From positions 1 to 64,000 of the forward strand of contig NCGD01000012.1 of the NCBI GenBank assembly GCA_002281535.1: 64,000 bases of DNA, given 5' to 3'. Numbering within the stretch: position 1 is the stretch's first letter; the number at the start of each line of letters is the position of its first letter. This DNA comes from Sphingomonas sp. 28-63-12. Its GTDB lineage: Bacteria > Pseudomonadota > Alphaproteobacteria > Sphingomonadales > Sphingomonadaceae. The translations under genes were made by a program, and so were the position numbers. Under the pieces are notes generated by a model. That model worked only from the letters and a program-made list of their open reading frames with translations. It did no database searches and was not told where the DNA came from. Of this stretch, positions 1 to 64,000 are shown piece by piece.

Positions 1-2
1 TC

Positions 3-2051
3 GTATATGATAACAATGAAGCCGGCACTAGCGGACCTGGCGTAAATCCGGCGCTGCCGCTATCGAGTCAGCGACCATCGATACCAAGCGACGCGCCAGC
101 ATTCGTCCGCCATTATCTTTTTCGGATACCAAGTGAACTCAACCCCCGCTGGTTTCCACATAATACAAATCGCCAAGATATTTGGGCTGCCCTTCTTTTT
201 CGGATAAATCGCTGTATTCGAGAGTACCAATCTTATTTTGGTACCAAAAGAACGATGCGGTTCTGGACAAAATTGGTGTCTCCTGAACCGGCTGATGATG
301 AATTATTTGCAAGTGAGAGTGCAACATTTTCTCTAACACCCGAACATCATAGCGATTTTCGCGCCAGGCTGCGCGTCGGCGTTTATCTTGAGACATTTTC
401 GTTCAGCCTGATCGTCGATCGCATTGACCCCGATTCCGATCTGGGGAAATGCATCTCGAGCAACGTTGAAGCCCAATCACCGGAAGCTATTGCGGCCCTA
501 TATGGCAATTTGCCCGGCATCGACCCGCCAGATATTTCCAAATTGCTCGCTGATCCAATTCCTTATGGTTCGGATGAAATCCGGGAAGCCTTTCCCGGCA
601 TCGGCGATCTGGAGATCAAGAATTTCAAAGACAAGACGAGTGATTTTGGCGGCGCAAAGCCAGCGCTTGGTCGAGCCTATGCCATCTTTCATGGCCTTGT
701 GCTGCCGGCAGCCCCCGATCGCCGGTTCTGCAGCCCTGGCGACGAACCCATTTCGCAGGATATGGCCCCTGCGCAGGGGCTAACCGACACGCTTGTTTCT
801 TTCACGAAATCCCATGAGCGTTTCATTCAGACCTTTGTAAAGGCGCAATGGACCACCATTGATCGGCCGCACCAAAGTCGGCGTCTGGACCCATCGATCT
901 TCGGTGCCGAAGCCGTCTTGTGCGGGATGCTGGATGGACGCGCGCTTTACGCTTCGGCACTGGCAACAACCGCTGCACACCGCAATCGCGTGAATTATCT
1001 CGCCGTTTATGACGGTTCTTCAGAAGCCCAGCTCGGCAGATTCCTTCATCGCCTTCACGTCATGGGTGAACTCCGGCTGTCCGCGCTGATGGATTTCGAT
1101 GTCAGGGGAGATCAGATCGACGATGGACCACGCTTTCCGCCGGAAGGCCCCGTGCCGGTGCGAAACCTCGTTCAAGCGGGTCAGGAAATACGTAGAATAG
1201 GTGAAGAACTAGCGAAGTACGAGGTAAAATTTTCGAAACGTGAATTTTCCGCTGACATAGAAAATACGGAAATGGAAAATATCGTTTCGCTATTCTATAA
1301 TTTGAATCGCTGCGCCAATGGCGGCCTAATGTTCAGAATTGGTCGGTCACGCTATTATGCAGAGGCATTCCGAAGCCGCCTCGATGACCTCAGAATTCGA
1401 CGTCTTGAAGGTTGGCAGCCCTATGATGAATTTGCCCGCCGTTATCTGTTCCAGCTTTATGACATGATTTCTGGGGTAGGGACCCGCTATGAGACATTGG
1501 GTCGTCGCCTTGATCGCTTACAATCGATGCGGATCGGCCGCGCCATCTTGCAGCAATCTGAACGTACTGCCGAGCAAACGGCGGCCATCGTCACTCAATC
1601 CGAACGCGCCGCCGAACAGACAGCTGCCATTTTCACTCAAACCGCACGCACAGCTCAGCAAACAACAGCGATCGTTACACAGACATCAACTGCGTCAAAA
1701 CTGCAGCGCCGCGCCGAAGATATCGCGATCATGGCCGGCATATATTATGGGTACGGCATCCTTAAACTTGTCGAAGCGCCGCTGGAAATCATGCACAAAT
1801 ACGGCGGATGGGTCGCCATAGCGATCGCTGCCCTCGTCATATGCGATATCATCTTCCTTCGCCGCCGCGCGCGCCATTGGCTGATTCACTGGAGCAAGCG
1901 GATAGGCGCGCGCTGCTTGAAAATTCTACCATTACCCGTGTCGCCTGACGAACAGGACGACCATCCGCCTGATCCGATGATTACAGCGGACAAACCAACG
2001 CGACCACCAACCGATGATCCGCAAGACAGTTCTACACCAGCCGGGTCTTGA
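3..2051 (+). CDS. Membrane-anchored coiled-coil protein, DUF3422-like (5' end outside window)
   Basis: The frame is open without a stop from base 3 to the TGA at 2049-2051, and the upstream part reads as natural protein. The ATG at 255 is therefore probably internal and the true start lies left of the window. Visible: about 682 codons, a helical region, three tandem 14-residue units (bases 1554-1679, each like QSERTAEQTAAIVT), then two hydrophobic segments (about bases 1726-1776 and 1810-1860), a basic stretch and a proline/aspartate-rich tail. The helix / coiled coil / two-C-terminal-TM layout, with blocks such as LGRFLHRLHVMGELR, recalls the uncharacterised DUF3422 family (COG4949). This likeness is from memory and tentative. 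Base composition is more AT-rich than in neighbouring genes. It ends in a 20-bp 3' overlap with the convergent hydrolase gene. Confidence 0.75.
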   Translation, partial: VYDNNEAGTSGPGVNPALPLSSQRPSIPSDAPAFVRHYLFRIPSELNPRWFPHNTNRQDIWAALLFRINRCIREYQSYFGTKRTMRFWTKLVSPEPADDELFASESATFSLTPEHHSDFRARLRVGVYLETFSFSLIVDRIDPDSDLGKCISSNVEAQSPEAIAALYGNLPGIDPPDISKLLADPIPYGSDEIREAFPGIGDLEIKNFKDKTSDFGGAKPALGRAYAIFHGLVLPAAPDRRFCSPGDEPISQDMAPAQGLTDTLVSFTKSHERFIQTFVKAQWTTIDRPHQSRRLDPSIFGAEAVLCGMLDGRALYASALATTAAHRNRVNYLAVYDGSSEAQLGRFLHRLHVMGELRLSALMDFDVRGDQIDDGPRFPPEGPVPVRNLVQAGQEIRRIGEELAKYEVKFSKREFSADIENTEMENIVSLFYNLNRCANGGLMFRIGRSRYYAEAFRSRLDDLRIRRLEGWQPYDEFARRYLFQLYDMISGVGTRYETLGRRLDRLQSMRIGRAILQQSERTAEQTAAIVTQSERAAEQTAAIFTQTARTAQQTTAIVTQTSTASKLQRRAEDIAIMAGIYYGYGILKLVEAPLEIMHKYGGWVAIAIAALVICDIIFLRRRARHWLIHWSKRIGARCLKILPLPVSPDEQDDHPPDPMITADKPTRPPTDDPQDSSTPAGS
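1554..1679 (+). repeat. Three tandem 42-bp coding repeats
   Basis: Three consecutive 42-bp units start with CAA at 1554, 1596 and 1638. They encode QSERTAEQTAAIVT, QSERAAEQTAAIFT and QTARTAQQTTAIVT. Each is two heptads long, consistent with a coiled coil just before the membrane segments. The codons differ between units, so the duplication is old or selected at protein level. Confidence 0.85.
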
Positions 2052-3234
2052 TCACCGGGTGCGATTCGAGCGTGCGGTGGACGGGGCATTTGTCAGCGAT
2101 CACCAGCAGCCGCGCTCGCTGCGCCTCGCTCAGATCGCCGCTGAGCATGATCGCGCGTTCGATCACCTCGATCTTCGGCTTGCCCGCGCCGGTGGCGAGG
2201 CAGTCCTCGGAATGGCAGCGGCTATGGCTCAGCGCCACCGATACCCCGGTGAGCGGGATTTGCTCGCGATCGGCGACCAGCTTGATCGTCATCGCGGTGC
2301 ACGTCCCGAGACCGGACAGTAACAGGTCATAGGGCGTCGGCCCAAGATCCATGCCGCCCACCTTGATCGGCTCGTCGGCAAGGAAGCTGTGGCCCGAGGA
2401 ATCGACGATTGACGTGAACTTCGCCTCGGTGGACGTCACCCGGACATGCCCTTCATCGGGCGCGTCGCGGGCTTCCGCCGGCAGCAGGAACGGTTCGACC
2501 CAGGTAGCGATCATCGCCGCGGCATAGGCGGCAGGCGCGGGCTGGGTGAGCAGATGATCGGCACCGTCGAGCGCGACAAAGCTTTTGGGATGCTTGGCGG
2601 CGGAAAAGATCGCGCCGGCATTGTCGATCCCCACGGTGGCATCGGTGGGCGCATGCATCACCAGCAACGCGCGCTTCAATCGCGCCAGCCGCCCGGCCTG
2701 ATCATGCCCCTCGACCGCGTCGAGAAAGGCGCTCGACACCTCGAACGGCCGCCCGCCGATCGTCACCTCGGCCTGCCCCTCGGCGCGGACCCGGGCGACC
2801 TGATCGCCCAGCTGGTGGAGGACATGCGCTGGATCGAACGGCGCACCGATCGTGACGACCGCGGTGGATTCGGGGATAAGGTCGGCCGCCGCAATCACGG
2901 CTGCACCGCCCAGCGAATGGCCAATCAGGATCGCCGGCGCGCCGACAGTGTCGCGCAGATAGGCTGCTGCTGCGACGAGATCGCCGACATTGGCCGCGAA
3001 ATGGCTGTCGGCAAAGCGGCCCTCGCTCTTGCCAAGGCCGGTAAAATCAAACGCCAGCGTGGCGATGCCATGCGCCGCCAGCGCCACGCTGATCCGGCGC
3101 GCGCCATGGCTGTTGGCTGTGCAGGTGAAGCAATGCGCGAACAGCGCGACAGCGCGGACCCGGCCCGGTGGCATTTCCAGCCTGCCGGCCAGCCGGGTGC
3201 CGGCGGCATTGGTGAATTCCACATCGCGCCGCAT
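2032..3234 (-). CDS. Bifunctional alpha/beta hydrolase - OsmC family protein
   Basis: A 400-residue fusion. Residues about 1-250 are an alpha/beta hydrolase with the nucleophile elbow GHSLGG (Ser108), a likely acid at Asp198 (MHAPTDAT) and His227 (DGADH). Residues about 262-400 are an OsmC/Ohr-like domain with its two characteristic cysteines, Cys312 (GLGTCTAM) and Cys383 (DKCPVHRT). OsmC-family domains reduce organic or fatty-acid hydroperoxides. The hydrolase may act on acyl esters; the substrate is unknown. The fusion is a known arrangement in proteobacteria. The start MRRDVEFTN gives a full hydrolase N-terminus. The last 20 bp overlap the end of the convergent upstream gene. Confidence 0.9.
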   Translation of the reverse strand: MRRDVEFTNAAGTRLAGRLEMPPGRVRAVALFAHCFTCTANSHGARRISVALAAHGIATLAFDFTGLGKSEGRFADSHFAANVGDLVAAAAYLRDTVGAPAILIGHSLGGAAVIAAADLIPESTAVVTIGAPFDPAHVLHQLGDQVARVRAEGQAEVTIGGRPFEVSSAFLDAVEGHDQAGRLARLKRALLVMHAPTDATVGIDNAGAIFSAAKHPKSFVALDGADHLLTQPAPAAYAAAMIATWVEPFLLPAEARDAPDEGHVRVTSTEAKFTSIVDSSGHSFLADEPIKVGGMDLGPTPYDLLLSGLGTCTAMTIKLVADREQIPLTGVSVALSHSRCHSEDCLATGAGKPKIEVIERAIMLSGDLSEAQRARLLVIADKCPVHRTLESHPVIKTRLV

Positions 3235-3299
3235 CCTGCTTCTCCCTGTCCGGCTATCCTGCCACTATAGCATTTGAGCATCGGAAGCGGAGCGGCAAG

Positions 3300-4079
3300 A
3301 TGGCGGACATGGCATTGGTGACGGGCGCTTCGGCCGGGCTTGGCGCGCATTTTGCGCTCGCTTTGGCCGCGCAAGGCCATGATGTGATCCTGACGGCGCG
3401 GCGCAGCGACCGGCTCGAAGCGCTCGCCGCGAAAATCCGCGACACCTTCGGGACGGCAGCGCACGTCATCCCGGCCGATCTCGCCCAGCCGGATGCCGTT
3501 GCCGGCCTGATGGCCGATATCGCGGCACTGGGGCTGGCGGTAAATCTGCTGATCAACAATGCCGGATTCGGCGCACGCGGCGATGTCGCGTCGCTCGATG
3601 GCGCGATGCAGGCCGAGATGGTCGATGTGAATTGCCGCGCCCTGGTCGAACTATGCCATGCGGTGCTGCCCGGGATGATCCAGATGCGGCGCGGCGCGAT
3701 CCTGAATGTCGCCTCGACCGCCGCCTTCCAGCCCGGGCCGTGGATGGCGGTCTATTATGCGTCAAAGGCGTTTGTGCTGAGCTTTTCGGAAGCGCTGCAT
3801 GAAGAGGTCAGGCGCCAGGGCGTGCATGTCACGGCCCTGTGTCCGGGGCCGACCCGGACCGAATTTTTTGAGGCCGCGGCGATGGAAGACGTCTTCTTCC
3901 GCCGCTTCGCCGCCGCGCCGGAGCCTGTGGTGCGCGACGGGCTGGCAGCGCTAGGGATCAATCGCGCGGTCAAGGTCTCGGGTCTGTTCAACGCGCTCCT
4001 CGCAGCGGCGACGCGCATCACGCCGCGCTGGGTAACGCGCCGGGCGGCAGGGGCGGTGCAGCGGGCGCGCGGGCGCTGA
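3300..4079 (+). CDS. SDR family NAD(P)-dependent oxidoreductase
   Basis: A 259-residue classical short-chain dehydrogenase. Cofactor motif TGASAGLG is at residues 8-15, NNAG near 86-89, and the catalytic set is Ser139, Tyr152 and Lys156 (YYASK). The overall style (LVTGASAGLGAHFALALAAQGHDVILTARR, shown here only in part by its motifs) is that of the DltE/YqjQ-like group, whose substrates are mostly unknown. The arginines after beta-2 (ARRSDR) suggest NADP preference. It is divergent from the hydrolase/OsmC gene, 65 bp away, and convergent with the phosphatase gene, 5 bp apart. Confidence 0.88.
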   Translation: MADMALVTGASAGLGAHFALALAAQGHDVILTARRSDRLEALAAKIRDTFGTAAHVIPADLAQPDAVAGLMADIAALGLAVNLLINNAGFGARGDVASLDGAMQAEMVDVNCRALVELCHAVLPGMIQMRRGAILNVASTAAFQPGPWMAVYYASKAFVLSFSEALHEEVRRQGVHVTALCPGPTRTEFFEAAAMEDVFFRRFAAAPEPVVRDGLAALGINRAVKVSGLFNALLAAATRITPRWVTRRAAGAVQRARGR

Positions 4080-4084
4080 AGCCC

Positions 4085-4909
4085 CTAGCCGCCGATCCGC
4101 AACCATAGCGCCGAGGCATCGTCCGATGTCTTGAAGCGGGGAAAACGCGAACAATCGGCATCGGCCGCCTCGATCGCGCGCAGCTGTGCCGCCAGCGGGG
4201 CAAGGCCACTGGCCGCCACCGCTGCCATCAACGCAGCCTCGTCCATTGCCGCATAGCCATCGATCAGCGCCGCAAAGCCATCGGTCATCAGCAGCAGCTC
4301 GTCCCCGACGGCGGCGGGCACGACGGCCAGGTTGACCATGGCCGCGCCCTCGGGCTCGACGCCGAGCACGTGGCGGCCGGGGCGCTCGCGCGACAGGCGC
4401 AGGCTGTCGATGATCGAGGCCGGGCGCGGCTTTTGGGCAAGGCCATGACCGGCGAGCCCGGCCGCGCGCGCCGATTCATGTTCGCGCTCTGCCGGCGGGC
4501 CGATCCGTTCGACCAGCGCGCCGCGCCGGATCAGCGCGGAGCAATCGCCCAGCCAGCCAAGCTCAAGTCCCTCTGCCGACAGCCGCGCAACCAGAAAGGC
4601 AGCGCTCGGCAGTTCCCAGCGCGATGCCGGCGCGCGCGTGCAGACCGAATCGAAGCGCCGTGACAGCCGCGCAAACACGCCCTTGCAGATCGCCATAACG
4701 GGGGCGTCGCCGGCGGCGGCGAATGCCGCACTGGCTTCCATCGCAATCCAGGCCGCGCCACCGCGAGAGCCGAGCAAGCCCGGATCGCCCAGATCGGTCG
4801 CGCCATCGATCACCCAGGCAAGCGCATCGCCGGTGCCGACACGATCGTCGTTCGGGACATCGGTGTCGCCGGCAAGGCTGATCGACTGAACAAGATCGAA
4901 ATGCATCAA
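4085..4909 (-). CDS. PP2C-type serine/threonine phosphatase-like protein
   Basis: A 274-residue cytosolic protein with PP2C-fold hallmarks: NDDRVG at about residues 20-25, the metal-binding VIDGATDL (Asp35-Gly36), a central core and LLMTDGFAALID in the C-terminal half. It is shorter than many PP2Cs and has no sensor or membrane segment. It likely dephosphorylates Ser/Thr residues, but no kinase gene is adjacent so the partner is unknown. The start could be either of two consecutive Met codons (4909 or 4906). Confidence 0.75.
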   Translation of the reverse strand: MMHFDLVQSISLAGDTDVPNDDRVGTGDALAWVIDGATDLGDPGLLGSRGGAAWIAMEASAAFAAAGDAPVMAICKGVFARLSRRFDSVCTRAPASRWELPSAAFLVARLSAEGLELGWLGDCSALIRRGALVERIGPPAEREHESARAAGLAGHGLAQKPRPASIIDSLRLSRERPGRHVLGVEPEGAAMVNLAVVPAAVGDELLLMTDGFAALIDGYAAMDEAALMAAVAASGLAPLAAQLRAIEAADADCSRFPRFKTSDDASALWLRIGG

Positions 4910-4938
4910 GCCCTTATAGCACGGGGATGTGACGAAAT

Positions 4939-6234
4939 TCAGTCCGCAAACAGCAGCACCGGCGTTTCGAGATATTTCTTCAGCAACTGGACAAAACTGG
5001 CTGCATCCCAGCCATCGACAACCCGGTGGTCGCAGCTGATCGACAGGTTCATCAGCTTGGCGCGCACGATCTCGTCGCCGACAAAGACGGGGCGTTCGAC
5101 AATCTTGTTGGGGCCGATGATCGCGACTTCGGGGCGATTGATGACGGGGGTCGTTGCAATCCCGCCGAGCGGCCCCAGCGAAGTGATGGTCAGCGTCGAT
5201 CCTGACAATTCCTCAACCTTCGCCTTGCCGGTGCGCGCAGCCTCGGCCAGGCGGCCGATCTCGGTTGCCAGCTGCCAGACATTGCGGTCCTGCGCATCGC
5301 GGATCACCGGCACCATCAGGCCAGCGGGGGTCTGCGTCGCCATGCCGAGATGAACCGCACCGTGGCGCGTCACCACGCCGCCCTCATCATCATAGCGCGC
5401 GTTGATCATCGGAAAATCGGGGATCGCCTTGCAGATCGCGGCGATCAGCAGCGGCAGCATGGTGAGCTTCGGGCGAGCACCGCGATGGTCGTTCAGATCG
5501 GCGCGCATCGCCTCCAGCGCGGTCACGTCGATTTCATCGACATAGGTGAAGTGCGGGATATGGCGCTTGGCCGCCTGCATATTCTCGGCGATCTTGCGCC
5601 GCATGCCGATCACCTTGATCGCGTCGTCAGCACGGGCCCGGCTGGCATGCGGGGCGTGATATCCCTCGCCCGATCCATAGCGAAGATAGGCGTCGAGATC
5701 GGCGTGGCGGACGCGATCGCTGTCCGACTTTACGTCGGCGAGGTCGATGCCGAGATCAGCCGCGCGGGCACGAACGGCGGGCGAAGCAAGCACCGGCGCT
5801 GCATGCTGTGTGGGCGATGGCGCAACAGCGGGCGCGGGATCAGCCACGACCGGCGCAGGCTTGGCCGGCGCCGGATGGGGTGACTCTGCAACAATTTGTG
5901 CCGCGACCTTTGCTTGTGCAGGCGTAACCGGCACCGCTTCTAGGTCAGTCGTCACCGGCGCCAGTGCAGGCGCTTGCTCGGCGGAAAAGTCGCTATCGGT
6001 CTCGATCACCACCAAGGCCGCGCCGATCGACACCTGATCGCCAACCGCACCCGCCAGTTCGATCACGGTGCCAGACACCGGCGATTCCATCTCGACGGTA
6101 GCCTTGTCGGTCATCATGTCGGCGATCTGCTGATCTTCCTCGATCCGGTCGCCGACGGCGACATGCCAGGCGACGATTTCGGCTTCCGAAATGCCTTCGC
6201 CGATATCGGGGAGCTTGAACGTGAACCGCGCCAT
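4939..6234 (-). CDS. bkdB: Branched-chain 2-oxoacid dehydrogenase E2 (dihydrolipoyl transacylase)
   Basis: A 431-residue E2 component that moves the acyl group from E1 to CoA. N-terminal lipoyl domain with acceptor Lys44 (MTDKATVEM), a Pro/Ala linker, a peripheral-subunit-binding domain around residues 145-185 and a catalytic acyltransferase domain ending in DHRVVDG (His403, Asp407). MARFTFKLPD is chosen as start because the lipoyl fold begins there; its ATG overlaps the stop of E1beta by one base (TAATG), implying translational coupling. A longer reading to 6300 would intrude into E1beta. No E3 gene is in the cluster. Confidence 0.93.
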   Translation of the reverse strand: MARFTFKLPDIGEGISEAEIVAWHVAVGDRIEEDQQIADMMTDKATVEMESPVSGTVIELAGAVGDQVSIGAALVVIETDSDFSAEQAPALAPVTTDLEAVPVTPAQAKVAAQIVAESPHPAPAKPAPVVADPAPAVAPSPTQHAAPVLASPAVRARAADLGIDLADVKSDSDRVRHADLDAYLRYGSGEGYHAPHASRARADDAIKVIGMRRKIAENMQAAKRHIPHFTYVDEIDVTALEAMRADLNDHRGARPKLTMLPLLIAAICKAIPDFPMINARYDDEGGVVTRHGAVHLGMATQTPAGLMVPVIRDAQDRNVWQLATEIGRLAEAARTGKAKVEELSGSTLTITSLGPLGGIATTPVINRPEVAIIGPNKIVERPVFVGDEIVRAKLMNLSISCDHRVVDGWDAASFVQLLKKYLETPVLLFAD

Positions 6235-7259
6235 TATGCTTGCCTCATGATCTTCTTGAGCGCCTCGCCGATGCGGACGGGACCCGGGAAATAGGCCCAT
6301 TCCAGGCTGTGCGGATAGGGCGTGTCGAAACCGGTGACGCGCTCGATCGGGGCTTCGAGATGGTAGAAGCAGCGCTCCTGCACCAATGCCGAGAGCTCCG
6401 CACCAAACCCCGATGTCCGCGTCGCCTCGTGAATGATCATGCAGCGGCCGGTCTTTTTCACCGATGCTTCAATCGTCTCGATATCGAGCGGCACCAGCGT
6501 GCGCAGATCGATCACCTCCGCATCAATCCCGGCTTCGTCGATCGCCGCCAGCGCGACATGGACCATCGTGCCATAGGCGAGCACCGTCAGCGCCTCACCG
6601 GCCCGCACGATCTTCGCCTTGCCGAGCTCGATCTTGTAATAGCCCGACGGTACGTCGCCGGCTGGGTGCTGCGACCAGTTCTGCGTCGGCTTGTCCCAAT
6701 GCCCGTCGAACGGCCCGTTATAGATGCGCTTGGGTTCGAAGAAGATCGTCGGATCATTATCCTCGATCGCCGCGATCAGCAGCCCCTTGGCGTCATAGGG
6801 GGTGGAGGGGATGACCGTCTTGATGCCGGAGACATGGGTGAAAATGCCTTCCGGGCTCTGGCTGTGCGTCTGGCCGCCGAAAATGCCGCCGCCAAAGGGC
6901 GACCGCACCGTAATCGGCGCGGTAAATTCACCCGCCGATCGATAGCGCAGCCGCGCCGCCTCGCTCACCAACTGGTCGAGCGCAGGATAGATGTAATCGG
7001 CGAACTGGATTTCGGGGACCGGGCGCAGGCCATAAGCCCCCATCCCCACCGCAACGCCGATGATGCCGCATTCGGTGATCGGCGTATCGAACACGCGGGT
7101 CTTGCCATATTTCGCCTGCAAGCCAGCCGTCGCGCGAAACACGCCGCCGAAAAAGCCGACATCCTCTCCCATCACGACGATGTCCGGGTCGCGGTCCATC
7201 ATCACGTCCATCGCTGAGTTGATCGCCTGGATCATGTTCATGCGCGTGGTGTCGGTCAT
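6234..7259 (-). CDS. bkdA2: Branched-chain 2-oxoacid dehydrogenase E1 beta subunit
   Basis: A 341-residue transketolase-like E1 beta subunit. Typical blocks are MGEDVG, FDTPITECGIIGVAVG, the pyrimidine-domain RSPFGGG...THSQSPE and a C-terminal transketolase domain (ALTVLAYGTMV, VIDLRTLVPLD). With E1alpha it decarboxylates branched 2-oxoacids from Val, Leu and Ile using thiamine diphosphate. It is the middle gene of the E1alpha-E1beta-E2 operon. Its Shine-Dalgarno is formed by the arm of the palindromic repeat just upstream (GGGAGAGG, then AACA before ATG). Confidence 0.93.
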   Translation of the reverse strand: MTDTTRMNMIQAINSAMDVMMDRDPDIVVMGEDVGFFGGVFRATAGLQAKYGKTRVFDTPITECGIIGVAVGMGAYGLRPVPEIQFADYIYPALDQLVSEAARLRYRSAGEFTAPITVRSPFGGGIFGGQTHSQSPEGIFTHVSGIKTVIPSTPYDAKGLLIAAIEDNDPTIFFEPKRIYNGPFDGHWDKPTQNWSQHPAGDVPSGYYKIELGKAKIVRAGEALTVLAYGTMVHVALAAIDEAGIDAEVIDLRTLVPLDIETIEASVKKTGRCMIIHEATRTSGFGAELSALVQERCFYHLEAPIERVTGFDTPYPHSLEWAYFPGPVRIGEALKKIMRQA

Positions 7260-7263
7260 TGTT

Positions 7264-7395
7264 CCTCTCCCATCGGGAGAGGAAGGGAGGAGCGAAGCGA
7301 CGGAAAGGTGAGGGTGATACCGCAGGCGCGCTCGCCCTTACCCTTCCCACTCGACTGCGTCGAGCGGGGCCCTTCCCTCTCCCGATGGGAGAGGG
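7264..7395. repeat. Palindromic repeat pair, CTCTCCC family, between E1 genes
   Basis: Two hairpins in inverted orientation bound this element: CCTCTCCC-ATC-GGGAGAGG at 7264-7282 and CCCTCTCCC-GAT-GGGAGAGGG at 7375-7395. Each is followed inward by a related sequence ending GGTGAGGG or GGTAAGGG. The same family recurs at 27161-27259 and inside ileS at 42796-42921. It fills most of the 154-bp gap in an otherwise tight operon. No ORF inside is convincing. Confidence 0.85.
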
Positions 7396-7413
7396 AGATA
7401 TCGAAAACGTCGC

Positions 7414-8703
7414 TCATGATTTCCTTGCCCATGGCCGGCCGCTGGCGGTCTCCTCAGCGATCATCTGCGATTGCTGCTCGCGCAAATGCCAGGGCATTTC
7501 CTCGAACACGCCGTCGAACAGCCCTTCGAGCGGCTGGTGCAGGCCGTGGCCAAGGATGCCGTTCTTCTCGGCTTCCTTCTGCGCGGCCTTCACCATTTCG
7601 GCGAGCTCCAGATCCTGCGCCGCGTGCCGCTCTTCGTCCCATTCGCCGATCGCCATCAGATGATCCTTGAGCCGCTTGACCGGGTCACCCAGCGGCCAGG
7701 CGGTCGGCTCGCCGGCTGATCGATATTGGCCGGGGTCATCGGAGGTCGAATGGCCTTCGGCGCGATAGGTGAAATGCTCGATCAGCGTTGGGCCCTGGTT
7801 GGTCCGCGCGCGCTCGGCAGCCCAGGCGGTGGCGGCATAGACGGCAAGCGCATCATTGCCGTCGACCCGAAGCCCGGCAATGCCATAGCCAACCGCGCGG
7901 GCGGCAAAAGTGGTCGATTCAGCGCCAGCAAAGCCCGAAAAGCTGCTGATCGCCCATTGATTGTTGACGACGTTGAAGATCACCGGCGCGCGGTAAACGC
8001 TGGCAAAGGTGCAGGCCGAATGAAAATCGCCCTCGGCGGTCGATCCTTCGCCGCACCAGGTCGCAGCGATGCGGGTATCGCCCTTGGCGGCGCTCGCCAT
8101 CGCCCAGCCCACGGCCTGCGGATATTGTGTGGTCAGGTTGCCCGAAATCGAAAAGAAGCCCGCTTCCTTGACCGAATACATGATCGGCAGCTGCTTGCCC
8201 TGCAGCCGGTCGCCCCGGTTCGAATAAATCTGGTTCATCATGTCGACCAGCGACCAGCCCCGCGCGATCAGCAGGCCCTGCTGGCGATAGGAAGGAAAGC
8301 ACATATCCTCGTAATCAAGCGCATGGGCGGCGGCGACGGCGATCGCCTCCTCGCCGGTGCATTTCATATAGAAGCTGGTCTTGCCCTGCCGCTGCGCGCG
8401 GAACATGCGTTCGTCAAAGGCGCGGACCAGCGCCATGCTGCGCAGCATCCGCCGCAACATGTCGGGCGAAAGCCTTGGATTCCAGGGGCCGACCGCTTGG
8501 CCCGCATCATCCAGAACCCGGATCAGTGTATAGGCAAGATCGGTAAAGTTGTCAGGCCGGGCAGCAGTATCGGGACGCAGCGCACTGCCGGCCGGCGGTA
8601 CGTCGATATCGGCAAAATCGACCGCATCGCCCGGCCGGAACTTTGGCTCCGGTACGTGCAGCGACAGCGGTTGCAGATTGGCGCGCGGCGGATCGCCAGC
8701 CAT
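7414..8703 (-). CDS. bkdA1: Branched-chain 2-oxoacid dehydrogenase E1 alpha subunit
   Basis: A 429-residue thiamine-diphosphate-dependent E1 alpha subunit. The ThDP site reads GEGSTAEGDFHSA ... NNQWAIS in the middle of the protein. MFRAQRQGKTSFYMKCTGEEA and FPSYRQQG are characteristic of the branched-chain rather than the pyruvate enzyme. The C-terminal stretch TFTYRAEGHSTSDDP (read as ...HFTYRAEGHSTSDDP) is the phosphorylation-loop region of this family. First gene of the operon. The 110-odd N-terminal residues before the core are usual for bkdA1 proteins. Confidence 0.93.
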   Translation of the reverse strand: MAGDPPRANLQPLSLHVPEPKFRPGDAVDFADIDVPPAGSALRPDTAARPDNFTDLAYTLIRVLDDAGQAVGPWNPRLSPDMLRRMLRSMALVRAFDERMFRAQRQGKTSFYMKCTGEEAIAVAAAHALDYEDMCFPSYRQQGLLIARGWSLVDMMNQIYSNRGDRLQGKQLPIMYSVKEAGFFSISGNLTTQYPQAVGWAMASAAKGDTRIAATWCGEGSTAEGDFHSACTFASVYRAPVIFNVVNNQWAISSFSGFAGAESTTFAARAVGYGIAGLRVDGNDALAVYAATAWAAERARTNQGPTLIEHFTYRAEGHSTSDDPGQYRSAGEPTAWPLGDPVKRLKDHLMAIGEWDEERHAAQDLELAEMVKAAQKEAEKNGILGHGLHQPLEGLFDGVFEEMPWHLREQQSQMIAEETASGRPWARKS

Positions 8704-8787
8704 GGTCTCTCCAATGCGGGTTCCCGGCCAACCCGGGACTCGCTTATTGGCACCTTGTTATAAAATTTCAACAGCGATGACGAGGGG

Positions 8788-9693
8788 TCAGTGGCCACCA
8801 AAGGCGGCAATCGCCGCACGGGCAATCGGTTCACCCCATTCCTGGACGAAATGCCCCCCGTCCTCGACGATCATCGGCTCGGGGCAGCCCCTGATTTGCT
8901 TACGCAGCGCCTGCATCGGGCCGGTGCCCAGCACCGGATCAGCCGCCCCGATCGCCATGAAGCTCTGCCCGGTCCAGCGTTGCGACCAGAATTCAGCCGC
9001 TGCCCGGCCGGTCGCCGCGCCCGGCATGTCGGGCTCAATCGGCACCAGCGCCGGGAAAATCTGCGCGCCCGCCTTGTAGCTGGCATCGGGATAGGGCGCG
9101 TCATAAGCAGCGATCTCGGCTGCGGTCAGATGCGGCGTGCCGCGCGCGATCAGCGCGCCGATCGGCAGATCGGGCGTCGACATCGCATAGGCCTTCCACA
9201 TCATGAAGCCCGGGCCGGGCGTAGCGCCGGTGCCAATCCCGGTGTTCATGACGATCAGCCGTTCGATCCGTTCGGCCATGCCGGGCGCAACCGGCAGGGT
9301 CAGCCCAATCAACCCGCCCCAATCCTGCACCACCAGCGTGACATGCGTGAGGTCGAGCCGCTCGATCAGGGCGATCAGCCAGTTGCGATGGAAATCGAAG
9401 CTGTAATCCCCCTGCCGCACCGGCTTGTCAGACCGGCCAAAGCCGAGGAAGTCGGGGCAGATCACCCGCGCACCGGTCTCCAGAAACACCGGAATCATCC
9501 GCCGGTAGAGAAAGCTCCAGCTTGGCTCGCCATGCTGGCAGAGGAAAACGCGATCGGCATCGGCCGGGCCGGCATCGACAAAGGCGCTACGCAGCCCCTC
9601 ATATCCCGGCAGATCATCGACATAGCGCACGGGAAAATCGAAATCCGGCAGGCCGATGAAACGCTCATCCGGGGTACGCTTGGCTTCGATCAT
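8788..9693 (-). CDS. Haloalkane dehalogenase-like alpha/beta hydrolase
   Basis: A 301-residue alpha/beta hydrolase. The nucleophile elbow is VVQDWGG with Asp124 followed by Trp125, the same positions as the Asp/Trp pair in DhlA. HGEPSWS (54-60) gives the oxyanion and halide-pocket strand, Asp252 the likely acid and His281 (DGGHFVQ) the base. An Asp nucleophile with the following Trp is the signature of haloalkane dehalogenases, which hydrolyse carbon-halogen bonds; Trp166 may be the second halide ligand. The natural substrate cannot be told from sequence, and epoxide hydrolase is the main alternative. A palindrome lies 16 bp upstream of the start. Confidence 0.8.
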   Translation of the reverse strand: MIEAKRTPDERFIGLPDFDFPVRYVDDLPGYEGLRSAFVDAGPADADRVFLCQHGEPSWSFLYRRMIPVFLETGARVICPDFLGFGRSDKPVRQGDYSFDFHRNWLIALIERLDLTHVTLVVQDWGGLIGLTLPVAPGMAERIERLIVMNTGIGTGATPGPGFMMWKAYAMSTPDLPIGALIARGTPHLTAAEIAAYDAPYPDASYKAGAQIFPALVPIEPDMPGAATGRAAAEFWSQRWTGQSFMAIGAADPVLGTGPMQALRKQIRGCPEPMIVEDGGHFVQEWGEPIARAAIAAFGGH

Positions 9694-9708
9694 GACCGGC
9701 TCCAGAAT

Positions 9709-9729
9709 ATTGGCATCTTGCCTGCCAAT
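9709..9729. promoter_or_regulatory. Inverted repeat upstream of dehalogenase-like gene
   Basis: Perfect 7-bp arms ATTGGCA (9709-9715) and TGCCAAT (9723-9729) are separated by TCTTGCC. It lies 16-36 bp upstream of the dehalogenase-like start on the minus strand and about 105 bp upstream of the small membrane protein on the plus strand. The position suits an operator. It also fits the sigma-54 spacing rule GG-N10-GC loosely (TGGCAT-N5-CTGC). Confidence 0.45.
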
Positions 9730-9834
9730 TTATCATCAATCGCCCGGCATGCAAGCCTTGCTGCCGGTCATTCGTGACGTCAGGGATCATTAACCTGCGT
9801 CGTGCATTATGGTGGGCAAGACAGGAGACGCTTG

Positions 9835-10026
9835 ATGTACCAGCAGCCTATCGTCCGTGCCAAGGCCCGCCCATTCCGCGTGCCCGCGATCGACGCCCTT
9901 ATCGGCATGATGCTGCTGTCGATGGCCGCGCTGCTGCTGCTGCCCTCACTCGCGCTCTATGCGGTCTATGTCGCTGCGGCGCTGGTCGCCCGCACCTTCT
10001 GGAAAAACCCGCGCGCCGGGCGCTAG
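9835..10026 (+). CDS. Small membrane protein, unknown function
   Basis: A 63-residue protein, MYQQPIVRAKARPF..., with a long hydrophobic stretch (about residues 18-52, IGMMLLSMAALLLLPSLAL and following) that can span the membrane once or twice, ending in a basic tail FWKNPRAGR. The start at 9835 is preferred over 9802 because AGGAG (9823-9827) lies 7 bases before it. No family recognised. It is convergent with the FAH-family gene, 7 bp apart. Confidence 0.65.
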   Translation: MYQQPIVRAKARPFRVPAIDALIGMMLLSMAALLLLPSLALYAVYVAAALVARTFWKNPRAGR

Positions 10027-10033
10027 ACGCCCC

Positions 10034-11041
10034 TCAAACCGCCTCTACCCGCTGCTCGATCACCCCGAAAATGGGATGATGCCGATCATCTTCGGCCCAG
10101 ATCCGCACCGTATCGCCGGCTTTTAGAAACGGCGTGACCGCCGCGCCGCTCAGGATGGTCTCAACCGTGCGCACCTCGGCCAAACAAGCATAGCCGACAC
10201 CACCGTCGGCGATCGGCTTGCCCGCCCCCCCATCGGCGCCGCGATTGGACACCGTGCCTGAACCGACAATCGTGCCGGCACCAAGCGCACGTGTTTTGGC
10301 GGCATGGGCAATCAGCGTGCCGAAATCGAAGGTCATGTCCTCGCCAGCCTCGACCCTGCCGAGCGGCTTGCCATTCAGGTCGATCATCAGCTTGCGGTGC
10401 AGCTTGCCGTCGCGCCACCAGTCGCCGAGCGAATCGGGCGTGACAAAAACGGGCGAAAAGGCACTGGCCGGTTTCGACTGGAAAAAGCCAAACCCCTTGG
10501 CGAGCTCGCCCGGGATCAGGTTGCGCAAGGAAACATCGTTGGTCAGGCCAACCAGCCGCACCGCGGCCAGCGCCGCGTCCCGGCTCGCCCCCATCGGCAC
10601 ATCGCCCGTTACCACCACGACTTCGGCTTCGAGATCGCAGCCCCAGGCCTCGTCCTTCAGCGGAATGGCGTCGCGCGGCCCCAAAAACCCGTCGGACCCG
10701 CCCTGATACATCAGCGGATCATGCCAGAAGCTGTCGGGCATCTCCGCCCCGCGCGCCTGCCGAACCAGCGCGACATGGTTCACATAGGCCGATCCATCCG
10801 CCCATTGATAAGCGCGCGGTAGGGGCGCCGCCGCGCCATGTTCGTGGAACCGCCGCATCGGGATCGCCTCATGCTCCAGATCGGTCGCCAGATTTTGGAG
10901 ATCGGGCAGCAGCCGGTCCCAATCGTCGAGCGCGGCCTGCAGGGTTGGCGCGATATGCGTCGCATCGGCATACCAGGCGAGATCGGGCGACACGACGATC
11001 AGCTTGCCGTCGCGTCCGTGCTTGAGGCTGGCCAGTTTCAC
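10034..11041 (-). CDS. Fumarylacetoacetate hydrolase family protein
   Basis: A 335-residue FAH-fold protein. The metal-binding core includes DLEAEVVVVTGD (the acidic E..E/D set), GLTNDVSLRNL and the basic QSKPASAFSPVF. The C-terminal half has GTLIAHAAKTRALGAGTIVGSGTVSN. Family members cleave C-C bonds or hydrolyse acylpyruvates in tyrosine and aromatic catabolism with Mg2+ or Ca2+. Its length and QxKPASAFxP block fit the bacterial fumarylacetoacetase-like group, but no hmgA or maiA homologue is adjacent, so the exact substrate is open. Start preceded by a good ribosome site (AGGAGAG). Confidence 0.88.
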   Translation of the reverse strand: MKLASLKHGRDGKLIVVSPDLAWYADATHIAPTLQAALDDWDRLLPDLQNLATDLEHEAIPMRRFHEHGAAAPLPRAYQWADGSAYVNHVALVRQARGAEMPDSFWHDPLMYQGGSDGFLGPRDAIPLKDEAWGCDLEAEVVVVTGDVPMGASRDAALAAVRLVGLTNDVSLRNLIPGELAKGFGFFQSKPASAFSPVFVTPDSLGDWWRDGKLHRKLMIDLNGKPLGRVEAGEDMTFDFGTLIAHAAKTRALGAGTIVGSGTVSNRGADGGAGKPIADGGVGYACLAEVRTVETILSGAAVTPFLKAGDTVRIWAEDDRHHPIFGVIEQRVEAV

Positions 11042-11175
11042 GTGTCGCTCTCCTGATAGTTACAAATGATACCATGCCGGTTTTAGCCGGTTAGGTCACG
11101 AAGTCGAGGTCTCACTGCTTGACCGCCACGTCAATGCCGCGCAGTTTGCGCGAAAGGTTTCAAGAGAGGACTGAC

Positions 11176-12327
11176 ATGCTCGACACGCTTCCCGGCCGCT
11201 TCGCTTACGGCGAAGATCATGAGGCTTTCCGCCAGACCGTCCGCAGCTTTTTGCAGAAGGAAGGCGTGCCGCATGTCAACGAATGGGAAGCCAATCGGCT
11301 GGTGCCCAAGCAGTTCTGGCGCGACGCCGGCGAGATCGGCATGCTCTGCCCGACCGTGCCCGAAGCCTATGGCGGGCTCGGGCTCGATTTCGGCTATAAC
11401 AGCATCGTCAACGAGGAACTGAGCTATCAGGGCGTGCCCGCCGGCTTCTCGCTCCAGTCGGACATCGTGTGCGATTACATCGTCCAATATGGCTCCGAAG
11501 AACAGAAGAAGCATTGGCTGCCGAAGCTTGTCTCAGGCGAAACGATCACGGCGATCGCGATGACCGAACCCGGCACCGGTTCGGACCTGCAGGCGATCCG
11601 CACTTCGGCCAAGAAAGACGGCAATCATTATGTGATCAACGGGTCCAAAACCTATATCACCAATGGCCAGAATGCCGATCTGATCCTGGTCGTCGCCAAG
11701 ACCGATCCCGATGCCAAGCCCGCCTATAAGGGCATGTCGATCATCCTGGTCGAAAGCGACCGCGAGGGCTTCAAGCGCGGCCGCAAGCTCGACAAGATCG
11801 GCCAGGACGCGGCTGACACCAGCGAATTGTTCTTCGAAGACGTGCGCGTGCCGATGACCAATTGCCTGGGAGAGGAAGGCAAGGGCTTCATCTATCTGAT
11901 GAGCCAGTTGCCACAGGAGCGGCTGTCGATCGCGGTGGGCGTGCAGGCGAGTGCACAAAAGGCGTTCGACGAGACGGTCGAATTCACCAAGACGCGCAAG
12001 GCCTTCGCCGGGATGGTGTTCGATTTCCAGAACACCCGCTTCGTCCTCGCCGATCTGAAATCCAAGCTGCAGGTCGGCTGGGCGCATCTTGATTGGGCGA
12101 TCAAGCGGCATCTCGCCAAGGAACTGACGCCGACCGAGGGCGCCGCCGCCAAATTGTGGCACACCGAACTGCAATGGGAAGTGATGGACAAGTGCCTCCA
12201 GCTGCACGGCGGGGCCGGCTATATGAACGAATATCCGATCGCCCGGATGTGGCGCGCGGCGCGCGTCACGCGGATCTACGGCGGCACCAATGAAATCATG
12301 AAGGAGCTGATCGGGCGCTCGCTGTAG
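11176..12327 (+). CDS. Acyl-CoA dehydrogenase
   Basis: A 383-residue flavoprotein that introduces the alpha,beta double bond in acyl-CoA, passing electrons to ETF. Signatures: AIAMTEPGTGSDLQAIRT (FAD/substrate strand), YITNGQNADLILVVAKTD, QERLSIAVG, and the C-terminal CLQLHGGAGYMNEYPIARMWRDARV-like block (here MWRAARVTRIYGGTNEIMKELIGRSL). The start MLDTLPGRF at 11176 has GAGAGGA in front; a longer ATG/GTG-type extension to 11119 lacks one. FadE/AcdA type; chain-length preference cannot be read. Confidence 0.92.
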   Translation: MLDTLPGRFAYGEDHEAFRQTVRSFLQKEGVPHVNEWEANRLVPKQFWRDAGEIGMLCPTVPEAYGGLGLDFGYNSIVNEELSYQGVPAGFSLQSDIVCDYIVQYGSEEQKKHWLPKLVSGETITAIAMTEPGTGSDLQAIRTSAKKDGNHYVINGSKTYITNGQNADLILVVAKTDPDAKPAYKGMSIILVESDREGFKRGRKLDKIGQDAADTSELFFEDVRVPMTNCLGEEGKGFIYLMSQLPQERLSIAVGVQASAQKAFDETVEFTKTRKAFAGMVFDFQNTRFVLADLKSKLQVGWAHLDWAIKRHLAKELTPTEGAAAKLWHTELQWEVMDKCLQLHGGAGYMNEYPIARMWRAARVTRIYGGTNEIMKELIGRSL

Positions 12328-12434
12328 CCGCTGCTACTCATTCTGGGCAGTGCCGGCGCGCGCGTTAGGCGGTGATTAGGGTGCCGGCGTCATCGTCGGC
12401 ACCACCCCAAGATCGGGGCCGGAGCCGAGCGCGC

Positions 12435-12824
12435 ATGCATAACATTGTTGTCGATCATCAACGGGATTTGGTCTTTGCGCGGGTTTCCGGCTTTCTCGAT
12501 GCGGCGATGATTGCGGCGTTGATCGCCGAGGTGCGTGTGGTTGGCCAAAGGCTGCGCCACGGCGCCAACGGCTATGATCTGCTGTGTGATCTCAGCGAAA
12601 CCAAGGTTGCTGCGACCGTAGCCGCTGACTCGTTCAGCGGCTTGCTGAACGATCGGTCCACGCAGCACCTCTGGGCAGATCGCGTCGCCTATTTCACGCC
12701 GTCTACATTGCTGCGGCTACAGATAGAGCGCGCCGCCGTCAGCCGGGCTGATATTGCCGTCTTCGCCGAGCGACGATCCGCCATCTCCTGGCTGCAGGAA
12801 GAGCGGCGCAAAAAAGCGGCTTAA
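12435..12824 (+). CDS. Hypothetical protein, SpoIIAA/STAS-like
   Basis: A 129-residue cytosolic protein, MHNIVVDHQRDLVFARVSGFLDAAMIAALIAEV..., in which an N-terminal beta strand, an amphipathic helix and YDLLCDLSETKV resemble the SpoIIAA-like (STAS/SEC14-type) fold. This is a fold-level guess only. The start at 12435 is chosen because the upstream extension is low-complexity and GGAG lies 10 bases before it. Its stop overlaps the stop of the convergent anti-sigma gene by 3-4 bases. A STAS-like protein beside an ECF pair is suggestive but not proof of a functional link. Confidence 0.6.
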   Translation: MHNIVVDHQRDLVFARVSGFLDAAMIAALIAEVRVVGQRLRHGANGYDLLCDLSETKVAATVAADSFSGLLNDRSTQHLWADRVAYFTPSTLLRLQIERAAVSRADIAVFAERRSAISWLQEERRKKAA

Positions 12825-13546
12825 CGCCAGCCCTGGGCCTTGGCCTTCGCCTCCGCCACCGCATCAAGCGGCTCGCCTGCCATCATCGCCTGCGCATCAG
12901 CCATCAGCGCGGCATCGGCCGACCCCGCCTGGCGATAGTCGGTGGTTGGTCCGGCGGTGCCGCCACGGGTTTCGCGCAATTGCCAGCGATTGTCGGCGCG
13001 GCAGGCAATCCCGCTGAGCGTCGGCGCCGAAAAGCTTCGGCACAAGGTTCCCTGCGCATCCCGAAAGCTGATCAGCGATTTCAACGGCGCCGCATCGCCT
13101 GCAGCCGATGCAAGTTGCGTGTCCAGCGCCCGGGCAAGACCGCCCGAGGCAACCAGCACCCCGTCCCGCGTCTCGACCGGTCCGCGATTGATCATCTGGC
13201 CGGTCATCAGCCCAACCACCAGGCACGCCGCCATCATGCTGCCAGCAACCCAGCGATTCCACAGCGGCGTCGGCGTGATCATGCGCCGTGTCGCACGCGC
13301 AGCGGCAAGATCGGCCACGGCGGGGTCAGGCATCATCGCGCGCAGAAAATCGGGCAGCGGCGCTTCGGCTATCGGCGCAAAATGCTGCGCCAGCGTTGCG
13401 CGCAGCCGGCGATGCTGGTCAACCTGTTCGGCCAGCGACGGATCGGCAGCGATCGCGCGCTCGACCCGCTTGGCGCTGATTGGATCGAGTTCGCCATCGG
13501 CATAGGCCATCAGCATTTCGGGCAGCTGATCGGGATCGATGGTCAT
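12821..13546 (-). CDS. Transmembrane anti-sigma factor
   Basis: A 241-residue protein. The N-terminal cytosolic domain starts MTIDPDQLPEMLMAYADGELDP, the usual opening of anti-sigma domains, without a clear HxxxCxxC zinc site. There is one membrane segment at residues about 98-119. The periplasmic domain has two cysteines (Cys169, Cys182) in GTLCRSF...GIACRAD. It presumably holds the adjacent sigma factor at the membrane until a periplasmic signal releases it. Its ATG overlaps the sigma-factor stop by four bases (ATGA), so the pair is translationally coupled. Confidence 0.85.
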   Translation of the reverse strand: MTIDPDQLPEMLMAYADGELDPISAKRVERAIAADPSLAEQVDQHRRLRATLAQHFAPIAEAPLPDFLRAMMPDPAVADLAAARATRRMITPTPLWNRWVAGSMMAACLVVGLMTGQMINRGPVETRDGVLVASGGLARALDTQLASAAGDAAPLKSLISFRDAQGTLCRSFSAPTLSGIACRADNRWQLRETRGGTAGPTTDYRQAGSADAALMADAQAMMAGEPLDAVAEAKAKAQGWR

Positions 13547-14031
13547 GCTGCTTCTCCCAAATGCACCAGCAGCGCCTCGCGGCCACGCACCAGGCGCGAC
13601 GTCAGCGTTCCCATCGGGATCTCCAATATCTCGGCGGCCTCTTTATAGGCAAAACCCTCGACCAGCACGAGCGCGATTGCCTCGCGCTGCTCGGGCGGTA
13701 GTTTTTGCAGCGCCCGGCCGACATAGCCAAGCTCGACCGCCGCCTCGACCTGCTTGTCGCCGGCATCGCCGATCGCCAGCCCCGCCTCTTCATCGACAAA
13801 GGTTTGGCCGTGGCGAGACCGGGCACGGGTCGTGTCGATCCAGGCATTGCGCATGATCCGGTACATCCAGCTATCCATTCTTGTGCCCGCCACCAATTGA
13901 TCGCGCGCCTTCAGCGCCCGTTCAATCGATGCCTGGCAGAGATCGTCCGCGTCGGCCGCGCTCCGGGCGAGCGCATGCGCAAAGCGCCGCAACCGCGGCA
14001 ACAGCGCCAGCAACTCGCTATCGAAACTCAC
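13543..14031 (-). CDS. ECF-family RNA polymerase sigma factor
   Basis: A 162-residue two-domain sigma-70 factor. Region 2 is about residues 10-80 (ADADDLCQASIERAL, SWMYRIMRNAWIDTTRARSR). Region 4 is about 108-158 (LPPEQREAIALVLVEGFAYKEAAEILEIPMGTLTSRLVRGREAL, seen as its helix-turn-helix). There is no C-terminal extension. It is first of a two-gene unit with the anti-sigma factor. A perfect inverted repeat 44 bp upstream may contain its own promoter, which would suit autoregulation. The divergent subtilase and glycine-rich protein genes are candidate targets. Confidence 0.9.
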   Translation of the reverse strand: MSFDSELLALLPRLRRFAHALARSAADADDLCQASIERALKARDQLVAGTRMDSWMYRIMRNAWIDTTRARSRHGQTFVDEEAGLAIGDAGDKQVEAAVELGYVGRALQKLPPEQREAIALVLVEGFAYKEAAEILEIPMGTLTSRLVRGREALLVHLGEAA

Positions 14032-14074
14032 CTCGTGTCGGTCCTTTCGGCCAGGAGGGCCGTTATGTCCTGAT

Positions 14075-14106
14075 GGATGAAACGGACGGCCCCGGGCGTT
14101 TCATCC
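14075..14106. promoter_or_regulatory. Perfect inverted repeat between divergent ECF and subtilase genes
   Basis: GGATGAAACG (14075-14084) and CGTTTCATCC (14097-14106) form 10-bp perfect arms around 12 bases. Because it is palindromic, each strand carries GGAT...CGTT. With GGATGA as -35 and CGTT as -10 the spacer is 16 bp, the range of ECF promoters, on both strands. It could be a bidirectional ECF promoter, or an operator for another regulator. It lies 44 bp from the sigma start and 80 bp from the subtilase start. Confidence 0.55.
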
Positions 14107-14186
14107 CTGCGATGACATATTTATGCGTCGTGGCTAGCTCTTTGGCCATCGCTCCGGCCAGACCAACGCCAGATCGGGATTATTAA

Positions 14187-15455
14187 ATGGTGAAGCGCGT
14201 TATACCCCTGTTGCTGCTGCTGGTGCCGATCGGCGCCTCCGCCCAGTTGCTGCCGCCGATCGGCGGGCCCGGCTTGCCGCGCCTCGGCGATGTGCTGGGG
14301 AACGTCTCGCGCGATCTGGGGGACGTCGCTACCGTCCCGCGCGCCGCGCTCGCTCTTGCGCGCAATCGGCTCGATCGGCTTGCTGCCCTGGTGCGCGCGA
14401 ACCCCACCGCCGTCGCGCTTGACGACAAGGGCGATCCCGCGCGCGCCGGCGAAGTGCTGGTCGTAGATCCCGATGACGGTTTGGTCGCGGCCGCCGCGGC
14501 ACGCGGCTTCGGCCTGATCGAGCGCGACACCATTGGCGGCACCGATATCGGCTTTGCCCGGTTCGCCAGCCCAGCCGGACTACAACTCCCCCGCGCGCTG
14601 AAGGTAATGCGCCGGATCGCCGGCAAGCGATCGGTCAGCGCCGATCAGCTGCACTTCCAGAGCGGCGGCATCACCGCCGCTGCCAGTCGTCCCACCGGGC
14701 CGGCGACCGCCAGCGCGACGGCGCCGCAATTGGGGATGATCGACGGCGGTGTCGCCACAACCGCCGGGCCCCGGATCACCCGACTGGGTTTTGCACGCGG
14801 CGCACCCGGCGCAAGCAACCATGGCAGCGCCGTCGCTTCGTTGCTCGTTGGCACCGGCCCTGTGCGCGGCGCGGCTGCGGGCGCGCGGCTATGGGCGGCC
14901 GATGTCTATGGCAGCGATCCCGCCGGCGGCAACGCCATCGCGATCGCCAAGGCGCTGGGATGGCTCAGCGCGGAACGGGTGCCAGTCGTCGTGATCAGCC
15001 TGGTCGGCCCGGCCAATCCCTTGCTGGCGCGCGTGGTGCAGGCAGTGCAGGCGCGCGGCACGATCATCGTCGCGGCGGTCGGCAATGATGGCCCCGCCGC
15101 CCCCCCAGGCTATCCGGCATCCTATCCCGGCGTCATCGCCGTGACGGCCGTCGATGGCCGCGGCCGCGCGTTAATAGAGGCCGGCCGTGCGCTGCATCTC
15201 GATTATGCCGCGCCCGGTGCTGACATGCTTGCCGCCAACGCCGCCGGCGCCGCCGTCGCGGTGCGCGGCACCTCCTTCGCAGCGCCGCTGGCCGCCGCGC
15301 GGATCGCGCATTTCCATGCCAGCGCCAATCCGGCAGAAATTCCAGGCGCGATCGCTGCCGCCAATCGCGAAGCCGCCGATCTGGGCAAGCGTGGCCCCGA
15401 TCCCCGCTATGGTCGCGGCCTGCTTTGTGGCGGCTGCGCCACGCCAATCCGCTAG
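14187..15455 (+). CDS. Secreted S8-family (subtilisin-like) serine peptidase
   Basis: A 422-residue protein with a signal peptide (MVKRVIPLLLLLVPIGASA-Q), a roughly 150-residue N-terminal region, then a compact subtilase domain. Catalytic triad candidates: Asp186 (GMIDGGV), His212 (SNHGSAVAS) and Ser363 (RGTSFAAP); the oxyanion region is AAVGNDGP. The C-terminus has two cysteines close together (LLCGGCATP). The active-site spacing is short but all three residues are present, so it is probably active in the periplasm. Divergent from the ECF sigma/anti-sigma pair; a role in processing an envelope substrate or the signalling path is inference. Confidence 0.85.
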   Translation: MVKRVIPLLLLLVPIGASAQLLPPIGGPGLPRLGDVLGNVSRDLGDVATVPRAALALARNRLDRLAALVRANPTAVALDDKGDPARAGEVLVVDPDDGLVAAAAARGFGLIERDTIGGTDIGFARFASPAGLQLPRALKVMRRIAGKRSVSADQLHFQSGGITAAASRPTGPATASATAPQLGMIDGGVATTAGPRITRLGFARGAPGASNHGSAVASLLVGTGPVRGAAAGARLWAADVYGSDPAGGNAIAIAKALGWLSAERVPVVVISLVGPANPLLARVVQAVQARGTIIVAAVGNDGPAAPPGYPASYPGVIAVTAVDGRGRALIEAGRALHLDYAAPGADMLAANAAGAAVAVRGTSFAAPLAAARIAHFHASANPAEIPGAIAAANREAADLGKRGPDPRYGRGLLCGGCATPIR

Positions 15456-15585
15456 GCGCAGCAAGCTAAATTTAAAAAGAACGCACTGGCCGGGATTAAA
15501 TCCACAGGCCGATCCGTTGTCCCGATGAGCTCGCTGCACTGCCGGCGGGCCAGACAATTTGTGGAACGGGAAAAGGAAACCGATC

Positions 15586-16776
15586 ATGTACAAGTTTTTG
15601 ATCAGCTCGACTGCCCTCGCCATTGCCCTGGCTGCGACCCCTGCTTCAGCGCAGCTTCTCGGTGGTGGCCTCGGTGGTGGCCTGGGTGGTGGCCTGGCCG
15701 GCGGTCTTGGTGGCCAGATCGGCGGAATCGGCGGACAATTGCCGACCGCCAGCCGCTTGCCGACCACGATCGACACCGCAACCTCGGCGACACAGCGCGC
15801 CAATGGCAGCATCACCAGCAATCGCAAGGTCGATACCCGTCGGGGCAATGTCGCCACCAGCAATTCGGCTGACGGCGCGATCGACGGCTCGCTCGCCAGC
15901 AGCAACGGCCTCGCCAACCAGCCGCTCACCGGCACGCTCAACGGGTCGGCGGCGGGATCGATGAACGCCAATGGCGACGCGCAGCTGATCGGTACCGATG
16001 CGGTACGCAGCACGGCGGGCACTGTCCGTGATCGCGCCACCAGCACCTCCGGCGCTGTCCGGGATCGGGCGACCAACGCCGTCGGCACGGCACGTGATCG
16101 TACTGGCCGGCTGACCAATGCTGCCGGCACCGCTCCGGGTAGTGCAGCAGGCACCGCTACGGGCAGCTCGACCGGTGCCGCCAATGCTGGCCTGCTGTCG
16201 GGTTCGGCCAACGGATCCGGCAATGGGTCCGCCAACGGATCGGCAAGCGGCGCTGGGTCCGGCCCCGCCCTGCCCGCGCTCTCGCCCGCCACGACAACGG
16301 GTGCGCTGCGCTCGACCGCGACCCAGGCCGTCGGCACGACCCGCAATCGCGCCACCGACGCCGTTGGCGCCGTCCGCAACCGCGCCGGCACCCTGCCGAC
16401 GCCGGCGCTGCCAGCCGCCGGCCTGAACCCGAGCGGCCTGAACCCGACCGGCAATCTGGCCGGGAACGCAAATGGCGCGATGTCGGGCATGGCCAGCGGC
16501 ACGCTTGGTCAGCTCGCGCTCGCCGGTTCCAGCGCCGCCAATGGCGCCGGGATGTTCGCGGTCGCCCCCGGCATGTCGGTAACGGATGCCAAGGGCCGGG
16601 TGATCGGCACCGTCCAGTCGGTTCGCCATAATGCCCAGGGCCGGATCGAAAGCGTCAAGATGACGGTCGACAAGCACCTGGCCGATGTGCCCGCGTCGAA
16701 TTTCAGCGGCGAAGGGTCGGTCCTGGTCTCTGCCATGGGCAAGGGCGCGCTGAAAAAGACAGCCAGCGCGCAGTAA
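15586..16776 (+). CDS. Secreted repetitive glycine/alanine-rich protein with PRC-barrel-like end
   Basis: A 396-residue protein: signal peptide (MYKFLISSTALAIALAATPASA), then LLGGGLGGGLGGGLAGGLGG, a long low-complexity Ala/Gly/Ser/Asn/Thr region with recurring VGTxRxRAT-like and NGSxNGS units, and an ordered C-terminal about 70 residues (APGMSVTDAKGRVIGTVQSV...) resembling a PRC-barrel-like strand pattern. The start at 15586 is preferred over 15559 for its signal peptide and AAAGGAA site. It follows the subtilase by 130 bp on the same strand and may share its control. Function unknown; a surface or matrix protein is one guess. Confidence 0.7.
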   Translation: MYKFLISSTALAIALAATPASAQLLGGGLGGGLGGGLAGGLGGQIGGIGGQLPTASRLPTTIDTATSATQRANGSITSNRKVDTRRGNVATSNSADGAIDGSLASSNGLANQPLTGTLNGSAAGSMNANGDAQLIGTDAVRSTAGTVRDRATSTSGAVRDRATNAVGTARDRTGRLTNAAGTAPGSAAGTATGSSTGAANAGLLSGSANGSGNGSANGSASGAGSGPALPALSPATTTGALRSTATQAVGTTRNRATDAVGAVRNRAGTLPTPALPAAGLNPSGLNPTGNLAGNANGAMSGMASGTLGQLALAGSSAANGAGMFAVAPGMSVTDAKGRVIGTVQSVRHNAQGRIESVKMTVDKHLADVPASNFSGEGSVLVSAMGKGALKKTASAQ

Positions 16777-16793
16777 CCCATCGCGAACGAGCG

Positions 16794-16827
16794 CGCGCCC
16801 GGCGGCCCCCCTCGGCTGCCGGGCGCG
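16794..16827 (+). terminator. Hairpin after glycine-rich protein gene
   Basis: CGCGCCCGGC (16794-16803) pairs with GCCGGGCGCG (16818-16827), a 10-bp GC stem 17 bases after the stop codon. The T-run after it is weak (TTGCGTTG), so termination may be incomplete. Confidence 0.5.
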
Positions 16828-16936
16828 TTGCGTTGACGACATTAATCGCCTGATTTGCCGGCCGCCGATTGACAGCACCGGGCAATGCCGGAATGTTAGA
16901 CGCTTAGGGCCGAAAATCGGTCAAAAAGGGGTCTGC

Positions 16937-18397
16937 ATGAAGCGTCGTTTCGGGACAGGGCCTGCCGCCAGGCGGACCCAGGCAATTTTCATGGCGCTGA
17001 CGGCCACATCCTTCCTGTCGGCCTGCGCGACAACCGGCGACGCCCGGCCGAAATCGGTCGCGGCGGTGCCCGCCAAGACCGGCCCCGGCCTGGGCAAGGG
17101 CTATAGCCATGATCCCTATCCGTCGACCTACAAGGCCTATCCCGGCGTGCCGACCCTCGTCACCAATGTGACGATCTTCGACGGCGAAGGCGGCCGGATC
17201 GACAAGGGATCGGCGCTGTTCGCCGATGGCAAGATCGTCGCGATCGGCCAGACGATCGCCGCACCCGCCGGCGCGACGGTGATCGACGGCACCGGCAAGA
17301 CGCTCACCCCCGGCATCATCGATATCCACAGCCATCTCGGCGATTATCCTTCGCCCGGCGTGCAGGCCAATTCGGACGGCAATGAAGCGACCGGCCCCGT
17401 CACCGCCGATGTCTGGGCCGAACACAGCGTCTGGCCACAGGACCCGGGCTTCAGCCGCGCACTCGCCAATGGTGGCGTGACGACGCTGCAGATCCTGCCC
17501 GGTTCGGCCAATTTGTTCGGCGGCCGATCGGTGGTGGTCAAGAATGTCTATGCCCGTACCGAACAGGGCATGAAATTTCCCGGCGCCCCCTATGGCCTGA
17601 AGATGGCGTGCGGCGAGAACCCGAAGCGCGTCTATGGCAGCAAGGGCCGCGAACCCTCGACCCGGATGGGCAATATCGCGGTCGATCGCCAGACCTGGGC
17701 GCGCGCGGCCGAGTATAAGCGCAAATGGGACAAGTACGAAAAGGACGGCGGCGAACCCCCGTCGCGCGACATCGCCATGGACACGCTGCGCGGGGTGCTG
17801 TCGGGCGAAATCCTCGTCCAGAACCATTGCTACCGCGCCGATGAAATGGCGATCGTCATGGATATGGCCAAGGAATTTGGCTATCATGTCAGCGCCTTCC
17901 ATCACGCCGTCGAAGCGTACAAGATCGGCGATCTACTCAAGGCCAATGGCACCTGCGCCGCCGTCTGGGCGGACTGGTGGGGCTTCAAGATGGAATCCTA
18001 TGACGCGATCAGCGAAAATCTGGCCCTGCTGCAAAAGGCCGGCGCCTGCGCGATGATCCATTCGGATGACGCCAACGGCATCCAGCGGCTGAACCAGGAA
18101 GTCGCCAAGGCGCTCGCCGCCGGCCGCCGCGCCGGCATCGAGATATCGGACGCCACCGCGTGGGAATGGCTGACGATCAACCCCGCCAAGGCTTTGGGCA
18201 TCGCCGACAAGACCGGCAGCCTCAAACCCGGCAAGATGGCCGATCTCGTATTGTGGAACGGCAATCCGTTCAGCGTCTATGCCCGGCCCGACAAGGTCTG
18301 GATCGACGGCGCGTTACTCTACGACATCAACGACCCCAAATTGCGGCCCGTATCGGATTTCGAACTTGGCCAGCCCGGCTCGGGAGACACCAAGTGA
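16937..18397 (+). CDS. Lipoprotein amidohydrolase (metal-dependent hydrolase)
   Basis: A 486-residue protein with a lipoprotein signal (FLSACATTG, Cys at about residue 31) and an amidohydrolase barrel. Metal-site residues can be seen: HSH in IIDIHSHLGDY, NHCYRADE, AFHHAVEA and the acidic HSDDANG. Closest in style to imidazolonepropionase-like or Xaa-Pro-type periplasmic amidohydrolases; the substrate is not known. It is followed immediately by a second amidohydrolase whose GTG start overlaps its stop (GTGA). Confidence 0.87.
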   Translation: MKRRFGTGPAARRTQAIFMALTATSFLSACATTGDARPKSVAAVPAKTGPGLGKGYSHDPYPSTYKAYPGVPTLVTNVTIFDGEGGRIDKGSALFADGKIVAIGQTIAAPAGATVIDGTGKTLTPGIIDIHSHLGDYPSPGVQANSDGNEATGPVTADVWAEHSVWPQDPGFSRALANGGVTTLQILPGSANLFGGRSVVVKNVYARTEQGMKFPGAPYGLKMACGENPKRVYGSKGREPSTRMGNIAVDRQTWARAAEYKRKWDKYEKDGGEPPSRDIAMDTLRGVLSGEILVQNHCYRADEMAIVMDMAKEFGYHVSAFHHAVEAYKIGDLLKANGTCAAVWADWWGFKMESYDAISENLALLQKAGACAMIHSDDANGIQRLNQEVAKALAAGRRAGIEISDATAWEWLTINPAKALGIADKTGSLKPGKMADLVLWNGNPFSVYARPDKVWIDGALLYDINDPKLRPVSDFELGQPGSGDTK

Positions 18398-19704
18398 AGC
18401 ATCTGCTCCTGCTCAGCGCGGCCCTGCTCGCGGCCCCCGCGCTTACCCCCGCCGCCGCCCAGTCGGTGGCGATCACCAACGCCCGGCTCGTGATCGGCGA
18501 TGGCTCGGCGCCGATCGAGGGCGGCACCGTGGTGATCCGCAATGGCAGGGTCGTCGCCGCCGGCAAGGCCGTGGCGGTGCCCCAGGGGGTCGAGACGATC
18601 GATGCCGGCGGTCGCTATGTGACGCCCGGCATCGTCGCCGGCTTCACGCGAATGGGCATTGTCGAGGTTGACGGTGTCGGTCAGACCAATGATGCCGGCG
18701 CCAGTGGCAGCCCGTTCCATGCCTCGATCGATATCGCGCCGGCCGTCAATCCGCGCACCAGTTCGATCCCGCTCAACCGCGCCGAAGGCGTGACGCGGGC
18801 GATAGTCGCACCCGAAAATCGCGGCTCGATCTTTGCCGGGCTCGGGGCAGTGATCGATCTTGGTGCCGACCGCACCCCGATCAGCACAGCGCGCGCCTTC
18901 CAGTTCATGGAATATGGCGAGGGTGGTGCCGGCGCTGCCGGCGGCAGCCGCCCGGCCGCGATCGCGATGTTCAAAAATGCCCTGTTCCAGGCGCGCAGCT
19001 ATGCCCGCAACCCGAACGGCTATGCCGATCAGGGCAAGGACGCCTTGCTCAATCGCGCCGATGCAGAGGCGCTGGGCGCGGTCGTCACTGGCAAGATGCC
19101 GCTGCTGATCCATGTCGAGCGCGCATCGGACATGCTGGCGCTGATCGATCTGCGCCGTGACTATCCGGCGATCAGGATGGTGTTCGTGGGCGCATCCGAA
19201 GGCTGGACCGTCGCCGCCGAGCTGGCCGCCGCCAGGATCCCGGTGATCGCCAGTGCGCTCAACGACCTGCCCGAATCGTTCGAGGCGTTGGCCGCGACGC
19301 AATCCAATATCGGCCGGATGACGGCAGCGGGGGTGCAAGTCGGCATCGGCACGATCAACGACAATGAAGCCCGCCAGGCGCGGCTCGAAAAGCAATATGC
19401 CGGCAATCTGGTCGCGCTGACCAGGGTGCCCGGCGCGACCGGGCTCGACTGGAACGCCGCCTTCGCGGCGATCACGTCGATCCCTGCCGAGGCGATCGGG
19501 CTGGGTGGCGACATCGGCTCGCTGCGGCCCGGGCGACAGGGTGACGTCGTGATCTGGTCGGGCGATCCGCTCGAGCTTGATGCCGCTGCCCTGTCGGTGT
19601 GGATCAGCGGCGTGAAGCAGCCATTGCAGACGCGCCAGGCGCTGTTGCTGAAGCGCTATCTCCAGCCGCAGGAAGGCGCGCTGCCCAAGGCGTATGAACG
19701 GTAA
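18394..19704 (+). CDS. Secreted amidohydrolase-like protein lacking metal ligands
   Basis: A 436-residue protein starting at GTG (VKHLLLLSAALLAAP...), with signal peptide cut near TPAAA-Q. It keeps the amidohydrolase frame (TNARLVIGDGSAPIEGGTVVIRNGRVV, GLGGDIGSLRPGRQGDVVIWSGDPL). The HxH motif is replaced by AGFTRMG (about residues 82-88), the position of the later His reads VFVGASEGW, and the usual metal Asp region reads GTINDNE. It is probably a non-metal pseudoenzyme that partners the preceding active copy. Translational overlap GTGA supports coupled expression. Confidence 0.8.
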   Translation: MKHLLLLSAALLAAPALTPAAAQSVAITNARLVIGDGSAPIEGGTVVIRNGRVVAAGKAVAVPQGVETIDAGGRYVTPGIVAGFTRMGIVEVDGVGQTNDAGASGSPFHASIDIAPAVNPRTSSIPLNRAEGVTRAIVAPENRGSIFAGLGAVIDLGADRTPISTARAFQFMEYGEGGAGAAGGSRPAAIAMFKNALFQARSYARNPNGYADQGKDALLNRADAEALGAVVTGKMPLLIHVERASDMLALIDLRRDYPAIRMVFVGASEGWTVAAELAAARIPVIASALNDLPESFEALAATQSNIGRMTAAGVQVGIGTINDNEARQARLEKQYAGNLVALTRVPGATGLDWNAAFAAITSIPAEAIGLGGDIGSLRPGRQGDVVIWSGDPLELDAAALSVWISGVKQPLQTRQALLLKRYLQPQEGALPKAYER

Positions 19705-19740
19705 TCACCCCAGCGCCTGACCAGCCACGCGGAGGCTTCA

Positions 19741-22563
19741 TTGCGATCTCGATCATTTCACGCCCGGCATGGGGCGCTCTGCCTCTTGGCGATCGCCGCG
19801 GGCAACAGCGCGGCCCGGGCCAGCGACAAGCCCGTCTATGCGCCCGTGCCGGACTGGGTGAAGCCGGCGCCGGTCACCGATGCCGCGACGCTGACCGACG
19901 CCTCGCCCATCCTGCTTGTCTATGATTTCCAGCAGCGATTGCAGGGCGATCAAAGCTGGACCTATGTTGAAACCGCCAAGCGCGTTGCCTCCAACGAAGC
20001 CCTGCAGGCGCTGGGGACCATCACCTTTCCCTGGCAACCCGAACATGGCGACCTGATTGTCCACCGCGTGGAGATTATCCGCGGCACGGAGCGGATCGAT
20101 CTGCTCAAGGACAAACAACCGTTCAGCGTGCTGCGCCGCGAATCGCAGATGGAGCAGTTCATCCTTGATGGACAATTATCGGCGACGATGCCCGTGGAGG
20201 GGCTGCGCGTGGGCGATGTGCTGCGCGTGGCGGTGTCGCTCACGCTCAGCGATCCCACCTTGAAGGGCCATGTACAGACCGGCGTGCCGCTGCTCCGGGC
20301 GCCGTTTCGCGTCGATTTCGCGCGGACCCGTTTCATCTGGCCCAAGGCCCAGAATGTCCGGTTCAAGAGCTTTGCCGGGCTGCCGCTGCCAGCCACCACC
20401 GAAGCGAACGGCTATAACGAGCTGCTGGTCAGCATGCCGCTGCCAAAGGATATCGATCTTCCCCAGGACGCACCCGTTCGATTCCAGCATCTGCCGCTGC
20501 TGGAAGGGAACGACTTTGCCGATTGGGCTCAGGTGTCGGCGATCATGGCGCCGCTTTATGCAACCGAGGGGTTGATCGAGCCCAATGGGCCGATCGCCGC
20601 CGAAATTGCCCGGATCATGCACAGCCAGAACGATCCGCTGAAGCGGGCTGCAGCGGCCTTGCAACTGGTGCAGGATCAGATCCGCTATCAGCTGATCGCG
20701 CTCGACACCGGCAATTACGTCCCGCAGGCGCCCGTCAAAACCTGGTCGGTGCGCTACGGCGATTGCAAGGCCAAGACATTGCTGTTGCTGGCGATGTTGC
20801 AGGCGATGGGGATAGAGGCGGAACCGGTACTGGCGAGTTCCCAGCTGGGCGGCCTCGTTGCCGATCGGCTGCCGTCGGCCGGTGCCTTCGACCATATCTT
20901 CGTGCACGCCCGGATCGGCGGCGATGATTTCTGGCTCGACGGCACGGGCCGCGATACCCGCTTGGCCGATATCCGCGACGTGCCCCGTTTCGAAACCGTC
21001 TTGCCCGTACGATTGACCGGTGGCGCGTTGATGTCCCTGCCGCGCCGCGCCGATGCCCGGCCAACCGCGGCCACCGAAATCATATTGGACAGCACGGCCG
21101 GCCTTCGGCTGCCGTCGCTCGTGACCTTTCGCCAGACATTTCGCGGTCAGCAGGCACAGGCATTGCGCTTGGTGATCGGCCAGGCAACGAAGGATGATCT
21201 TCAGACGATCGTCGAAAATGTCGTGAAACGGCAGGTGGAAGAGGCCACGATCGTTGCCCATCAGGAAAGCTTTGACGACGTCGCCGGCACGGCAACCCTT
21301 ACCGCATCAGGGATCGTCTTTACCAACTGGGCGATCGACAATGATGCGCTTACCAACAGCATCTATTCCCCGGGCGCGATTTCCGGATTTTCGCCCGATC
21401 GCGCGCGCACTACCTGGCAAATGATTCCGGTTTCCACCGGCGCACCGTCCCACCGGCTGGATTCGCTCCGCACCTTGTTGCCCGCAGGTGGCAAGGGATT
21501 TGTTCTTGAAGGCGATCCCGAACTCGACGTCATCGTCGCCGGTCAGCATGTCGTCCGGCACGCATCGCTCACCGGCAATGTGGCTGACGTGACAAGCCAA
21601 CGCACGACCACTGGCGAGGAAATTCCGGTTGCGGCTATCGGCGCGCAGCGCAAGATCGCCGCAACGCTCTCGACAAAGTCGCTGCGCCTGATCGCGCCCG
21701 TCGACTACCCGCTCTATTGGGAAGAGCTGCAGCTGGCCCGCCGGCTGGGCAAGACCGCGGCGATTGCTGCGCTCTATACGCAGCGTATCGCCCAGAAGCC
21801 CGAGGAGGGCGATCGCTACGCCGCCCGTGCCACTTTTTACGCGCAGACCTATGAACGTGAAAAGGCGATCGCTGATCTTACCAAGGCGATTTCCCTGATG
21901 CCGACTGCGCAATATTATGCTGCGCGTGCGGCGCATTATCGCGCCCTCGGCCAAAGCGCCAAGGCGATCGCTGATGCCCGGCAGGCGATCGAACTCGATC
22001 TCAAGACCGCCGACTATGCGCTTTCCCTGGCGGCGTTGCAGAAGGACGCCGGCGATGCAGCCGGCGCGCTCGCGCTCCTGCAGGAAAGGATCGATCTGGG
22101 CGGTCTCGACAAGAATGAGTTCATTGGGGCCAAGGCCGAAACTCAGGCGGAAACGGGCGACGTGCCGGGCGGGCTCGCCTTGGTCGACGCAGCAATCGTC
22201 AAAACCCCCGGCAACGCCCGGCTGCTCAACGTCCGATGCTGGATAAAGGCCACCCAGAATGTGATGCTGGACACCGCGCTCAAGGACTGCAGCAAGGCGA
22301 TCGAACTGAGCGATTCACCCGAGCAACCGCTGGACAGCCGCGCGATGGTCTATTTTCGGCTGGGCCGAAACGAAGATGCCCTGGCAGATTTGAAGGCCGC
22401 CCTGCTCCGGGCGCCCGAACAAAGCGCCAGCCTTTTCCTCCGCGCGATTATCCGCCGATCGACGGGCGACAAGGCGGGCAGCGACGCTGATCTGGCGGCA
22501 GCGCGCGGCATGGATCCGCAGATTGACAAGCAGTTTCGCAAGTTCGGAATCGTCGCGCGTTAA
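19741..22563 (+). CDS. DUF3857 / transglutaminase-like / TPR protein
   Basis: A 940-residue exported protein. TTG start at 19741 with GGAGG about 7 bases before it; signal peptide to about residue 27 (AARAS). Residues about 40-250 are DUF3857, then a transglutaminase-like core with Cys342 (YGDCKAK), His385 (FDHIF) and Asp400 (FWLDGTG), a beta-rich region, and from about 660 a set of tetratricopeptide repeats (YAARATFYAQ, AAHYRALGQSAKAIADARQAI, etc.). The catalytic triad is complete. Members are envelope proteins of unknown role, often suspected in peptide cross-linking or proteolysis. Confidence 0.85.
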   Translation: MRSRSFHARHGALCLLAIAAGNSAARASDKPVYAPVPDWVKPAPVTDAATLTDASPILLVYDFQQRLQGDQSWTYVETAKRVASNEALQALGTITFPWQPEHGDLIVHRVEIIRGTERIDLLKDKQPFSVLRRESQMEQFILDGQLSATMPVEGLRVGDVLRVAVSLTLSDPTLKGHVQTGVPLLRAPFRVDFARTRFIWPKAQNVRFKSFAGLPLPATTEANGYNELLVSMPLPKDIDLPQDAPVRFQHLPLLEGNDFADWAQVSAIMAPLYATEGLIEPNGPIAAEIARIMHSQNDPLKRAAAALQLVQDQIRYQLIALDTGNYVPQAPVKTWSVRYGDCKAKTLLLLAMLQAMGIEAEPVLASSQLGGLVADRLPSAGAFDHIFVHARIGGDDFWLDGTGRDTRLADIRDVPRFETVLPVRLTGGALMSLPRRADARPTAATEIILDSTAGLRLPSLVTFRQTFRGQQAQALRLVIGQATKDDLQTIVENVVKRQVEEATIVAHQESFDDVAGTATLTASGIVFTNWAIDNDALTNSIYSPGAISGFSPDRARTTWQMIPVSTGAPSHRLDSLRTLLPAGGKGFVLEGDPELDVIVAGQHVVRHASLTGNVADVTSQRTTTGEEIPVAAIGAQRKIAATLSTKSLRLIAPVDYPLYWEELQLARRLGKTAAIAALYTQRIAQKPEEGDRYAARATFYAQTYEREKAIADLTKAISLMPTAQYYAARAAHYRALGQSAKAIADARQAIELDLKTADYALSLAALQKDAGDAAGALALLQERIDLGGLDKNEFIGAKAETQAETGDVPGGLALVDAAIVKTPGNARLLNVRCWIKATQNVMLDTALKDCSKAIELSDSPEQPLDSRAMVYFRLGRNEDALADLKAALLRAPEQSASLFLRAIIRRSTGDKAGSDADLAAARGMDPQIDKQFRKFGIVAR

Positions 22564-22801
22564 CCGAAGGGTCCGCGTCCTGCGAGGCGCGCCCCGAAAA
22601 TCCTTGACTTTTCGCACTGCAGCATCCATTTGCCCGTCACAGCGAGGCATTATGCAGCGTGATCGGGCGTAACGCCCCGGCTCTGCCTCGGTTCTAACCC
22701 TAAGCTTCCCACATCACGCGGGGCGCGACATTATGTCCCCGCCCGCCTCCCCGTGCGCCCTCAACAGGCCCGGGACGCTGGCACTTATACGAAAGAATAC
22801 C
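22564..22801. other. Intergenic region before RNA helicase gene
   Basis: A 238-bp gap without a convincing ORF. A TTGACT at 22604-22609 could be a -35 box, but the matching -10 17 bases on (CATTTG) is poor. It may hold the promoter and a leader of the helicase gene, which in many bacteria is long and cold-regulated. Nothing else is clear. Confidence 0.4.
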
Positions 22802-24271
22802 ATGTCCTTCCAAAATCTCGGGCTCAACGAGTCCCTGCAGCGTGCGCTTGCCGATAAAGGCTATAGCGAAGCGACCCCGATCCAGCGCCAGGCGATCCCG
22901 CCGCTGATCCAGGGCCGCGATCTGCTCGGCATCGCCCAGACGGGCACCGGCAAGACCGCTGCCTTCATGCTCCCCTCGATCCAGCGCCTGGTCGCTGCCA
23001 ACGAGCATGTCCGTCCGCGCGCGTGCCGCATGCTGGTGCTCGCGCCGACCCGCGAACTCGCCAGCCAGATCGCCCAGAGCGCGCGCGATTATGGCCGCTT
23101 TTCCCGGCTGTCGATTGCCACCGTGTTCGGCGGCACTTCGGTCAGCAAGGATCGCACCACGCTTGCCAACGGCGTCGACATCCTTGTCGCCACGCCGGGC
23201 CGCCTCATCGATCTGATCGAGCAGCGCTTCGTCACGCTGGGCGACATTGAAATCCTCGTCCTTGATGAAGCCGATCAGATGCTCGATCTGGGCTTCATCC
23301 ATGCCCTCAAGCGTATCGTGCAATTGCTGCCCAAGACGCGCCAGAGCCTGTTTTTCTCAGCCACGATGCCCAAGGCGATCCGTGATCTGGCCGACAAGTT
23401 CCTCGACGATCCGGTCACCGTCTCGGTCACGCCGGTCGCCAGCACCGCCGAGCGCGTCGAACAATTCGTCACCTTCGTCCAGCAGGCCGAAAAGCAGGCG
23501 CTGCTGACGATCATCCTGAAGACCACAGAGGTCGAGCGTGCGCTCGTCTTCACCCGCACCAAGCACGGCGCTGACCGGGTCGTGAAGCTCTTGGGCGCCA
23601 ACGGCATCGCCGCCAACGCGATTCACGGCAACAAGAGCCAGCCGCAGCGCGAACGCGCGCTCGCCGAGTTCAAGTCGGGCCGGGTCAAAATCATGGTCGC
23701 GACCGACATCGCCGCGCGCGGCATCGATGTGTCGGGCGTCAGCCATGTCATCAATTTCGAGCTGCCCAATGTAGCCGAGCAATATGTCCACCGCATCGGC
23801 CGCACCGCGCGCGCCGGCGCATCGGGCATCGCCATCGCCTTCTGTGCCGACGACGAGAAGAGCTATCTGCGCGACATCGAAAAGCTGACCAAGCAGAAGA
23901 TCGAGCAGAAGCAGCTCCCCGAAGGCTTTGTGGCGGAAGCCGCGCGCCTCAAGGCGGCACGCGCCGCCACCGGCGTGTCCGACACGCCCGAGCGGGTGCG
24001 TCGTGACATCGGCAATAATCGCCAGCCGGCCCATCCGCGCGCCACGCATCGCGCGCGTCCGGCAGGGGCGGCACCCTCAGGTGGGGCGCCCCGCACCGTC
24101 GCCAATCCGGCGGCAGCCGCCGCGGCTCGCCCGGCCGGTGGCCAGGGTCAGGGTCGCCCGGCTGGCAATAATCAGGGTCGCCCAGGTGGCGGCCGTGGTC
24201 GCGGTGGACGCGGTCGTGGCGGTGGCGGCGGTGGCGGTGGCGGTGGCGGCGGGTCGCGCGCTTCGGCTTGA
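22802..24271 (+). CDS. rhlE: DEAD-box ATP-dependent RNA helicase, RhlE type
   Basis: A 489-residue helicase. Q motif GLNESLQRALADKGYSEATPIQ, Walker A AQTGTGKTAAF, Walker B/DEAD LDEADQMLD, SAT in FFSATMPK, and motif VI HRIGRTARAG. The C-terminal about 110 residues are basic and disordered, ending in RGRGGRGRGGGGGGGGG-like runs that commonly bind RNA. ATG at 22802 opens the Q motif; the upstream frame is untranslated-looking. Likely unwinds structured RNA in ribosome assembly or decay. The rhlE symbol is by resemblance only. Confidence 0.88.
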   Translation: MSFQNLGLNESLQRALADKGYSEATPIQRQAIPPLIQGRDLLGIAQTGTGKTAAFMLPSIQRLVAANEHVRPRACRMLVLAPTRELASQIAQSARDYGRFSRLSIATVFGGTSVSKDRTTLANGVDILVATPGRLIDLIEQRFVTLGDIEILVLDEADQMLDLGFIHALKRIVQLLPKTRQSLFFSATMPKAIRDLADKFLDDPVTVSVTPVASTAERVEQFVTFVQQAEKQALLTIILKTTEVERALVFTRTKHGADRVVKLLGANGIAANAIHGNKSQPQRERALAEFKSGRVKIMVATDIAARGIDVSGVSHVINFELPNVAEQYVHRIGRTARAGASGIAIAFCADDEKSYLRDIEKLTKQKIEQKQLPEGFVAEAARLKAARAATGVSDTPERVRRDIGNNRQPAHPRATHRARPAGAAPSGGAPRTVANPAAAAAARPAGGQGQGRPAGNNQGRPGGGRGRGGRGRGGGGGGGGGGGGSRASA

Positions 24272-24279
24272 GCTTGCTT

Positions 24280-24310
24280 TCACCCCCCCCCTTCGGGGGA
24301 GGGACTTTTC
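24280..24310. terminator. C-rich/G-rich hairpin between convergent genes
   Basis: CCCCC (24287-24291), TTC, GGGGG (24295-24299) form a short hairpin, followed on the plus strand by GACTTTTCC. It sits between two convergent stop codons and could end transcription from either side. The stem is short and the T-run weak. Confidence 0.4.
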
Positions 24311-24976
24311 CTACCCCCTCAACGTCAGCCACTCCCCGGCCGGCGCGCGGTCGGCGCGCAGCCGGTTGGCGGGGATGCTCTCATCCGCATAGCCGATCGC
24401 CATGCCGCAAAAGAGCATCCGCGCCGCCGGCGTGCCCAGAAAGCCGCTGACCGTATCGGGATACATCGCCCAGCATTCCTGCGCGCAGGTGGCGAGCCCC
24501 GCCTCGACCGCGAGCAGCATGAAGCTTTGCAGATACATCCCCAGGTCAGACCATTGCGGCGGTCCCATCCGCCGGTCGACCGTGCAGAACAAGGCCGCTG
24601 GCGCGCCGAAAAACTGGAAATTGCGCCGAAACTCCCGGTTGCGGGCGTCGGCGTCGCTGCGCTCGATCCCCATTGCAGCATAGAGCGCCATGCCGACCTG
24701 AAAACGCCGATCCTTGTAGGGCGTGGTCAATTCGCGCGGATAAATGTCATAGGCCGCTGCCTCCATCATGCCCGCCGCCTGCTTTTCGGCGATGATGGCC
24801 TTGAGCTGCGCCAGCGACTCACCCGTCAGAATATCGATGTGCCAGGGCTGCAGATTGCCGCCCGACGGCGCGCGCGCTGCTTGGTGCGCGAGTCGTTCGA
24901 GCAGGACCGGCTCAACCGGCGTGTCGAGAAAGCCGCGGACCGATCGCCGTGCCGCTACGGCTTGCGTTACATTCAT
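24311..24976 (-). CDS. Nitroreductase family flavoprotein
   Basis: A 221-residue FMN enzyme. RRSVRGF (10-16) and APSGGNLQPWHI (36-47) are the FMN-phosphate and isoalloxazine motifs. The middle has DLGMYLQSFMLLAVEAGLATCAQE and the end LFCGMAIGYADE. Members use NAD(P)H to reduce nitro groups or quinones or act on enones. It looks like the PnbA-like group. Monocistronic, convergent with the helicase and divergent from the thiolase. Confidence 0.87.
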   Translation of the reverse strand: MNVTQAVAARRSVRGFLDTPVEPVLLERLAHQAARAPSGGNLQPWHIDILTGESLAQLKAIIAEKQAAGMMEAAAYDIYPRELTTPYKDRRFQVGMALYAAMGIERSDADARNREFRRNFQFFGAPAALFCTVDRRMGPPQWSDLGMYLQSFMLLAVEAGLATCAQECWAMYPDTVSGFLGTPAARMLFCGMAIGYADESIPANRLRADRAPAGEWLTLRG

Positions 24977-25081
24977 CGCCTACCCCTTGTTGTCGGCATC
25001 ACAGGTGCCGGATAGTCTTGCCGCTTGGGCGCGATTGCGCAACAACGCGTCTCAAATCACAACTGATCTGGAGAGTCGATT

Positions 25082-26254
25082 ATGGCCGTGGCTTATATCG
25101 TGGACGCCGTTCGCACTGCTGGAGGCCGCCGTGGCGGCAAACTCGCTGGCACCCATCCGGTCGATTTGGCCGCTGCCGTGCTCGATGCGATCATCGAACG
25201 CACGGGAATCGATGGCGCCGCTGTCGACGATGTCATCATGGGCTGCGTGATGCAGGGCGGCCAGCAGGCCGGCCAGGTCGGCCGCAATGCCGTGCTCGCC
25301 GCCAAGCATCTGCCCGACAGCGTCCCCGCCGTCTCGATCGACCGCCAGTGCGGATCGTCGCAGCAATCGATGCAGTTCGCCGCGCAGGCGGTGATGTCGG
25401 GCACGCAGGATGTGGTGATCGCTGCCGGCGTGGAGAGCATGACGCGCGTGCCGATGGGCTCGACAGCGACCTTGTTCATGAAGGAGGGGCTCGGCAACTA
25501 TAAGTCGCCGCATCTCGAGGAAAAATATCCCGGCATCATGTTCAGCCAGTTCATGGGCGCGGAGATGATCGTAAAAAAGCATGGCTTCAACCGCGAACAG
25601 CTCGATAGTTTTGCGCTCGAAAGCCATAAGCGGGCGATTGCGGCGACGCAAAGCGGCGCGTTTGACAATGAGATCATCGGGATCGAGATCGAAGGCCCCA
25701 ACGGCCCCGAACTGCATCGTACCGACGAAGGCATTCGCTATGACGCGACGATGGAATCGATCGGTTCGGTCAAGCTGCTGCAGGAAGGCGGCGCAATCTC
25801 GGCAGCCAATGCCAGCCAGATCTGCGACGGCGCGTCCGCCGTGCTGATCGTCAGCGAAGCGGCATTGAAGGAACATAATCTCACGCCCATCGCGCGGATC
25901 GTCAACCTGACGGTGACGGGCGGCGATCCCGTCATCATGCTCGAAGAGCCGCTGTTCGCGACCGATCGGGCGCTGAAGCGCGCCGGCATGAAGATCGAGG
26001 ATATCGATCTGTATGAGGTCAACGAGGCGTTCGCCCCCGTCCCGCTCGCCTGGCTCAAGCATACCGGTGCCGATCATGCCAAGTTGAACGTCAATGGTGG
26101 CGCGATCGCGCTCGGCCATCCGCTCGGCGCCTCGGGCACCAAGCTGATGGCGACGCTCATCAACGCGCTCAAGGCGCGTGGCGGCAAATACGGCCTGCAG
26201 ACAATGTGCGAAGGCGGCGGCATCGCCAACGTCACGATCATCGAGCGGCTGTAA
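25082..26254 (+). CDS. Acetyl-CoA C-acyltransferase (thiolase)
   Basis: A 390-residue thiolase catalysing reversible cleavage of 3-oxoacyl-CoA. Nucleophile Cys90 (DRQCGSSQQ), His346 (GGAIALGHPLGASG) and Cys376 (LQTMCEGGG) are all present; NEAFAP is also conserved. The CGSSQQ rather than CxSG form is typical of the FadA/steroid-type thiolases used in degradation. It starts a run of acyl-CoA genes. The intergenic repeat after it separates it from the SDR gene. Confidence 0.92.
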   Translation: MAVAYIVDAVRTAGGRRGGKLAGTHPVDLAAAVLDAIIERTGIDGAAVDDVIMGCVMQGGQQAGQVGRNAVLAAKHLPDSVPAVSIDRQCGSSQQSMQFAAQAVMSGTQDVVIAAGVESMTRVPMGSTATLFMKEGLGNYKSPHLEEKYPGIMFSQFMGAEMIVKKHGFNREQLDSFALESHKRAIAATQSGAFDNEIIGIEIEGPNGPELHRTDEGIRYDATMESIGSVKLLQEGGAISAANASQICDGASAVLIVSEAALKEHNLTPIARIVNLTVTGGDPVIMLEEPLFATDRALKRAGMKIEDIDLYEVNEAFAPVPLAWLKHTGADHAKLNVNGGAIALGHPLGASGTKLMATLINALKARGGKYGLQTMCEGGGIANVTIIERL

Positions 26255-26272
26255 AAGCTGATCAAAACAACC

Positions 26273-26352
26273 GTCGCCCCAGCGGACGCTGGGGCCTCAT
26301 GAAGCGAAGGTCACCCTTGCTACACGTCAACCCGGCGTTCGCCGGGGTGACG
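26273..26352. repeat. Palindromic repeat pair, CCCCAGCG family
   Basis: CCCCAGCG-GA-CGCTGGGG (26277-26294) and CCCGGCG-TTC-GCCGGGG near 26331-26347 lie in inverted orientation, ending GTGACG. Related units occur at 29171-29252, 50270-50350 and, in variant form, 28261-28337 and 40239-40340. This is a dispersed REP-like family. Confidence 0.75.
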
Positions 26353-26369
26353 CATCAGGAGAAAGATAG

Positions 26370-27152
26370 ATGAAACTCGATTCCACCGTTGCCGCCGTCG
26401 TCACCGGCGGTTCTTCCGGCCTTGGTGAGGCTACCGCGCGCGCGCTGGCGGCCAAGGGCGTCAAGGTCGCGATCTTCGACATGCAGGCCGCCAAGGGCGA
26501 AGCCGTTGCCGCCGATATTGGCGGCATCTTCTGCGACGTGAACGTTACATCCGAAGAGTCGGTCGATGCCGGCTTCGCCAAGGCGCGCGCCGCCCATGGC
26601 CAGGAGCGCGTGCTCGTTTGCTGCGCCGGCACCGGCAATGCGATGAAGACCGCCAGCCGATCCAAGGAAGACGGCAGCATCAAGCATTTCAGCCTGGAAG
26701 CGTTCAACTGGCTGATCCAGATCAACCTGGTCGGCACCTTCCGCTGCGTCGCCAAATCGGCCGCCGGCATGCTGACGCTCGATCCGCTCGAAGATGGCGA
26801 ACGCGGCGCGATGGTGATGACCGCCTCGGTCGCCGCCGAAGACGGCCAGATCGGCCAGGCCGCTTACTCCGCCTCGAAAGGCGGCGTCGTCGGCATGACG
26901 CTCCCGATCGCGCGCGATCTGATGGGGGAGGGCATCCGCATCAACACCATCCTGCCCGGGATCTTCAACACCCCGCTGATGAATGCAGCGCCGCCACAGG
27001 TGAAGGAAGCGCTCGCCGCCAGCGTGCCCTTCCCCAAGCGCCTCGGCCTTGCGCCCGAATATGCTCATCTCGCGCTGACGATGATCGAGAATGGCTATTT
27101 CAATGGCGAGGATGTCCGGCTGGACGGCGCCATCCGCATGGCGCCACGATAA
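26370..27152 (+). CDS. SDR oxidoreductase, 3-hydroxyacyl-CoA dehydrogenase-like
   Basis: A 260-residue SDR. Cofactor motif TGGSSGLG at residues 12-19 with DMQAAKG after beta-2 (Asp = NAD preference), CCAGTG near 87-92, and Ser/Tyr/Lys in MTASVAAEDGQIGQAAYSASKGG. The long region around SKEDGSIKHFSLEAFN and GRxGQAAYSASKGG resemble the type II 3-hydroxyacyl-CoA dehydrogenases (HSD17B10-like). This fits its place directly downstream of a thiolase. Confidence 0.88.
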   Translation: MKLDSTVAAVVTGGSSGLGEATARALAAKGVKVAIFDMQAAKGEAVAADIGGIFCDVNVTSEESVDAGFAKARAAHGQERVLVCCAGTGNAMKTASRSKEDGSIKHFSLEAFNWLIQINLVGTFRCVAKSAAGMLTLDPLEDGERGAMVMTASVAAEDGQIGQAAYSASKGGVVGMTLPIARDLMGEGIRINTILPGIFNTPLMNAAPPQVKEALAASVPFPKRLGLAPEYAHLALTMIENGYFNGEDVRLDGAIRMAPR

Positions 27153-27160
27153 CAGAAGCT

Positions 27161-27259
27161 CCCTCTCCCCCTCGGGGAGAGGGCTGGGGTGAGGGGCCGC
27201 CAAGCATTGCTGCGCCCGTTACCGCCCCTCACCCAACCCTCTCCCCAAAGGGAAGAGGG
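27161..27259. repeat. Palindromic repeat pair, CTCTCCC family
   Basis: CCCTCTCCCC-CTC-GGGGAGAGGG (27161-27183) and CCCTCTCCCC-AAA-GGGAAGAGGG (27237-27259) are inverted relative to each other, with GGGTGAGGGG sequence just inside. It is the same family as at 7264-7395 and inside ileS. Confidence 0.8.
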
Positions 27260-27281
27260 CGTTTAGCTCGGAGTCTTCCCC

Positions 27282-27791
27282 ATGACCGTCTCGCTCTTCT
27301 CATTCGTTGATCTCTATCGCCGCCAGCTTGATGCAGCGGCCCATCTTCTTACCAAAGGGGCGGAATTCGCCGCGGCCAACGGCGTTTCCGAACAGGACAT
27401 GCTCGGCTGGCGGATCGCCGAAGACATGCACCCGCTCAGCTTCCAGCTGATGGTCGTCATCAATTTCAGCCGCTCTTGGCCAGCGCGCGTCGCCGATGTG
27501 GCGATCCCCGAAGCCATCTCCGCCGATCTCGATCTCGCTGCCTATCGCGCCGCGATCACCGATGCCAAGGCGTTCCTGGCAACGATTACCGCCGATCAGT
27601 TTGCGGGCCGCGAAGAAGCGCCGCTGACGGTCCAGCTCGGCGAGACGATGGAGCCCACCCTCCCCGCTGGCCAATGGCTGTCGGTATTCGCCACCACCAA
27701 CATCTATTTCCACCTGTCGATGGTCTATGCGATCCTGCGGATGCACGGCGTCAAGATCGGCAAGATGGACCTGTTCGCGGCCGGCATCTGA
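27282..27791 (+). CDS. DUF1993 family protein
   Basis: A 169-residue protein with the DUF1993 pattern: LYRRQLDAAAHLLTKGAEFAA, the MHPLSFQLMVVINFS block, and the C-terminal YFHLSMVYAILRMHGVKIGKMDLFA. The family is a DinB-like four-helix bundle of unknown function, widespread in proteobacteria and fungi. GGAG at 27270-27273 precedes the start. It sits between acyl-CoA genes, 12 bp before a thioesterase gene, but no functional tie is shown. Confidence 0.87.
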   Translation: MTVSLFSFVDLYRRQLDAAAHLLTKGAEFAAANGVSEQDMLGWRIAEDMHPLSFQLMVVINFSRSWPARVADVAIPEAISADLDLAAYRAAITDAKAFLATITADQFAGREEAPLTVQLGETMEPTLPAGQWLSVFATTNIYFHLSMVYAILRMHGVKIGKMDLFAAGI

Positions 27792-27803
27792 CCGTTTAGC
27801 AGC

Positions 27804-28235
27804 ATGGCACGCCCCGAAGCCTGGCGGCTGGACCCAGCCGCCTATCCGCATGTCGAGCCCGTCCAGACCCGCTTTCAGGATCTGGACGTGCTGGGGCATA
27901 TCAACAATGTCGGCATGGCCGCGATCTTCGAGACCGGGCGAGTCAGGTTCAACCGCACGGTCGGGCTGGAGGGCTGGCGCACGCAGCGCTGGCTGGTTGC
28001 CCAGGTGGTGATCAACTATCTGGCCGAGGGTCATTTCCCGGCCGATGTCGAGGTAATGAGCGGCATCGGCACCATCGGCACCCGCAGCTGGACGATCCTG
28101 TCGACTGCCTTCCAGCATCGCGTGCCGATCGCGACCTGCGATACGGTGGTGGTGATGAGCAGCGAGGACGGCGCCACCGCGCTGCCCGATGATTTCCGCG
28201 CGGCGCTGGAAAAATGGCGGTCGCCCGTCGCCTAG
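27804..28235 (+). CDS. Hotdog-fold acyl-CoA thioesterase
   Basis: A 143-residue 4HBT-type protein: VQTRFQDLDVLGHINNVGMAAIFETGRVRF has the Asp/His catalytic region (DLDVLGHINN) of 4-hydroxybenzoyl-CoA and YbgC-like thioesterases. It would release CoA from acyl-CoA; the substrate is unknown. Located right after the DUF1993 gene, likely co-transcribed. Confidence 0.85.
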   Translation: MARPEAWRLDPAAYPHVEPVQTRFQDLDVLGHINNVGMAAIFETGRVRFNRTVGLEGWRTQRWLVAQVVINYLAEGHFPADVEVMSGIGTIGTRSWTILSTAFQHRVPIATCDTVVVMSSEDGATALPDDFRAALEKWRSPVA

Positions 28236-28260
28236 GATCGTTTCCGCTAGACCGAATAGC

Positions 28261-28337
28261 TCTCCCGCGAACGCGGGCGCCCAAGGTCCCGGACGCAGTC
28301 CTTTGCGGTCCCGGCCCCCTGCCTTCGCCAGGGGAAG
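28261..28337. repeat. Palindromic repeat, CCCGCGAA family
   Basis: CTCCCGCG-AA-CGCGGG at 28261-28276 and CCCCCTG-CCTTCG-CAGGGG at about 28315-28333 are stem loops in the gap between convergent genes. A near copy (CTCCCGC-GAAA-GCGGGAG) is at 40239-40256. They may also act as terminators. Confidence 0.6.
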
Positions 28338-28367
28338 TGCGCGGGTTCAGCCTGACTGAAATCGAGC

Positions 28368-29150
28368 CTAATCGACGAACACCGCCGCGCGCTTTTCCAT
28401 ATTGGCCATCACCTGCTCGATCTGGTTGGGCCGACGGATCACACCCAGCTGCACGTCGCTTTCGGCCTGCAAAATGGCGGCGCCATCAAGATCGGGCTGG
28501 AGGTTGAACAGCTTTTTGGAGCCCCGCACCGCCTCCGGGTTGCGCGCGGCGATCTGCCTAGCCAGCGCGTGCGCCTCGGCCCAGGGATCATCGGCCAGCG
28601 TCGTCACGAAGCCGAGCGCCAGCGCCTCGGGCCCTTCAAACTCGCGCGCGGTATAGGTCAGTTCGCGCAGCACATCGTCGCGGGCGATGCCGCGCCACAG
28701 CGCAATGCCGGCCATGTCGGGCACCAGCCCCCAATAGACTTCGCGGATCGCAAAGCGCGTATGTGGGCTGGCGATGCGGATATCGGCCCCCGACATGATC
28801 TGGAAGCCGCCGCCAAAAGCGACCCCGTGGACGGCGGCAATCACCGGCATCGGCAAGGTGCGCCAGCCCCAGGCGACATGCTGCGGCAGGTTGGCGTCGC
28901 CATGCGTGCGATCGGCCAGCGAGGTGCCGGTCCCGCCCGATGCCATGCTCGCCATGTCGAGCCCGGCGCAGAACGCGCGGCCCTCGCCCGACAGGACAAC
29001 GCAGCGGACGTCGGCCATCCCGGCAAGTTGCGCTATTGCCTCGGCGATCCCGGCGAACATCGCCGGATCGAGCGCATTCATCTTGTCGCTGCGGATCAGC
29101 TTCACATCGGCGATATGATCGGTGACGGTAATGCGAACGCGGTCTTCCAT
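28368..29150 (-). CDS. Enoyl-CoA hydratase/isomerase (crotonase) family protein
   Basis: A 260-residue crotonase: SDKMNALDPAMF near residue 20, the oxyanion block VVLSGEGRAFCAGLDMASM (about 50-68), and AAVHGVAFGGGFQIMSGADIRIASPHTRFAIREVYWGLVPDM, read here by its motifs, in the middle. The Glu pair of typical hydratases is not clearly both present (REVYWGLVPDMAG), so it could be an isomerase or a hydratase of unusual type. Likely in an operon with the upstream acyl-CoA synthetase. Confidence 0.85.
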   Translation of the reverse strand: MEDRVRITVTDHIADVKLIRSDKMNALDPAMFAGIAEAIAQLAGMADVRCVVLSGEGRAFCAGLDMASMASGGTGTSLADRTHGDANLPQHVAWGWRTLPMPVIAAVHGVAFGGGFQIMSGADIRIASPHTRFAIREVYWGLVPDMAGIALWRGIARDDVLRELTYTAREFEGPEALALGFVTTLADDPWAEAHALARQIAARNPEAVRGSKKLFNLQPDLDGAAILQAESDVQLGVIRRPNQIEQVMANMEKRAAVFVD

Positions 29151-29170
29151 TTTAGGTCCACTCCAACGGC

Positions 29171-29252
29171 GTCACCCCAGCGAAAGCTGGGGTCTTAAGC
29201 GATAATCGTGTCCCTCTGCGGCACCTGACCCCCAGCTTTCGCCGGGGTGACG
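29171..29252. repeat. Palindromic repeat pair, CCCCAGC family
   Basis: ACCCCAGC-GAAA-GCTGGGGT (29174-29193) and CCCCCAGC-TTTC-GCCGGGGT near 29229-29248 are inverted and flanked by GTC/GAC ends. Same family as 26273-26352. It separates the synthetase and crotonase genes. Confidence 0.75.
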
Positions 29253-29266
29253 ATGCACAGCGGCGC

Positions 29267-30808
29267 CTACACAATCCGGCTATCGCTATTGCCCCAATAG
29301 CGATCGCGCAACAGCCGCTTGTAGAGCTTGCCCGTCGGCGCGCGCGGCAGTTCGGCGGCGAAATCGATCTGGCGCGGCGTCTTCACGCCCGACAGTTCGG
29401 CGCGGCACCAGGCGGTGAGTTCGGCGGCCAGCCGCTCGCCGGCCTCGGCCATGTCGACCGGCTGCACCACCGCGATCACGCGCTCGCCCATATCCGGGCA
29501 CGGCCCGCCGATCACCGCAACATCGGCAACGCGCGGATGGGTGATCAGCCGGTTTTCGATCTCCTGCGGATAGATGTTCACGCCGCCCGAAATGATCATG
29601 AAGCTCTTGCGGTCGGTCAGGTACAGATAGCCCTCCTCATCGACCCGGCCGATATCGCCCAGCGTGGTCCAGCCCTGCGCGTTCGTCGATTCGGCGGTCT
29701 TGGCCGGATCGTTGTGATATTCGAACACGCCGCCGCCCGAGAAATAGACCAGCCCTTCGGTGCCTGCTGGCACTTCATTGCCCGCCTCATCGCAAATATG
29801 CAGCGCGCCATAGGCCGCCTTGCCGACCGATCCCTTGTGGCTGAGCCACTGCACCGAATCGATGGTCGTCAGGCCATTGCCCTCCGATCCCGCATAATAT
29901 TCGTACAGCACCGGCCCCCACCAGGCGATCATCGCCTCCTTCACCGGCACCGGGCAGGGCGCGGCGGCATGGATCGCGACCTTCAGGCTCGACAGGTCAT
30001 AGCGCCCCCGGGTCGCGGCATCGAGCTTTAACAGCCGCACGAAATGGGTCGGCACCCACTGGCTCGCGTTGATCCGGTAGCGCTCGATCGCAGCCAGCGC
30101 GGCTTCCGGATCGAAAGACTGCATCATCACGACAGTGCCGCCAAGCCGCATCACCGTCATCGACCAGCGCAGCGGCGCGGCATGATAGAGCGGCGCGGGC
30201 GACAGATAGATCGTGTCCGGTCCCAGCCGGTACAGGCCCTGCGCCAGCATCGCCAGCACCGTCGGCGCGGCAATCGCCGGATCTTCCGGCAAGGCCACCC
30301 GCACGCCCTTGGGTCGGCCGGTGGTGCCCGACGAATAGAGCATGTCGATCCCGGCGCGCTCGTCGGCAATGGCAATATCGGGCATCGCCGCCACCGCCGC
30401 GCGCCAGGGCAGCCAGCCCTCGACTGCCGCCCCAATGATCAGCCGGGTGCAATCCGCCAGCGTGCTGGTCAGTTGGCCGGCGACGCCCGCGGTGGCGGCC
30501 GACGCAATCACCAGCGTCGCGCCCGAATCGCGGACGATATAGTCAACCTCGGGCGCGGTGAGTTTGCTCGGGATGCAGACATAAAACAGCCCGGCCCGCT
30601 GCGCGCCCCAGGCAATGTCATAATATTCGGGGATGTTGTCGAGGAACAGGGCGATCGTGTCGCCCGCCTGCAACCCTTGCGCGCGGAACAGGTGCGCGGC
30701 CCGGTTGGAGCGGGCGTCGAGCGCGCCAAAGCTGATCGTCTCGCCGGTTTCGGCAACGATCAGCGCCGGCTTGTCCGGCGTCAGCGCTGCATGGACGCTG
30801 GGGTGCAT
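29267..30808 (-). CDS. Acyl-CoA synthetase (AMP-binding)
   Basis: A 513-residue adenylate-forming enzyme that makes acyl-CoA from fatty acid, ATP and CoA. P-loop-like motif YSSGTTGRPKG (about 160-170), AMP motif YYAGSEGNGLT, GDIGRVDEEGYLYLTDRKSFMIISGG (hinge and A8) and the C-terminal PRAPTGKLYKRLLR with catalytic Lys. MHPSVHAALTPD is chosen as start because AAGAGGAG precedes it; the upstream extension to 30865 is unlikely. Similar in kind to FadD-type synthetases acting on large or cyclic acids. Confidence 0.9.
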   Translation of the reverse strand: MHPSVHAALTPDKPALIVAETGETISFGALDARSNRAAHLFRAQGLQAGDTIALFLDNIPEYYDIAWGAQRAGLFYVCIPSKLTAPEVDYIVRDSGATLVIASAATAGVAGQLTSTLADCTRLIIGAAVEGWLPWRAAVAAMPDIAIADERAGIDMLYSSGTTGRPKGVRVALPEDPAIAAPTVLAMLAQGLYRLGPDTIYLSPAPLYHAAPLRWSMTVMRLGGTVVMMQSFDPEAALAAIERYRINASQWVPTHFVRLLKLDAATRGRYDLSSLKVAIHAAAPCPVPVKEAMIAWWGPVLYEYYAGSEGNGLTTIDSVQWLSHKGSVGKAAYGALHICDEAGNEVPAGTEGLVYFSGGGVFEYHNDPAKTAESTNAQGWTTLGDIGRVDEEGYLYLTDRKSFMIISGGVNIYPQEIENRLITHPRVADVAVIGGPCPDMGERVIAVVQPVDMAEAGERLAAELTAWCRAELSGVKTPRQIDFAAELPRAPTGKLYKRLLRDRYWGNSDSRIV

Positions 30809-30939
30809 CCGCCTCTCCTCTTGATTGTTGACCATCAAGCTATCGGGCGCTTGGCCGCTCGGCAACGGCCATCACGCGGCATCGTCGCCAATTCGGCGCT
30901 TTGCACCCCAGTCCCGGCCTGTGTACAGGCCCCACCATC

Positions 30940-31380
30940 ATGACCGCCGACGCCACTCCCGCATTCGATCCACGCGTGTTCTTTGCCTTTGGCGGGCGAG
31001 GCCATGGCGGCCGGCTCGGTATTGGCTATCGCGGCCATGGCCCGGACTGGGTCGAGCTCGAACTGCCCTATGCCCCGTGCCTGATCGGTGATCCGGCGAC
31101 CGGCGTGATCGCATCGGGGCCGATCCTGACGATGATGGACCAGGCGACCAGTCTGGCGGTCTGGACCAGGCTCGGCCAGTTTCGCGCGCATGCCACGCTC
31201 GATCTGCGAATCGACTATCTCCGCCCGGCCACCCCAGGCAAAACGGTGATCGGGCGCGGCGAATGCTATCGCACCACGCGCAACATCTCGTTCGTGCGGG
31301 GCATCGCGCATGATGGCGATCCCGCCGATCCGCTCGCCCATGTCGCTGGTACCTTCATGATGATCGAGCTGTCGATATGA
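30940..31380 (+). CDS. PaaI-type thioesterase (first of tandem pair)
   Basis: A 146-residue hotdog protein. ASGPILTMMDQATSLAVWT and LRIDYLRPATPGKTVIGRGECYRTTRNISFVRG are the helix and strand of PaaI-like thioesterases. The usual HGG before the helix is here ASG, which may weaken activity. The start is not certain (ATG at 30940 chosen; a GTG/TTG-type start is possible). Its stop overlaps the next gene by four bases (ATGA). Confidence 0.8.
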   Translation: MTADATPAFDPRVFFAFGGRGHGGRLGIGYRGHGPDWVELELPYAPCLIGDPATGVIASGPILTMMDQATSLAVWTRLGQFRAHATLDLRIDYLRPATPGKTVIGRGECYRTTRNISFVRGIAHDGDPADPLAHVAGTFMMIELSI

Positions 31381-31769
31381 CGTTGCCTCCCTATGCCGAA
31401 TTGCTCGGGCTGATCATCGAGCCGGCCAAGGCGGGGCCACCGCTGCTGATGATGCCCTTTGCCACCGGCGTGATGGGCCGCCCGGGCTTTCTGCACGGTG
31501 GGGCGATCGGCGGCTTGCTCGAAATGGCGGCGATCGCCTCGCTCCAGCACGCGCTTGCCGCAGAAGAGGGTGAGGGCAGCGCCCGGATCAAGCCGATCAA
31601 CGTAACGGTCGATTATATGCGCGGCGGCCGCGAGAAGGAGACGCGCGCGCAGGGGATCGTCACCCGGCTCGGTAACCGCGTCGCCAATGTCGAGGCGCAT
31701 GCCTGGCAGGACGATCGCGACCGCCCGATCGCCAGCGCGCGCATGAATTATCTGATCGTCCGCGGATGA
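31377..31769 (+). CDS. PaaI-type thioesterase (second of tandem pair)
   Basis: A 130-residue hotdog protein with the typical GFLHGGAIGGLLEMAAIASL helix (HGG present) and VDYMRGGREKETRAQGIVTRLGNRVANVEAHAW strands. It is the more canonical of the pair. The two hotdog proteins may form a mixed dimer. ATGA overlaps join it to both neighbours. Confidence 0.85.
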   Translation: MTLPPYAELLGLIIEPAKAGPPLLMMPFATGVMGRPGFLHGGAIGGLLEMAAIASLQHALAAEEGEGSARIKPINVTVDYMRGGREKETRAQGIVTRLGNRVANVEAHAWQDDRDRPIASARMNYLIVRG

Positions 31770-32212
31770 AGGCCATTGCCGATCTGCTCGAAGCCGCGCG
31801 TGCCGCCCGCGCCGCCGGCAATCTGCCGTCGGCGATCACGCAGCAGAGCGCCGCGATCGAGCTGCTGCGCGCCGGCACCAACCCGCTCGCGCTCGCCCAT
31901 GCGCTGCGGCACCGCGCCGATATGTTGATCGGCGCCAGCCGCGCCGCGGAGGCCGAGCCCGATTGCGCGCAGGCACTATGGTTCTACGCGCAAGTGCCCG
32001 AAGCGCCGCCGCTCGACATCGCCAATGCCGTGCGCTGCGCCGCCTGCCAGGCCGAGGCCGTTGGCGACACGGCCGGCGCGATCGCGCTCTGGCGCGATGC
32101 GCGGACACGCTACGCCAGGCTCACCGATCTGTTCACAACGATGACGGGCAGCCCGGCCAACCCGGGCGTAGCGGAAGCGACCATGCGGATCGAAGCGCTG
32201 GGCGGCGTGTAG
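31766..32212 (+). CDS. Hypothetical TPR-like helical protein
   Basis: A 148-residue protein of helix pairs: AARAARAAGNLPSAITQQSAAIELLRAG, ALAHALRHRADMLIGASRAAEAEPDCAQAL and AQAEAVGDTAGAIALWRDARTRYARL-like units have tetratricopeptide spacing. No signal peptide or membrane segment. Its ATG overlaps the preceding stop (ATGA), so it is made with the thioesterase pair. Function unknown. Confidence 0.7.
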   Translation: MKAIADLLEAARAARAAGNLPSAITQQSAAIELLRAGTNPLALAHALRHRADMLIGASRAAEAEPDCAQALWFYAQVPEAPPLDIANAVRCAACQAEAVGDTAGAIALWRDARTRYARLTDLFTTMTGSPANPGVAEATMRIEALGGV

Positions 32213-32231
32213 CCCGGCCGGGTCGCCCGGC

Positions 32232-32702
32232 TTATGGCACCGGCGATGCGTCGGGCCCGGTCCAGGTCCAGGAAACGATCTTCCAGCCGCCGTCTTCCTT
32301 GTGCAGCGCAAAGGTCATCTGCGCCGTCTCGCGCATCGCCACCCCCTTTAAGGTGAAGGTGTAAACCGACGGCACAACGACATAAGCCCGATCGCCCTCC
32401 ACCAGTTCGCGTGTAACGCCCCCCAGCACGACCTTGGGATTGGTGAGGCCCTTGGCGGCGGCATCCTTGTCGAAATCGGCCGCCCAGCGCTTCAGCACAT
32501 CATGCCCGCCCCAGAAATGCGGCGCGAATTCATCGGTGATATGGGCATCGTCGGCATGGGTCGCTGCCGCGGCCGCGATGTCGCCTTTGTTGAAGGCGTC
32601 GAGAAACTGATAGATCGGCGCCTCGACGGCAGCGTCCTTTGCCAGCGCGGGCGCGGCCCAGACGGCGATGGCGCTCGCCAGCGCGATAACGATTGTCTTC
32701 AT
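32232..32702 (-). CDS. Secreted NTF2/SnoaL-like domain protein
   Basis: A 156-residue protein: signal peptide MKTIVIALASAIAVWAAPALA-K, then a cone-fold domain (YQFLDAFNKGDIAAAAATHADDAHITDEFAPHFW, ending ALHKEDGGWKIVSWTWTGPD). This is the layout of SnoaL/DUF4440-type proteins, many of which bind small ligands. The start MKTI at 32702 is set by the signal peptide. Function unknown. Confidence 0.78.
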   Translation of the reverse strand: MKTIVIALASAIAVWAAPALAKDAAVEAPIYQFLDAFNKGDIAAAAATHADDAHITDEFAPHFWGGHDVLKRWAADFDKDAAAKGLTNPKVVLGGVTRELVEGDRAYVVVPSVYTFTLKGVAMRETAQMTFALHKEDGGWKIVSWTWTGPDASPVP

Positions 32703-32796
32703 GCTATTGGGCTCCCCCGGTCCGCCATATTGATACGCTGTCTCAATCCGCTGCGCGATACCTTCGTCCGCACCACAGGCGCAACAAATCGCCCGC

Positions 32797-34080
32797 CTAC
32801 ATATGGCTGAGCAGCACCTTGATCGGGATGAAGGCAAAGGCAATCGAGCTGTCGGCGACGCCATAGGGCAGGAACAAGGTCTCGCCGTGCCGCATCGCCC
32901 CGCAGCTATAGACGACATTGGGAACATAGCCCTCGCGGTCCTGATCGGCCGCCGCCAGGATGGGCTCGCGGGTGCGGCCGATGATCTTGGTCGGATCGGC
33001 CTTGTCGAGCAGCACCGCGCCGATCGAATATTTGCGCATCGCCCCCACGCCATGGGTCAACACCAGCCAGCCCTCGTCAAGCTCGATCGGCGATCCGCAA
33101 TTGCCGATCTGCACCAACTCCCAGGGATAAGCAGGGGTCATCAGCAACGCCCCTTCGTTCCAGTGGGTCAGCGTATCGGAGCGGAGCAGAAACAGATTCT
33201 CGCCGTCCTGCCGGCCGATCATCATATAGTGGCCGCCCACCTTGCGCGGAAACAGCGCCATCCCCTTGTTGCGCGCCGCACTCCCTGTCATCGGCACCAG
33301 ATCGAAGGCGCGGAAATCACGGGTCCGCATCAGCTCGGACTGGATCATCGATCCGTTATAGGCGGTGTACGTGCCCAGCCATTCGACGGTGCCATCGTCG
33401 TGGCTGAACTGGACGAGGCGCAAATCCTCGAGCCCCTTCGACTGGGCCTGGGTGATCGGAAAGATGACCGTGCCGGACAAGGTGCTGTCGCGGTGGCGGT
33501 GGACGGTTACCGGGCCTTCGGGGATTGCCAGCTCGTCGCTGTCGGTGGTGTCGGTCGCGGTCGCAAAAGGCGGTTCCGGCGCGAGCTTGAGCTCGTTCTT
33601 GTCAGTGATGATGCCCTCGCGAAAGGCGATCGACGAAATATGCCCTTCGCCCACCGCGCGCATTGACATGAGCAGCCGCTGCGATCCGGCGGGCATGCCG
33701 CTCTGGTCGAAATGCGGCACCACGCTCGGGTTCATCAGCGCGGCCGCGGCATAGCTGTATTCATGGCAGAAATAGGCGCCGATCAGCTGCCGTCGCTCGT
33801 CGTCGATCTCGCTGCCGTCAAGCCCAAGCAGCGCTTCGATCTCGGCATAGCGGGTCATGAACACGCGCCGCGTCTGCCAGTGCCGCGCCTCGAAATCCTT
33901 CAGCACGATTTCCAGCTCGGCACGCGTCTCCTGCCGGCTCATCGACAGCACCTCGCGCACCAGCCGTTCGGTGCGGCTCGGCGCGCTGCCATTGGCCTGC
34001 CAGGCAAGGTGAAAGGGCCGGACGACGACGCGTGACGGATCGGCATACAGCCGCAAACGATGGTTGAAGACTTCGAACAC
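32797..34080 (-). CDS. GH130-family glycoside phosphorylase/hydrolase
   Basis: A 427-residue five-bladed beta-propeller enzyme. HRHRDSTLSGTVIFPITQAQSKGLEDLRLVQF and YTAYNGSMIQSELMRTRDFRAF carry the typical GH130 Asp and phosphate-binding basic residues; PAYPWELVQIGNCGSPIELDEGWLVLTHGVG and PNVVYSCGAMRHGETLFLPYGVAD are family blocks. GH130 enzymes mainly phosphorolyse beta-1,2 or beta-1,4 mannosides; some are hydrolases. It lies 53 bp downstream of the glycosyltransferase gene in the same direction, suggesting turnover of a mannose-containing glycan. Confidence 0.88.
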   Translation of the reverse strand: MFEVFNHRLRLYADPSRVVVRPFHLAWQANGSAPSRTERLVREVLSMSRQETRAELEIVLKDFEARHWQTRRVFMTRYAEIEALLGLDGSEIDDERRQLIGAYFCHEYSYAAAALMNPSVVPHFDQSGMPAGSQRLLMSMRAVGEGHISSIAFREGIITDKNELKLAPEPPFATATDTTDSDELAIPEGPVTVHRHRDSTLSGTVIFPITQAQSKGLEDLRLVQFSHDDGTVEWLGTYTAYNGSMIQSELMRTRDFRAFDLVPMTGSAARNKGMALFPRKVGGHYMMIGRQDGENLFLLRSDTLTHWNEGALLMTPAYPWELVQIGNCGSPIELDEGWLVLTHGVGAMRKYSIGAVLLDKADPTKIIGRTREPILAAADQDREGYVPNVVYSCGAMRHGETLFLPYGVADSSIAFAFIPIKVLLSHM

Positions 34081-34133
34081 TGGCCCGCATTGCCCCCGGT
34101 TTAATCACGTCGCAGCGGCACGGACCAGAACGG

Positions 34134-36407
34134 CTATGCAACGGCGCGGGTAGGTCCTGCCACGGATTCAGCCAGTTTTGAAAGCGATGAAATCGTGCAG
34201 GAGGCCAATTGCAGGGCCAGAATCGATTCGGCACCTTGATTACGGTTGATCCCCGTCGGCGTCAGGCCATCGAAACAACCGCCATCCTGCACCGTCGCCA
34301 ATGCCATATCCATGTCGTTCAGGCCAAGGAACCAGTGATAGGCGCGGTGCGCTTCCTCAATCCAGCGCCGATCGCTGGTCGCCTCATAGGCAGCCGCGCA
34401 CGCATCGGCCGTCGCCTGGGCTTCCAGCGGTTGCTGGTCGAATGGCAGCGGGGGCGCATAGGGCCGGCCGAAGCTTTCGGTGCCGATTGCGCGGAAACGC
34501 CCCTCGGGGGAGGTTTGCCGCGCGATGATCCAGTCGAGCGTGCTGACGCCGGTTTCGATCAGGTCGGCCCGATCAAGGGCCAGGCCGGCGCGGATCATTG
34601 CCTCGGGCAGCCGGGCATTGTCATAGGCCAGCACGATTTCGAACCATTCCCATTCGGGGCGCCGCGCAGCGTCCAGCAGGGCCAGATGGTCCGCGCTGAA
34701 GCGCTCGATGATCGTCCGGGCCAGCGCGTGGCCCGGATGACAGCCCAACATCTCGGCCGCTCCCAGCATCGCAAACGCCTGTGCACGCGGACTCCCGAGC
34801 TCCAGCGCCATTGACGCCGTCATATCGAACATCTGCACCGCCCAATCCCGATGCTTGCGCACCTTCGCGGTTCGGGCGGTAACGCCCAGCGCCCACAGGG
34901 TTCTGCCGTTCGAATCCTCCGATCCGAAATCTTCGCACCAGCTACGGTCGAAATTCATGAAGTTGCGAAAACGGCTCGCGTCCGGGTTCCACGCATATTG
35001 GATGAAGGATGCATAGATCGTCATCCATTTATCGCGCGCGGCATCGTCCAGTGCGTCCATCCGCCCGACCAGCATCAGCGCGCGGGCATTGTCGTCGATG
35101 CAATAGCCGTGGCGGCGATCGGGGATCGAATAGATTGAATGCTGCAACATCCCGGTCGAATCGCTCATCCGCTCCACCGCGGCGAAATCGGGGGCCAGCG
35201 GCGTCAGCGGCGATGTCGGGCTCGGCAAACGGCGCGGCTGCGCGGCAACCATCGCGGCAATCTCGCCCAGCGCGGCATGGGCCAGTTGCGACCACAACAT
35301 CGTCCGCCCGCGCGCATAGGCCCGTGCCGCCAGGCGTTCGCGATTGCCGTCATTGCCGAGCAATGCGATGATTTCCCGGGCAAAGGCAGCGCTATCGCCG
35401 AAATCGACCAGCACGCCGTGCCCATCGGCCAATATCTCGGTGGCATGGACATAGGGTGTAGAAACAACCGCCTTGCCGACCCCAACCGCATAGGACAGCG
35501 TGCCCGAGGTAATCTGCGCCGGGTTGATATAGGGCGTGGCGTAGAGGTCGGCGGCCTGCAGGTAATCCATCAGCTGCTCATGCACGACGAACGCATCGAT
35601 AAACTGGACATGATCGAGCACGCCGCGCGATGCGGCCAGCGCCTTCAGGCGGTCGCGATAGGCTTCGCCCTCGTGCGCGACCAGATTGGGGTGGGTTGCG
35701 CCCAGCACGATATACAGCGCGTCGGGCTGCGCAGCGACGATTGCCGGCATCGCCTCGATCATCGTCTCGATGCCTTTGCTCGGGGCGAGCAGGCCAAAGG
35801 TCAGGACCGTCTTGCGACCTTCCCAGCCAAAGCGCGGCTTGAATTCATCGGGATTGGCAAAGGCGCGATCGGGCACGCCGTGCGGGATCATCACCACCGC
35901 CTTGCCGCCAAAACCGTGGACGCGGTGCAGGATGTCACGCCCTTTTTCCGCCATCACGATCACCCGCCCGGCGCGGCGCAGCAGCGCCTCCAGCACGCGC
36001 CGCTGATCAGCATTCGGCCGTTCGAGTATGGTATGCAGGGTAACGATGACAGGCAGCGAAATACGATCGAGCAGGCTCAGGATGAAGTCGCCCGCCACGC
36101 CGCCGAAAATGCCATATTCATGCTGCAGCCATACTGCCTGCGCACCGCTCGCCTCGATCGCGCGGGCCGCCTCAAGATAGCTCGTCCGGTCGTCCTGCGC
36201 GATCGCACAGGTCACGTCGGCGGGGTAATCATAGCGGCCAGGATGATCGTCCATCGCATAGACATCGACGATAAGATCGGGAAATGCTGCCTTCAGCGCG
36301 GTGAAGGTATCGGTTGTATAGGTGGCGATCCCGCATTGCCGCGGCAGAAAATTGCCGATGAGCGCCAGATGCTTGATGTCGATCGTCCTGTCCATAGCCT
36401 GCGTCAT
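34134..36407 (-). CDS. Two-domain glycosyltransferase (GT4 plus helical-barrel domain)
   Basis: A 757-residue protein. Residues about 8-395 are a GT4-like GT-B fold (LIGNFLPRQCGIATYT near the start, LTFGLLAPSKGIETMIEAMP for the donor strand, TPYINPAQITSGTLSYAVGVGKAVVSTPYVHATEIL for the sugar-nucleotide site). Residues about 420-757 are an alpha/alpha-barrel-like domain (RHGYCIDDNARALMLVGRMD, YAYDNARLPEAMIRAG-type helices) as in enzymes acting on sugars. MTQAMDRT at 36407 with AGAAGG upstream is chosen over 36515. It probably builds the mannoside that the downstream GH130 enzyme degrades; this is inference. Confidence 0.82.
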   Translation of the reverse strand: MTQAMDRTIDIKHLALIGNFLPRQCGIATYTTDTFTALKAAFPDLIVDVYAMDDHPGRYDYPADVTCAIAQDDRTSYLEAARAIEASGAQAVWLQHEYGIFGGVAGDFILSLLDRISLPVIVTLHTILERPNADQRRVLEALLRRAGRVIVMAEKGRDILHRVHGFGGKAVVMIPHGVPDRAFANPDEFKPRFGWEGRKTVLTFGLLAPSKGIETMIEAMPAIVAAQPDALYIVLGATHPNLVAHEGEAYRDRLKALAASRGVLDHVQFIDAFVVHEQLMDYLQAADLYATPYINPAQITSGTLSYAVGVGKAVVSTPYVHATEILADGHGVLVDFGDSAAFAREIIALLGNDGNRERLAARAYARGRTMLWSQLAHAALGEIAAMVAAQPRRLPSPTSPLTPLAPDFAAVERMSDSTGMLQHSIYSIPDRRHGYCIDDNARALMLVGRMDALDDAARDKWMTIYASFIQYAWNPDASRFRNFMNFDRSWCEDFGSEDSNGRTLWALGVTARTAKVRKHRDWAVQMFDMTASMALELGSPRAQAFAMLGAAEMLGCHPGHALARTIIERFSADHLALLDAARRPEWEWFEIVLAYDNARLPEAMIRAGLALDRADLIETGVSTLDWIIARQTSPEGRFRAIGTESFGRPYAPPLPFDQQPLEAQATADACAAAYEATSDRRWIEEAHRAYHWFLGLNDMDMALATVQDGGCFDGLTPTGINRNQGAESILALQLASCTISSLSKLAESVAGPTRAVA

Positions 36408-36497
36408 GAGCGCGCCCTTCTGCGAGCTAAACGATGGTGCGCGACCGAATCCTTCGTCGCGAACCCCAAGTCGAGCTAACGGCCTGATGGCAATATG

Positions 36498-36516
36498 GTT
36501 GCACCAATGGTGCAAC
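36498..36516. promoter_or_regulatory. Perfect palindrome upstream of glycosyltransferase gene
   Basis: GTTGCACCAATGGTGCAAC is a perfect 19-bp palindrome (9-bp arms around A36507), 91-109 bp upstream of the glycosyltransferase start. It resembles a LacI-type operator. NtrC sites are similar (TGCACC-N5-GGTGCA) but two bases longer in the spacer. Confidence 0.55.
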
Positions 36517-36545
36517 GCAACATAAAAACGACGAAGCGGTGCTTC

Positions 36546-36992
36546 TCAGCCGCGGCCGCGATAGCCGGGAACGTCTTGCGCCGGAATCCAGACATCGGCA
36601 GGCGGCGCGCCGCTCTGCCAGAATATATCGATCGGGATGCCGCCGCGCGGATACCAATAGCCCCCGATTCGCAGCCAGACTGGCTGCATTTCGCGCGTGA
36701 GCCGCTCGCCGATGCCGACGGTGCAATCCTCGTGAAACGCCTGGTGATTGCGAAACGCGCCGAGAAACAATTTCAGCGATTTGGATTCCACGATCGTCGC
36801 GCCCGGCACATAATCGATCACCAGATGCGCAAAATCCGGTTGCGCCGTCACCGGGCAGAGCGAGGTGAATTCAGGCACGGCAAAACGCACCATATACCGG
36901 CTGCCGGGCCGCGGGTTGGGGACATAATCCAGCATTGCCGCTTCAGGCGATGCCGGCAACGCGCTTGTCTGGCCGAGAAATTTAGGTGTCAT
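36546..36992 (-). CDS. queF: NADPH-dependent 7-cyano-7-deazaguanine reductase (QueF)
   Basis: A 148-residue unimodular QueF that reduces preQ0 to preQ1 in queuosine biosynthesis. [13 protein letters not shown] holds the nucleophile Cys46 and Asp53. [22 protein letters not shown] holds the QueF motif and the Glu/His set. The size fits the short single-domain type. The short distance to the divergent sseA gene leaves about 175 bp of promoter space. Confidence 0.95.
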
Positions 36993-37167
36993 CCCCCATC
37001 ATTTATCGCGGGCCGGGGCGAAATGAAATGATCCTCGTCAGTCCATCGCCTGCGCCCCCGCATCGACAGCCGTAAATCGACAAATGTTCTTTGTCCGACG
37101 GGCCTTGATCGTCTCGACGGCAGCCATGGCGGTCGCTAGGGATTGCCCAACAGGAATCCGGGAGAGA

Positions 37168-38010
37168 ATGATGGACGCGTTGGTAACGACCGAATGGCTG
37201 GCAGGCGAATTGCATGCGAACGACCTGCGCATCGTCGATGCAACCTATTTTCTGGCCGATCATGGCCGCGATGCCGTCGCCGAATATGAAGCCGCGCACA
37301 TTCCCGGCGCGGTGTTCATGGATTTGGCCGAAATTGCCGACACCACCAGCCCGCTGCCGACGATGCTGCCCTCGCCAGAAAAATTCGCCAGCCGGATGCA
37401 GTCGCTTGGCCTCGGCGATGGCAGCCGGATCGTGTTGTACGACGATTCGCCGCTCCACACCGCTGCCCGCGCCTGGTGGATGCTGCGCACCTTTGGCGCG
37501 CATGACGTGGCGATCCTTGATGGCGGCATTGCCAAGTGGAAGGCCGAGGGTAGGGAAACCAAAAGTGGCAAGGAAAGCCTGCGCCACCGTCATTTCACCG
37601 TCTGGGCCGATGACAAGGGGCTGCGGACGCTGGCGCAGATGAAGGCCAATGTCGAAAGCGGCGCCGAGCAGGTCGTGGATGCACGTTCGGCCGCCCGCTT
37701 CTCGGGGCAGGAGCCCGATCCGCGCCCGGCAACGCTGGCCGGCCATATCCCGGGATCGAAGAACATCCCTTATGGCCAGCTGTTCAACGCCGACGGCACC
37801 TGGAAACAGGGCGACGTGCTGAAGGCCATCTACACCGATGCCGGCATCGATTTGTCGAAGCCGCTGGTCGGCACCTGCGGATCTGGCATTACCGCTTCGG
37901 TCTTGGTGTTCGGCGCGCATCTGCTCGGCAATGAAGCGGCCTTGTATGACGGCAGCTGGTCCGAATGGGGCGCGGATCTCACCACGCCCAAGGCGATGGG
38001 CACCGCATGA
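37168..38010 (+). CDS. sseA: 3-mercaptopyruvate sulfurtransferase (two rhodanese domains)
   Basis: A 280-residue protein with two rhodanese-like domains. The C-terminal domain carries the active loop VGTCGSGITAS with Cys237; the CGSGxT form is typical of mercaptopyruvate sulfurtransferases, which move sulfur from 3-mercaptopyruvate to a thiophilic acceptor. GGAGAG lies just before two consecutive ATGs (37168, 37171); either may be used. The upstream extension to 37084 overlaps a poor start. Coupled to metC by an ATGA overlap, so both serve sulfur amino-acid metabolism. Confidence 0.9.
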   Translation: MMDALVTTEWLAGELHANDLRIVDATYFLADHGRDAVAEYEAAHIPGAVFMDLAEIADTTSPLPTMLPSPEKFASRMQSLGLGDGSRIVLYDDSPLHTAARAWWMLRTFGAHDVAILDGGIAKWKAEGRETKSGKESLRHRHFTVWADDKGLRTLAQMKANVESGAEQVVDARSAARFSGQEPDPRPATLAGHIPGSKNIPYGQLFNADGTWKQGDVLKAIYTDAGIDLSKPLVGTCGSGITASVLVFGAHLLGNEAALYDGSWSEWGADLTTPKAMGTA

Positions 38011-39206
38011 GCGACATGGGCGACGACCGGCACGGCGACGCGACCCGCGTCGTCAATGCCGGTCGGCGGCCCGAATGGACGGCGGGCATCGTCAGCACGC
38101 CGGTCTGGCGCGCCTCGACGATCCTGTACGACTCGGTCGCTGACATGCGCGCCGCCGGTCGCGATACCCATCACCGGCTGTTCTACGGCCGCAAGGGCAC
38201 GCCGACCCAATGGTCGCTGGCCGATGCGCTGACCGCGCTGGAACCGGGCGCGGAGGGCACCTTCCTCTATTGCTCGGGCGTGGCCGCGATTGCCGGCGCG
38301 CTGCTGTCGGTCCTTTCCCCCGGCGACGAATTGCTGATGGTCGATAGCGCCTATGACCCGACCCGGTCGATGGCGACCGGGCTGCTCAAGCGGCTGGGTA
38401 TCACCACGCGATTCTATGATCCGATGATCGGCGCGGGCATTGCCGATCTGATCGGTGACACCACCCGCGCGATCCTGATCGAGGCACCCGGCAGCCTGAC
38501 CTTCGAGGTGCCCGATCTGCCTGCGATCATTGCGGCGGCCAAGGCGCGCGACGTGGTGACGCTGCTCGACAATACCTGGGCAACACCGCTCTACCTGCCC
38601 GCGATTGCCATGGGGATCGATCTGTCGATCCTGGCCTGCACCAAATATGTCGTCGGTCATTCCGATGCGATGCTGGGATCGGTCACCGCCGGTGCCGGCC
38701 GCTTCGCTGCCTTGCGCGACACCGGCTTTGCACTCGGCCAGGTCGCCAGCCCCGACGATTGCTGGCTCGGGTCGCGCGGCCTGCGCACGATGGCGGTGCG
38801 GCTCGCGCATCACCAGCAAAGCGCGCTCAAAATCGCGACATGGCTCACCGCCAGGCCGGAAGTCGCCCGGGTCTTTCACCCCGCGCTGCCCGATTGCCCG
38901 GGCCACGATCATTTCCGCCGCGACTTCAAGGGATCATCGGGCCTGTTCTCGTTCGAACTGCGCGGCGGCAGCGATCATGCGCGCTCGGTGATGATCGACG
39001 GGCTCGATCTGTTCGGTATCGGCTATAGCTGGGGCGGCTTTGAAAGCCTGGCATTGCCGGTCGATCCCGCCCGCTATCGCACGGCGACGACGCCCGCCTT
39101 TAACGGGCCGCTGGTGCGCCTGAATATCGGGCTGGAAGACCCCGACGACCTCATCGCCGATCTCGCCGCCGGGCTTGATCGCTTTGCCGCGGCGGCGGCG
39201 GGATAG
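38007..39206 (+). CDS. metC: Cystathionine beta-lyase (PLP-dependent)
   Basis: A 399-residue Cys/Met-metabolism PLP enzyme. LLDNTWATPLYLPAIAMGIDLSILACTKYVVGHSD has the cofactor Asp and the PLP Lys213. FYGRKGTPTQWSLADALTALEPGAEGTFLYCSG and GFESLALP also fit cystathionine beta-lyase, which makes homocysteine, pyruvate and ammonia. Start at 38007 within ATGA of the sseA stop; translation is coupled. Confidence 0.9.
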   Translation: MSDMGDDRHGDATRVVNAGRRPEWTAGIVSTPVWRASTILYDSVADMRAAGRDTHHRLFYGRKGTPTQWSLADALTALEPGAEGTFLYCSGVAAIAGALLSVLSPGDELLMVDSAYDPTRSMATGLLKRLGITTRFYDPMIGAGIADLIGDTTRAILIEAPGSLTFEVPDLPAIIAAAKARDVVTLLDNTWATPLYLPAIAMGIDLSILACTKYVVGHSDAMLGSVTAGAGRFAALRDTGFALGQVASPDDCWLGSRGLRTMAVRLAHHQQSALKIATWLTARPEVARVFHPALPDCPGHDHFRRDFKGSSGLFSFELRGGSDHARSVMIDGLDLFGIGYSWGGFESLALPVDPARYRTATTPAFNGPLVRLNIGLEDPDDLIADLAAGLDRFAAAAAG

Positions 39207-39228
39207 CACACCGGCCAGTCACCAGACT

Positions 39229-39297
39229 GTTGCACAGGCGCAACGCTGGCTTACAAACCAGCAACATTCAGTCACAATTATTGTTGTGCATCGCAAC
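39229..39297. promoter_or_regulatory. Two GTTGC...GCAAC-type palindromes upstream of porin gene
   Basis: GTTGC-ACAGGC-GCAAC at 39229-39244 and GTTGTGCATCGCAAC at 39283-39297 lie 119-187 bases before the porin start. They resemble the palindrome at 36498-36516. Between them GCTGG...CCAGC (about 39245-39262) is another small inverted repeat. They may bind one regulator. Confidence 0.4.
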
Positions 39298-39415
39298 ATT
39301 ATTCGTCATCACAAGGCTTCGGGGTGGAAATGACGCGCAGAGGGCTTTCGCCCTGACAGATGCGTCGGCCGCCCAAGCAGGCAGGGACATCGCATCTCAT
39401 TTAGAAAGGGACACG

Positions 39416-40210
39416 ATGCGCCTAAAAATTCTTGCCCTCGCGGCACTCACGCTCGGCACCGCCACACCTGCGTTCGCGCAGGACGAAACGGCACCGCCTC
39501 CCGCCTTCACCGTCAACGGCACCGCCACCGTGACGTCGGACTATCGCTTCCGGGGCATCTCGCAGACTGACAAGAACGGCGCGATCCAGGGATCGATCAC
39601 CGTCACGCATGAATCGGGCCTCTATGCGTCGGTCTGGGCATCATCGGTCGACAATTACGTCACCGCCGCCGGCGATTATGTGAATGGCACCAGCGCCGGC
39701 CAGGCGTCGGTCGAAATGGATCTGATCGGCGGTTTCAAAAAGACCTTCGGCGGCACCACCTTCGATATCGGTGCGCTCTATTATGTCTATCCCAAGACCA
39801 AGCTGGCGGGCGATCCGACGAGCTCGGACTTCATCGAGCCCTATTTCGACATTTCGCACACATTTGGCGTGCTGACGGCCAAGGCGACGGTCAACTATGC
39901 GCCCAAGCAAAAGGCATTGTCGCTCAACCAGATCGGGCCGAGCCATGACAATGTCTATCTCGCCGGCGATTTCTCGGCAGGCATCCCCAAAACGCCGATC
40001 AGCCTATCGGCGCATATCGCGCACAGCTTCGGCCCCAGCTGGCTGACGATCGGCAACGGCTATACCGATTGGAATCTCGGCGCGTCCTATACCTGGAAAG
40101 CGCTGACCTTCACCGCGCAATATGTCGACACCGACGGTGACTTCATCACGCCATCGGGCAAGAATGCGTCGAAGGCCGGCTTTGTCGGTTCGGTGACCGC
40201 AAGCTTCTAG
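39416..40210 (+). CDS. TorF-family putative porin
   Basis: A 264-residue outer-membrane protein. Signal peptide MRLKILALAALTLGTATPAFA-Q, then FTVNGTATVTSDYRFRGISQTDKNGAIQGSITVTHESGLYASVWAS, the standard opening of the TIGR02001 (gcw_chp) group, alternating beta strands, and a C-terminal aromatic Phe typical of outer-membrane barrels. AAAGGG precedes the start. In related bacteria such porins often sit by nitrogen-uptake genes; here none is adjacent. A 209-bp leader with palindromes lies upstream. Confidence 0.85.
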   Translation: MRLKILALAALTLGTATPAFAQDETAPPPAFTVNGTATVTSDYRFRGISQTDKNGAIQGSITVTHESGLYASVWASSVDNYVTAAGDYVNGTSAGQASVEMDLIGGFKKTFGGTTFDIGALYYVYPKTKLAGDPTSSDFIEPYFDISHTFGVLTAKATVNYAPKQKALSLNQIGPSHDNVYLAGDFSAGIPKTPISLSAHIAHSFGPSWLTIGNGYTDWNLGASYTWKALTFTAQYVDTDGDFITPSGKNASKAGFVGSVTASF

Positions 40211-40238
40211 GGTCGTTGCCCATGGGATGGAACCGGTT

Positions 40239-40340
40239 CTCCCGCGAAAGCGGGAGGACAGGGGCCCCAGGGCGCCGTGCTCAGCGGTCCTGACCCCCGG
40301 TGTTGACCCCCGGTGTTGACCCCGGCTTGCGCTGGGCTAC
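40239..40340. repeat. REP-like repeats with a 13-bp tandem duplication
   Basis: CTCCCGC-GAAA-GCGGGAG (40239-40256) is a perfect hairpin of the family seen at 28261. TGACCCCCGGTGT is present twice in tandem (40291-40303, 40304-40316) and followed by a third partial unit. It lies after the porin stop. Confidence 0.7.
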
Positions 40341-40386
40341 GGCACTGGTTCAGCCCAGCGGACACCAACGCGAACGTCATGACAGA

Positions 40387-40413
40387 CCCCGCCCGGCAAC
40401 GGGCGGGGTTTTT
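40387..40413 (+). terminator. Intrinsic terminator after the porin gene
   Basis: CCCCGCCC (40387-40394), loop GGCAAC, GGGCGGGG (40401-40408) and TTTTT (40409-40413): an 8-bp GC stem with a T-run on the plus strand. It ends the porin transcript and abuts the stop of the minus-strand lipoprotein gene. Confidence 0.85.
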
Positions 40414-40414
40414 G

Positions 40415-40837
40415 TTATTTCGGCGTGCTCGCGGTCGCGTTCTGGCCGTCGCCTTCGGGGGCGGCGACGATGTCACGCGTCGTCGATCCCTTGTCGACCA
40501 CCGTTGTTTCCGGATCGCCCACCTCTGAACGGATGCCGTCGCTGGCCGAATCACCACCGGCCTGGCTCAGCACTGCGCTCTCGGCCAGGCTGCGCGCCGC
40601 CGGGCCGCCGAACAGCGCCTCGAGCGCCAGCACTTGCGGGCCGGTATCCTGCGGGCGCGCGGCACCGGGCCGCGGCGGGGTCAACGAATAATCGGGCGGG
40701 ATCACCAGCGGCGCCTGCCGCGCAACCGCGAATTCATCCGGCCGCGCCCGGTTGAGGCCACTGCCGCCACCGCAGCCGGCGAGGAAAACGGTCAGCCCGA
40801 GGCCGATAGCCAGGCCCGTGAATTTACGCATTGCCAT
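40415..40837 (-). CDS. DUF3035-type small lipoprotein
   Basis: A 140-residue protein with a lipoprotein signal (MRKFTGLAIGLGLTVFLAGCGGG, Cys at residue 22) and an otherwise disordered, Ala/Pro-rich body containing RPDEFAVARQAPLVIPPDYSLTPPRPGAARPQ (by its short motifs), the DUF3035 signature. Function unknown. Its start overlaps the 3' end of lspA by 14 bases (8 if the second ATG is used), so a lipoprotein gene is coupled to the signal peptidase that processes it. Confidence 0.85.
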   Translation of the reverse strand: MAMRKFTGLAIGLGLTVFLAGCGGGSGLNRARPDEFAVARQAPLVIPPDYSLTPPRPGAARPQDTGPQVLALEALFGGPAARSLAESAVLSQAGGDSASDGIRSEVGDPETTVVDKGSTTRDIVAAPEGDGQNATASTPK

Positions 40838-41342
40838 TCTCCACTGAAACAGTCGCCGCCGGCTTGTCGCGCACCAGGATCGCGCGCACCAGCAACACCA
40901 ATACCCCTATCGTAATCGCCGCATCGGCGAGATTGAAGACCAAAAACGGGCTCCACTCGCCAAAGTGCAGATCGGCATAATCGACCACATAGCCCAGCCG
41001 GACTCGATCGAGAATATTGCCGATCGCGCCGCCCAGCACCAGCCCCAGTCCCAGCTGGTCCTGCCGGTTGGGCTCGCGCAGCATCCAGATCAGCACGCCG
41101 GCGGCAATCACCCCGGTCAGGGCGACCAGCCCCCAGCGCCCGGCATCGCTCGAGGCATTAAGCAGCCCCAGCGACACGCCGATATTGGCAACGAAGCGCA
41201 CCCTGAAAATCGGCAGCAGGTCGATCGTCCGGCCGGCCAGCGTATCGAGCCCGAGCGGGCCGGTGACGATGAACTTCAGCAGCTGATCGAGCATCAGCAC
41301 GATGACAGCCGCTATCAGTCCAACGATCGGGAACCGGTTCAT
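40824..41342 (-). CDS. lspA: Lipoprotein signal peptidase II
   Basis: A 172-residue inner-membrane aspartic protease with four membrane helices that cleaves prolipoproteins. NIGVSLGL, GGAIGNILDRVRLGYVVDY (catalytic Asp121) and FNLADAAI (Asp140) are the conserved boxes. The start MNRFPIVG at 41342 overlaps the ileS stop (ATGA). The ribF-ileS-lspA order is the common proteobacterial arrangement. Confidence 0.95.
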   Translation of the reverse strand: MNRFPIVGLIAAVIVLMLDQLLKFIVTGPLGLDTLAGRTIDLLPIFRVRFVANIGVSLGLLNASSDAGRWGLVALTGVIAAGVLIWMLREPNRQDQLGLGLVLGGAIGNILDRVRLGYVVDYADLHFGEWSPFLVFNLADAAITIGVLVLLVRAILVRDKPAATVSVENGNA

Positions 41343-44300
41343 GTCACCACCTCTGCGCATCGATCGCACAATGCCCCGTCCTGCACCACCTCGGGCAAAT
41401 GCCGCCAGCAGCGACCGCATTTGGCAAAATCGGTGCGCAGCACGGACACGCTATCGCCCTTCGTCACTTTCGCCACGATGAACACTTCGGCGAGTGCGGC
41501 CACCGGCAGCGGCAGGCTGGGCACCGTCACTTCGGCCTCCAGGCTTGAACGCACGATCTTCTCGCGGCGCAGCGGCTCGATCGCCTCGGTCACCTGCACC
41601 CGCAAGCTGCGGACATCGGCCCAATTGGTGCCCAGCATCGAATCGCCCGGCTGCGGCGGCAATTCCGGCCATTCGAGCAAATGGACAGAGCCGTCCTCGC
41701 TCGGGAAGCGCGTCTGCCAGATTTCCTCGGCGGTGAACGCCAGCACCGGCGCTGCATAGCGGACCAGCGCGTGGAACAATGTGTCCATCACCGTCCGTGC
41801 GGCGCGGCGCTTGGTCGATGTCGGCGCCTCACAATAAAGGCAATCCTTGCGGATATCGAAGTAAAAGGCCGACAGATCCTCATTGGCGAAATCGCTCAGC
41901 AGCCGGACATAGCTGTTGAAATCATAGTCGTTGACGGCCGTTTTCAGCTTGGCATCCATGTCGGCCAGCAAGAACAGCACATAGCGCTCCAGCTCGGGCA
42001 TGTCCTTGACCGGCAGCCGTTCGGCCTCGTCAAACCCCTCCAGCGCGCCGAGCAGATAGCGGAATGTGTTGCGCAGCTTGCGATACTGGTCGGAAACCCC
42101 GTTCAGGATTTCCTTGCCGATCCGGTGATCCTCGGTGAAATCTACCGTCAGCGCCCACAGCCGCAGGATATCGGCGCCGCTGTCCTTCATCAGATCGATC
42201 GGGTTGATCGTGTTGCCCAGGCTCTTGGACATTTTCATGCCCTTTTGGTCCATCGTGAAGCCATGGGTCAGCACCGCCTTGTACGGCGCATGGCCGCGCG
42301 TGCCGCAGCTTTCGAGCAGCGACGACTGGAACCAGCCACGATGTTGGTCCGATCCTTCCAGATACAGGTCGGCGGGCGGCCCCTGATAGCCGGCGGGGCG
42401 CAGCAGATCGGGCCATTTGCCCGATTCGAGCACGAACGCATGGGTGCAGCCGCTGTCGAACCACACATCGAGGATGTCGGCGACGCGCTCGTAATCAGCG
42501 GCGTCATAGGCCGGGCCAAGCAGCGCCGGCGCGGCCTCGTCGGTCCAGGCATCAACGCCCTGCGCACTGATCGCCGCGATGATCCGCGCGTTGACCGCCG
42601 GGTCGCAGAGATACTGCCCGCTCCTGCGATCGACGAACAAGGTGATCGGCACGCCCCAGGCGCGCTGGCGGGAGAGGACCCAGTCAGGGCGCCCCGAAAC
42701 CATCGCGGTGATGCGGTTCTGCCCCTTGGCCGGCACCCAGCGCGTCGCTTCGATCGCGGCGAGGGCACGGTTCCGAAGGGTGTCGCCCTCTTCGCCCTCG
42801 CCCATCGGGAGAGGGGCAAGCTGCAAAGCACCGCGGGGTGAGGGCGCGTGCGCAACGCCAGCGATATCGCCCTCACCCGTCCGCGGCTTCGCCGCTCCCT
42901 CCCTCTCCCGTTGGGAGAGGGAAAGATCCATCGGCACGAACCATTGCGGTGTGCAGCGGAAGATCACCTTGGCCTTGGACCGCCAGCTATGCGGATAGCT
43001 GTGCTTGAAATCATCGCTCGCCGCGAGCAGCCCGCCGCTCGCGCGCAGGTCCGAACAGATCGGGCCATCGGCGCTCACGAACTTCTTGTTGATCACCGAG
43101 CCCTGCCCGCCAAGCCACGCCCAATCGGCGCGGTACATCCCCGCCGCATCGACCGCGAAGACGGGCTCGATGCCATGCGCCTTGCACAGCAGGAAATCGT
43201 CCTCGCCATGATCAGGCGCCATGTGGACGAGCCCTGTGCCCGCATCGGTGGTGACGAAATCGCCCGGCAGGAACGGGCGGGGCCGCAGGAAGAATTCGGC
43301 GAGGGGGGAGTTTACATCAACACTAAGCCCCTCCCCTTCAGGGGAGGGGTTGGGGTGGGGGCTGTCCGCAGGCGCGTCACCAGCGATGAAAGATGCCGTT
43401 GGTGAGACAGCTCCATCCCCAAGCGCCGCGCCAATTGAAGAGGCCCCACCCCCAACCCCTCCCCTGGAGGGGAGGGGCTTGAAGAAGTTGGCCATTGGGT
43501 GGCGGGCGGTGGCGCCTTCGAGCAGCGCCCCGTCAAACGTCGCCTCAATGGTCGGACCAGTCCAGTCGAATGTGGCATCCGGCGCAACGGCAAGGACCCT
43601 CGCCTCCAATTGACGCTGGTATCGCTTAAACGTCGCATCGACCAGGCTCTCAGCCACGATCCAGCCGATATCAGGTTCATGGATGATACCGCGCGCAGCG
43701 GAAAGCTGATCGTCCGGACCCTGAATATTGCAGGCGAAGCCGACGGCCGCATAACGGATGTCTCTTCCGTAGGCGAGCGCCTGATTTACGGGAATGGTCC
43801 AAGGCGTCGTCGTCCAGATGATAGCCGCGTACCGCGCATGGTGTTTACCTGTCAGGTCCAACCAATCGATCTTGCTGTCGACAATCTCGAACGCCACGTC
43901 GATCTGCGTCGACACGATATCCTCATATTCGACTTCGGCCTCGGCGAGCGCGGTCTTTTCGACCGGGGACCACATCACCGGCTTCGCCCCGCGATACAGC
44001 TGGCCGCCTTCCGCGAACTTCATCAGCTCGGTGACGATCGTCGCCTCGGCCTGGAAATCCATCGTCAGATAGGGATGGTCCCAGTCGCCATTGATGCCCA
44101 GCCGCTTCAATTGCTCGCGCTGCGTATTCACCCAGTGCTGCGCATAGGCGCGGCACTCGGCGCGGAATTCCGCCGCGGGCACCTCGTCCTTGTTGCGCTT
44201 CTTGGCGCGATATTGCTCCTCGACCTTCCACTCGATCGGCAGGCCGTGGCAGTCCCAGCCGGGGACATAGGGCGCATCCTTGCCGAGCAGGCTCTGCGTC

Positions 44301-44554
44301 CGGCAGACCGTGTCCTTCAGGATATGGTTGAGCGCATGGCCGATATGCATGTCGCCATTGGCATAGGGCGGGCCGTCATGCAGGATGAACTTCTCGCGGC
44401 CACGGCGGGCTTCACGCAGCTTTTCATACAGGCCGATCGACTGCCAATGCGCCAAAATGCCCGGTTCCTTCTGCGGAAGGCCGGCTTTCATGGGGAACGC
44501 GGTCTTCGGCAGGAAGACGGTGTCTTTATAATCGGGCGCTGTGGTGTCAGTCAT
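41339..44554 (-). CDS. ileS: Isoleucyl-tRNA synthetase with two in-frame repeat insertions
   Basis: A 1071-residue class I synthetase, longer than the roughly 940-970 usual for this group. HIGH (in MHIGHALN), KMSKS (MKMSKSLGN), the CP1 editing core (TTDAGTGLVHMAPDHGEDDF) and a C-terminal four-Cys zinc site (CGRCWRHLP...LCDRC) are all intact. The extra length is residues 359-422 (inserted before RPRPFLPGDF of the editing domain) and 544-590 (after CTPQWFVPMD in the catalytic domain). Both are encoded by paired palindromic repeats. ATG at 44554 starts MTDTTAPDYKDT; the ATGA overlap couples it to lspA. It should be functional because flanking sequence is conserved and the frame is kept. Confidence 0.95.
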   Translation of the reverse strand: MTDTTAPDYKDTVFLPKTAFPMKAGLPQKEPGILAHWQSIGLYEKLREARRGREKFILHDGPPYANGDMHIGHALNHILKDTVCRTQSLLGKDAPYVPGWDCHGLPIEWKVEEQYRAKKRNKDEVPAAEFRAECRAYAQHWVNTQREQLKRLGINGDWDHPYLTMDFQAEATIVTELMKFAEGGQLYRGAKPVMWSPVEKTALAEAEVEYEDIVSTQIDVAFEIVDSKIDWLDLTGKHHARYAAIIWTTTPWTIPVNQALAYGRDIRYAAVGFACNIQGPDDQLSAARGIIHEPDIGWIVAESLVDATFKRYQRQLEARVLAVAPDATFDWTGPTIEATFDGALLEGATARHPMANFFKPLPSRGGVGGGASSIGAALGDGAVSPTASFIAGDAPADSPHPNPSPEGEGLSVDVNSPLAEFFLRPRPFLPGDFVTTDAGTGLVHMAPDHGEDDFLLCKAHGIEPVFAVDAAGMYRADWAWLGGQGSVINKKFVSADGPICSDLRASGGLLAASDDFKHSYPHSWRSKAKVIFRCTPQWFVPMDLSLSQREREGAAKPRTGEGDIAGVAHAPSPRGALQLAPLPMGEGEEGDTLRNRALAAIEATRWVPAKGQNRITAMVSGRPDWVLSRQRAWGVPITLFVDRRSGQYLCDPAVNARIIAAISAQGVDAWTDEAAPALLGPAYDAADYERVADILDVWFDSGCTHAFVLESGKWPDLLRPAGYQGPPADLYLEGSDQHRGWFQSSLLESCGTRGHAPYKAVLTHGFTMDQKGMKMSKSLGNTINPIDLMKDSGADILRLWALTVDFTEDHRIGKEILNGVSDQYRKLRNTFRYLLGALEGFDEAERLPVKDMPELERYVLFLLADMDAKLKTAVNDYDFNSYVRLLSDFANEDLSAFYFDIRKDCLYCEAPTSTKRRAARTVMDTLFHALVRYAAPVLAFTAEEIWQTRFPSEDGSVHLLEWPELPPQPGDSMLGTNWADVRSLRVQVTEAIEPLRREKIVRSSLEAEVTVPSLPLPVAALAEVFIVAKVTKGDSVSVLRTDFAKCGRCWRHLPEVVQDGALCDRCAEVVT
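42796..42921. repeat. CTCTCCC-family palindromic element inside ileS
   Basis: CCTCGCCC-ATC-GGGAGAGG (42796-42814) and CCCTCTCCC-GTT-GGGAGAGGG (42901-42921) bound the element in inverted orientation; GGTGAGGG-like sequences lie just inside. The length of 126 bp is divisible by three. The in-frame insertion as a whole is about 42785-42925 (47 codons) and contributes REREGAAKPRTGEGD and similar sequence to IleRS. Confidence 0.85.
43325..43480. repeat. CCCCTCCCC-family palindromic element inside ileS
   Basis: CCCCTCCCCT-TC-AGGGGAGGGG (43328-43349) and CCCCTCCCCT-GG-AGGGGAGGGG (43456-43477) are inverted copies, each followed inward by TTGGGGTGGGG or its complement. 156 bp, divisible by three. The whole in-frame insertion runs 43289-43480 (64 codons). 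Flanking codons MANFF and LAEFF are similar (GCCAACTTCTTC and GCCGAATTCTTC), possibly a degraded target duplication. Confidence 0.85.
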
Positions 44555-44613
44555 AAGTCGGCGGGCAATAGCGTAGCGTGCCCCGTGATACAAAGCAGAA
44601 GATTGGGTGCGCC

Positions 44614-45543
44614 CTAGCCGGCTGCCAGCACCGCCCGCGCCGCCACGCAATCGGCATCCATCTGCACGACCAATGCCTCAAGGCCATCGAACTTCGCTTC
44701 GGGCCGCAAATAGGCGATCAGCGCCACCTCGATCACCTGCCCGTACAGATCCTCGGCAAAATCGAACAGGAACACCTCCAGCAATTCCTTGGGCGGATCG
44801 AAGGTCGGCCGCACCCCGATATTCGCTGCGCCCGCCAGCACCCGCCCGTCCGCCAGCCGCGCCCGCACCGCATAGATGCCGTAAGCGGGCCGCAAATAGC
44901 TGCCCATGTCGATATTGGCGGTGGGGTAACCAATCGTGCGGCCAACCTTGTCGCCATGCTGCACCCGCCCCTCGATCGCGAACGGCCGCGTCAGCAGCCG
45001 TGCCGCGCCGGCCGGATCGCCCGCCTGAAGCAGATCGCGGATGCGGCTGGAGGAGACGGCCTCGTCACCCGCCGTCACCGCGCCAACGGTTTCGCAAGCA
45101 AAGCCATTCGCCGCGCCAAGGGCGGCCAGCACCGCGACATTGCCGCCACGGGCCTTGCCAAAGGTGAAATCCTCGCCGGTCACCACCCCGGCCACGCCGA
45201 GATTGGCGATCAGCCGTTCATCGACAAATGCCTGCGCGGTCAGCCCGGCCAGCGCGGCATCGAAGCCGAACACCACCATCGCATCGGCGCCGGCCGCGGC
45301 AAACAGCCGCTGGCGCTGGTCGAGCGTCGTCAGCCGGAACGGCGGCACATCGGGCTTGAAATAGCGCACCGGATGGGGATCGAAGGTCGCGACCAGGGCC
45401 GGGACGCCCAGCGTGCGGGCATGCGCCACCGCCCGGCCGATCACCGCCTGGTGCCCCAGATGAAATCCATCGAAATTGCCCAGGGCGACAATGCCGCCGC
45501 GATAGCGGGCGGGCACTGGCGCACCCCCGTCGAGACGCTCCAT
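44614..45543 (-). CDS. ribF: Bifunctional riboflavin kinase / FMN adenylyltransferase
   Basis: A 309-residue two-domain enzyme making FMN then FAD. The N-terminal adenylyltransferase has GNFDGFHLGHQAVIG (HxGH). The C-terminal kinase has GRTIGYPTANID (PTAN). VVTGEDFTFGKARGG and SSSRIRDLLQAGD are also conserved. It precedes ileS by 59 bp, the usual ribF-ileS-lspA order. Confidence 0.95.
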   Translation of the reverse strand: MERLDGGAPVPARYRGGIVALGNFDGFHLGHQAVIGRAVAHARTLGVPALVATFDPHPVRYFKPDVPPFRLTTLDQRQRLFAAAGADAMVVFGFDAALAGLTAQAFVDERLIANLGVAGVVTGEDFTFGKARGGNVAVLAALGAANGFACETVGAVTAGDEAVSSSRIRDLLQAGDPAGAARLLTRPFAIEGRVQHGDKVGRTIGYPTANIDMGSYLRPAYGIYAVRARLADGRVLAGAANIGVRPTFDPPKELLEVFLFDFAEDLYGQVIEVALIAYLRPEAKFDGLEALVVQMDADCVAARAVLAAG

Positions 45544-45685
45544 GGCGCGCGCTATAGGGGGGCGTCGGCGGGGGCGCCAGAGCGAGATGACTTGAGACTC
45601 GGTTTCTGGTGGCTTGAATCCCCTATCCCCGTTCGGACGAACGTTTTCGGGCTTGGGTCAATCTTGCTGAAAACGAGTCACGCCG

Positions 45686-46858
45686 TCACGGTTGCGGCGC
45701 CATGCCGGCGCGGAGCACGCGCAAGACATTGCCCCCCATCACCTTGGCAATGTCCGCGTGGGTAAAGCCGCGATCGACCAGCGCCTGCGTCACCACCGCC
45801 AGTTGCGACACATCGAACCCCGTCGTTACCGCGCCATCGAAATCCGATCCCAGCCCGACATGATCGACGCCGACCAGATCGCGGACATAGGCGATCGCCT
45901 TGGCCGTATCGCGCGGATCGGTGCTGCAGATAGCGCCTTCCCAATAGCCGATCCCGATCACCCCGCCGGTGTGGGCGATGCCCCGGATCTCGTCATCGGT
46001 CAGATTGCGATTGACCTTGCAGGTCGCCTGGACGCCGCCATGGCTGGAAACGATCGGTCGGTGTGCGAAGCCGATCACCTCGGCGACGGTTGCATGGCTG
46101 GCATGCGCGACATCGACGATCATGCCGATCTTTTCCATCCGCCGGATCACGTGCCGGCCCAGCGGGGTCAGCCCGCCCTTGGCCAGCCCATGCATCGATC
46201 CGGCCACGTCATTGTCGAAGAAATGCGCCAGTCCGGCCATGCGAAAGCCGGCGGCATAGAGCCGGTCGAGATTGCCGATCTTGCCCTCGATATCCTGCAA
46301 CCCCTCCACCGACAGCAAGCCGCCGACCGATCTGGCGCCATTGGCGCGATCCGACAGCAGCGCATCGAGATCGGCGGGCGTCAGGATCACGCGCAACTGG
46401 CCAGTCGATGCCGCGGCAAAGCGCTTGAGCTTTTCGGCATGCCATAGCGATCGTTCCAGCAGCGACGTCCAGGTCCTGACCGGCTGGCGCTGGGCGATCG
46501 TCAGCAGCGTGATATTGTCGCTCTCGCCCGAATTGGCGTCGTAATTCTGCCCCTTGGGCGTTTTGGAGACCGATGAAAAAACCTGCAGCGCGACATTGCC
46601 AGCAATCAACCGCGGCACATCTACCTGGCCCTGGCTGGAGCGCACCAGCAGGTCACGATTCCACAGCAACGGATCGGCATGCATATCGGCGATGGCAAGT
46701 GTGGCGTGCAATGCCCGCGTCGCCGCGCTGACACCGGGCAGCGGCACCGGCGCGACCTTGTTCATTGATCGCTCGACGATGCCTGGCGCCAATGTGAAGA
46801 AGGCAATCGTGGCCAGAACAAACAAGGCCAGAAGGCCCCATGACAACCGACGAATCAT
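45686..46858 (-). CDS. Membrane dipeptidase (peptidase family M19)
   Basis: A 390-residue zinc peptidase with an N-terminal membrane anchor or signal (LSWGLLALFVLATIAFFTLA). IADMHADPLLW has the HxD pair, the middle has VDVAHASHATVAEVIGFAHRPIVSSHGG with further His ligands, and DHVGLGSDFDGA is a family block. Renal-dipeptidase-type enzymes split dipeptides, including D-amino-acid ones, outside the cytosol. Start directly follows the folA stop (no gap), so co-transcribed with folA. Confidence 0.9.
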   Translation of the reverse strand: MIRRLSWGLLALFVLATIAFFTLAPGIVERSMNKVAPVPLPGVSAATRALHATLAIADMHADPLLWNRDLLVRSSQGQVDVPRLIAGNVALQVFSSVSKTPKGQNYDANSGESDNITLLTIAQRQPVRTWTSLLERSLWHAEKLKRFAAASTGQLRVILTPADLDALLSDRANGARSVGGLLSVEGLQDIEGKIGNLDRLYAAGFRMAGLAHFFDNDVAGSMHGLAKGGLTPLGRHVIRRMEKIGMIVDVAHASHATVAEVIGFAHRPIVSSHGGVQATCKVNRNLTDDEIRGIAHTGGVIGIGYWEGAICSTDPRDTAKAIAYVRDLVGVDHVGLGSDFDGAVTTGFDVSQLAVVTQALVDRGFTHADIAKVMGGNVLRVLRAGMAPQP

Positions 46859-47531
<673 letters not shown>

Positions 47532-47558
47532 CCCCAACTCCCCTCGACGCCAGAACAT

Positions 47559-47574
47559 GATTACATCTGTAGTC
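47559..47574. promoter_or_regulatory. BlaI/CopY-like operator box
   Basis: TACA-TC-TGTA (47562-47571) sits inside GATTACA-TC-TGTAGTC, a 7-bp-arm palindrome with one mismatch. TACAnnTGTA is the core of BlaI/MecI/CopY binding sites. It lies 28-43 bases upstream of the small ORF start, where a promoter would be. No blaI or copY gene is in this window. Confidence 0.5.
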
Positions 47575-47604
47575 GTCTCGTTTGAACCCGGGATGAACGA
47601 AATG

Positions 47605-48399
47605 TCAGACGGCGACCGGCGCCGCGATATGCGGCTGAGCGTTATAATCGATCAGCTTGAAATCCTCATAGGCATAGCCGTCAATCGCATCGGGCCGGCG
47701 CAGGATTTCAAGCCGCGGCAGCGGGCCCGGCAGACGGATCAACTGCAGCCGTGCCTGATCTAAGTGGTTGAGATACAAATGGCAATCTCCACCCGTCCAG
47801 ATGAATTCGCCCACTTCAAGCCCGCATTGCTGGGCGAGCATATGGGTCAGCAGCGCATAGCTGGCGATGTTGAATGGCACGCCCAGAAACACATCGGCGG
47901 AACGCTGATAGAGCTGCAGGCTCAGCCGCCCATTGGCGACATGCGTCTGGAACAGGCAATGGCATGGCGCCAGCGCCATGGCGTGGAGGTCGCCCGGATT
48001 CCACGCGCTGACGATCTGGCGGCGTGAGGCAGGATTGGTCTTGATCTGCCCGATCAGCTCAGCAATCTGATCGATTTGGCGGCCGTCGCCCGCCGCCCAG
48101 TCGCGCCATTGCTTGCCATAGATCGGCCCCAGGTCGCCATCCTCGCGCGCCCATTCGTCCCAGATGCGGACCTTGCGGTCCTGCAGCCAGCGCACATTGG
48201 TGTCGCCGCGCAGGAACCACAGCAATTCGATGATGATCGATCGCAGATGGAGCTTCTTGGTGGTCAGCACCGGAAACCCCTTGGCGAGATCGAAGCGCAT
48301 CTGGTGCCCGAACACCGACAGCGTGCCTACACCGGTGCGGTCGGCGGTCTCGACGCCGTGATCGAGGATGTGCTGCATCAGGTCCAAATAGGCGCGCAT
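47605..48399 (-). CDS. thyA: Thymidylate synthase
   Basis: A 264-residue enzyme, the same length as E. coli Thy[37 protein letters not shown] opens the fold (given by its opening motif), [10 protein letters not shown] holds the nucleophile Cys, and [26 protein letters not shown] is the dUMP-binding block. It methylates dUMP with methylene-THF. Start at 48399 rather than 48537 because it aligns with the normal N-terminus; the upstream extension is not conserved-looking. Confidence 0.95.
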
Positions 48400-48403
48400 C
48401 GTC

Positions 48404-49129
48404 TCAGCCGACCTTGCAGGGTTTGATCGCATAAGGGTCAGGTCGCGGCCCTTGGGCGCGGTATGCCGCCATATAACCACCAGCCGACGGCATATCGTCG
48501 GTATAGACTTGGGCGTAGCCGACCGCGGCAAACTCACATTTCAGCAGCGCCGGCGGCGTGCCATGATTCTGGGTCGGGCGGTTGGCATCGACGACGATCA
48601 CCAGTCCGTCGGGTTTGAGCGCCGGCCGCATCCGCCATAGAAATTCATAAGGCTGTTCGATCTCATGATACATATGCACCATCAGCACGCGATCGAAGCT
48701 GTGTTCGGGCAATTTGGGATCAGCCGGCTCGCCAAGCCTGACGCTGACGCTCTGCAGGCGTTCGCGAACCACGCGATCAGCCAGCATATCGCGCACCTCT
48801 GGCACAATATCCTCAGCCAGCACGCGCCCGTCCTTACCAACCCGGTCGGCGAGGCGGATCGTGTAATACCCCTCGCCCGCGCCGATATCGGCCACCGTCA
48901 TACCGGGCTTGATTCCGGCCTTGTCCATAACCTCGCCGGCTTCGTTCTTGCGATCGCGCGCCTCCTCGGTCGACCAACGCGCCGACACGATATGCGCGAC
49001 CGGGCGGTCTGCTGCTGGGAAGCCATCACGATTGCGCGCACCGCCCGATTGCGAGCCGAATCCGGCATCGCAGGCGGCAAGCAGCGCCAGCCCGGCGATC
49101 GCCAATGCAGCGCGCTGCCTAGTCGACAT
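48404..49129 (-). CDS. Lipoprotein with class I SAM-methyltransferase domain
   Basis: A 241-residue protein. It has a lipoprotein signal, [23 protein letters not shown] (lipobox LAAC, Cys about residue 20), then a Rossmann methyltransferase domain: motif [21 protein letters not shown] (GxGxG), motif [15 protein letters not shown]. The 3' half ends in YDD-like loop and LKPCKVG. A methyltransferase exported by a lipoprotein signal is odd because SAM is cytosolic. The ATG overlaps the prfB stop by 11 bases. Substrate unknown. Confidence 0.8.
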
Positions 49130-50246
49130 CTTCGACCTCAACCGTTTCACCGGTGACGCGCTGCGACAGCGCCGCCGCCATGAACGGATCAAGCGCGCCG
49201 TCGAGCACATCGCCGGGTGCCGTCGATACCACGCCGGTGCGAAGGTCTTTCACCATCTGATAAGGCTGCAGCACATAGGAACGGATCTGGTGTCCCCAGC
49301 CGATATCGGTCTTGCTGTCATTCTCGGCATTGGCGGCGGCCTCCCGGATCGCCAGTTCGCGCTCGTAAAGCCGGGCCCGCAGCTGGTTATAGGCTTCGGC
49401 CTTGTTCTTGTGCTGGCTGCGCTGATTCTGGCACTGAACGACGATGCCCGTCGGCAAATGGGTGATCCGCACCGCCGAATCAGTCGTGTTGATATGCTGG
49501 CCGCCCGCGCCTGATGCGCGATAGGTGTCGATGCGCAGATCGCCTTCGTTGATGTCAACATCGATATTGTCGTCGATCACCGGATAGACCCAGACGCTGG
49601 CAAAGCTGGTGTGCCGCCGCGCCGCGCTGTCATAGGGGCTGATCCGCACCAGCCGGTGCACGCCGCTTTCCGTCTTGGCATAGCCATACGCATTCTCGCC
49701 CTTCAGCAGCAACGTCGCCGATTTGATCCCAGCCTGCTCGCCAGAGTGCTGATCGATCAATTCTACCTTCATTCCCCGCCGTTCCGCCCAGCGGGTGTAC
49801 ATGCGACTAAGCATGCCAGCCCAATCCTGGCTTTCGGTGCCGCCGGCGCCGGCATTGACCTCGATATAGGTGTCGTTGGCATCGGCTTCACCCGCCAGCA
49901 GCGCCTTGACCTTGTCCTCATTGGCACGCCCGGCGAGCGCGGCGAGGCCGGCAACGCCCTCATCGACCATTGCGCTATCGCCTTCGGCTTCCGCCATCTC
50001 CATCAACTCGACGGTGTCGGACAATTCGCTCTCGATCGCCCGCGCCGCGCCGATCGCCTCATCAAGACGGCGCCGCTCGCGCATCACCTCCTGCGCGGCT
50101 CTGGGGTCATTCCACAGCGTCTGGTCCTCGACCCTTGCATTCAATTCATCGAGCCGGCGAAGCGCGCGATCCCAATCGAGGAACCGGCGCAGCAGCGCGA
50201 GCGCCTCGTTGATGCTGTCGACATGGGCTTGCGCTTCGGCGCGCAT
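49119..50246 (-). CDS. prfB: Peptide chain release factor 2
   Basis: A 375-residue RF2 that ends translation at UGA and [21 protein letters not shown] has the GGQ peptidyl-hydrolysis loop; the codon-reading loop is SPYDS (SPF in E. coli). The N-terminus starts [32 protein letters not shown] with no in-frame TGA, so no programmed +1 frameshift is needed. Followed by the overlapping methyltransferase gene. Confidence 0.95.
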
Positions 50247-50269
50247 GGGGGAACTCCAAAAAATAACGA

Positions 50270-50350
50270 TGTCAGACCAGCGAAAACTGGCATCTCAGGC
50301 GGCATATTCTGTGCCCCCCCTGCGAGATCCCGGTATTCGCCGGGATGACC
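50270..50350. repeat. REP-like palindromic repeat, CCCCAGC-related
   Basis: Inverted units ACCAGCGAAAACTGG near 50276-50290 and CCCGGTATTCGCCGGG at about 50329-50345 lie in the prfB-PBP1A gap. They belong to the dispersed family at 26273 and 29171 but have more mismatches. Confidence 0.6.
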
Positions 50351-50371
50351 ATCACGAATATAGGACTGCCG

Positions 50372-52936
50372 CTAGTAGATTCCGCCCTGCCTTTGCAAGA
50401 AATCGCTGTCACTTTGCGTTTCCGCGCGCCGAACCGGCTTGGCGTCGCGGAGCTGCCCCGCCTCGTCGTCGCGGGCGACATTGCGGCGCGGCTCGCTTTC
50501 GGGCTTGAATGCTTCCCAGATCACCGATGCTTTGGGGTCGTCGCTCGGCCAAGCCCCATAGACCTGCTTTCCCGACAGCCGATCAACCCGCACCAGCCGC
50601 ACGCCGGGCGGTGCCCGGAATGGAATCGGCGGCAGGCCTTCATAGGCCTTCTCGGCAAATTGCTTGAATATCGGCGCGGCAATCGTGCCGCCCTGCGCAT
50701 AGCCGCCGAGGCTCACTGGCTTGTCATAGCCGATATAAAGGCCGGCAATAATCTGAGGCGAACCGCCGATGAACCAGACGTTGGTGGGGCCGGTCGAGGT
50801 GCCCGTCTTGCCCATCATTGGCCGGTTGAGGTCGCGCAGAATCGTCGCGGTGCCGCGCTGGATGACACCCTCGGTGATATGCACCATCTGGAAAGCGGTG
50901 ATCGGGTCGATCACCTGGCGGGCGCGGATTACCGGGCGCGGCATAGCTTTGCCGTTCCAGTCTGGCGCGTTGCAGCGATCGCAGGCACGCCAGTTATCGG
51001 GCCAAATGACCTTGCCATGCCGGTCCTGCACGAAATCGATCAGCGTCGATGGATGGCCGCGCCCCTGATTGGCGATGATCGAAAATGCGTTGACCATCCG
51101 CTGGACCGTGGTTTCGCCGGCACCAAGCGCGATTGACAGGAACGGCGGATATTTGCCCACCCCCATCCGATCGATCGTGTCGACCACGCGATCCATTCCA
51201 GTCTCCGATGCAGCCTTGACCGTCATCAGATTGCGCGACTGTTCAATGCCCCACCGCATTGTATGCGGACCCGAGCCGTGCCCGCCGCCAAAGTTCGAAA
51301 AACATTTCTGCCCCAATCGCGCGCCCTGATAGACGCAAAACGGCCCGTCAATGATGATCGAGCTTGGCGTCATCCCGTTTTCGAGTGCCGCCGAATAGAC
51401 GATCGGCTTAATCGTCGATCCCGGCTGCCGCATTGCTTGGGTGGCACGGTTGAACGAGCCGAGCCGCGAATCGAAGCCGCCCTGCATCGCCAAAACCCGG
51501 CCGGTCTGCGGTTGCTCGACGACGATTCCGCCTGAAACGCGCGGGATTGACCGCAGCGCATAGTTACCACCTTCGGGCGCGACGGCGATGATATCGCCCG
51601 GTTCGATCGCGCCGAAGGCGTTGCCGCCCTTGTTCCGGACCGGCATTTGTGCGCCCGATCGCGGTAGCGTGCTTATCGATCCGTCGGCAAAGCCGATCGT
51701 CGCGGAATCGGAGTTGCGCGCAACCACGATCGCTGCGCGCCAATTGCCATAATCAAGGCCGATATTGGTGTTCGCCAGTGCCTGCGCCCAGCTTTGCCCG
51801 CCATTGGCGACCGGCGGCTCGTCTTCCGATGCCGATGCCGGTGTCGCCTCTGCACCAAGATCGACATGACCAAGCGGGCCATTCCAACCGCGCCCCCGAT
51901 CATAGCGCAGCAAGCCATCGCGCAACGCAGTCTGGGCATATTGCTGCAATTTAGGGTCAAAAGACGTTCGAACCCAGAGGCCGCCGGAATAGACACTGAA
52001 GGGCCCGGCCTTTTCATTTTCGCCAAATTTGTCGATCAGCTGACGTCGAACCTCCTCCACAAAATAGCCGCCGACCCGCTCAAATTTTGGAGTTTGCCGC
52101 GCGACCGCACCGATCGGCTCTACGCTCGCCTGATCGAACTGCGCCTGATCGATGAAATTATTGCGTAGCATTTCGCGCAACACATAGTTGCGGCGGTCAA
52201 GCGCACGCTTGGTGCTTTTGAACGGGTCGTAATTGGCCGGACCCTTGGGCAGGATGGCGAGATAGGCCATCTGGCCCAAAGTCAGCTCTTTCAGCTCCTT
52301 GTCGAAATAGGCATGGCTCGCCGCCTCCACGCCAAAGGCGTTTCGGCCGAGCGCGATCTGGTTGAGATAGAGCTCAAGGATCTGCTCCTTGGTCAGCGAA
52401 TCCTCAATTCGATAGGCTAAGATCGCCTCGCGAATTTTGCGGGTCGGCGAATAAGCATTGCCGATCAGCAGATTCTTGGCGACCTGCTGGGTGATGGTCG
52501 ATCCCCCCCGCGCGCGGCGACCGCTGCCCATCTTCGCGATATAGTCGAACACCGCACCGATCGTGCCGGGATAATCCACCCCATGATGCTCGAAAAAGGT
52601 GCGATCTTCGGCGGCGAGAAACGCATCGACCAGTAATTTGGGATATTCGTCATAGGACAGCTCGACCCGGCGCTCCCGGGCATAGCTGTGGATCGGTGCG
52701 CCATCGATCGATCGCACATTGGTCGGCAAGGGCGGCTCATAGGCGCGCAACCCGTCGACCGAGGGCAGATCGCGGGCGAACAACAGCCACAGCAGTGCAT
52801 AACAAAGCAGGAAGAGGCCGGCGAGCACCGCCGCCAACTTGACCCACCAAAACTGCCAGGCGCGCTCAAGATGGCCCTGCAGGCCGCTAACCTCTCGGCG
52901 GATACGAAAATTCACGGTGGAAGACGACTGGGCCAT
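50372..52936 (-). CDS. mrcA: Penicillin-binding protein 1A (class A PBP)
   Basis: An 854-residue bifunctional cell-wall enzyme: cytosolic tail, one membrane segment (about 30-52), then a glycosyltransferase 51 domain (FLAAEDRTFFEHHGVDYPG with catalytic Glu, GGSTITQQVAKNL, RKIREAILAYRIE), an OB-like linker and a transpeptidase domain (Ser in PGSTIKPIVYS, SRN at IEQSRNLMTV, KTG in GKTGTS). It polymerises and cross-links peptidoglycan. A 91-bp gap separates it from the upstream amidase. Confidence 0.95.
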   Translation of the reverse strand: MAQSSSTVNFRIRREVSGLQGHLERAWQFWWVKLAAVLAGLFLLCYALLWLLFARDLPSVDGLRAYEPPLPTNVRSIDGAPIHSYARERRVELSYDEYPKLLVDAFLAAEDRTFFEHHGVDYPGTIGAVFDYIAKMGSGRRARGGSTITQQVAKNLLIGNAYSPTRKIREAILAYRIEDSLTKEQILELYLNQIALGRNAFGVEAASHAYFDKELKELTLGQMAYLAILPKGPANYDPFKSTKRALDRRNYVLREMLRNNFIDQAQFDQASVEPIGAVARQTPKFERVGGYFVEEVRRQLIDKFGENEKAGPFSVYSGGLWVRTSFDPKLQQYAQTALRDGLLRYDRGRGWNGPLGHVDLGAEATPASASEDEPPVANGGQSWAQALANTNIGLDYGNWRAAIVVARNSDSATIGFADGSISTLPRSGAQMPVRNKGGNAFGAIEPGDIIAVAPEGGNYALRSIPRVSGGIVVEQPQTGRVLAMQGGFDSRLGSFNRATQAMRQPGSTIKPIVYSAALENGMTPSSIIIDGPFCVYQGARLGQKCFSNFGGGHGSGPHTMRWGIEQSRNLMTVKAASETGMDRVVDTIDRMGVGKYPPFLSIALGAGETTVQRMVNAFSIIANQGRGHPSTLIDFVQDRHGKVIWPDNWRACDRCNAPDWNGKAMPRPVIRARQVIDPITAFQMVHITEGVIQRGTATILRDLNRPMMGKTGTSTGPTNVWFIGGSPQIIAGLYIGYDKPVSLGGYAQGGTIAAPIFKQFAEKAYEGLPPIPFRAPPGVRLVRVDRLSGKQVYGAWPSDDPKASVIWEAFKPESEPRRNVARDDEAGQLRDAKPVRRAETQSDSDFLQRQGGIY

Positions 52937-53027
52937 ACAGGCTTAAGCCCCTACCCAAGTTTGCGCCGGCTTGCCAGCCTCCCCCCAATCAAACGCTTGG
53001 GAATTGCAACCAGCTGGCGGCGCGCAC

Positions 53028-54281
53028 TCACCGCGCTGCCATGCGCCGCGCGAAATGGACGTCGATAGCGCGGCGAAGGCTCTCCGCGATCGCGGCGCGC
53101 CCCTCGCGCGAATCGATAAAGGCAGCGTCCGAAGGGTTTGAGATGTAGCCAGTCTCGAACAGGATCGACGGCATGTCGGGTGCCTTGAGCACGACAAGCG
53201 ACGCCATGCGATGAAAATTGGCCTTGATCGGCATCAGCGGTTTGGCTTCGCGCCCAAGCAGCCGCGCGAAATTAGCCGAGCTGTTCATCGTCTCGCGTTG
53301 AGTGAGATCGATTAGGATCGACGAAATGTCGGCCGGCGTTGAGGCAAGGTTCACCCCCTGGATGATGTCGGCCTTGTTCTCGCGCGCCGCCAGACGCGCC
53401 GATTCCTTGTCGGAGGCGACTTCGGACAAGGTGTATACCGTGGCGCCACTCGCCGATCCGCCACCCACGCTATCGCAATGGATCGAAATGAACAGATCGG
53501 CTTTCAGTTTGCGGGCGATGCCATAGCGCTCCTGCAGAATCAGGTATTTGTCGTCTTCGCGGGTCAGTGCCACGCGCACCCTGCCCGAAGCGATCAGGTC
53601 ATCGCGAATCGCGCGGGCAATTTTCAGCGTCACGTCCTTTTCGCGAAGGCCGCTTTCGGGCGAGATCGCACCGGGGTCGACGCCACCATGACCGGCATCG
53701 ATCACCACGAGCGGCCGACTGTCATCATCACCATAGACTCGCGGCAAGGCCAGCTTGCGTGTCGATGGCGGCACCGGTACCGAAACCCGATAGCTCGCTG
53801 GCGTCACCCCCAATCCGTAGTTGAACGGCGGCAGAAAGCGCATTCGCCCCTCGGCTGCGGCACGGGCGAAGCGGGCATCGTCGACGGTCCGCAGCATCAG
53901 CGTCAACACCTTGCCACCGCTGCCGAACTGGCCCTCGGAAACAATCGCTGGAGCAGCAAGATCGAATACAATGCGCGCGCCGTCGCTGCCACGGGCGGCC
54001 TGACGCACCGATTCCACCACCCCGTCGGATTCGACCTGCCCACCTGGCGACGCGCCATCCACATCAAGCGCGATCCGTCGCGGCCCATCGAGCGCAAAGC
54101 TCGAGGCTTGGCCGACAACGCCGTCAAAATGGATAACAATCCGATCGGGGCGCACGTCGATCCGTTCGACCGTCGCCGCCCAGCCGGGTGTACCGGCTAG
54201 CCAACAGGCGAGCAGGGCGATCAAAAAACTCACAGGCCGACAATGCCGCGCGAACGGTCGCGCGGTCCAGTAAAAAGGCAT
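53028..54281 (-). CDS. amiC: N-acetylmuramoyl-L-alanine amidase, AmiC-type
   Basis: A 417-residue exported zinc amidase. Signal peptide (SFLIALLACWLAGTPGWAA), an AMIN domain (about 35-130: VRPDRIVIHFDGVV, GPRRIALDVDG), then amidase_3 (about 190-410) with zinc ligands His in VIDAGHGGVDPGA, Glu in GLREKDVTL and His in FISIHCDSVGG, plus the catalytic Glu in ILFETGYISNPSD. It removes stem peptides from peptidoglycan during daughter-cell separation. It pairs with the downstream PBP1A gene on the same strand. Confidence 0.92.
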   Translation of the reverse strand: MPFYWTARPFARHCRPVSFLIALLACWLAGTPGWAATVERIDVRPDRIVIHFDGVVGQASSFALDGPRRIALDVDGASPGGQVESDGVVESVRQAARGSDGARIVFDLAAPAIVSEGQFGSGGKVLTLMLRTVDDARFARAAAEGRMRFLPPFNYGLGVTPASYRVSVPVPPSTRKLALPRVYGDDDSRPLVVIDAGHGGVDPGAISPESGLREKDVTLKIARAIRDDLIASGRVRVALTREDDKYLILQERYGIARKLKADLFISIHCDSVGGGSASGATVYTLSEVASDKESARLAARENKADIIQGVNLASTPADISSILIDLTQRETMNSSANFARLLGREAKPLMPIKANFHRMASLVVLKAPDMPSILFETGYISNPSDAAFIDSREGRAAIAESLRRAIDVHFARRMAAR

Positions 54282-54762
54282 GGGGGGATTGCTCCCGTTG
54301 GGGTGAACTGATGCTCTGTGCCTAAGCGGCGGGGCCTCAAGTCACGGTGAAGCGATGCGGTTAACTTGCCGTTCGGCATTTATTTGCCGGCAACCGGCAA
54401 TTCACTGCCGGTTGCTGTCTCGCCTAGGTGGTGCTACGCCACCAACTGTCCCGATCATGCGCAGTCCGCGCGGGGTCGGGCGTTTGTCCGCGCGATGCCG
54501 TCCGGCCCGTGCGCGGTTCTTCAGGTTGACGCTCGCATGACGCATTTCCCTTCCCCCGCAAACCGCCCGGCCAATACCGGCGCGATTGCGGGCGTGTGGG
54601 GTGTCGCGGACCAAGGGTCCCGGCGTGCACTGCGGGCAGAGGCAATTTCTACTTACACCCGATCGATCGAAGCCGGCGGCGTTACCGCCCCTTCATTGAC
54701 GCCACACAATCGCGCGCGGCCCCGCCCGAACGGCCCCGGCACGCGCGCGCGGAGATATTTTT
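54282..54762 (+). other. Long leader between amiC and rne
   Basis: A 481-bp gap with no convincing ORF. It holds a perfect 10-bp stem with 6-base loop (GCAACCGGCA 54390-54399, TGCCGGTTGC 54406-54415), extendable with a G-T pair, and a weak T-rich stretch before the start (GGAGATATTTTTATG). RNase E mRNAs in enterobacteria have a long structured leader used for autoregulation; this could be an equivalent. Part of it must also hold the divergent amiC promoter. Confidence 0.55.
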
Positions 54763-57591
54763 ATGACAATGCGCATGCTGATCGACGCGCGGCACCGGGA
54801 GGAAACCCGCGTTGCCGTCGTCAAGGGAACACGAATCGAAGAGTTTGATTTCGAATCTGCCGAGCGCAAGCAGCTCAAGGGCAATATCTACCTCGCCAAA
54901 GTAACCAGAGTTGAGCCGTCGCTGCAGGCGGCGTTCGTCGATTATGGCGGCAATCGCCACGGCTTCCTGGCGTTCAGTGAAATTCACCCGGATTACTATC
55001 AGATCCCCAAGGAAGACCGCGACGCGCTGCTGCGCGAAGAGGCAGAGCATGCCGCCGAGGAAGCCGCCTTGCGCGCCGAGGCCGATGCCGAGGATGATGC
55101 CCGCGGCGATGACGGCGATGATCACGGCGATGACGAGCACGATCACGACCATGACGACGCCGACCACGACGATGATGGCGAGAGCGGCGATTCCGATTCG
55201 CCGCCCCGTCCGCGCACACGCGGTGGCAGCGACGACGCAGTCGAGGCGCTCCGCCAGCGCCGGATGAACCTGCGCCGCCGCTACAAGATTCAAGACGTGA
55301 TCCGCCGCCGCCAGGTGCTGCTGGTCCAGGTCGTGAAGGAAGAGCGCGGCAACAAGGGCGCGGCGCTCACCACCTATTTGTCGCTGGCCGGCCGTTACTG
55401 CGTGCTGATGCCAAACACTTCGCATGGCGGTGGGATCAGCCGGAAGATTTCGAATGCGGGCGACCGCAAGCGGCTAAAGTCGATCATGGCCGACATGAAG
55501 CTGCCCCCGTCAATGGGCTGCATCGTCCGCACGGCAGGGCTGCAACGCACCAAGGTCGAGATCAAGCGCGATTTCGATTATCTGGCCCGGCTGTGGGACG
55601 GCATTCGCGAAACCACACTGAAATCGGACGCGCCGGCGCTGGTTTACGGCGACAGCGACCTGATCAAGCGCGCGATCCGCGATATTTATAATCGCGACAT
55701 CGACGAGGTGATCGTCGAGGGCGAGGAAGGCTATCGCCAGGCCAAGGAATTCATGAAGCTGCTGATGCCGAGCCATGCCCGGCGGGTGAAGCATTATTCC
55801 GATCCGGTGCCGCTGTTCCAGCGCAACCATGTCGAGGATCAGCTCGGCGCGATGTACCACCCCGTCGTCCAACTCAAATCGGGCGGCTATCTGGTCATCA
55901 ACCCGACCGAAGCCCTGGTGTCGATCGACATCAACTCAGGGCGCTCGACCCGCGAGCATAATATCGAGCAGACCGCGACCGCGACCAATCTGGAGGCCGC
56001 GCAGGAAATTGCGCGCCAGTTGCGGTTGCGCGACATGGCCGGCCTGGTCGTGATCGACTTCATCGACATGGATAACCCGTCGAACAACCGCAAGGTTGAG
56101 AAGGCGATGAAGGAAGCGCTCAAGAACGATCGCGCCCGTATCCAGGTGGGCCGCATCTCGAGCTTCGGCCTGATGGAAATGAGCCGCCAGCGGCTGCGGA
56201 CTGGCGTGCTCGAAGCGTCCACCCGCCCCTGCCCGCATTGCGAGGGATCGGGCTTTGTCCGCACCGCCTCATCGGCCGGCCTGAGCGCCCTACGCATGAT
56301 CGAGGATGAAGCCGCCCGGGGCCGTGGATCGCAGCTGTTGCTGCGCGCCAGCCAGGAAGCGGCCTTCTATCTCCTCAACCGCAAGCGCGCCGAACTCGCC
56401 GAGATCGAGGAGCGCTATGGCGTGATGATCGAGGTCGTCGCCGATGGCGAGCAGGAAGGCGCCCGCATGGCTGTCGAGGCCAGCGGCCCGCCGCCAGCCT
56501 ATATGCCCCGCTTTGAACAGCCGATCGCCGAAATCGAGGACGACGAAGAGATCGAGGACATCGAGGACGAGGAAGAAACCGAAGAAGAGCGCGAGACCGA
56601 AGCCCGCGAAGATGCCCCACGCCAGGGCGAAACCGAAGGCGAGCGCGATGCGCGCCGCAACAAGCGCCGGCGTCGGCGCGGCCGTCGCGGTCGCGGTCGT
56701 CCCGAAGGCGAAGGTGGCGAGCGCGACGCAAGCAGCGATGATCGCGGCCAGACCAGCGAACGCGGCGATACCGACGAGGACGCTGGCGACGAAGAGGCCG
56801 GCGAGGCACCGCGTGAGGGTGAGACCCCGCGCCCCATGGACGAAAATGGTGAACCGCGCCGTCGGCGTGGTCGTCGCGGCCGTCGTGGCGGCCGTCGCAG
56901 CGAAGGCCGTGCCGAGGGCGAACGCGGCGAGCCGGTAGCGGCTGCGGCCGATGACGCGTCATCGCCGGCACCGGTCGCTGAGGCCGCCGAAGCACCAGGC
57001 GAGGAGGCGGAAGCACCCAAGCGGGCACGTCGCCGTCCGCGTGCCAAGGCCCCTGCCCTGCCGGAAGCCGCCCTCGAAGCAGCTGGCCAGGACAATGATG
57101 CCCCGGCAATCGCCGCCGACGTGATTGCCGCGGGTGAGCCTGAAGCGGAAGCTCCTGCCAAGCCAAGGCGCGGGCGCCGCGGCAAGGCCGACGCCGCTGC
57201 GGAAACACCTGACGCAGCACCGGCCGAGGCCGTGGTTGCCGAGGCTGCGCCCGAGGCCGGGACCGTTGCCGAGGCACCGGCCAAGCCGAAGCGTCGCGCT
57301 GCCGCCACCGCCAAGGGCAAAGCCAAGACCAAGGCAGTGACCGAAGCCGAGCCCCCGGCCGAGGTCACCCCCAAGACCCCAGCCAAGCCCAAGGCAAAAG
57401 CCAAGGCGCCGGCCAAGGCGGATATGACAAAGGCTGAAGCCGCCCCGGCATCCGCCCCCGTCGCGACCGAAGTCGATACGGTGATGGCCGCCCCGGCGGC
57501 TACGCCGGCGATCGAAACGGACGCCGACACCCAGAATGCCGCTGAGGGTCCATCTCGTCGCGGCTGGTGGCAGCGCACCTTCGGCGCCTGA
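54763..57591 (+). CDS. rne: Ribonuclease E/G
   Basis: A 942-residue endoribonuclease, main component of the RNA degradosome. The N-terminal half has an S1 domain interrupted by an acidic, His/Asp-rich insertion (about residues 105-150), as in alphaproteobacteria, then the DNase I-like catalytic part with Asp389 (VSIDINSG) and Asp432 (VVIDFIDM) and the zinc link Cys490/Cys493 (RPCPHCEGSG). The C-terminal 400 or so residues are disordered, with acidic, Arg-rich (RRRRGRRGRGR) and Ala/Lys/Pro-rich tracts for binding RNA and partners. GGAGAT precedes the ATG. Confidence 0.95.
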   Translation: MTMRMLIDARHREETRVAVVKGTRIEEFDFESAERKQLKGNIYLAKVTRVEPSLQAAFVDYGGNRHGFLAFSEIHPDYYQIPKEDRDALLREEAEHAAEEAALRAEADAEDDARGDDGDDHGDDEHDHDHDDADHDDDGESGDSDSPPRPRTRGGSDDAVEALRQRRMNLRRRYKIQDVIRRRQVLLVQVVKEERGNKGAALTTYLSLAGRYCVLMPNTSHGGGISRKISNAGDRKRLKSIMADMKLPPSMGCIVRTAGLQRTKVEIKRDFDYLARLWDGIRETTLKSDAPALVYGDSDLIKRAIRDIYNRDIDEVIVEGEEGYRQAKEFMKLLMPSHARRVKHYSDPVPLFQRNHVEDQLGAMYHPVVQLKSGGYLVINPTEALVSIDINSGRSTREHNIEQTATATNLEAAQEIARQLRLRDMAGLVVIDFIDMDNPSNNRKVEKAMKEALKNDRARIQVGRISSFGLMEMSRQRLRTGVLEASTRPCPHCEGSGFVRTASSAGLSALRMIEDEAARGRGSQLLLRASQEAAFYLLNRKRAELAEIEERYGVMIEVVADGEQEGARMAVEASGPPPAYMPRFEQPIAEIEDDEEIEDIEDEEETEEERETEAREDAPRQGETEGERDARRNKRRRRRGRRGRGRPEGEGGERDASSDDRGQTSERGDTDEDAGDEEAGEAPREGETPRPMDENGEPRRRRGRRGRRGGRRSEGRAEGERGEPVAAAADDASSPAPVAEAAEAPGEEAEAPKRARRRPRAKAPALPEAALEAAGQDNDAPAIAADVIAAGEPEAEAPAKPRRGRRGKADAAAETPDAAPAEAVVAEAAPEAGTVAEAPAKPKRRAAATAKGKAKTKAVTEAEPPAEVTPKTPAKPKAKAKAPAKADMTKAEAAPASAPVATEVDTVMAAPAATPAIETDADTQNAAEGPSRRGWWQRTFGA

Positions 57592-57598
57592 TCCGTGC

Positions 57599-57638
57599 CT
57601 GCGCCGCGCGGACGCTTTCGAGCGTCGGCGCGGCGCAG
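57599..57638 (+). other. Strong UUCG-loop hairpin after rne
   Basis: CTGCGCCGCGC-G-GACGCT (57599-57616) pairs with AGCGTC-G-GCGCGGCGCAG (57621-57638) over 17 bp with one G-G mismatch, closed by a TTCG loop. There is no T-run after it, so it may protect the rne 3' end or separate rne from the protease gene instead of being a simple terminator. Confidence 0.65.
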
Positions 57639-57689
57639 ACGCGCGTCGCCACCGTTGAAAAATCGGCAAAACTGGCGGATAGCGGGCAT

Positions 57690-59042
57690 ATGAGGAAAAT
57701 CGTTGCTGCGGTCGCGCTTTCGCTGCTGATTTTGGCGCAGCCTGTGCGCGCCCAATCGATTCTGCGCGATGCCGAGACCGAGGCGGTGTTCGCCGAGATG
57801 TCAAAGCCGATGATCCTGGCGGCAGGCCTTAACCCCAAGGATGTCCGGGTCATCCTGATCCAGGACGATTCGATCAACGCCTTCGTGGTCGGCGGACAGA
57901 CCGTTTATATCCATTCAGGCCTGATCAGCGAGGCCGACAATGCCAATCAGGTGCAGGGCGTGATCGCGCATGAGCTTGGCCATATCGCTGACGGCCATGT
58001 CGTGCTGCAATCCGACGGCGCAAAGCCCGCGCTGGGCATCGCCATCCTGAGCATGGTGCTTGGCATCGCCGCGATCGCAGCCGGATCGGCCGAGGGCGGC
58101 GCGGGCATTATCGCCGCCGGCCAGCAGGCTGCCCAAGGCAAGTTCCTGGCCTTTACCCGGGTGCAGGAGGCAACCGCCGACGCCACGGCAGCGAAATTCC
58201 TGCAGGATTCCGGCATCACCGGGCGCGGCTTCCTGCAATTCTTCAAAAAGCTGCAGAGCCAGGAATTTCGCGCCGGCTATGTCAATATCGATCCCTATGC
58301 CCAAAGCCACCCGCTGAGTGGCGAGCGCGTCGCCACGCTGACGCATACGCTGGAGGAATCGCCGGCGTGGAACACCCCGCCCAACCAGGCGCTGAACATG
58401 CGGTTCCTGCGGGTAAAGGCCAAGCTGAAGGGCTATGTCGACGAGCCGCCGCGCACACTGACCGCATATCCGCTGACCGACCAGAGCATCTATGCGCATT
58501 ATGCCCGCGCTTATGCTTATCACAAGGCCGGCTACCCCGACAAAGCCAATGCCGAGGCCGATGCGCTGATCGCCGCCGCGCCGCACGATCCCTATTTTCT
58601 GGAGATCAAGGGGCAGATATTGCTCGAATCGGGTGAGCCGCTGGCCGCGCTGGCGCCGCTCCGCGAAGCAACCCAGCTCACCAACTACCAGCCGCTGATC
58701 GCGACTACCTTTGGCCATGCGCTGATCGCGACCGACGACAAGGCCAATTATGCCGAAGCCGAAAAGGTCCTGCGCCAGGCGGTATCACGCGACGACGAGA
58801 ACCCATTTGCCTGGTATCAGCTCGGCACCGTTTATGAGCGGCAAGGCGATTCCGCCCGCGCCATGCTCGCCACCGCCGAGCGCGCCAGCCTGACGGGCGA
58901 TGCGCGCACCGCCGCCTATAGCGCGCGCGCCGCGAGCGCCGGGCTGCCGCAGAACAGTGTCGACTGGATCCGGGCGCAGGATATTGCGCTGACCGCGCAG
59001 AACGAGCTCGACGATACGCGCAAAGGAAACCGCCGACGGTGA
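57690..59042 (+). CDS. Periplasmic M48-family metalloprotease with TPR (BepA-like)
   Basis: A 450-residue zinc protease: signal peptide MRKIVAAVALSLLILAQPVRA-Q, HELGH at residues 94-98 (VIAHELGHIADGH) and the third ligand in TADATAAKFL, a helical segment, then about 170 residues of tetratricopeptide repeats. This is the BepA/YfgC layout, a chaperone-protease for outer-membrane proteins such as LptD. The start MRKIV at 57690 is chosen for the signal peptide. Its stop overlaps the GTG of the next gene (GTGA). Confidence 0.9.
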   Translation: MRKIVAAVALSLLILAQPVRAQSILRDAETEAVFAEMSKPMILAAGLNPKDVRVILIQDDSINAFVVGGQTVYIHSGLISEADNANQVQGVIAHELGHIADGHVVLQSDGAKPALGIAILSMVLGIAAIAAGSAEGGAGIIAAGQQAAQGKFLAFTRVQEATADATAAKFLQDSGITGRGFLQFFKKLQSQEFRAGYVNIDPYAQSHPLSGERVATLTHTLEESPAWNTPPNQALNMRFLRVKAKLKGYVDEPPRTLTAYPLTDQSIYAHYARAYAYHKAGYPDKANAEADALIAAAPHDPYFLEIKGQILLESGEPLAALAPLREATQLTNYQPLIATTFGHALIATDDKANYAEAEKVLRQAVSRDDENPFAWYQLGTVYERQGDSARAMLATAERASLTGDARTAAYSARAASAGLPQNSVDWIRAQDIALTAQNELDDTRKGNRRR

Positions 59043-59797
59043 TCGACTTCAAGACATTAGCGAGCAATCGCTGGCTGCTGGTGGCCGTGGCGGCGGTATC
59101 CGCGGTGATCGGCGCCGGCGCCGTTGCGGCGGTTACCCATCTGTCGGGCAGCGTGCTGGCAACGCCGCAGCGCGCCGCCGTCGAACGCGTGATACATGAT
59201 TATGTCCTTGCCCATCCCGAAATCATTCCCGAGGCAATGGGGCTGATGCGCGACCGCGAAACCGGGCGTGAGATTGCCGCCAATCGCGACGCGATTCTGA
59301 CGCCCTATGGCAGTGCCTGGGCCGGCAACCCCAAGGGCGACATCACGATCGTTGAATATTTCGATTATAATTGCGGCTTTTGCCGATCGAGCCTGGCGAC
59401 GATCGCCAAGCTGGTGGCGAGCGATCCGCAATTGCGCGTCGTCTTCCGCGAATTGCCGATCCTGTCGGCCGAAAGCCGAACCGCGGCCCGGCTGAGCCTG
59501 GTCGCGGCCGACCGCGGCCGCTTCAAGCAGTTTCACGAGGCGCTCTATGCCGGCGGGCCGATTTCCGACATTTCGATGGCTGGCGCAATGCGCGCGGCCG
59601 GCCTGGCCCCCGAAATGGTCCAGCAGGCAATCACCAATCCCCGTATCGACGCCGAAATCCAGCGCAACCTGCGCATCGCCCAGCAATTGGGGATGACTGG
59701 CACGCCCTCCTGGGTAATCGGCGACCATGTCGTTTCCGCCGCCTTGCCGCTGGAGGAATTGCAGCGGCTGATTGCGAAGCTGCGCGCCAAGACCTGA
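59039..59797 (+). CDS. DsbA-family thiol oxidoreductase, membrane anchored
   Basis: A 252-residue protein starting at GTG, with an N-terminal membrane segment (LLVAVAAVSAVIGAGAVAAV), a short helical region (RVIHDYVLAHPEIIPEAM) and a thioredoxin-DsbA fold: Cys112-Gly-Phe-Cys115 (YNCGFCRSS) and the cis-Pro loop TGTPSW. The order is like the DsbA/ScsC-type oxidases and may serve disulfide formation or isomerisation in the periplasm. Coupled to the M48 gene by GTGA. Confidence 0.88.
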   Translation: MIDFKTLASNRWLLVAVAAVSAVIGAGAVAAVTHLSGSVLATPQRAAVERVIHDYVLAHPEIIPEAMGLMRDRETGREIAANRDAILTPYGSAWAGNPKGDITIVEYFDYNCGFCRSSLATIAKLVASDPQLRVVFRELPILSAESRTAARLSLVAADRGRFKQFHEALYAGGPISDISMAGAMRAAGLAPEMVQQAITNPRIDAEIQRNLRIAQQLGMTGTPSWVIGDHVVSAALPLEELQRLIAKLRAKT

Positions 59798-59920
59798 TGC
59801 GGGGCGAGCTCGGGGTGACAGCTGGCCGGTCGCGCCGCCCAGCCACCGCGATTTGCGCGCGGCAATTGCGCTGACCGGCTGCCGACCCTATCTCCCGTCG
59901 ACCACCGCGCAGGAACAATC

Positions 59921-60868
59921 ATGACCGCAATCCTGGCCGTTTCGGGCCTGACCAAGACCTATGCGTCGGGGCTGACCGCACTTGACCATGTCGACCTGAC
60001 GATCGCCAAGGGCGAGATCTTCGCGCTGCTCGGGCCCAATGGCGCCGGCAAGACGACGCTGATCAGCATCATCTGTGGGCTCGTGACGCCAAGTGCCGGC
60101 AGCGTGACAGTGGCGGGCCACGACATCCAGCGCGATTACCGCGCGGCGCGCTATAGGATCGGCCTCGTCCCGCAGGAATTGTCGACCGATGCGTTCGAGA
60201 CGGTGATGGCAACCGTCACCTTCTCGCGCGGCCTGTTCGGCCGACCTGCCAACCCCGCCGTCATCGAACGAATCCTGCGCGACCTGTCCTTGTGGGACAA
60301 GCGCAACAGCAAGATCATGGAGCTTTCCGGCGGGATGAAGCGCCGTGTGCTGATCGCCAAGGCGCTCTCCCACGAACCCGATATCCTGTTCCTCGACGAG
60401 CCCACCGCCGGGGTCGATGTCGAGCTGCGCCGCGACATGTGGGGGCTGGTGCGGCAGCTGCGCGAGCGCGGCACCACGATCATCTTGACCACGCATTACA
60501 TCGAGGAGGCCGAGGAAATGGCCGACCGGGTGGGCGTGATTCTGAAGGGCAAGCTGATATTGGTCGAGGACAAGACCACGCTGATGCAGAAGCTCGGCAA
60601 GAAGACGCTGACGATCAACCTGTCCGAACCGCTGGCCGCCGTGCCGCCCGAACTGGGCCAGTGGAGCCCGACGATCAAGGCCGAGGGCCATGAGCTGGAA
60701 TATGTGTTCGAGGCGCATAACGAACGCACCGGCATCCCCTCGCTGCTGCGCGCGCTGGGTGATCTCGGCATCGGCTTCAAGGATCTGAACACCGCGCAAA
60801 GCTCGCTGGAAGATATTTTCGTCGGCCTTGTCCACCAATCGGCCGAACACGCGGAGACAGCGGCATGA
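59921..60868 (+). CDS. ABC-2 type exporter ATP-binding protein
   Basis: A 315-residue ATPase: Walker [11 protein letters not shown] (about 37-46), Q-loop [10 protein letters not shown], signature LSGGMKRRV, Walker [11 protein letters not shown] and the H-loop [16 protein letters not shown]. The C-terminal about 70 residues are an accessory domain. It powers the membrane protein encoded next, whose start overlaps its stop (ATGA). Cargo not known; drug, lipid or polysaccharide are possible. Confidence 0.92.
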
Positions 60869-61635
60869 CCGGGTTCAACTGGCACGGCATCGCCGCCATC
60901 TATCGCTTCGAACTCGCCCGCTTCGGCCGCACGATCCTGACCAGCCTGCTCACCCCGGTGATCACCACCGCGCTCTATTTCGTGGTGTTCGGCTCGGCGA
61001 TCGGCTCGAAGATTTCGACCGTCGACGGCGTGCCCTACGGCGCGTTCATCGTCCCCGGCCTGATCATGCTGTCGATGCTGACCGAAGGGATCGGTAACGC
61101 GAGCTTCGGCATCTATATGCCGAAATGGTCGGGCACGATCTATGAACTGCTGTCCGCGCCGATCTCGCCGTTCGAAACCGTGCTCGCTTATGTGGGGGCG
61201 GCGGCAACCAAGTCGATGATCCTGGGGCTGGTGATCTTCGCCACCGCGCATTTGTTCGTCGCGCTGCCGCTGGCGCATCCGGTGGCGATGGTGGGGTTCA
61301 TGCTGCTCACCGCGATCACCTTTTGCCTGTTCGGCTTCGTGCTCGGCATCTGGGCGAAGAGCTTCGAGCAATTGCAGATCGTGCCGCTGCTGGTGGTGAC
61401 CCCGCTGACCTTCCTGGGCGGGACCTTCTACTCGATCAAGATGCTGCCCGCGGCGTGGCAGACCGTGACGCTGTTCAACCCGATCGTGTACCTGATCAGC
61501 GGCTTTCGCTGGACGTTTTTCGGTCAGGGCGATGTGGCGATCGGGTGGAGTTTGCTGGCAATCGGCGGGTTTTTGGCGGTGTCACTCGCAACGATCGCGT
61601 GGATTTTCCGGACGGGGTATCGGCTGAAGAGTTGA
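60865..61635 (+). CDS. ABC-2 type exporter permease
   Basis: A 256-residue membrane protein with about six hydrophobic segments (e.g. [64 protein letters not shown]). The ABC-2 signature region near [37 protein letters not shown] is well kept. ATGA overlap with the ATPase gene. Similar to the YadH/NodJ-type permeases. Confidence 0.92.
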
Positions 61636-61692
61636 AGGGGGGGTATCGCGCCGCCCTTGAACTCCATAACGAACAACATCACAGATTGTTCG

Positions 61693-62184
61693 ATGTTGCG
61701 CCGACTTCTAATCCGATCGACGATATTGACGTTAACATGTTTCTCGACCGCTTGTTACCCTTCGGCCTCGAAGGTGCCAGACGTCAAGATCCAGCAGCTT
61801 CGTCGGGAGCTTCCTGGCATTAGCGAAGCTTGTCTTGAGAAGGTTCGCGTCGAGGGTATTGAAGCTTTCCCCGATAGCACGGACGCGTGTTTCAAAATGA
61901 CTAATCCCGTCCATTGGCGCGGGCTATGGCGCAACGATTTCGAGGGTTCCCGATTTTGCCCTGCGCCCGCAAAAGAATGTTCCGGCGATACGCCGGGAGA
62001 CGTTGTGTGGCTCACGTTTGCGGATAAGTCAGGAATGACGAAGCCGTCCACAATGGGCGGGCTATACGCTATTGAGTTCATCGGTCGGCGCACCGAGGTG
62101 CGAGGATTTTACGGCCACCTTGGCAGCTCACAGTACGAAATAGTTGTCGATCGACTGACTTCTGCCAAACCGATTGGGGGATAG
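61693..62184 (+). CDS. Small putative lipoprotein of unknown function
   Basis: A 163-residue protein: MLRRLLIRSTILTLTCFSTACYPSAS with a lipobox-like FSTAC, then a small domain with several Cys and Trp (TDACFKMTNPVHWRGLWRNDFEGSRFCPAPAKECSGD). ATG at 61693 is chosen over an earlier TTG because it starts a signal peptide, though no clear ribosome site is seen. Base composition is lower in GC than the neighbours, a hint of separate origin. Not recognised. Confidence 0.6.
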   Translation: MLRRLLIRSTILTLTCFSTACYPSASKVPDVKIQQLRRELPGISEACLEKVRVEGIEAFPDSTDACFKMTNPVHWRGLWRNDFEGSRFCPAPAKECSGDTPGDVVWLTFADKSGMTKPSTMGGLYAIEFIGRRTEVRGFYGHLGSSQYEIVVDRLTSAKPIGG

Positions 62185-62234
62185 CTTTGCCCGATGGCAA
62201 TGCTTGCTATCCGGTATGTCGCCCTCCACACTAT

Positions 62235-62329
62235 CGTCGTGCTGAACTTGTTTCAGCATCCACCGCGCCGCTTTCGACGTCAGGACTTGTCGAGAATTGG
62301 ATCCTGAAACGAGTTCTGGATGACGGGCG
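62235..62329. repeat. REP-like repeat pair, CTGAACTTGTTTCAG family
   Basis: TGCTGAACTTGTTTCAGCA-type hairpin near 62239-62258 and the inverted GGATCCTGAAACGAGTTC... at about 62299-62322 bound an element typical of the CTGAA..TTCAG repeats of alphaproteobacteria, ending GATGACG. It fills the gap between convergent genes. Confidence 0.65.
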
Positions 62330-62385
62330 TTCCGGGGGACGTTGATCGACGCAGGACGGTCATCACATTGCTCGATGCCTGTCCC

Positions 62386-64000
62386 CTACTTCACCACCGG
62401 CAACACCACCGCCGATCCGGCACACACCTTCTGCTCCGCCTTGACGAAATCCGCCTCCTTCGCCCGCGCGATGTTCGGCACGAAGGTTTGCGGGTTGCGG
62501 TCGATGACCGGGAACCAGCTCGACTGGATTTGCACCATGATCCGGTGGCCTTTTTTGAAGACATGGTCGTGGTCGCGCAGGGGAACATCCCATCTGGTCA
62601 CCTGCCCGGGCACCAGCGGCTTGGGATCGGTGTCGCTCGCCAGGAACTTGCCGCGCCGCACCTCCATCGCGATCGGTAACTGATACCCATTAAGTTGCCG
62701 CGTATAATCGCCGAGCTTGGGGGCATCGGGCTGTTTTTCATAATCGTCGGGCAGCACGTCGATCAGCTTGACGATGAAATCGCTGTCGGTGCCGCTGGTC
62801 GAGGCCATCAGCGCGGCGGCGATCTTGCCCGTCACGGTCAGATCGGCCGCGAGCGGGGTGGTGACATAGCTCAGCACATCGGGCCTATTCCCGACAAAAC
62901 GCTGGTCCTCGGCCTCCCACCAAGTCCATTCGGGGCGGGGATAGGTGGGCGAAATCGGGCGCGGGCGGAACGGCACCGGGTTGGCCGGATCCGACACATA
63001 GCTGCGGCATGGCTCCCCGGCCGCCGGCGCATCGAACGACGCCGAGCCATCGGCATGCAGATAGAGCGCGGTGGATTTGCTATCGGCCAGCGGCCATTGC
63101 GGATAGCTCTTCCAGACCCAGGACCCGCTCTGGAAGCTTTTCAGCGCAAACTTCGGGCGCGAGCCCGTGCCGTGCAGCCAATAGGCGAAGAACGGCGCCT
63201 GGACCTGTTCCAGAAACGCTGTGCCGCTATCGACGCCATAATCGATCCGGCCGAGATTGCTTGCCCCCGGTCGGCTCCAATAGCCATGGCTCCACGGGCC
63301 GGCGACCATCAGGCTGAGATGGTCCGGATCATTGGTTTGCTGCTTTTCGAAAATCCGCCATGAACCGAGCGGGTCTTCCTGATCCCAATAACCCGCCACG
63401 TTGAGCGTCGGTACTGTCGTCTTGCCGAGCGTGTCAGCCCAGCGCTGGCTGGTATAATAGGCATCGTGATTGGGGTGGTCGAGCAGGGCCGAAAACATCG
63501 GGATGCTGCCCTTGAAGACCTGCTTGTCGATATTTTCGACCGCGCCGAGCTTCAGGAACCAGTCATAGGTGTCGAGCGTGTCATAGGAGAATTCGGCGTC
63601 GTCATCCTTGGTCTTTTGGAGCAGATAAAGCCAGTCGGTTGCATAGGTCAGCCGCAGCGCACCATTGCGGTGGAGATCGTCATTCTCCCAATAATCGGTC
63701 CATGCCGCCTGCGGGCTGACCGCCTTCAGCGCCGGATGCGGTTTTGCGAGCGCAATAGCGGCAGCAAAGCCGGGGTAGGAAATGCCCCACATCCCTACCT
63801 TGCCATTGTTGTTGGGCACATGCTTGACGAGCCAGCCGATCGAATCATAGGCGTCACTCGCTTCGTCCACCGCTTTGGCATCGCGCGGGTGGACCGCCGT
63901 CGACAGAGTGAACTTGCCGTCGGATTTGAAGCGGCCGCGCATCGACTGGAAGACGAAGATGTAGCCGTCCTTGGCCAGCGCTGCCCATTGCCGCGGCATG
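62386..64000 (-). CDS. CocE/NonD-type hydrolase (5' end outside window)
   Basis: At least 538 codons are visible and the frame runs to the right edge; the ATG at 63997-63999 may be internal. The alpha/beta hydrolase core has the nucleophile motif GISYPG (Ser in MWGISYPGFA), preceded by VFQSMRGRFKSDGKF. A C-terminal jelly-roll part (PLRDHDHVFKKGHRIMVQIQSSWFP, NPQTF) is typical of X-Pro dipeptidyl-peptidase (S15) / cocaine-esterase proteins. Family members hydrolyse esters or amides; a secreted acylaminoacyl or glutaryl-7-ACA type is possible. Substrate unknown. Confidence 0.85.
   Translation of the reverse strand, partial: MPRQWAALAKDGYIFVFQSMRGRFKSDGKFTLSTAVHPRDAKAVDEASDAYDSIGWLVKHVPNNNGKVGMWGISYPGFAAAIALAKPHPALKAVSPQAAWTDYWENDDLHRNGALRLTYATDWLYLLQKTKDDDAEFSYDTLDTYDWFLKLGAVENIDKQVFKGSIPMFSALLDHPNHDAYYTSQRWADTLGKTTVPTLNVAGYWDQEDPLGSWRIFEKQQTNDPDHLSLMVAGPWSHGYWSRPGASNLGRIDYGVDSGTAFLEQVQAPFFAYWLHGTGSRPKFALKSFQSGSWVWKSYPQWPLADSKSTALYLHADGSASFDAPAAGEPCRSYVSDPANPVPFRPRPISPTYPRPEWTWWEAEDQRFVGNRPDVLSYVTTPLAADLTVTGKIAAALMASTSGTDSDFIVKLIDVLPDDYEKQPDAPKLGDYTRQLNGYQLPIAMEVRRGKFLASDTDPKPLVPGQVTRWDVPLRDHDHVFKKGHRIMVQIQSSWFPVIDRNPQTFVPNIARAKEADFVKAEQKVCAGSAVVLPVVK

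Follow-up and report, generated by a model that had tools for sequence, protein, structure and literature searches.

The ileS gene and its two inserts

The window, i.e. the whole 64,000-nucleotide stretch of Sphingomonas sp. 28-63-12 DNA that was analysed, contains ileS, the gene for isoleucyl-tRNA synthetase (IleRS), on the minus strand at 41339..44554. The ORF begins with an ATG at 44554 and encodes 1071 amino acids, with the final sense codon ending at 41342 and the stop codon next. It matches the NCBIfam family TIGR00392 (ileS) at 756.9 bits, above the cut-off of 621.4, in agreement with the original prediction that normal IleRS sequence flanks a palindromic insertion. A second, uninterrupted ileS, which that prediction had named as evidence against itself, was not found in the genome (assembly 94.8% complete).

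Insert 1 (43289..43480, minus strand) comprises residues 359-422 and directly precedes the IleRS editing core TTDAGTGLVHMAPDHGED. It is an in-frame REP doublet of a kind designated type A, together with flanking codons. The predicted core of inverted palindromic repeats is present: two arms of 38 nt, 92% complementary, are separated by an 80-nt spacer (43363..43442, minus strand). In the coding sense, the 5' arm (43443..43480, minus strand) contains a palindrome at 43456-43477 and the 3' arm (43325..43362, minus strand) contains one at 43328-43349. These two 22-bp palindromes lie in inverted orientation, and the frame is open throughout. The HPM..FVTT segment is 79 amino acids long, compared with a loop of 18-19 amino acids, where readable, in same-genus genes that have no insert there. 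The insert therefore adds roughly 61 codons (183 bp) net, near the 192 bp originally proposed.

Insert 2 (42782..42925, minus strand; residues 544-591) is a second doublet in the same ileS, and had not been recognized in the original prediction. This in-frame REP doublet, designated type B, lies between WFVPMD and TLRNRAL, at the position called site 2 below (site 1 being that of insert 1). Its palindromes (42795-42815 and 42901-42921) are of a type, CCCTCTCCC..GGGAGAGGG, that differs from that of insert 1 and that occurs, with at most two mismatches, at 18 sites in the genome and at 0 in the control. Elsewhere in the window, a further type B palindrome pair is found at 7263-7395, where the spanning ORFs are 146-161 amino acids long, and this pair matches IleRS insert 2 by tblastn. 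A single weak B-type palindrome is located at 27161-27183.

An AlphaFold model of the IleRS, based on 46 aligned sequences, is of moderate confidence (mean pLDDT 77.7, pTM 0.67), and its best structural match in the PDB is the Priestia megaterium IleRS (TM 0.61 by query length and 0.70 by target length). The predicted fold is IleRS-like, with both inserts modelled as low-confidence stretches. The two longest stretches with pLDDT <50 (360-411 and 550-589) lie inside inserts 1 and 2, and shorter ones occur at 1-13, 194-211, 234-237, 519-533, 1045-1060 and 1064-1071; the low values arise partly from the small number of aligned sequences across the inserts. The in-frame insertion itself is observed directly, and an exposed-loop position is suggested by these low-confidence stretches.

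Type A repeats in the genome and in relatives

The expectation that the core of insert 1 has other copies in the genome was borne out. A BLAST search with insert 1 returned 36 matches, counting self and cross-arm matches, and the type A palindrome with at most two mismatches was detected at 23 sites, against 0 in the reversed control. With at most three mismatches, the window contains three sites where 0.01 would be expected, namely the two of insert 1 and a single weak A-type palindrome with three mismatches at 24283-24304. Four relatives were also counted, with type A unit sites (reversed control in brackets) numbering 102 (16) in G022, 15 (1) in G019, 32 (12) in G031 and 64 (3) in G051.

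In its usual form, seen in this genome and two relatives, type A consists of two palindromes with G-rich tails facing inward and a spacer between them. The palindrome-to-palindrome length has a mode of 102 bp, in 26 of 86 listed pairs, some of which are gaps between array neighbours; after a tail filter, 75 doublets of this one form remain, drawn from this genome, G022 and G031. Insert 1 measures 150 bp because its spacer is longer than usual. The insert 1 segments of loci L029 and L144 are 17 codons shorter, and from this comparison of sequences the extra stretch was probably added later, in the branch leading to the present genome and G019. Type A ends are most commonly AAG-CCCC...GGGG-CT, the flanks vary from copy to copy, and no GTAG or CGTC tag was seen by eye among the listed copies.

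Some type A copies have larger arrangements. At four loci of G022 (L316, L321, L302 and L299), doublets are arrayed in tandem, 3-5 copies at a time, with similar intervening sequence. Near the 5' end of ileS, a pair of type A units 393 bp apart is present in both G022 (C44:232342-232755) and G031 (C2:224073-224486), and a 397-bp pair on contig C53 of the present genome (1250-1668) resembles it.

REPINs are inverted REP doublets that are present in many copies and lack their own transposase, with RAYT as their presumed mobiliser. Type A is likewise a dispersed, multi-copy palindromic unit found in inverted pairs with a short spacer. It differs in that no Y1 transposase (Y1_Tnp, PF01797), which we take to be the family of IS200 TnpA and RAYT, was found either in this genome (94.8% complete) or in G022, which has the most type A sites among the four relatives. 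PF01797 is present in only 4 of 61 same-genus genomes and absent from the other 57, the present one included; no RAYT or IS200 element that could act as resident mobiliser was thus found in this genome. REPINs (PMC3116915, PMC8049555) are among the closest known systems.

The sequences flanking insert 1 had also been proposed to be a worn target duplication. This part of the prediction did not hold: at 40 single-element loci, the mean score for flanking direct repeats over the 28 nt adjoining each element end was 4.38, compared with 4.40 for mismatched flanks, and the left copy of the proposed duplication, judged by eye, lies farther out, 24 bp outside the element end. The target-site duplication that marks MITEs is thus not seen at these loci.

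Distribution of inserts among ileS genes

The ileS gene was aligned with 63 other ileS genes, 58 of them from the same genus, a set that does not include the ileS genes of G012 and G013. Insert 1 is shared by two of these 58 (L030 and L029) and by the named MAG locus L144. It is missing in the remaining 56; a different repeat occupies the position in one of them, leaving 55 of 58 with no element at site 1. Insert 1 is not conserved as a protein segment across close relatives, and the reading that it is a shared conserved domain, which the original prediction had set against its own, is not upheld. Other repeat types occupy site 1 at three loci: L043 has a CGTC-tagged element, L189 has a similar one (RHAGEGQHP..GLRQHD) and L171 has a type-B-like element. 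At a third site, upstream in ileS, a CGTC-tagged element is found in L052; L040 encodes a similar peptide there, and L075 what resembles a remnant of it. The elements appear to have spread, because they are both present and absent at orthologous sites.

Site 2 could be scored for inverted repeats in 58 of 59 same-genus ileS genes, the present one included, since it is not readable in L041. A strong inverted repeat (score >=13) is present in 22 of the 58, with scores of 15-29, values never reached in 1160 control windows taken downstream in the same genes, where the largest score was 11. These 22 comprise seven type A, seven type B, four type C, two type D and two CGTC elements; types A, B and C are alike in layout, and D and CGTC differ. 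The D and CGTC repeats are dispersed in their own genomes, with 40 matches in G050 and 77 in G010, respectively, counting self matches and both orientations. That such inserts are ordinary lineage-specific low-complexity linkers with chance palindromes is barely credible. In relatives without a scored repeat, the linker at site 2 does vary, from 7 to 68 amino acids (2 amino acids in four of five outgroups), and some of these linkers may be worn elements. However, the gap between the strong scores and the control maximum argues against chance, as does the presence of the same DNA at other loci, and for insert 1 the dispersed copies refute this account.

Among named loci, a score >=13 at site 2 was obtained for 14 of 62 readable ones, including loci from Sphingomonas, Erythrobacter and Sphingorhabdus. 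The named loci comprise the best 80 out of at least 590 matches, nine lacking an ORF and nine a readable site 2, and include at least one duplicate (L206 and L046 come from one and the same contig). One of the isolates with a site 2 element is S. echinoides ATCC 14820 (L145). Such isolates, together with the orthologous inserts in separately assembled genomes, make an assembly artefact very improbable, and removal of the segment from the RNA or protein is given the same low standing, with no Rfam match at the gathering score between 40000 and 46000; nothing was found in favour of either.

The site 2 types were mapped on a tree quickly built from the IleRS core, which has 15 open forks and from which L041 and L049 were left out; types were set by eye where the regular expression gave two letters. 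On this tree, 17 changes of type are required, where the minimum possible is 5 and shuffled labels give 21.2, with a value as low as 17 in 0 of 200 shuffles. The types are clustered on the tree, and part of the site 2 pattern is therefore inheritance. Strongly supported branches alone still force six changes for B, four for A, three for C, two for D and two for CGTC. Some closely related genes differ at this position. L036 (type B) and L040 (type C) have different site 2 elements in flanking sequence that is 97% and 93% identical over 300 nt on each side; L047 (C), L050 (B) and L055 (A) are likewise close, and L045 (A) is close to L060 and L064, which have no site 2 element. In L074 (G029), an extra palindromic stretch lies within an apparent C element, so that one insertion seems to be nested in another inside a single essential gene.

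Inserts in other genes

Type A copies also lie in coding sequence outside ileS. In the present genome, 6 of 13 type A clusters are coding (ileS, valS, glyS, putA, hpnB and hpnG), so that only about half lie outside genes. In G022, where 9 of 52 are coding, type A is mostly outside genes, as are REPs; the nine comprise ileS twice, valS, glyS, squalene-hopene cyclase, a biotin carboxylase of the propionyl-CoA-carboxylase type, RNase R, MutL and MetH. The G022 figure combines 6 of 49 scored clusters with ileS twice and valS (loci L029 and L259). A cluster was called coding if both flanks scored >0.13, a cut-off chosen by eye in a gap between scores, with three weak palindromes of this genome left out (on C36, on C49 and at window position 24283); the codon model was trained on the genome's own ileS, valS, glyS, putA and uvrA and is circular for those genes, where family matches carry the claim. 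The hpnG match, at 166.9, is below the NCBIfam cut-off of 187.1. Classification in G031 covered 12 stretches besides ileS, with the G019 and G051 copies left out, and a MutL copy of type A was found there in the same place as in G022.

tRNA synthetases hold three of the six coding clusters in the present genome and four of the nine in G022. This share is partly a product of shared descent, as the glyS and ileS site 1 inserts are orthologous between the two genomes. Overall, in-frame palindromic inserts also occur in ValRS, GlyRS-beta, UvrA, PutA, MutL and others. Three hopanoid-pathway genes contain in-frame type A palindromes, namely hpnB and hpnG in the present genome (L135 and L127, contig C8) and squalene-hopene cyclase in G022 (L289).

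ValRS has a hotspot of its own between TMGWP and RYPND, which measures 7-9 residues when empty and 40-46 when filled. The best 30 matches, rather than a random draw, were examined for each of ValRS and GlyRS; in ValRS, 7 of the 22 genes with a readable site score >=13, and four more filled sites (L259, L263, L266 and L281) are visible in the alignment. The ValRS site bears on whether the hotspots reflect a preference for insertion into particular DNA at those codons, as opposed to a protein loop that tolerates inserts. In favour of a DNA-level preference, site 2 of ileS in the aligned close groups follows a well-conserved DNA stretch, and the elements start within a few codons of that stretch. 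However, different palindromes (A/B/C, D and CGTC) use site 2, the ValRS hotspot behaves alike in another sequence context and type A flanks vary, and such a preference is judged to be improbable, slightly more so than the selected hairpin considered below.

Conservation of the palindromes and predicted hairpins

Insert 1 can be compared directly with its counterpart in G019. The 38-nt ends are identical at 75 of 76 nt, compared with 67 of 80 in the spacer. Within the insert, pN is 0.074 and pS 0.125 (only 10 and 6 changes), and in the 110 codons of flank downstream pN is 0.027 and pS 0.307, giving a pN/pS of about 0.6 in the insert against 0.09 in the flank, from few changes. The whole-insert nucleotide identity (0.913) is close to that of the flank (0.906). 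The original prediction had offered a mobile repeat that was either domesticated or tolerated; these values fit tolerance better than domestication. Simple decay would have left the palindrome ends less conserved than they are, and either homogenisation or selection is needed in addition. We read the insert 1 peptide as being under loose selection, with something additionally holding the palindromes at consensus, which judging from these comparisons could be gene conversion or selection on a hairpin.

Similar conservation is seen in other genes. Among orthologous inserts, the palindromes are identical at 42-44 of 44 positions in glyS and at 43 of 44 in mutL, although these copies were picked via the palindrome pattern, which favours intact palindromes. 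In the flanks, at positions where both genes encode the same amino acid, the same codon is used in glyS at 33 of 52 (present genome and G022, upstream) and 45 of 58 (present genome and G019, downstream), and the share of same codons for same amino acids in the mutL flanks is 30 of 52 and 33 of 49; some flank comparisons were out of register and were excluded. These are hairpins in coding DNA that seem intact while the flanking synonymous sites drift.

The mRNA is predicted to form strong hairpins at both inserts, of -116 kcal/mol for insert 1 (z -6.9) and -98 kcal/mol for insert 2 (z -7.3), relative to shuffles. It is possible, although unlikely, that the hairpin itself is selected, either in the mRNA, for ribosome slowing or decay, or in the DNA, for a role in the nucleoid, which would make the ileS element functional. 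The predicted folds, the near-identity of the insert 1 ends beside a diverged spacer and a flank with a pS of 0.307, and the retention of the glyS and mutL palindromes while flank codons vary are all consistent with such selection. The choice of the glyS and mutL copies by pattern weakens the last of these, and the whole-insert identity, so like that of the flank, argues the other way. The hairpin is also not needed in most ileS genes, given that 55 of 58 have no site 1 element and 36 of 58 score <13 at site 2. In addition, close IleRS genes carry different elements, and gene conversion from dispersed copies would also hold the arms at consensus.

Proposed origin of the inserts and relation to known repeats

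The repeats are dispersed, lie in frame, are present or absent at orthologous sites and occur as several types at one protein position. They are probably REPIN-like elements whose in-frame presence is tolerated by flexible IleRS loops. Insert 1 would be one copy of a dispersed element, short and non-autonomous, and would have entered ileS in an ancestor common to a few relatives. The enzyme would still have worked because the added length kept the frame, the repeat was free of stop codons in that frame and the site was a loop, and the insert would be translated as a flexible loop rich in proline, glycine and glutamate. The frames of the element are not specially open (56%, compared with 63% in control windows), and special openness was rejected. 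The same filter, i.e. the right frame and a harmless loop, may have let different repeats settle repeatedly in IleRS, ValRS and other long enzymes, with repeat types replacing one another at those loops. Strict mobility, translation, flexibility and neutrality of insert 1 are what we infer under this explanation. Points that weigh against it are the lack of a Y1 transposase in this genome to move the element, the lack of a transposition footprint at the 40 loci scored for target duplication, the partly inherited pattern at site 2, the strong conservation of the palindrome ends, the moderate confidence of the structural model and the ordinary openness of the element's frames.

A broader possibility, more doubtful than tolerance itself, is that the class I synthetase loops of the Sphingomonadales are safe harbours in which unrelated repeats arrive, replace one another and nest, mostly without a resident Y1 transposase, and in which gene conversion or selection holds the arms at consensus. 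Its probability is reduced by the pattern-based choice of the glyS and mutL copies. If true, such harbours would represent selfish DNA kept in an essential ORF over speciation times. With different repeats at the same positions in related species, ileS resembles a site where selfish DNA has landed repeatedly, and the relatives offer a naturally occurring series of insertions into the loops of an essential enzyme.

Inserts of this kind are already known, as RPE-7 in the IleRS of Rickettsia and as REPs in sphingomonad tRNA synthetases, and, of the papers listed, two seemed to bear on repeat inserts in synthetases (PMC3733652, PMC3767692). RPEs are palindromic repeats of about 70-190 bp found in coding genes, including those for IleRS, PheRS-beta and repair enzymes; RPE-7, of 144 bp, lies in isoleucyl-tRNA synthetase, and RPEs are solvent-exposed in the three proteins modelled (passages of PMC3767692). 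The likeness to the Sphingomonas inserts is one of behaviour, and Rickettsia belongs to another order. The same passages offer hotspots as one possibility, leaving open whether the sites attract repeats of differing origins or hold ancient insertions that have since diverged (PMC3767692). In contrast to that account, the IleRS of Sphingomonas has different types at one protein position with turnover, and a hotspot of different origins is directly seen there, with unrelated repeats at one position and close enzymes differing. The literature searched yielded no description of a single IleRS or ValRS site that is shared by several unrelated repeats.

For GTAG/CGTC REPs, dimers have been described inside ORFs, including those of tRNA synthetases, which the cited text leaves unnamed, in X. 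oryzae, E. litoralis and S. alaskensis, and also in uvrA; different REPs occupy about the same recB site in two Xanthomonas (passages of PMC3733652). Type A, without such a tag, differs from these REPs, and the CGTC-tagged dimers in relatives at ileS site 1 (L043) and site 3 (L052) are like them. In the present genome, uvrA (L141:1-2451, contig C17) contains an in-frame type B doublet, which separates the UvrA interaction domain from the DNA-binding domain.
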